Positions 1 to 13,107 of a stretch of DNA of 13,107 bases are shown here, in pieces. Positions within the stretch are counted from its first letter, which is position 1. Each line of letters begins with the position of its first letter. Position numbers and translations under genes: made by a program. The notes beneath the pieces were generated by a model, which was given only the letters and a program-made list of their open reading frames with translations, ran no database searches and had not been told where the DNA came from. Source of the stretch: Betaproteobacteria bacterium (GTDB lineage Bacteria; Pseudomonadota; Gammaproteobacteria; Burkholderiales; SG8-41); assembly GCA_029863175.1 (NCBI GenBank), contig JAOTVX010000065.1, positions 1-13,107 of the forward strand, written 5' to 3'.

Positions 1-82
1 GACACCACAAAAGGGCCTGACGCGATAGGACCCGGGCGCTTGAGTTATGGAAAATCCATGCTCATCCCCAACCAAGTGAAGT

Positions 83-329
83 GTCCGCTTCTGGCCTATT
101 GTGTTGAAAAACTCGAAAATGCCTTGGCCCTCAGTTCTGGCGAGGGTGCACTGCGATCAGCAAATCGCTCGAGTAATCGCTCGAGGGTTGGCGAGAATGC
201 TCGTAGTCGCGTGGACGAGCAAACGAGGTCACTTCCTACGTCCGAGAAATAGCGACGCCGCTGAGGACCTGAAAACTTTCGAGCGGCTCCACAAACGGAG
301 TTTTTCAACAGAATAGGCCGAAAGCGGAC
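83..329. mobile_element. MITE-like element or decayed IS with 32-bp terminal inverted repeats
   Basis: Positions 83-114 and the reverse complement of 298-329 match at 29 of 32 bases by eye. The shared parts include GTCCGCTT, GGCCTATT and TGTTGAAAAACTC. The 247-bp element is far too short for a transposase and its small open frames resemble nothing I recognise. Ends containing TGTTGAAAAACTC look like insertion-sequence termini, so this is probably a non-autonomous element or internal-deletion remnant. I could not find a convincing target-site duplication. A tandem 11-mer AATCGCTCGAG lies inside at 163-173 and 175-185. Confidence 0.5.
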
Positions 330-508
330 ATCGCTTGTCAGATCAAATTTAGCCTATTACAGATCAAGCAGCTTTGGTGCGTACACGGGCGCAGACGGCG
401 TCCTCCATATCCCCCTTGCTGTCGCCTTCGGGTTTCTGGGGTTTGACTTTATTATTTATTGGTTTCTTGGCGCACTCCGCGGCGAGGCTTTGTAGCTGCT
501 CCGGCACC
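330..508. other. Intergenic stretch without a recognised gene
   Basis: I see no open frame with coding character here. The stretch follows the inverted-repeat element and passes into a degenerate nonamer-type repeat at about 460-495, with TTGGCGCACTCCGCGG and then GCGAGGCTTT. This resembles copies near 541-575, 5090-5130 and 5339-5375. No promoter or RNA gene could be supported. Confidence 0.4.
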
Positions 509-536
509 CATCACCCATCACTCATCACCCGTCACT
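509..536 (+). repeat. CATCACC heptamer array, four units
   Basis: Four uninterrupted 7-bp units (CATCACC, CATCACT, CATCACC, CGTCACT) lie 31 bp downstream of the transglycosylase stop codon. Arrays with the same unit occur at 1748-1775 (opposite strand), 1903-1944, 5273-5335 and 10319-10367. Confidence 0.85.
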
Positions 537-552
537 GAATTTGGGCGTCCTC

Positions 553-575
553 CGCGGTGAGGCTTTTTCACCGCG
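553..575 (-). terminator. Hairpin spanning the transglycosylase stop codon
   Basis: CGCGGTGA (553-560) pairs with TCACCGCG (568-575) around a 7-nt loop, giving an 8-bp stem. On the minus strand the TGA stop of the transglycosylase gene sits inside the first arm. There is no U-tract after the stem, so calling it a rho-independent terminator is tentative. The sequence belongs to the family of repeats containing GCGGTGAGGCTTTT found elsewhere in this window. Confidence 0.35.
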
Positions 576-1806
576 AAGCTTCGCGCAGCGCCCCCAGCAC
601 CTTCTGACCCGGGTGACCGTCCACCGGCAGGCCGGCAGATTCCTGGAAGGCCTCGATCGCCGCGCGAGTCCGTGAACCGATGATGCCGTCCGCCTCGCCG
701 ATGTCGTAGCCATTCTTGATCAGCAGCTTTTGAAGCTCGCGGCGCTCGGCCCGCGCGAGGCCCAGGTCGTCCGTCGGCCACGGCGTCTTGAACGGGCCGG
801 CACCGCGGAGTCGGTCCGACAGATGCGCGATCGAGAGCGCATAGGATTCCGACGGGTTGTAGGAATGAATCGCATCGAAGTTGCCGAACACCATGAACGC
901 AGGACCGTCCTCGCCAGCGGGGAGGAGGAGCGCCGCGCGGCCATTGCCCACAACCGCGGCGCCGTCGATCTGCCGGATCCCGAGTCGGCTCCATTCCTCG
1001 AGTTCCCGCCGCGCGCGGCGCCCTGCCGGACCGTTGTAGTTTTGCGGCAGGCGTACCTCGTAGCCCCAAGGCTCGCTGCTCAGCCAGCCTGCATCCTGAA
1101 GGTAGTTCGCCGCAGATCCGAGCGCATCCGGCACTGAGCTGACGATATTGCGGTGGCCGTCTCCGTCGACGTCGACCGCGAGACGCTGGAACGTGGAAGG
1201 CATGAACTGCGTCTGCCCGAACGCCCCGGCCCAGGAGCCCGCCAGCGCCTCGGGCGGCATATCGCCGTCTTGCAGGATGCGCAGGGCTGCCATGAGCTCG
1301 CCGCGAAAGAACGGCTGCCGGCGGCCGAAGCACGAGGTCGTCGCAAGCGAGCGCATCAGCGGCCGCCTGCCCAAGATCCGGCCGTAATCCGTCTCGACGC
1401 CCCACAGCGCGACGACGACATGTCGGTCGACGCCGAACTGGCGCTCGACTTCGGATAAAACTTCAGCCCACTCGTTGAGCTTCGCCTGACCGTCGGCGAT
1501 GCGTTGCTCGTCCACGAAGCTCGCGACGTAATCCCAGACGGGAACCGTGAACTCCGGTTGGTAGTCCATCGCTTTAAGCACGCTCTCGTCGGGCTCGACG
1601 CCGTCCATGACCACGTCGAACATCTGCGGGCTGATGCCTTGGGCTGCCGCCTCGCCGCGGAGCTTGCCGAGGCAGGCCTTGAACTCGCTCGCCGGCGCCG
1701 CCGGCGCGATTAACAGCAGCACCCAAAGGCAGAAGGCCATAACACCCGTGACCGGTGACGGGTGATGAGTGACGGGTTCGTTCCGCCAGTACTTCCAAAT
1801 TGGCAT
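568..1806 (-). CDS. Lytic murein transglycosylase, MltB family, with C-terminal peptidoglycan-binding domain
   Basis: This periplasmic or membrane-attached enzyme would cleave the MurNAc-GlcNAc bond of peptidoglycan to form 1,6-anhydromuropeptides. From the start at 1806 it has 412 residues. A hydrophobic signal segment spans about residues 23-40 (MAFCLWVLLLIAPAAPAS). The SLT_2-type catalytic domain spans about 41-345, and a PG_binding_1 domain spans about 354-411 (LQKLLIKNGYDIGEADGIIG). WGVETDYGR contains the expected catalytic glutamate, E138, and GAFGQTQFMPS is a family hallmark. I chose the start at 1806 because AAAGGAG stands 7 nt before it. The ATG at 1740 lies directly before the hydrophobic segment but has no ribosome site, and the frame stays open to 1929. 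Residues 11-20 are encoded by a CATCACC-type heptamer array, so the n-region is unusually long. It lies 186 bp downstream of the cyclase gene on the same strand. Confidence 0.9.
   Translation of the reverse strand: MPIWKYWRNEPVTHHPSPVTGVMAFCLWVLLLIAPAAPASEFKACLGKLRGEAAAQGISPQMFDVVMDGVEPDESVLKAMDYQPEFTVPVWDYVASFVDEQRIADGQAKLNEWAEVLSEVERQFGVDRHVVVALWGVETDYGRILGRRPLMRSLATTSCFGRRQPFFRGELMAALRILQDGDMPPEALAGSWAGAFGQTQFMPSTFQRLAVDVDGDGHRNIVSSVPDALGSAANYLQDAGWLSSEPWGYEVRLPQNYNGPAGRRARRELEEWSRLGIRQIDGAAVVGNGRAALLLPAGEDGPAFMVFGNFDAIHSYNPSESYALSIAHLSDRLRGAGPFKTPWPTDDLGLARAERRELQKLLIKNGYDIGEADGIIGSRTRAAIEAFQESAGLPVDGHPGQKVLGALREASR
1748..1775 (-). repeat. Heptamer array inside the transglycosylase signal sequence
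   Basis: On the minus strand this reads CCGTCAC, TCATCAC, CCGTCAC, CGGTCAC: four 7-bp units of the CATCACC family. It is translated in frame as PVTHHPSPVT (residues 11-20) if the start at 1806 is right. Confidence 0.8.
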
Positions 1807-1813
1807 CCAACTA

Positions 1814-1820
1814 CTCCTTT
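1814..1820 (-). promoter_or_regulatory. Shine-Dalgarno that sets the transglycosylase start
   Basis: On the minus strand AAAGGAG lies 7 nt before the ATG at 1806. It is the only good ribosome site near the candidate starts (1929, 1806, 1740), and it favours 1806 even though this makes the heptamer array part of the protein. Confidence 0.65.
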
Positions 1821-1902
1821 CACGTTGTCTCCGGCCCCTTCGGTTTCGAATCCACGCATTATTGCCTTCGATCTTTTTTAGCAGTGAAGTTTTTCTGTTG
1901 CG

Positions 1903-1944
1903 CATCATCCATTGCCCATCACTCGTCACTCGTCACCCATCACC
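1903..1944 (+). repeat. CATCACC-family heptamer array, six units
   Basis: Six 7-bp units occur in register: CATCATC, CATTGCC, CATCACT, CGTCACT, CGTCACC, CATCACC. The array fills part of the 186-bp gap between the cyclase stop (1993) and the transglycosylase start (1806). I see nothing else identifiable in that gap. Confidence 0.8.
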
Positions 1945-1992
1945 AGTTTCCAACGCTCGAGACCGCGAGCTCAGCCCTTTTGTCCCGACCGC

Positions 1993-3012
1993 TCATACCG
2001 TTGCGACAGGAGTGACCGGAGAGCCCGCGGCGCCGGGCAGCCGCAACGGCGGCGCGGTGAGCAGGAAGCGCCTGCGACCGTTCTCCCGCAGCCAGCCGGC
2101 GAGTTCCGTGAGGTACCACAGCTCGCCCAGGTGGATGCCGAGCTTGAACAAGCAATGCTCGTGCAGCGGTAGCCCCGGCCCGCGGTGGGGCAACCGCGGA
2201 TCGGTGCCCAGCGTGGACGAACGCTCGACCGCGAGATTGTCCGCGGCGATCGCCGCGACGCCGGTGTCGGCGATCCATTCCAGCAGTCGCTTATCGTAGC
2301 CGTCGAGCACAGCGCACTTCGTCCTGATCGAGTTGTCGAGCTTGCCGTCGGCTTCGCGAATGAGCTGACCCAGGCCGGTATGGAGGCAGAGGATGTCCCC
2401 TTTCTCTACGGTCACCGAGTCCGCTTTCAGGACGCGCTCGAGCAACTCCCAGGTAACCTCGACGCGCTCGTCCTTGAAATGATGGCGAAGGTCGATCATG
2501 ACACCGCGCCCCTGCACGCCGGTCTCGGCCATGGCCGCGACCGAAAGATTGATCGCGCCGAGCTGTCCTTGCGTGCCGCGGCCTTCGCGGTCGACGATCT
2601 GGAATCCGTTGTAGAAGACCTTCTCCGCGACGCCGTCGTCGTCCGCGTCGAAAAGCGAGCCCTTGTGCGCGAAGCCGTCCCAGTGCGTCGAGTACTGGGT
2701 GTAGAGCATGACGGCCTCGTCGGAGCCGACGTCGGTGTGTCGTGGATCGGCTTTCTCCATCGCCAGGTTGAAATAGAGCAAGTCGTCCCGCATCACCGGA
2801 TGGAACACGGGCGGCTTGCGGAAAGCGTTGAGGACGCTGCCTCCCGGCCGGTCGAGGGGGTGGCTCAGGCAGAACGCACGGCCGGTGTTTACCTCCTTGA
2901 GCGCCTGCAACCGGCCTTCATCGGTTAACAGGTTCATCCGGCCGCGCTGGTCGTCGTTGCCAAACTCTCCCCAGCTCGAGCCTTCCGGGCGCTTCTTCCA
3001 GCGTTTCGTCAT
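1993..3012 (-). CDS. Cyclase family protein (kynurenine formamidase-like metal hydrolase)
   Basis: This protein belongs to the cyclase superfamily, which includes kynurenine formamidase and isatin hydrolase. These are metal-dependent enzymes that open amide or lactam bonds, usually in the cytoplasm. From the start at 3012 it has 339 residues. The diagnostic metal-site motif appears as STHWDGFAH, with H110, D112 and H116 matching the family pattern [GS]THxDxxxH. The longer subfamily (about 330-350 residues) is mostly uncharacterised, so the substrate cannot be named. I chose ATG 3012, preceded at 9 nt by AGGA, over an upstream in-frame start at 3069 because the upstream stretch reads into repeat DNA. 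It is divergent from the MAPEG gene at 3242, with a 13-bp repeat array between them. No tryptophan-catabolism partners (kynurenine or anthranilate genes) are visible. Confidence 0.85.
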   Translation of the reverse strand: MTKRWKKRPEGSSWGEFGNDDQRGRMNLLTDEGRLQALKEVNTGRAFCLSHPLDRPGGSVLNAFRKPPVFHPVMRDDLLYFNLAMEKADPRHTDVGSDEAVMLYTQYSTHWDGFAHKGSLFDADDDGVAEKVFYNGFQIVDREGRGTQGQLGAINLSVAAMAETGVQGRGVMIDLRHHFKDERVEVTWELLERVLKADSVTVEKGDILCLHTGLGQLIREADGKLDNSIRTKCAVLDGYDKRLLEWIADTGVAAIAADNLAVERSSTLGTDPRLPHRGPGLPLHEHCLFKLGIHLGELWYLTELAGWLRENGRRRFLLTAPPLRLPGAAGSPVTPVATV

Positions 3013-3071
3013 GATCTTCAATCCTGCCAAGAATTGCGATTGTACCGGCCAATCATATCCGCCACACATAC

Positions 3072-3215
3072 TGGTGATGACAAATGGTGATGATTAGTGG
3101 TGATGAAAAATGGTGATGTACAATCGTCTTGCTGTGATCGGTTCTCGTACCAGCTTGCATCACCAGGTACCATCACCAGTATGCATCACCAGTATGCATC
3201 ACCAGTAGTCATCAC
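3072..3215. repeat. 13-bp dyad array 1, in the divergent cyclase/MAPEG gap
   Basis: TGGTGATG occurs at 3072, 3085, 3098 and 3111, exactly 13 bp apart. Its reverse complement CATCACCA occurs at 3158, 3171, 3184 and 3197, with a partial copy at 3210, again exactly 13 bp apart. The 39-bp centre can hold two degenerate units (near 3124 and 3145), which would leave the same ~13-bp core as the other loci. It lies 59 bp upstream of the cyclase start and 26 bp upstream of the MAPEG start, so it occupies most of the shared promoter region. Confidence 0.9.
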
Positions 3216-3241
3216 TTTTTGGTCCGAAGAGAGAATACACG

Positions 3242-3634
3242 ATGGTCATTACACCACTATATGCCGGATTGCTTGCCCTCTGGTTCTTCGTCCTGGGAGC
3301 GCGCGTCATTGACCAGCGCCGCCGCGGCAAGGTAAGTCTCGGCGACGGCGGCAATCCGCAGCTGCAGCGGGCGATCCGAGGACATGCCAACTTTTCGGAA
3401 TACGTGCCGCTTGCGCTGCTGCTCCTCGCAATCCTCGAACTGTCCCGTTTCCCGCTCTACGTGCTGCACGGCCTCGGCGCGACGCTGCTTGCCGCCCGGC
3501 TGCTGCATGGCTACGCGCTTTCCTTCACGGGGCACTTTCGGTTCGGCCGCGTGGCCGGTGCAGCGCTCACCTTTCTTGTGCTCATCGTCGCCGGGGTGTT
3601 GTGCCTCTACCAGGCCTATCTGAGCATCCGATAG
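3242..3634 (+). CDS. MAPEG family integral membrane protein
   Basis: MAPEG proteins (membrane-associated proteins in eicosanoid and glutathione metabolism) are small four-helix membrane proteins. Some are glutathione transferases, but bacterial members often have no assigned substrate. This one has 130 residues, typical for the family. Hydrophobic segments are visible at about 5-20, 55-70, 74-90 and 105-125. The conserved stretch RGHANFSEYVPLALLLLAI (from about residue 46) carries the R, N, E and P positions of the family. The ATG at 3242 is preceded by a weak purine-rich site (GAAGAGAG). The gene stands alone, with 13-bp dyad arrays on both sides (3072-3215 and 3665-3772). The family call is firm and the biochemical role is unknown. 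Confidence 0.9.
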   Translation: MVITPLYAGLLALWFFVLGARVIDQRRRGKVSLGDGGNPQLQRAIRGHANFSEYVPLALLLLAILELSRFPLYVLHGLGATLLAARLLHGYALSFTGHFRFGRVAGAALTFLVLIVAGVLCLYQAYLSIR

Positions 3635-3664
3635 GCGATGGACGATGGGTAATGGGCCTGGACC

Positions 3665-3772
3665 CAGTGATCGGAACTGGTGATGCGAGGTGGTGATGAT
3701 TACTGGTGATGAGCGGCGTGCAGTACATCACCACTTTTCATCAATATCATCCATCACAATCATTCCTCACCA
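3665..3772. repeat. 13-bp dyad array 2, downstream of the MAPEG gene
   Basis: TGGTGATG occurs at 3678, 3691 and 3704, with a 6-of-8 match in register at 3665. The inverted half has CATCACCA at 3726 and decayed copies in exact 13-bp register at 3739 (CATCAATA), 3752 (CATCACAA) and 3765 (CCTCACCA). The central gap is 14 bp (3712-3725). Phase is kept while units decay, which suggests the spacing was set when the array arose. Just before it, 3636-3656 reads as three heptamer-like units (CGATGGA, CGATGGG, TAATGGG). Confidence 0.85.
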
Positions 3773-3777
3773 ACATC

Positions 3778-4005
3778 TTCCTGGGCGGCCTTGGCGTCGT
3801 GGCGGTTCATCAAATTCCGTGAATCGTGAATAGTGACTCGTGAATCGTGAATCGAAGTTTTCTTGGCGTGCTTGGCGTCTTGGCGGTTCAATTCCGATCT
3901 GGTTTCCCTCCGCGTCTCCGTGGTTCAATTCTTGTTTTCCGTTGTGTCCTTCGTGTCCTCTGTGTCCATGCTGTAAAGCTCTTGTCTTCCTCGGCGTTCT
4001 CGGCG
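3778..4005. repeat. Mixed intergenic repeats: nonamers flanking a GTGAATC heptamer array
   Basis: This gap before the patatin gene shows no credible coding frame. At 3819-3853 there are five perfect-register heptamers (GTGAATC, GTGAATA, GTGACTC, GTGAATC, GTGAATC). Copies of a 9-bp-period repeat lie on both sides: TTGGCGTCGTGGCGGTTCA near 3791-3809 and TTGGCGTGCTTGGCGTCTTG near 3862-3881. A second nonamer run (GTGTCCTTC, GTGTCCTCT, GTGTCCATG) lies at about 3944-3970. The rest of the gap up to 4103 shows no further recognisable structure. Confidence 0.75.
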
Positions 4006-4103
4006 GCTGTGTTCCTGTTTTACTCTCGACTTCCGAGTCCCACCTTCTGACTTCATCCCTCAGGTAGCGCCGCCCCGTCACCCATTCCGGGGTAACATGA
4101 GTC

Positions 4104-4994
4104 ATGGCTCAACCGATAACGATTTCCCTCGTTCTTGGTGCCGGCGGCGCCCGCGGTCTGGCGCACATCGGCGTGATTCAATGGCTGACCGATAACGGCT
4201 ACGTCATACGCTCGATTGCGGGCTCCTCCATGGGCGCGCTCGTGGGCGGAATCTATGCCACCGGCAAGCTCGAAGTTTATGCCGAGTGGGTGTCGGCGCT
4301 CGAGCGCATGGACGTCGTGCGGCTGCTCGACCCATCCTTTGGCCGCGCCGGCTTGTTCAAGGGTGAGCGCATCATCAGCGTGCTGCGCGAGTTAATCGGC
4401 GAGTGCCTAATTGAAGATTTGCCGATCTCATTCACCGCGGTCGCGACCGATCTCGGCTCCGGCAAGGAAGTCTGGCTGCGCCAAGGGAAGCTGTTCGATG
4501 CCATCCGCGCCTCGATTTCGCTCCCCTTGATCTTCACGCCCTTCAACGACGGCGGCCGGCAACTGCTCGACGGCGGGCTGGTCAATCCGATCCCGATCGC
4601 CCCTACGCTCAATGACACGACTGATCTCACCATCGCTGTGAATCTGAGCGGTCCCGAGGAGGCGAGGCCGCCTCCACCTCCGGCGCCGTCGAGTCCCGGT
4701 ATCTATGCCTATCGCGAGCGCATCAGGACATTCATCGAGAGCCTCGGCCTCGCGCGCACGCCCGATGCACCCTCGGTCGGCTTGACCGCGATCATACTGG
4801 CGTCGATGGAAACGATGCAGAACACGATCGCGCGCCTCAAGCTCGCTGCCTACTCCCCGGACGTGACGGTCGACATCCCGAGCAATGCATGTCTGTTTCA
4901 CGAGTTTTGGCGCGCGGAAGAGCTGATCGAGCTGGGTTACGATCACACAGCGCGCGCTTTTGGGAAAACGGGTCGGAACTCCGGGAACCAGTGA
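4104..4994 (+). CDS. Patatin-like phospholipase family protein (RssA-like)
   Basis: This is a predicted serine-aspartate dyad acyl hydrolase acting on phospholipid or neutral lipid esters, of 296 residues. The oxyanion-hole motif GAGGARG lies at about residues 12-18. The nucleophile elbow is GSSMG with S42, and the dyad aspartate is D156 in DGGLVNP. All the core patatin signatures are therefore intact. The order and length match the bacterial RssA/YchK group rather than type III secretion effectors such as ExoU. A proline run (PPPPP, about 189-193) marks a linker before a helical C-terminus. No signal peptide is evident, so a cytoplasmic or membrane-peripheral location is likely. The ribosome site before ATG 4104 is weak (GGGGTAA). 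The gene stands alone between repeat-filled gaps. The substrate cannot be told from sequence. Confidence 0.9.
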   Translation: MAQPITISLVLGAGGARGLAHIGVIQWLTDNGYVIRSIAGSSMGALVGGIYATGKLEVYAEWVSALERMDVVRLLDPSFGRAGLFKGERIISVLRELIGECLIEDLPISFTAVATDLGSGKEVWLRQGKLFDAIRASISLPLIFTPFNDGGRQLLDGGLVNPIPIAPTLNDTTDLTIAVNLSGPEEARPPPPPAPSSPGIYAYRERIRTFIESLGLARTPDAPSVGLTAIILASMETMQNTIARLKLAAYSPDVTVDIPSNACLFHEFWRAEELIELGYDHTARAFGKTGRNSGNQ

Positions 4995-5059
4995 CCGGCA
5001 AAGCGGAAGGCGGAAGGATAACTAACCGTTTTCCCGTATGCCATCCTTAGCGTTACCTC

Positions 5060-5130
5060 CACGCCTTTGGGGTCTGGCTTTTTGATTATTTTTCCTTCGC
5101 GTCCTTGCGGGCTTCGCGGTGAGGCTTTTC
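5060..5130. repeat. Nonamer-type degenerate repeat downstream of the patatin gene
   Basis: Degenerate CCTTCGCGTCCTTGCGGGC and GCGGTGAGGCTTTTC stretches resemble those at 460-495, 541-567 and 5339-5375. The 995-5426 part of this intergenic region, that is 4995-5426, is made of this repeat, the hairpin element at 5121-5255, a heptamer array at 5273-5335 and another nonamer copy at 5339-5375. No gene is seen. Confidence 0.6.
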
Positions 5131-5255
5131 TCTTCCTTGGCGCCCATCCTCACCCCCGCCCCTCTCCCAAGCTGAGAGGGGAGGCTTGAGCCTTCCCTTC
5201 TCCATTCGGGAGAAGGGAAGGGATGAGGGGATGGCGGCCTTGGCGGTAAGGCTTT
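5121..5255 (+). repeat. 135-bp hairpin-rich repeat, copy 1
   Basis: This is almost identical to the reverse complement of 10057-10190, with only a handful of differences by eye, including one extra G in copy 2. It contains two hairpins. CCCCTCTC (5159-5166) pairs with GAGAGGGG (5174-5181). A perfect 13-bp stem, CCTTCCCTTCTCC (5191-5203), pairs with its complement at 5209-5221 around ATTCG. Both outer edges are GCGGTGAGG/GCGGTAAGG-type nonamer repeat sequence. The core resembles widespread proteobacterial intergenic repeats containing CCCTCTCCC. Confidence 0.9.
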
Positions 5256-5272
5256 TTAGGTGTTCTAGGACC

Positions 5273-5335
5273 CATCACCCATCATTCATCACCCATCACT
5301 CATCACCCATCACTCATCACCCATCACTCAACACC
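5273..5335 (+). repeat. CATCACC heptamer array, nine units
   Basis: This is the longest heptamer array in the window. Its units alternate mainly CATCACC and CATCACT, with one CATCATT and a final CAACACC, all in strict 7-bp register. It lies about 90 bp upstream of the CoxG-like gene and directly after copy 1 of the hairpin repeat. The strict alternation of two unit types implies a 14-bp higher-order unit and growth by duplication of pairs. Confidence 0.9.
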
Positions 5336-5426
5336 CATCGCGGAAATTGGGCGCCCCTTGCGGTGAAGCTTTTTCGTCAGCCTGCTACTATGCTGCCCGC
5401 GGTTCACTTTCTCGCGCGTCCACATC

Positions 5427-5882
5427 ATGATCGAAGTCAGCGAACGGATCGAGGTGCCCGCACCCACGAGCACGGTGTGGGCGTTGTTGTCCGATCCGCG
5501 CGCCGTCGTCGACTGTGTGCCGGGGGCGGCATTGGGGGACCAGCACGAGGACGGGTCGTTTGATGCGACGTTGACGGTCAAATTCGGGCCGGCGAAGGTC
5601 ACCTTTCGCGCGCAGGTTGCATTGGAGCTGGATGAAGCGGCGATGGCCGGGCGCGTGACCTCCAAGGGCAAGGACAAGCAAGGTGGCACGCGTTTCACCG
5701 CGACGATGAGCTTCAAGGTCGTGGAGCAGGCTGAAGCCCCGGGCTCGGCAATCCCGATCGACGCCGAGGTCGACATAGGCGGCCGCCTTGCTTCGCTGGT
5801 GGAAGGCGGCGCAGGGCTGGTGGTGAAGCGGATGACGTCGGAATTCTCGGAGCGGCTCGCCGCCCGCTGCCGGCCTGCTTAG
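5427..5882 (+). CDS. CoxG-like SRPBCC family protein (carbon monoxide dehydrogenase subunit G family)
   Basis: This 151-residue protein has the CoxG (PF06240-type) pattern of the SRPBCC fold. It opens with IEVPAPTSTVWALLSDP and then VDCVPG, the family's N-terminal signature, followed by alternating strand-like segments (FDATLTVKFGPAKVTFRAQV) and a C-terminal helix (about 120-147). CoxG proteins are associated with aerobic molybdenum CO dehydrogenase and with handling of hydrophobic ligands or membrane attachment. Longer members carry a hydrophobic C-terminal anchor that is missing here. No coxM, coxS or coxL gene lies in the window, so a CO-oxidation role is not supported and it is best seen as an orphan member. 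No clear ribosome site precedes ATG 5427, but the start fits the family. It is the first gene of a four-gene co-directional run. The next array begins 1 bp after its stop. Confidence 0.85.
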   Translation: MIEVSERIEVPAPTSTVWALLSDPRAVVDCVPGAALGDQHEDGSFDATLTVKFGPAKVTFRAQVALELDEAAMAGRVTSKGKDKQGGTRFTATMSFKVVEQAEAPGSAIPIDAEVDIGGRLASLVEGGAGLVVKRMTSEFSERLAARCRPA

Positions 5883-5883
5883 A

Positions 5884-5991
5884 AGGTGATGATAAATGGT
5901 GATGAATAATGGTGATGAAAGATGGTGATCTGCGAGTGGTTTCCCATCACTAGTACTCATCACCATTTCTCATCACCAGTAATCATCACCA
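5884..5991. repeat. 13-bp dyad array 3, between the CoxG-like and ThDP genes
   Basis: This is the cleanest copy. Left units lie at 5884 (AGGTGATG), 5897, 5910 and 5923 (TGGTGATC). Right units lie at 5945 (CATCACTA), 5958, 5971 and 5984. Every step is exactly 13 bp and the central gap is 14 bp (5931-5944). It starts 1 bp after the CoxG-like stop codon and ends 25 bp before the ThDP start, filling almost the whole 134-bp gap. As RNA it could fold into one long imperfect hairpin with four 8-9 bp paired blocks. Confidence 0.92.
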
Positions 5992-6003
5992 GTAAAGTTT
6001 TTG

Positions 6004-6009
6004 AGGGAG
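6004..6009 (+). promoter_or_regulatory. Shine-Dalgarno of the ThDP enzyme gene
   Basis: AGGGAG lies 7 nt before ATG 6017, within a purine-rich run (GAGGGAGAGGAAGC). It begins 12 bp after the end of dyad array 3, so a hairpin formed by the array would stand directly upstream of the ribosome site without covering it. Confidence 0.6.
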
Positions 6010-6016
6010 AGGAAGC

Positions 6017-7669
6017 ATGAAGGTATATCAAAGGCTGGCGAGCGCATTCATCGCGGAGGGCACGACGCACCTCTTCGGCATCATGGGCGACGGCAACATG
6101 TACTGGATGCACGAGTTGGACAAGCTCGGCGGCGTTCAGATGCTCGAGGTGCGCCATGAAGGCGCGGGGCTCGGGATGGCCGACGGCTGGGCGCGGGTGA
6201 CGCGCACGCCCGGCATTGCCACCGCGACCTGCGGACCGGGCGTCTCCCAGCTTGCGACCGCATTGCTCACCGCGAGCCGCGCCGAGTCGCCGCTCGTGGC
6301 GTTCGTGGGCGAGTTTCCCTCGAACGACGACGAATACAACCAACGGCTTGACCAGGCGCGGTTCGCGGCGGGCTGCGAGACCGCATTCTTCCGGGTGACC
6401 TCGCCGGACACCGCGGACGACACGGTGCGCAAGGCCTTCTACACGGCGCGGCTTGAATCGCGTCCCGTCATGCTGAGCGCGCCGATGGATGTTCAGCAGA
6501 AGAATTTCGACGACGACGATCCGTACGAGCCGTCGACCGCTCTGCTGCCGAAAGGGGTCCTTCATCCCGATCCGGCAGAGCTGGAAAAAGCCGCCGACAT
6601 CGTCGCCGCCAGCAAGCATCCCGTGATCATCGTCGGACGCGGGGCGAAGTGGTCGGGTGCGGGCGACGCGATCCGGAAGCTCGGCAATCGAATCGGCGCG
6701 CTGATCGCAACCTCGTTGATGGTGAAGGGCTGGCTGGGAGAAGAGGATTACCACGCCGGAATTTCGGGGACCTACGGCACGCGCACGTCCATGCAGCTCT
6801 TCGAGGAAGCGGATTGCGTCATCGCCGTCGGCGCCAGCATGAACCGCTACACGACCGAGCACGGTTATCTCTTTCCCAACGCGCGCTTCGTGCATATCGA
6901 CCGGAAGCCGCACCTGGTCATGAGTGGCGGCCGCGCCGCCGACTGTTATCTCCAGGCCGATGGGCGCACGGGAGCGGAGGCGCTCGAAAGCGCGCTTGCG
7001 AAGCGTTCGGTGAAGAATACCGGCTATCGTACGCCCGAGGTCAAAAAGCAGCTCGCGGGCAAGCACATTGATCGGACGGAATTTCCGCTCGACCCGAACA
7101 CGGTTGATCCGCGCGAGGTCTGCCTCGCGCTGGACGAGATGATCCCTGCGGAGATCAACGTGATCACGGGCAGCGGAGCGACCGCGGGCTTCTCGAACAT
7201 GCTATTCAACCGTCCGCGCTCGCTGGTGCTTGCCGGCCATTTCTTCGGCTGTATCGGGCAAATGCTGCCCGCGGCGATGGGCGCGGTGGTGGCTCAGGGC
7301 AACAAGCCGACCGTTCTCGTCGACGGCGACGCCAGCATCATGATGCACATCGCGGAATTCGAGACGGCAGTGCGCTACGGGATGCCACTATTGGTCGTCT
7401 GTATGGATAACGAGGCGCTCGGCTCGGAGTACTACAAGCTCGACGCGCACAAGATGAAGTCGGCGCTCGCCACGATCTCCATGCCGGACTTGGGGGCCGT
7501 CGGCAGGGCCTTCGGCGGCCGGGGCGCAATGGTGCGCAGCATGGACGAGCTGCGCGCTGCGGCCGAAGAGTGGCTGGCCAAGCCCGGCCCCATGATGATC
7601 GACGCGCGGATCTCGCGCAGCGTCGTGACGCTGCCGTATCGGCGGATACACTACGGCTGCGATGAGTGA
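6017..7669 (+). CDS. Thiamine diphosphate-dependent enzyme, acetolactate synthase-like
   Basis: This 550-residue protein has the three-domain layout of the acetolactate synthase / pyruvate oxidase superfamily: a PYR domain (about 1-170), a central domain (about 185-330) and a PP domain (about 365-540). The PYR-domain activating glutamate is E48 in EVRHEGAG. The ThDP/metal motif is VDGDAS (D436-D438) followed by N465 in MDNEALGSEYY, a 27-residue spacing typical of the GDG...N motif. Such enzymes act on 2-keto acids or acyl-CoA donors, but the specificity (acetolactate synthase, decarboxylase, oxidase or benzaldehyde lyase-like) cannot be assigned. The lack of an adjacent ilvN small subunit argues against biosynthetic IlvB. 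It lies between the CoxG-like gene (134 bp away) and a lipoprotein gene. A 9-bp-stem hairpin overlaps its stop codon. The start is supported by AGGGAG at 7 nt. Confidence 0.9.
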   Translation: MKVYQRLASAFIAEGTTHLFGIMGDGNMYWMHELDKLGGVQMLEVRHEGAGLGMADGWARVTRTPGIATATCGPGVSQLATALLTASRAESPLVAFVGEFPSNDDEYNQRLDQARFAAGCETAFFRVTSPDTADDTVRKAFYTARLESRPVMLSAPMDVQQKNFDDDDPYEPSTALLPKGVLHPDPAELEKAADIVAASKHPVIIVGRGAKWSGAGDAIRKLGNRIGALIATSLMVKGWLGEEDYHAGISGTYGTRTSMQLFEEADCVIAVGASMNRYTTEHGYLFPNARFVHIDRKPHLVMSGGRAADCYLQADGRTGAEALESALAKRSVKNTGYRTPEVKKQLAGKHIDRTEFPLDPNTVDPREVCLALDEMIPAEINVITGSGATAGFSNMLFNRPRSLVLAGHFFGCIGQMLPAAMGAVVAQGNKPTVLVDGDASIMMHIAEFETAVRYGMPLLVVCMDNEALGSEYYKLDAHKMKSALATISMPDLGAVGRAFGGRGAMVRSMDELRAAAEEWLAKPGPMMIDARISRSVVTLPYRRIHYGCDE

Positions 7670-7688
7670 CCCGGCTAGACCGGGTCAC
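7666..7688 (+). terminator. Strong hairpin overlapping the ThDP gene stop codon
   Basis: GTGACCCGG (7666-7674) pairs perfectly with CCGGGTCAC (7680-7688) around the 5-nt loop CTAGA. The stop TGA (7667-7669) is inside the first arm. No T-tract follows, so it may be a rho-independent-like terminator without a tail, an mRNA 3'-end stabiliser or a pause site. The 13-bp dyad array 4 starts 10 bp later. Confidence 0.45.
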
Positions 7689-7698
7689 AGGGAGGTAC

Positions 7699-7805
7699 TG
7701 GTGACGATTACTGGTGACGGGAACTGGTGATGAGTGCTGGTGATGGAAACCTCTTGTATATCACCACTTTTCATAACTATTTTTCATCTCCATTAATCAT
7801 TACCA
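7699..7805. repeat. 13-bp dyad array 4, between the ThDP and DUF1080 genes
   Basis: Left units lie at 7699 and 7712 (TGGTGACG) and at 7725 and 7738 (TGGTGATG). Right units lie at 7759 (TATCACCA), 7772 (CATAACTA), 7785 (CATCTCCA) and 7798 (CATTACCA). All steps are 13 bp and the central gap is 13 bp. The right half is more decayed than the left. One further perfect CATCACCA at 7818-7825 is out of the 13-bp phase. It starts 29 bp after the ThDP stop codon. Confidence 0.88.
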
Positions 7806-7835
7806 GTTAGCTTGGATCATCACCATCATTCACCA

Positions 7836-7975
7836 GCATTCTGCGGGGCCGACCGAAGAGACAACGAGTCACCATTACCGGGCATGGTTGTGCTTCAGAT
7901 TCCCGGGTGTCTTGACGGCCGGGCGCGGGGGAGCCATGCTGCTTGGAGCAATTGGCAGTCCGTATCGTCATCAAC
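7836..7975. other. Non-repeat leader upstream of the DUF1080 lipoprotein gene
   Basis: Unlike the other gaps in this gene run, this one has about 140 bp of non-repeat sequence between array 4 and the ribosome site, so it is the most likely place for an internal promoter. A TTGACG at 7912-7917 is the only promoter-like hexamer I noticed. The matching position 17 bp downstream (CATGCT) is poor, so I do not call a promoter. Confidence 0.3.
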
Positions 7976-7984
7976 AAAGGAGGT
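7976..7984 (+). promoter_or_regulatory. Near-perfect Shine-Dalgarno of the DUF1080 lipoprotein gene
   Basis: AAAGGAGGT, fully complementary to the canonical 16S rRNA 3' end, lies 7 nt before ATG 7992. It decides this start over the open frame that extends upstream into array DNA, and predicts strong translation initiation. Confidence 0.85.
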
Positions 7985-7991
7985 CGTTACG

Positions 7992-8621
7992 ATGAAACGC
8001 TTGTCTCTTGCGGCGAGCCTGCTTGCGCTCACGTTGGCTGTCTTCGGCTGTGCGCAAATGGAATCTATGGGAGACTGGTTCAGTACGCAGTGGGATTCTA
8101 TAGGAGGCGGGGTCACGCTGATCGACGGCGACAAAGGCCTGGAAAACTGGAACCGTGTCGGCGAGGCTAATTGGAGTGCTGGGGACGGGGTCATCATGGC
8201 GGACAAGAGAACCGGCAAGAACCCCGGCTACCTGGTCTCCAAGAAAACCTACACGGACTTCCAGCTGAAGATCGAGTTCTGGGCCAGCCACGATTCCAAC
8301 AGCGGTATCTTCATGCGCTGCGCGGATCCCGAAAGGATCACGGACAGGAGTTGCTACGAGGCCAACATCTTCGACACGTTCAGGGATCAGAAGTATGCGA
8401 CGGGAAGCATCGTCCGTCACGCCCCGGTGGTGGTCCCGATCAAGGCGGGCGGCAAGTGGAACACGTACGAGATCACGGCCCGAGGGCCGAACCTGGTCGT
8501 CGTACTAAACGGCACCAAGACTACGGAGCTCAACCACAGCCAGTTTGCCAGTGGGCCGTTCGCGCTGCAGTATGGCCAGGGCATCGTGAAGTTCCGCAAA
8601 GTACAGATCAAGGAGCTGTAG
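7992..8621 (+). CDS. DUF1080 (3-keto-disaccharide hydrolase-like) lipoprotein
   Basis: This 209-residue secreted protein has a lipoprotein signal peptide: MKR, then a hydrophobic stretch, and a lipobox-like AVFGC with the acylated cysteine at C20. The mature part is a single DUF1080 / 3-keto-disaccharide hydrolase-type jelly-roll domain (about 40-209). It is recognisable by DGDKGLENWNRVGEANW near its start, FQLKIEFWASHDSNSGIFMR in the middle, KWNTYEITARGPNLVVVLNG and the closing GIVKFRKVQIKEL. Family members bind or cleave glycans or 3-keto-glycosides, but many proteobacterial ones have no proven substrate. No other sugar-metabolism gene is adjacent. The residue after the cysteine is alanine, so outer-membrane sorting is expected. 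The start is set by AAAGGAGGT. Dyad arrays 4 and 5 lie on either side. Confidence 0.88.
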   Translation: MKRLSLAASLLALTLAVFGCAQMESMGDWFSTQWDSIGGGVTLIDGDKGLENWNRVGEANWSAGDGVIMADKRTGKNPGYLVSKKTYTDFQLKIEFWASHDSNSGIFMRCADPERITDRSCYEANIFDTFRDQKYATGSIVRHAPVVVPIKAGGKWNTYEITARGPNLVVVLNGTKTTELNHSQFASGPFALQYGQGIVKFRKVQIKEL

Positions 8622-8649
8622 CCGGACGCGCGGGGGCGCCGGCCGCAGG

Positions 8650-8757
8650 TGGTGATGAAACCTGGTTATGAATGATGGTGATAAGTACTGGTGATGAAAA
8701 GCAGGGCGTACATCACCATGTCTCATCACTATTTATCATCACCATTTGTCGTCACCA
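8650..8757. repeat. 13-bp dyad array 5, between the DUF1080 and cinA genes
   Basis: Left units lie at 8650 (TGGTGATG), 8663 (TGGTTATG), 8676 (TGGTGATA) and 8689 (TGGTGATG). Right units lie at 8711 (CATCACCA), 8724 (CATCACTA), 8737 (CATCACCA) and 8750 (CGTCACCA). All steps are 13 bp and the central gap is 14 bp (8697-8710). It starts 28 bp after the DUF1080 stop and ends 14 bp before the cinA start, filling the gap and probably overlapping the cinA ribosome-loading region. Confidence 0.92.
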
Positions 8758-8771
8758 CTAGGCGAAGCTGA

Positions 8772-10046
8772 ATGCGTATCGAAGTCATCTGCACCGGCGA
8801 CGAGGTTCTCACGGGCAAGATCGTCAACACCAACTTCAGCTTCATCACGCAGAAGCTGGAGGACTTCGGACTCTCGGTGAAGTGGGAGACGACGGTCGGC
8901 GACGACCGGGAGGATCTATTGCTGGCATTCAGGCTGGCCGGCGAGCGCGCCGACGCGGTCATCGTCAACGGCGGACTCGGGCCCACGGTTGATGACCTGT
9001 CCCAGGAGATCGCCGCGAAGGCCGCGGGCGTCGAGCTCGTTCTCTCCGAGGAATGGCTGACAAAGATGCAGGAGTACTTCGCGCGCCGCAGCCGCGTGAT
9101 GCCGCCCAACAATCGCAAGCAGGCCATGTTGCCCGCCGGCGCCGAGGTCCTCGACAACCCCATTGGCACCGCCTGCGGTTTCGCGGTGGACATCGGCAAG
9201 GCGCGGTTCTTCTTCACGCCAGGCGTGCCGCGTGAGCTGCGCCGCATGCTCGAGGAGCAGATTATCCCGCGACTGCTCAAAAAGACCGGCCTGCAGGTGG
9301 CGATCTATCTCAAGCGCTTTCACTCCTATGGCATCGGCGAATCCCACGCCGATACGCTGCTCGCGGGCGTGGCAGAGCTCGTGCCCGACGGCAGCGTGAA
9401 GCTCGGCTTCCGTGCGCATTATCCCCAGCTCGAGACCAAGCTCACAGTACGTGGTCGCGATATGGACGATATTCGCAAAAAGCTCGCGCCGGTCGAACAG
9501 GAAGTGCGCAAGCGCCTGGGCAACTTCATCCTGGCGGAAGACAATCAAACGCTCGAGGGTGTCGTCCTCGAGGCGCTGAAAAGCCGTCAAGCTACACTGA
9601 CCGTCGTGGAGATGTTCACGAGCGGGCAGATCGCTGGACGGATCGGGCACCTGCCGGGCGCTGAGGCGGTGTTTCGCCAGGGCATCGTAGCGCGCGACCT
9701 GGGTGAAGCGTGCGCTGCGGTCGGGCTTGAACGGGGGGCCGTGCTGGGCGGCATCACGCGTGAGACGGCCGAAGCCGTGGCGCGCGCCGCGCAAGGCCAC
9801 ACGGGATCAACGCATGCGCTGGCCGTGCTGATCGACGTCGACGAAGGCGCGGACAAGCTCGAGTTCGGAGGTACCATTTGCCTCGCGATCGCAACCGAGA
9901 ACAACGTCGCCTCGCGCCGCAGCCGCGTGGTCGGGGGGCGCGACTGGGTGCGCCTCGGCGCGACGGAGATGGGCCTGGACTGCCTGCGGCGCTATCTTCA
10001 GGGACTGCCCGTCTACGAGCGAATCGACTTTGAGAAAGTCGAGTGA
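8772..10046 (+). CDS. cinA: CinA family protein with degenerate C-terminal deamidase domain
   Basis: This 424-residue protein has normal two-domain CinA length. The N-terminal MoCF_biosynth-like (COG1058) domain, about 1-170, is well kept: CTGDEVLTGKIVNTN, VNGGLGPTVDDLS and FFFTPGVPREL are hallmarks. In characterised CinA it is an ADP-ribose pyrophosphatase. The C-terminal domain (about 262-412) aligns with PncC-type NMN deamidase, but the active-site motif ESCTGG reads EMFTSG, so the catalytic serine position is M281. The family's YSNEAK region reads RDLGEA, replacing the tyrosine with R308 and the lysine with A313. The GIAGP-type glycine loop is also lost (LIDVDEGAD). NMN deamidase activity is therefore unlikely, while pyrophosphatase activity remains plausible. 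There is no strong ribosome site before ATG 8772, and dyad array 5 ends 14 bp upstream. The next repeat element begins 10 bp after its stop. Confidence 0.88.
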   Translation: MRIEVICTGDEVLTGKIVNTNFSFITQKLEDFGLSVKWETTVGDDREDLLLAFRLAGERADAVIVNGGLGPTVDDLSQEIAAKAAGVELVLSEEWLTKMQEYFARRSRVMPPNNRKQAMLPAGAEVLDNPIGTACGFAVDIGKARFFFTPGVPRELRRMLEEQIIPRLLKKTGLQVAIYLKRFHSYGIGESHADTLLAGVAELVPDGSVKLGFRAHYPQLETKLTVRGRDMDDIRKKLAPVEQEVRKRLGNFILAEDNQTLEGVVLEALKSRQATLTVVEMFTSGQIAGRIGHLPGAEAVFRQGIVARDLGEACAAVGLERGAVLGGITRETAEAVARAAQGHTGSTHALAVLIDVDEGADKLEFGGTICLAIATENNVASRRSRVVGGRDWVRLGATEMGLDCLRRYLQGLPVYERIDFEKVE

Positions 10047-10056
10047 CGTGTGACGA

Positions 10057-10190
10057 AAAGCCTTACCGCCAAGGGCGCCATCCCCTCATCCCTTCCCCTT
10101 CTCCCGAATGGAGAAGGGAAGGCTCAAGCCTCCCCTCTCAGCTTGGGAGAGGGGCGGGGGTGAGGATGGACGCCAAGGAAAAGAAAAGCT
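10057..10190 (-). repeat. 135-bp hairpin-rich repeat, copy 2 (inverted)
   Basis: This is the reverse complement of 5121-5255 with only a few changes, including one extra base in the G run of the long hairpin. It begins 10 bp after the cinA stop, so its two strong stems could also serve as the 3' end of the four-gene transcript. Together with copy 1 it forms an inverted pair around 5256-10056. Confidence 0.9.
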
Positions 10191-10240
10191 TTACCGCGGA
10201 GGACGCAAAGGACGCAAAGGACGCAAAGGGAACAATAATC
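10185..10240 (+). repeat. Nonamer repeat, GGACGCAAA type
   Basis: AGCTTTACCGCGGAGGACG is followed by consecutive 9-bp units reading GGACGCAAA three times. This is the reverse complement type of the TTTGCGTCC/CTTGGCGTC repeats elsewhere. It lies in the gap between the converging cinA and CoA-transferase genes, and the sequence from 10241 to 10318 shows nothing else recognisable. Confidence 0.75.
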
Positions 10241-10318
10241 AGATCGAACCCCAAGAACGCGAAAGCAACGCCAAGCGAGGAACTGATTACCGCTTTAGCA
10301 TTCTGAGCACAAAGGATT

Positions 10319-10367
10319 CATCACTCATTACTCATCACCCGTCACCCGTCACACGTCAACCATAACC
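10319..10367 (+). repeat. CATCACC-family heptamer array reaching the CoA-transferase stop
   Basis: Seven units in register read CATCACT, CATTACT, CATCACC, CGTCACC, CGTCACA, CGTCAAC, CATAACC. A decayed eighth (CATTACG, 10368-10374) contains the TAA stop of the minus-strand CoA-transferase gene. Confidence 0.82.
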
Positions 10368-10369
10368 CA

Positions 10370-11563
10370 TTACGCAATAACACCAGCCTGACGTAAGGCC
10401 GCAATCTCCGCCGCGCTGTAGCCCACCGAGGCGAGGACTTCATCGGTGTGCTCCCCCACCCGCGCGGGCGGCCGCTCAATGGACGGTCCGCCGTGCGCGA
10501 ACTTGAACGCCGCGAGCGGCACGGTGATCGGCTTGCCGACGCCGGGGACCGTCTCATGCCGATGCAGGACCGCGCGGTGTTGGAGCTGGGGATCCTGCAA
10601 CGCCTCGTGCAATTCGCGCACGCGGGTCGCCGGCACGTGTTGCGACTGCAGATAGTTCTCCCACTCGTCCGCCGTTCGCTCCTTGATCTTTTTCGCGATC
10701 GTTGCGTGCTTCTCGTCGTAGCGCGCGTTGCGCTCGTCGATGCTGCAGCGCGCCGCTTCCTCCGGCTCGCCGATGGCCGAGTAGAGGCGGCGGTGCTGGC
10801 GGCGGTTGGAGGCCGCGAGCTGCAAGAGGCCGTCCTTCGCTTCGTGCATGGACGACTCTGCGTAGCGCATCCGGTTGCCCGCGCGTTTCGCGTGACGCCC
10901 CGTGTGCAGGTGGTCCGTGATGTGCGAAGCCTGCAGGATCATCGCGACGTCGAGCATCGCCATGTCGATGTATTGGCCCTTGCCCGTGCGCAGGCACTGG
11001 TAGAGGGCCGCTGAGACGGCAAAGGCGCCCATCGTGCCCGTCGCGTAATCGATGACCGGGGCGCCAGCCTTGATCGGCCCGCTGGCCTCGGTGCCGGTCG
11101 CGGCGGTGATGCCCGAGGTCGCCTGGATCGCGTGGTCGTAGGCGGTCTGAGTGCCGCGCGGCCCGTCCTGGCCGAATGCCGTCATCGATGCATAGACGAG
11201 CTTTGGCTTGAGGCGCGAGAGATCTTCGTAGCCCAGGCCGAGCGACTTGAAAGCACCGGGGCGATAGTTCTCTATCAGCACGTCCGCCCATTCGACGACC
11301 AGGCGCTTGAGCGCCTCACGCCCGCCTTCGGTTTTGAGGTCGAGGGCGATCGAGCGCTTATTCGACCCCTGCGTAAGGTAGCTCGTGCCCATGCGCGCCT
11401 TGTTAAGCGCCACGTCGCCTCCGGTCTCGCGGCTCTGGTCGGGCTCGTTCGGGTCCTCGACCTTGATGACGTCGGCGCCGAGCACCGCGAGCTGGTAGGC
11501 CGTGAACGGGCCGGCGAGGACGTGGGTGCAATCGAGAATCTTCACTCCTTCGAATGGGCGCAT
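10370..11563 (-). CDS. CaiB/BaiF family (class III) CoA-transferase
   Basis: Class III CoA-transferases move CoA between carboxylic acids through an aspartyl-CoA thioester. Known members act on formyl/oxalate, carnitine, bile acids, succinate/mesaconate and aromatic acids. This protein has 397 residues, normal for the family. Recognisable parts are FEGVKILDCTHVLAGPFTA at the N-terminus, LGADVIKVEDP, NKRSIALDLKTEGG, ADVLIENYRPG and the active-site region GQYIDMAMLD, with conserved aspartates D200 and D205. The start at 11563 is supported by GGAG 6 nt upstream. A GTGAATC-type heptamer array abuts that ribosome site. The C-terminal codons run into another repeat array. Its substrate is unknown because no acyl-CoA dehydrogenase or hydratase gene is adjacent. 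The neighbouring MFS gene is on the same strand but 284 bp upstream, across repeat DNA. Confidence 0.92.
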   Translation of the reverse strand: MRPFEGVKILDCTHVLAGPFTAYQLAVLGADVIKVEDPNEPDQSRETGGDVALNKARMGTSYLTQGSNKRSIALDLKTEGGREALKRLVVEWADVLIENYRPGAFKSLGLGYEDLSRLKPKLVYASMTAFGQDGPRGTQTAYDHAIQATSGITAATGTEASGPIKAGAPVIDYATGTMGAFAVSAALYQCLRTGKGQYIDMAMLDVAMILQASHITDHLHTGRHAKRAGNRMRYAESSMHEAKDGLLQLAASNRRQHRRLYSAIGEPEEAARCSIDERNARYDEKHATIAKKIKERTADEWENYLQSQHVPATRVRELHEALQDPQLQHRAVLHRHETVPGVGKPITVPLAAFKFAHGGPSIERPPARVGEHTDEVLASVGYSAAEIAALRQAGVIA

Positions 11564-11573
11564 GTTGTTCTCC

Positions 11574-11608
11574 GTGAATCGTGAAACGTGAAACGTGAAT
11601 CGTAAAAC
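11574..11608. repeat. GTGAATC/GTGAAAC heptamer array abutting the CoA-transferase ribosome site
   Basis: Five plus-strand units in strict register read GTGAATC, GTGAAAC, GTGAAAC, GTGAATC, GTAAAAC. On the coding (minus) strand the array ends exactly where the GGAG Shine-Dalgarno (11570-11573) begins. It is the same family as 3819-3853. Confidence 0.85.
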
Positions 11609-11621
11609 CAGAGATATTTAA

Positions 11622-11835
11622 CTGCAGATAAACGCCGATAAACACAGATTCGCAAATATACAAAAAACACAGAACACGGAACGCAGAACCCTGAACCGCT
11701 CTTTTTAGCTGCCGATGGACGCCGATACACGCCGATCAATGATCGTGAATAGAATTCTTGGCGAGCTTGGCGTCCTGGCGGTTCAGTCTTGCTTTTGTCT
11801 CTCTCGGCGCCTCCGCGGTTCATTGTTCTTCGCCT
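11622..11835. repeat. Patchwork of decamer, heptamer and nonamer repeats between the CoA-transferase and MFS genes
   Basis: No gene is seen. 11628-11647 holds two 10-bp units (GATAAACGCC, GATAAACACA) with decayed edges. 11667-11697 holds heptamers (ACACAGA, ACACGGA, ACGCAGA, ACCCTGA). 11712-11741 holds decamers (GCCGATGGAC, GCCGATACAC, GCCGATCAAT). About 11756-11783 matches the CTTGGCGxxx / GGCGGTTCA nonamer family, and CGGCGCCTCCGCGGTTCA follows near 11804-11822. The family and the period change several times within 200 bp. Confidence 0.7.
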
Positions 11836-11847
11836 GTCGGCACTTCA

Positions 11848-13092
11848 TTACCTCGCATTGGCGAGAGCATCGACCCGCCAAAGATGCGCACGCCAGCGCA
11901 TGGCGATGAGCCAGGTGAACGTGAGGCCAATCACGCAGTACAGCGTTGCGGTAACCGGATAACTGAAGTTGGCAATTAGCGGGCCAGCGATCAACAGCCC
12001 GGGCAGATTACCGTAGATCGCCAGCATTCGTATGCCCATGATACGGCCGCGGAACTTCGCATCCGAGGTGCGCAACAGGATCGCCGCCATCGGAACCTGG
12101 CTCACGCTTTGCCCGCAGCCAACGAGAAAAAGGATAGGGATGCCGCTTACGGGATGCTGTGTGTGTGCGAACAACAGGAGCGCCACGTACCAGCCCACGC
12201 AGGCGATGAGCATCAGGCGCGCGGGCCGGATGATGTGGCCGATCCTGCTCACGGTAATCGAGGCCATCAGGGCGCCGAAGGCTGCGCCCGCGACCATGTA
12301 GCCCAGCGTGGTCTGATCGGCTTGATAGACTTGCTTCGCCACGACCGGCATTAAGCCATGCATCAGCGGAAATGCCGTCAGGTTGAGCAGGAAGGCGAGA
12401 CACATCACCGCGAGCAGATGGGGCGTCGACCAAACGTAGGCAAGCCCGTCCTTAAGATCACGCCATGGCGAGGCGCGCGCGGGCCCCTTCGTGGGCGCGG
12501 CGCGCGAGCCGCCGGCCTTCGTGAGCAGCATGGCGCCCGCATAGAGCATCGCGACTACCGTGTAGGCTGGTCCCATGCCGAGCGTGGCAACCAGGCCTGC
12601 ACCCGAAAGGGCGCCCGCGATTCGGGCGGAGTCCTGGGTGGTGCGCTGGATACCCATTGCCGAGATCAACTCGATCGGCGGCATGGTTTCGCCGACCAGC
12701 GCGGCGCGCATCCCAATGTCAGAAGGACGCACCAGCCCCATCATCGCCGTGATGACCAGCACGTGCACCGGCGTGAGGACGTCCGTGTAGGCGAGGATCA
12801 TCAGGGTTGTTGCCAGCGTCGCGTACACGCCCCGCATGGCGCAGAGCAGGTTGCGGTGCCCGATCCGGTCCGCCATCACGCCGAACATCGGCGCGAGCAA
12901 GGTGCCGATGTACAGCAGCGACGCGAACACGGTGAGCAAAAGCACCGACCTGGTCTCGACCAGCACGTACCAGCCCAGGATCAGGTTCTCCATCTCGAAG
13001 GCCCACGAGGTCGCCATATCGGCAGGCCACTGGAACCGGAAGCTGCGGACGCGGAAAGGTGCGAGCGTCGAGGCTCGCGGGATCGCACTCAA
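11848..13092 (-). CDS. MFS transporter, EntS-like (MFS_3) group
   Basis: This is a major facilitator superfamily inner-membrane protein, probably a proton-coupled exporter, of about 414 residues with roughly 12 hydrophobic segments. The cytoplasmic loop motif between helices 2 and 3 is visible as GVMADRIGHR (about residues 71-80). The N-terminal SFRFQWPADMATSWAFEME and the overall pattern fit the MFS_3/EntS-like group, which includes enterobactin and drug exporters; the substrate is not predictable. The first usable start is TTG at 13092, but the frame stays open through the remaining 15 bp to the window edge (13107) and there is only a poor ribosome site, so the true start may lie outside. 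The protein looks complete at its C-terminus. It reads towards the CoA-transferase gene across a repeat-filled 284-bp gap. Confidence 0.88.
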   Translation of the reverse strand: MSAIPRASTLAPFRVRSFRFQWPADMATSWAFEMENLILGWYVLVETRSVLLLTVFASLLYIGTLLAPMFGVMADRIGHRNLLCAMRGVYATLATTLMILAYTDVLTPVHVLVITAMMGLVRPSDIGMRAALVGETMPPIELISAMGIQRTTQDSARIAGALSGAGLVATLGMGPAYTVVAMLYAGAMLLTKAGGSRAAPTKGPARASPWRDLKDGLAYVWSTPHLLAVMCLAFLLNLTAFPLMHGLMPVVAKQVYQADQTTLGYMVAGAAFGALMASITVSRIGHIIRPARLMLIACVGWYVALLLFAHTQHPVSGIPILFLVGCGQSVSQVPMAAILLRTSDAKFRGRIMGIRMLAIYGNLPGLLIAGPLIANFSYPVTATLYCVIGLTFTWLIAMRWRAHLWRVDALANAR

Positions 13093-13107
13093 GAGGCCTC
13101 GGTGCTC

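Follow-up and report, generated by a model that had tools for sequence, protein, structure and literature searches.

Five mirrored arrays in the window

The window, the whole stretch of 13,107 nucleotides that was analysed, holds five intergenic palindromic arrays of about four plus four units at exact 13-bp steps. Each unit is made of an 8-bp core and a 5-bp A-rich spacer, and the two arms of an array mirror each other. Locus 1 sits between divergent cyclase-like and MAPEG genes. Its forward arm (3072..3118, + strand) has four TGGTGATG units at 13-bp steps, and its reverse arm (3158..3217, - strand) has four CATCACCA units and one partial unit. At locus 2, the forward arm (3665..3711, + strand) comprises three intact units, the first of them 43 bp behind the MAPEG gene, and one decayed unit, CAGTGATC, which stretches the start of the locus from 3678 to 3665; the four units of the reverse arm (3726..3772, - strand) are decayed in part. 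The four forward units of locus 3 (5884..5930, + strand) begin 1 bp past the stop codon of a CoxG-like gene, and its four reverse units (5945..5991, - strand) end 25 bp before a thiamine-pyrophosphate enzyme gene. Locus 4 follows 29 bp past that gene, with four forward units (7699..7745, + strand), two of which are TGGTGACG, and four partly decayed reverse units (7759..7805, - strand). A 3-keto-disaccharide hydrolase-like gene (7992..8621, + strand; Pfam PF06439, E 4e-36) lies between loci 4 and 5. Locus 5 has four forward units (8650..8696, + strand), 28 bp past the preceding gene, and four reverse units (8711..8757, - strand) that end 14 bp before a CinA-like gene. The centres between the 8-bp cores measure 39, 14, 14, 13 and 14 bp at loci 1 to 5, respectively.

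Our detector placed the elements at 3072-3217, 3678-3772, 5884-5991, 7699-7805 and 8650-8757, and it found none when the window was simulated 500 times with a first-order Markov model. The five arrays and the exact 13-bp phase of the original prediction are confirmed. Inverted-repeat arms reach at most 45-50 bp, with 71-80% complementarity, at loci 1, 3, 4 and 5, and 32 bp, with 72% complementarity, at locus 2. The prediction had also proposed a single full-unit consensus, which needs a small correction, since the spacers follow no one consensus. In most elements ANTAC spacers are commoner in one arm and AAAAA or AATGA-like spacers in the other, and the innermost unit is often deviant (TGGTGAT[AG][AG]G). 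For the family as a whole, the 13-bp unit has the core GTGAYG(A) and the consensus TGGTGATGANNAN, the centre is variable, and by inspection no 5-bp stem can form within the 13 bp.

A clade-limited family behind stop codons

The arrays belong to a clade-limited family of many-copy intergenic elements of about 100 bp, each made of two mirrored arrays with a mode of four plus four units. In the nearest genome, the MAG SG8_41, there are 81 exact unit pairs, against none for the reversed control. A looser three-unit pattern has matches in 10 of 74 family genomes, and full palindromes were confirmed in five of these ten. Strict three-unit matches are very uneven, with 65 in genome G001, 63 in G008 and none in 64 of the 74 genomes. 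The bearers form one small group of environmental betaproteobacteria. The dispersed intergenic family that had been predicted is therefore real, and the restriction to these five gaps, which the prediction had set against itself, does not hold. In 1.33 Mb of genome stretches, 71 palindromes run in the order TGGTGATG…CATCACCA and none in the reverse-then-forward order, and this order was no part of the selection of the stretches. They were chosen by 13-bp single-arm pattern matches, so that densities in them are not genome averages and a comparison of 13 bp with other periods is partly circular. The detectors demand good cores, so that they miss decayed copies and overstate how well cores are conserved among the elements they pick up.

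Viral contigs gave no match to the exact two-sided pattern, and the looser pattern gave six stretches, none of them palindromic by the detector. A plasmid search with window positions 2800-9000 returned four records, all with short matches in the first 211 bases of the query, that is, in the cyclase-like gene. A phage or plasmid origin is thus rejected.

Most elements lie directly behind stop codons. Over 90 measured cases, the median distance from an element to the adjacent stop codon is 9 nt, and nine times the stop codon is the element's own TGA. For a comparison of gap lengths, 51 of the 57 elements of SG8_41 and the window were assigned to gaps. Between convergent genes, the gap left over outside the element has a median of 15 bp (n=15), compared with 121 bp for gaps without an element (n=90; p=6e-5; the rank test leaves aside 3 of these 90 element-free gaps, those with a length of -50 bp or less, which the medians include). 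Convergent neighbours flank 15 of the 50 elements with both neighbours called, compared with 86 of 525 gene pairs. Divergent gene pairs, where there is no 3' end, hold locus 1 and 6 of 52 elements in G001. With genes called by a simple ORF script, a midpoint test puts 9 of 52 elements inside an ORF; 21 of 70 measured 5' ends overlap an element, and no ORF runs past both edges of any of 82 elements. We take these overlaps as start codons called too far upstream. The orientation of the arms relative to transcription is 20 versus 10, with two ties (p=0.10), and was set aside.

At 46 gene junctions shared between genomes, which are not fully independent as pairs, an array is present in both genomes at 7, in one only at 11 and in neither at 28 (p=0.010). 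For full palindromes only, the counts are 3, 13 and 30, and the association is not significant (p=0.30). SG8_41 and the window have GTGATG units, and in the relatives G008, G054, G006 and G007 most units are GTGACG. At four of the seven junctions with an array in both genomes, nearly all units switch together between lineages (as with 6 T against 7 C at one junction and 7 T against 6 C at another), and the genomes are similar in GC. At two of the seven, one or both genomes have units in mixed states, and at one both are T. The junction of locus 3 also bears an array in G008, and the site in SG8_41 orthologous to locus 1 carries the same element, partly decayed.

No Rfam family matches the window at the gathering score, and the literature searched holds no named element of this layout, as had been predicted. 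CRISPR spacers are unique and of regular size. CRISPR repeats are given as 24-48 bp (PMC3733652); with an 8-bp core, 5-bp A-rich spacers and mirrored arms, the elements are not CRISPR, again as predicted. The same source describes REPs as short palindromes scattered through gaps, most of them behind genes and within codirectional or convergent pairs (PMC3733652). Our arrays resemble REP, BIME and REPIN elements (GTAG and CGTC families) in lying behind genes and in codirectional and convergent gaps. However, a REP is one stem-loop of 20-40 bp with its own stem of 5-13 bp, whereas single array units have no stem of their own and the palindrome arises only between two runs of 13-bp units. The terminal unpaired tag of REPs is GTAG or CGTC, and the array units of the relatives read CGTCAC on the reverse strand. 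GTAG REPs flank a RAYT (Y1_Tnp) gene, and the arrays have no RAYT-type link in the loci checked. The TAACTGA heptamers of Beggiatoaceae are likewise lineage-specific short tandem repeats in many intergenic loci, but they have a 7-bp unit, occur as 169 direct sets and one indirect set, and lie mostly just before start codons, whereas the arrays lie behind stops (PMC4679880).

Sequence, pairing and the rival explanations

Dispersed intergenic palindromes are common, but what they do is a matter of dispute, because inverted repeats are expected under pairing, protein binding and mobility alike. Since the cores are repeated here, selection on sequence can be separated from selection on pairing. 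The original prediction offered a hairpin or cruciform, or a site for a multimeric protein, and called for a test of compensatory changes between the arms. Such changes are not supported. When arms were swapped among 52 elements, own arms folded at -49.7 kcal/mol and swapped arms at -51.6 kcal/mol, so the own pair is no better. In codirectional gaps, core changes are symmetric between the 5' and 3' arms (G>A 36 versus 36; T>C 16 versus 18), with no overall G.U bias, which points to constraint on the DNA itself. The facing 5-bp spacers match less often than those of swapped arms, both in a first set of 43 of 57 elements, those with at least two spacers per arm (0.413 versus 0.501, p<0.0002), and in a second set of 18 of 25 elements (0.426 versus 0.521, p<0.0002). 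This mismatch persists once the elements are oriented by arm type (p=0.010 and p=0.003 for the two sets), where positions 10-11 were picked after viewing the SG8_41 data and the second genome set serves as replication. The register test of the second set is not significant (p=0.13), and common ancestry of the paired arms could contribute as well. The conservation of the arms does not appear to be due to hairpin formation, and a compensatory RNA hairpin is rejected, as the arm-swap test is negative and the G.U tests are symmetric overall or non-significant. Because own arms pair no better, there is no overall G.U bias and facing spacers are mismatched, a putative multimeric protein site is the favoured half of the prediction, as judged from these sequence comparisons.

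Two rivals are serious. The first, which we regard as rather unlikely, is a REP-like RNA element: the transcribed array would fold behind the stop codon into 8-bp stems with 5x5 internal loops, and shield the 3' end, slow RNA polymerase or aid Rho-dependent termination, with the internal loops blocking cleavage by RNase III. Placement behind stop codons and in convergent gaps is like that of REPs (PMC3733652), and it also fits intergenic stem-loops in general (PMC1590033). Predicted folding is strong (-0.42 kcal/mol per nt, 57 elements). Self-folding of the loops exceeds that of shuffled sequences by little (68 of 82 loops; -4.0 kcal/mol against -3.4; p=0.015) and was set aside. T7>C changes number 12 in the 3' arm and 5 in the 5' arm, an excess in the direction that RNA wobble predicts, though G8>A changes (23 in the 5' arm, 16 in the 3' arm) run opposite to it, and the summed arm changes and arm swaps above speak against an RNA element. 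Facing spacers give 37 G.U against 24 A.C (p=0.12), which also fails to support it. A Rho utilisation site is marked by a C>G bubble in which YC dimers recur regularly. By inspection, the reverse arm may resemble one, being rich in C and poor in G, and its YC dimers follow at 13-nt steps, within the 9-13 nt spacing that Rho descriptors count (PMC9160355). However, this arm is predicted to pair with the forward arm, which would hide the rut-like stretch, and the element is alike on both strands, unlike Rho sites. A T-tract (six T in eight bases, within 20 nt) follows in just 1.8% of 114 flanks, compared with 4.3% of 188 control intergenic 20-mers, which counts against the RNA element and does not fit an intrinsic terminator.

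The second serious rival, which we find unlikely, is a selfish or neutral dispersed repeat, formerly mobile or grown by slippage, that survives where it is harmless behind genes and has no host function. The clade limit, the uneven copy number and the 11 of 46 junctions with an array in one genome only would fit this. So would the spacers of adjacent units within an arm, which are more alike than chance (p=0.004) and point to local tandem duplication, and a faint common consensus of the centres, which suggests shared descent of the elements. On the other side, no flank repeat of 3-6 bp exceeded the 95% permutation limit (maximum over offsets, 57 elements), so there is no sign of a target duplication, as expected of a MITE, or of a fixed target. 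No two centres are alike beyond short matches, and recent copying is thus rejected. The linked RAYT-like transposase that the prediction had proposed to look for is also missing: PF01797 (Y1_Tnp) occurs in 16 of 17 genomes, whether or not they bear arrays, and none of the 30 loci inspected among its 64 matches, including both matches of G001, has a phased array within flanks of up to about 1.5 kb per side. The block change of cores at four of seven shared junctions further argues against a selfish repeat.

In an alignment to G001:C128, the hydrolase-like gene is absent from the matching place in SG8_41, which has there a single hybrid element: its left outer flank matches locus 4, and its right one matches locus 5. 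That the elements serve as scattered homology for gain and loss of gene cassettes is highly improbable, since it rests on this single case and any dispersed repeat can recombine, which makes recombination more likely a by-product.

A candidate boundary signal

We tentatively favour a mirrored docking array for a putative DNA-binding protein at the 3' ends of genes, and the family looks like an undescribed kind of boundary signal. The cores would be binding sites of a sequence-specific protein, which would load along each arm in multimeric form, and the bound array would mark the place between neighbouring genes where transcription ends, or block it there. As the arms face opposite ways, the bound array would be the same to an RNA polymerase arriving from either side. 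Since mirrored arrays make a long palindrome, selection may keep the facing 5-bp spacers mismatched and so limit hairpin or cruciform extrusion. The unit sequence could drift with the specificity of the protein, lineage by lineage, yielding GTGATG or GTGACG. The strict order, the stop-codon placement, the short leftover gaps between convergent genes, the symmetric core changes, the mismatched spacers, the junction sharing and the block change of units count for the docking array. Against it stand the elements in divergent gaps, the decayed copy of locus 1 in SG8_41, the non-significant sharing of full palindromes, the T7>C skew, the non-significant register test, the mixed-state junctions and the junction with T in both genomes; in addition, the strict forward-then-reverse order is not something that a sequence-specific protein would call for as such. 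A parallel is seen in the operators of omega/ParG type ribbon-helix-helix repressors, where a polymerising protein binds short sites arranged in tandem, direct or inverted, that share an ATCAC core. Those are contiguous 7-bp sites at a few plasmid promoters, whereas the arrays have a 13-bp period and occupy many chromosomal gaps.

With somewhat greater doubt, we propose a fuller form of the docking array, again from sequence: mirrored arrays across the chromosome whose cores may co-evolve with one clade-specific polymerising protein and may mark gene ends in both directions, the palindrome being kept broken every 8 bp by selection so that the mirrored site would not be lost as an unstable hairpin.

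The facing spacers give evidence of selection, or of a bias, against pairing, and the family thus helps to split the competing accounts of palindromes. It would offer a simple anti-complementarity test for other palindromic repeats. If a protein is behind the arrays, they would represent a boundary system spread over multiple sites in one clade of bacteria, and a natural record of a site and its protein changing together.

Anatomy of the 13-bp palindromic elements

The original prediction described five palindromic arrays in exact 13-bp phase in the window (loci 1-5). These are present as claimed, with none seen in 500 simulated windows. Each is built from repeated DNA cores: a 13-bp unit consists of an 8-bp core and a 5-bp spacer, and a forward arm of such units is followed by a centre and a reverse arm of inverted units. 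The surrounding gene content is ordinary chromosomal (cyclase-like, MAPEG, patatin-like, CoxG-like, thiamine-pyrophosphate enzyme, 3-keto-disaccharide hydrolase-like, CinA, CoA-transferase, MFS transporter and lytic transglycosylase), and the window has no matches to Rfam families.

In 1.33 Mb from eight sources, our detector found 71 period-13 palindromes in forward-then-reverse order and 0 in the opposite order. It returned none at periods of 6, 7, 11, 12 or 15 and one at 14, a result that is partly circular because the stretches had been chosen via 13-bp single-arm patterns, a circularity that does not extend to the order. The combined output of two detectors is 82 elements, with 52 in SG8_41 (G001, the genome nearest to the window), 13 in G008, 5 each in G054 and the window, 3 in G007 and 2 each in G006 and G075. 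The commonest form has 4+4 units (21 of the 82). Outer units agree with TGGTGATG at 92-97% at positions 3-8 and at 80-84% at positions 1-2, both figures being inflated since the detectors require good cores. The innermost unit is often deviant, carrying A at position 8 in 47% and G at position 10 in 67% of cases, compared with 3% and 33% in outer units. Centres are variable and have only short matches in common, but their edges keep a faint consensus, which points to common descent. A T-rich bias of the flanks ends about 3 bases beyond the last core.

The window also holds other short repeats. Non-palindromic 7-bp tandem repeats of CATCACCCATCACT (5271-5332, with lone units near 509-530 and 10333) have the core ATCAC in common with the 13-bp units, and are a possible source of them. 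Further short-period intergenic families, of the GTGAATC, CGCCGATAAACACAGAT and GGCGTCTTGGCGG types, lie at 3818-3854, 3841-3927, 11572-11649, 11616-11750, 5031-5155 and 10168-10218, and many places in SG8_41 match these too.

Distribution and turnover

When 84,980 species genomes were scanned for a pair of forward units with a reverse unit behind it, 19 stretches were recovered: 16 in SG8_41 and one each in NC_groundwater_328, UBA6910 and a Rubripirellula MAG, the last without units other than the pattern's own three. SG8_41 and the window are 90% identical in the thiamine-pyrophosphate enzyme (residues 4-516) and 81-85% identical in their five longest DNA matches. Copies beyond the five gaps, for which the original prediction proposed a genome-wide search, do exist. 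SG8_41 has 81 exact unit pairs (reversed control, 0). The exact pair occurs in 3 of the 74 genomes of its family and a general three-unit pattern, GTGAYGA-N6, in 10 of the 74, most often in SG8_41 (65 matches) and G008 (63). Among the ten, the detector confirmed palindromes in five (G001, G006, G007, G008 and G054); the check also covered stretches of G015 and G057 and one unrelated locus of G055. They also occur in G075, which is not on the family list. G057 has a single chain and no palindrome in one 8.6-kb stretch, and G015 has plain tandem copies only in the stretch inspected. Of 399 genomes sampled evenly across the order, 3 match, two of them already on the family list. Palindromes were absent from the 6 viral contigs matching a loose pattern. 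One viral contig (L276, 2917-3144) carries a non-palindromic 13-bp direct repeat with 18 copies of ATCACGGCAT-type units in AT-rich sequence.

The position of locus 1, between the cyclase-like and MAPEG genes, is shared with SG8_41, whose copy is partly decayed. In the window, two elements and the hydrolase gene lie between the CinA gene and that for the thiamine-pyrophosphate enzyme; SG8_41 has one hybrid element there. The comparison of orthologous gaps that had been proposed gave a divided answer at 46 conserved junctions of the fetched genomes. Sharing is supported when lone arrays are counted with elements (both sides 7, one side 11, neither 28; p=0.010), but not for full palindromes alone (3, 13 and 30; p=0.30).

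At four of seven shared junctions, the unit state (T, GTGATG; C, GTGACG) differs nearly blockwise. The junctions show 6 T vs 7 C (G001/G054), 6 T and 1 C vs 7 C (G001/G008, first), 7 T vs 6 C (window/G008), 4 T vs 6 C and 1 T (G001/G006), a mixed 6 T vs 3 T and 5 C (G001/G008, second), mixed states in both genomes (G001/G075) and T in both (G001/window). Because GC content is alike across the compared genomes (0.62-0.67), general base drift does not explain the block change. Gene conversion between dispersed copies would need to hit the 8-bp cores while sparing spacers and centres, so selection via a shared trans-acting factor is the simpler reading. At some conserved junctions (L110/L234, L123/L251 and L133/L257), the counterpart of a 13-bp palindromic element in the second genome is a tandem repeat of another family, as though some gaps were prone to repeats.

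Pairing between the arms

Three tests distinguish pairing of the arms from protein binding, both of them options in the original prediction. Own arms pair slightly worse than swapped ones (-49.7 vs -51.6 kcal/mol, 52 elements), and in codirectional gaps the changes that RNA would tolerate as G.U do not, taken together, outnumber their mirror changes (36/36 and 16/18). In raw counts by position, T7>C (5 and 12) leans as wobble predicts and G8>A (23 and 16) leans against it.

The palindrome is interrupted. In the third test, facing 5-bp spacers match below expectation, both in 43 elements (0.413 vs 0.501, p<0.0002) and in 18 elements of other genomes (0.426 vs 0.521, p<0.0002); a register-only test gave p=0.002 and p=0.13, respectively. 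Two arm types, with C at position 13 anti-correlated between arms (rho -0.57, 57 elements, p=4e-6), account for part of the mismatch. The effect survives when elements are oriented accordingly (p=0.010 and 0.003), and it peaks at positions 10-11 (p=0.0004 and 0.0002). We read this pattern as cores that are probably conserved for their sequence within a palindrome kept interrupted; shared descent of arm pairs may account for some of the effect.

Placement at gene ends and possible role

The elements are placed between genes, close to stop codons. None of the 82 is spanned by a called gene. In 21 of 70 cases, the downstream gene as called reaches into the element, and a midpoint test placed 9 of 52 elements in called ORFs; we take both results for start codons called too far upstream. 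Elements lie a median of 9 nt from the neighbouring stop codon (n=90), which is the element's own first TGA in 9 of these cases. With the element subtracted, gaps between convergent genes have a median of 15 bp (n=15) vs 121 bp in gaps without one (n=90, p=6e-5). Codirectional gaps are shorter in one orientation (29 vs 87 bp, p=0.004), with no significant difference in the other (47 vs 76 bp, p=0.18) or in divergent gaps (74 vs 132 bp, p=0.44). No T-tract was found behind the arms. Short perfect hairpins are commoner in the 114 flanks than in shuffles (8.8% vs 1.0%), so a few elements adjoin an ordinary stem-loop. A perfect 9-bp hairpin, GTGACCCGG-CTAGA-CCGGGTCAC, lies at 7668-7690, after the thiamine-pyrophosphate enzyme gene and before locus 4, and SG8_41 has a similar one.

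Intergenic stem-loops in general cluster at 3' ends (PMC1590033). REP-type elements (PMC3733652) have placement and palindromic character in common with the 13-bp arrays. However, the single 13-bp unit does not form a stem by itself, and the suggested search for a RAYT-like transposase found no linked Y1 transposase in the loci that it covered. The TAACTGA heptamer repeats are likewise lineage-specific tandem units but lack the mirroring and the 13-bp period (PMC4679880). The reverse arm is reminiscent of a feature counted by published Rho descriptors, YC dimers at 9-13 nt (PMC9160355). The original remark that no named element with this layout is known stands in that, among the matches listed in open-licence literature, none describes a mirrored 13-bp layout.

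The models in which the elements act as RNA hairpins or spread as selfish repeats jointly receive somewhat more weight than the one we favour, and together have a slightly better than even chance. Our favoured model, held tentatively, is that of a mirrored protein-binding array. To the repeated cores, the placement and the interrupted palindrome, which are all shown, this model adds by inference a putative protein on the cores, which would make each element a two-way boundary at gene ends, and a reason for the interruption, which would limit extrusion of the palindrome.
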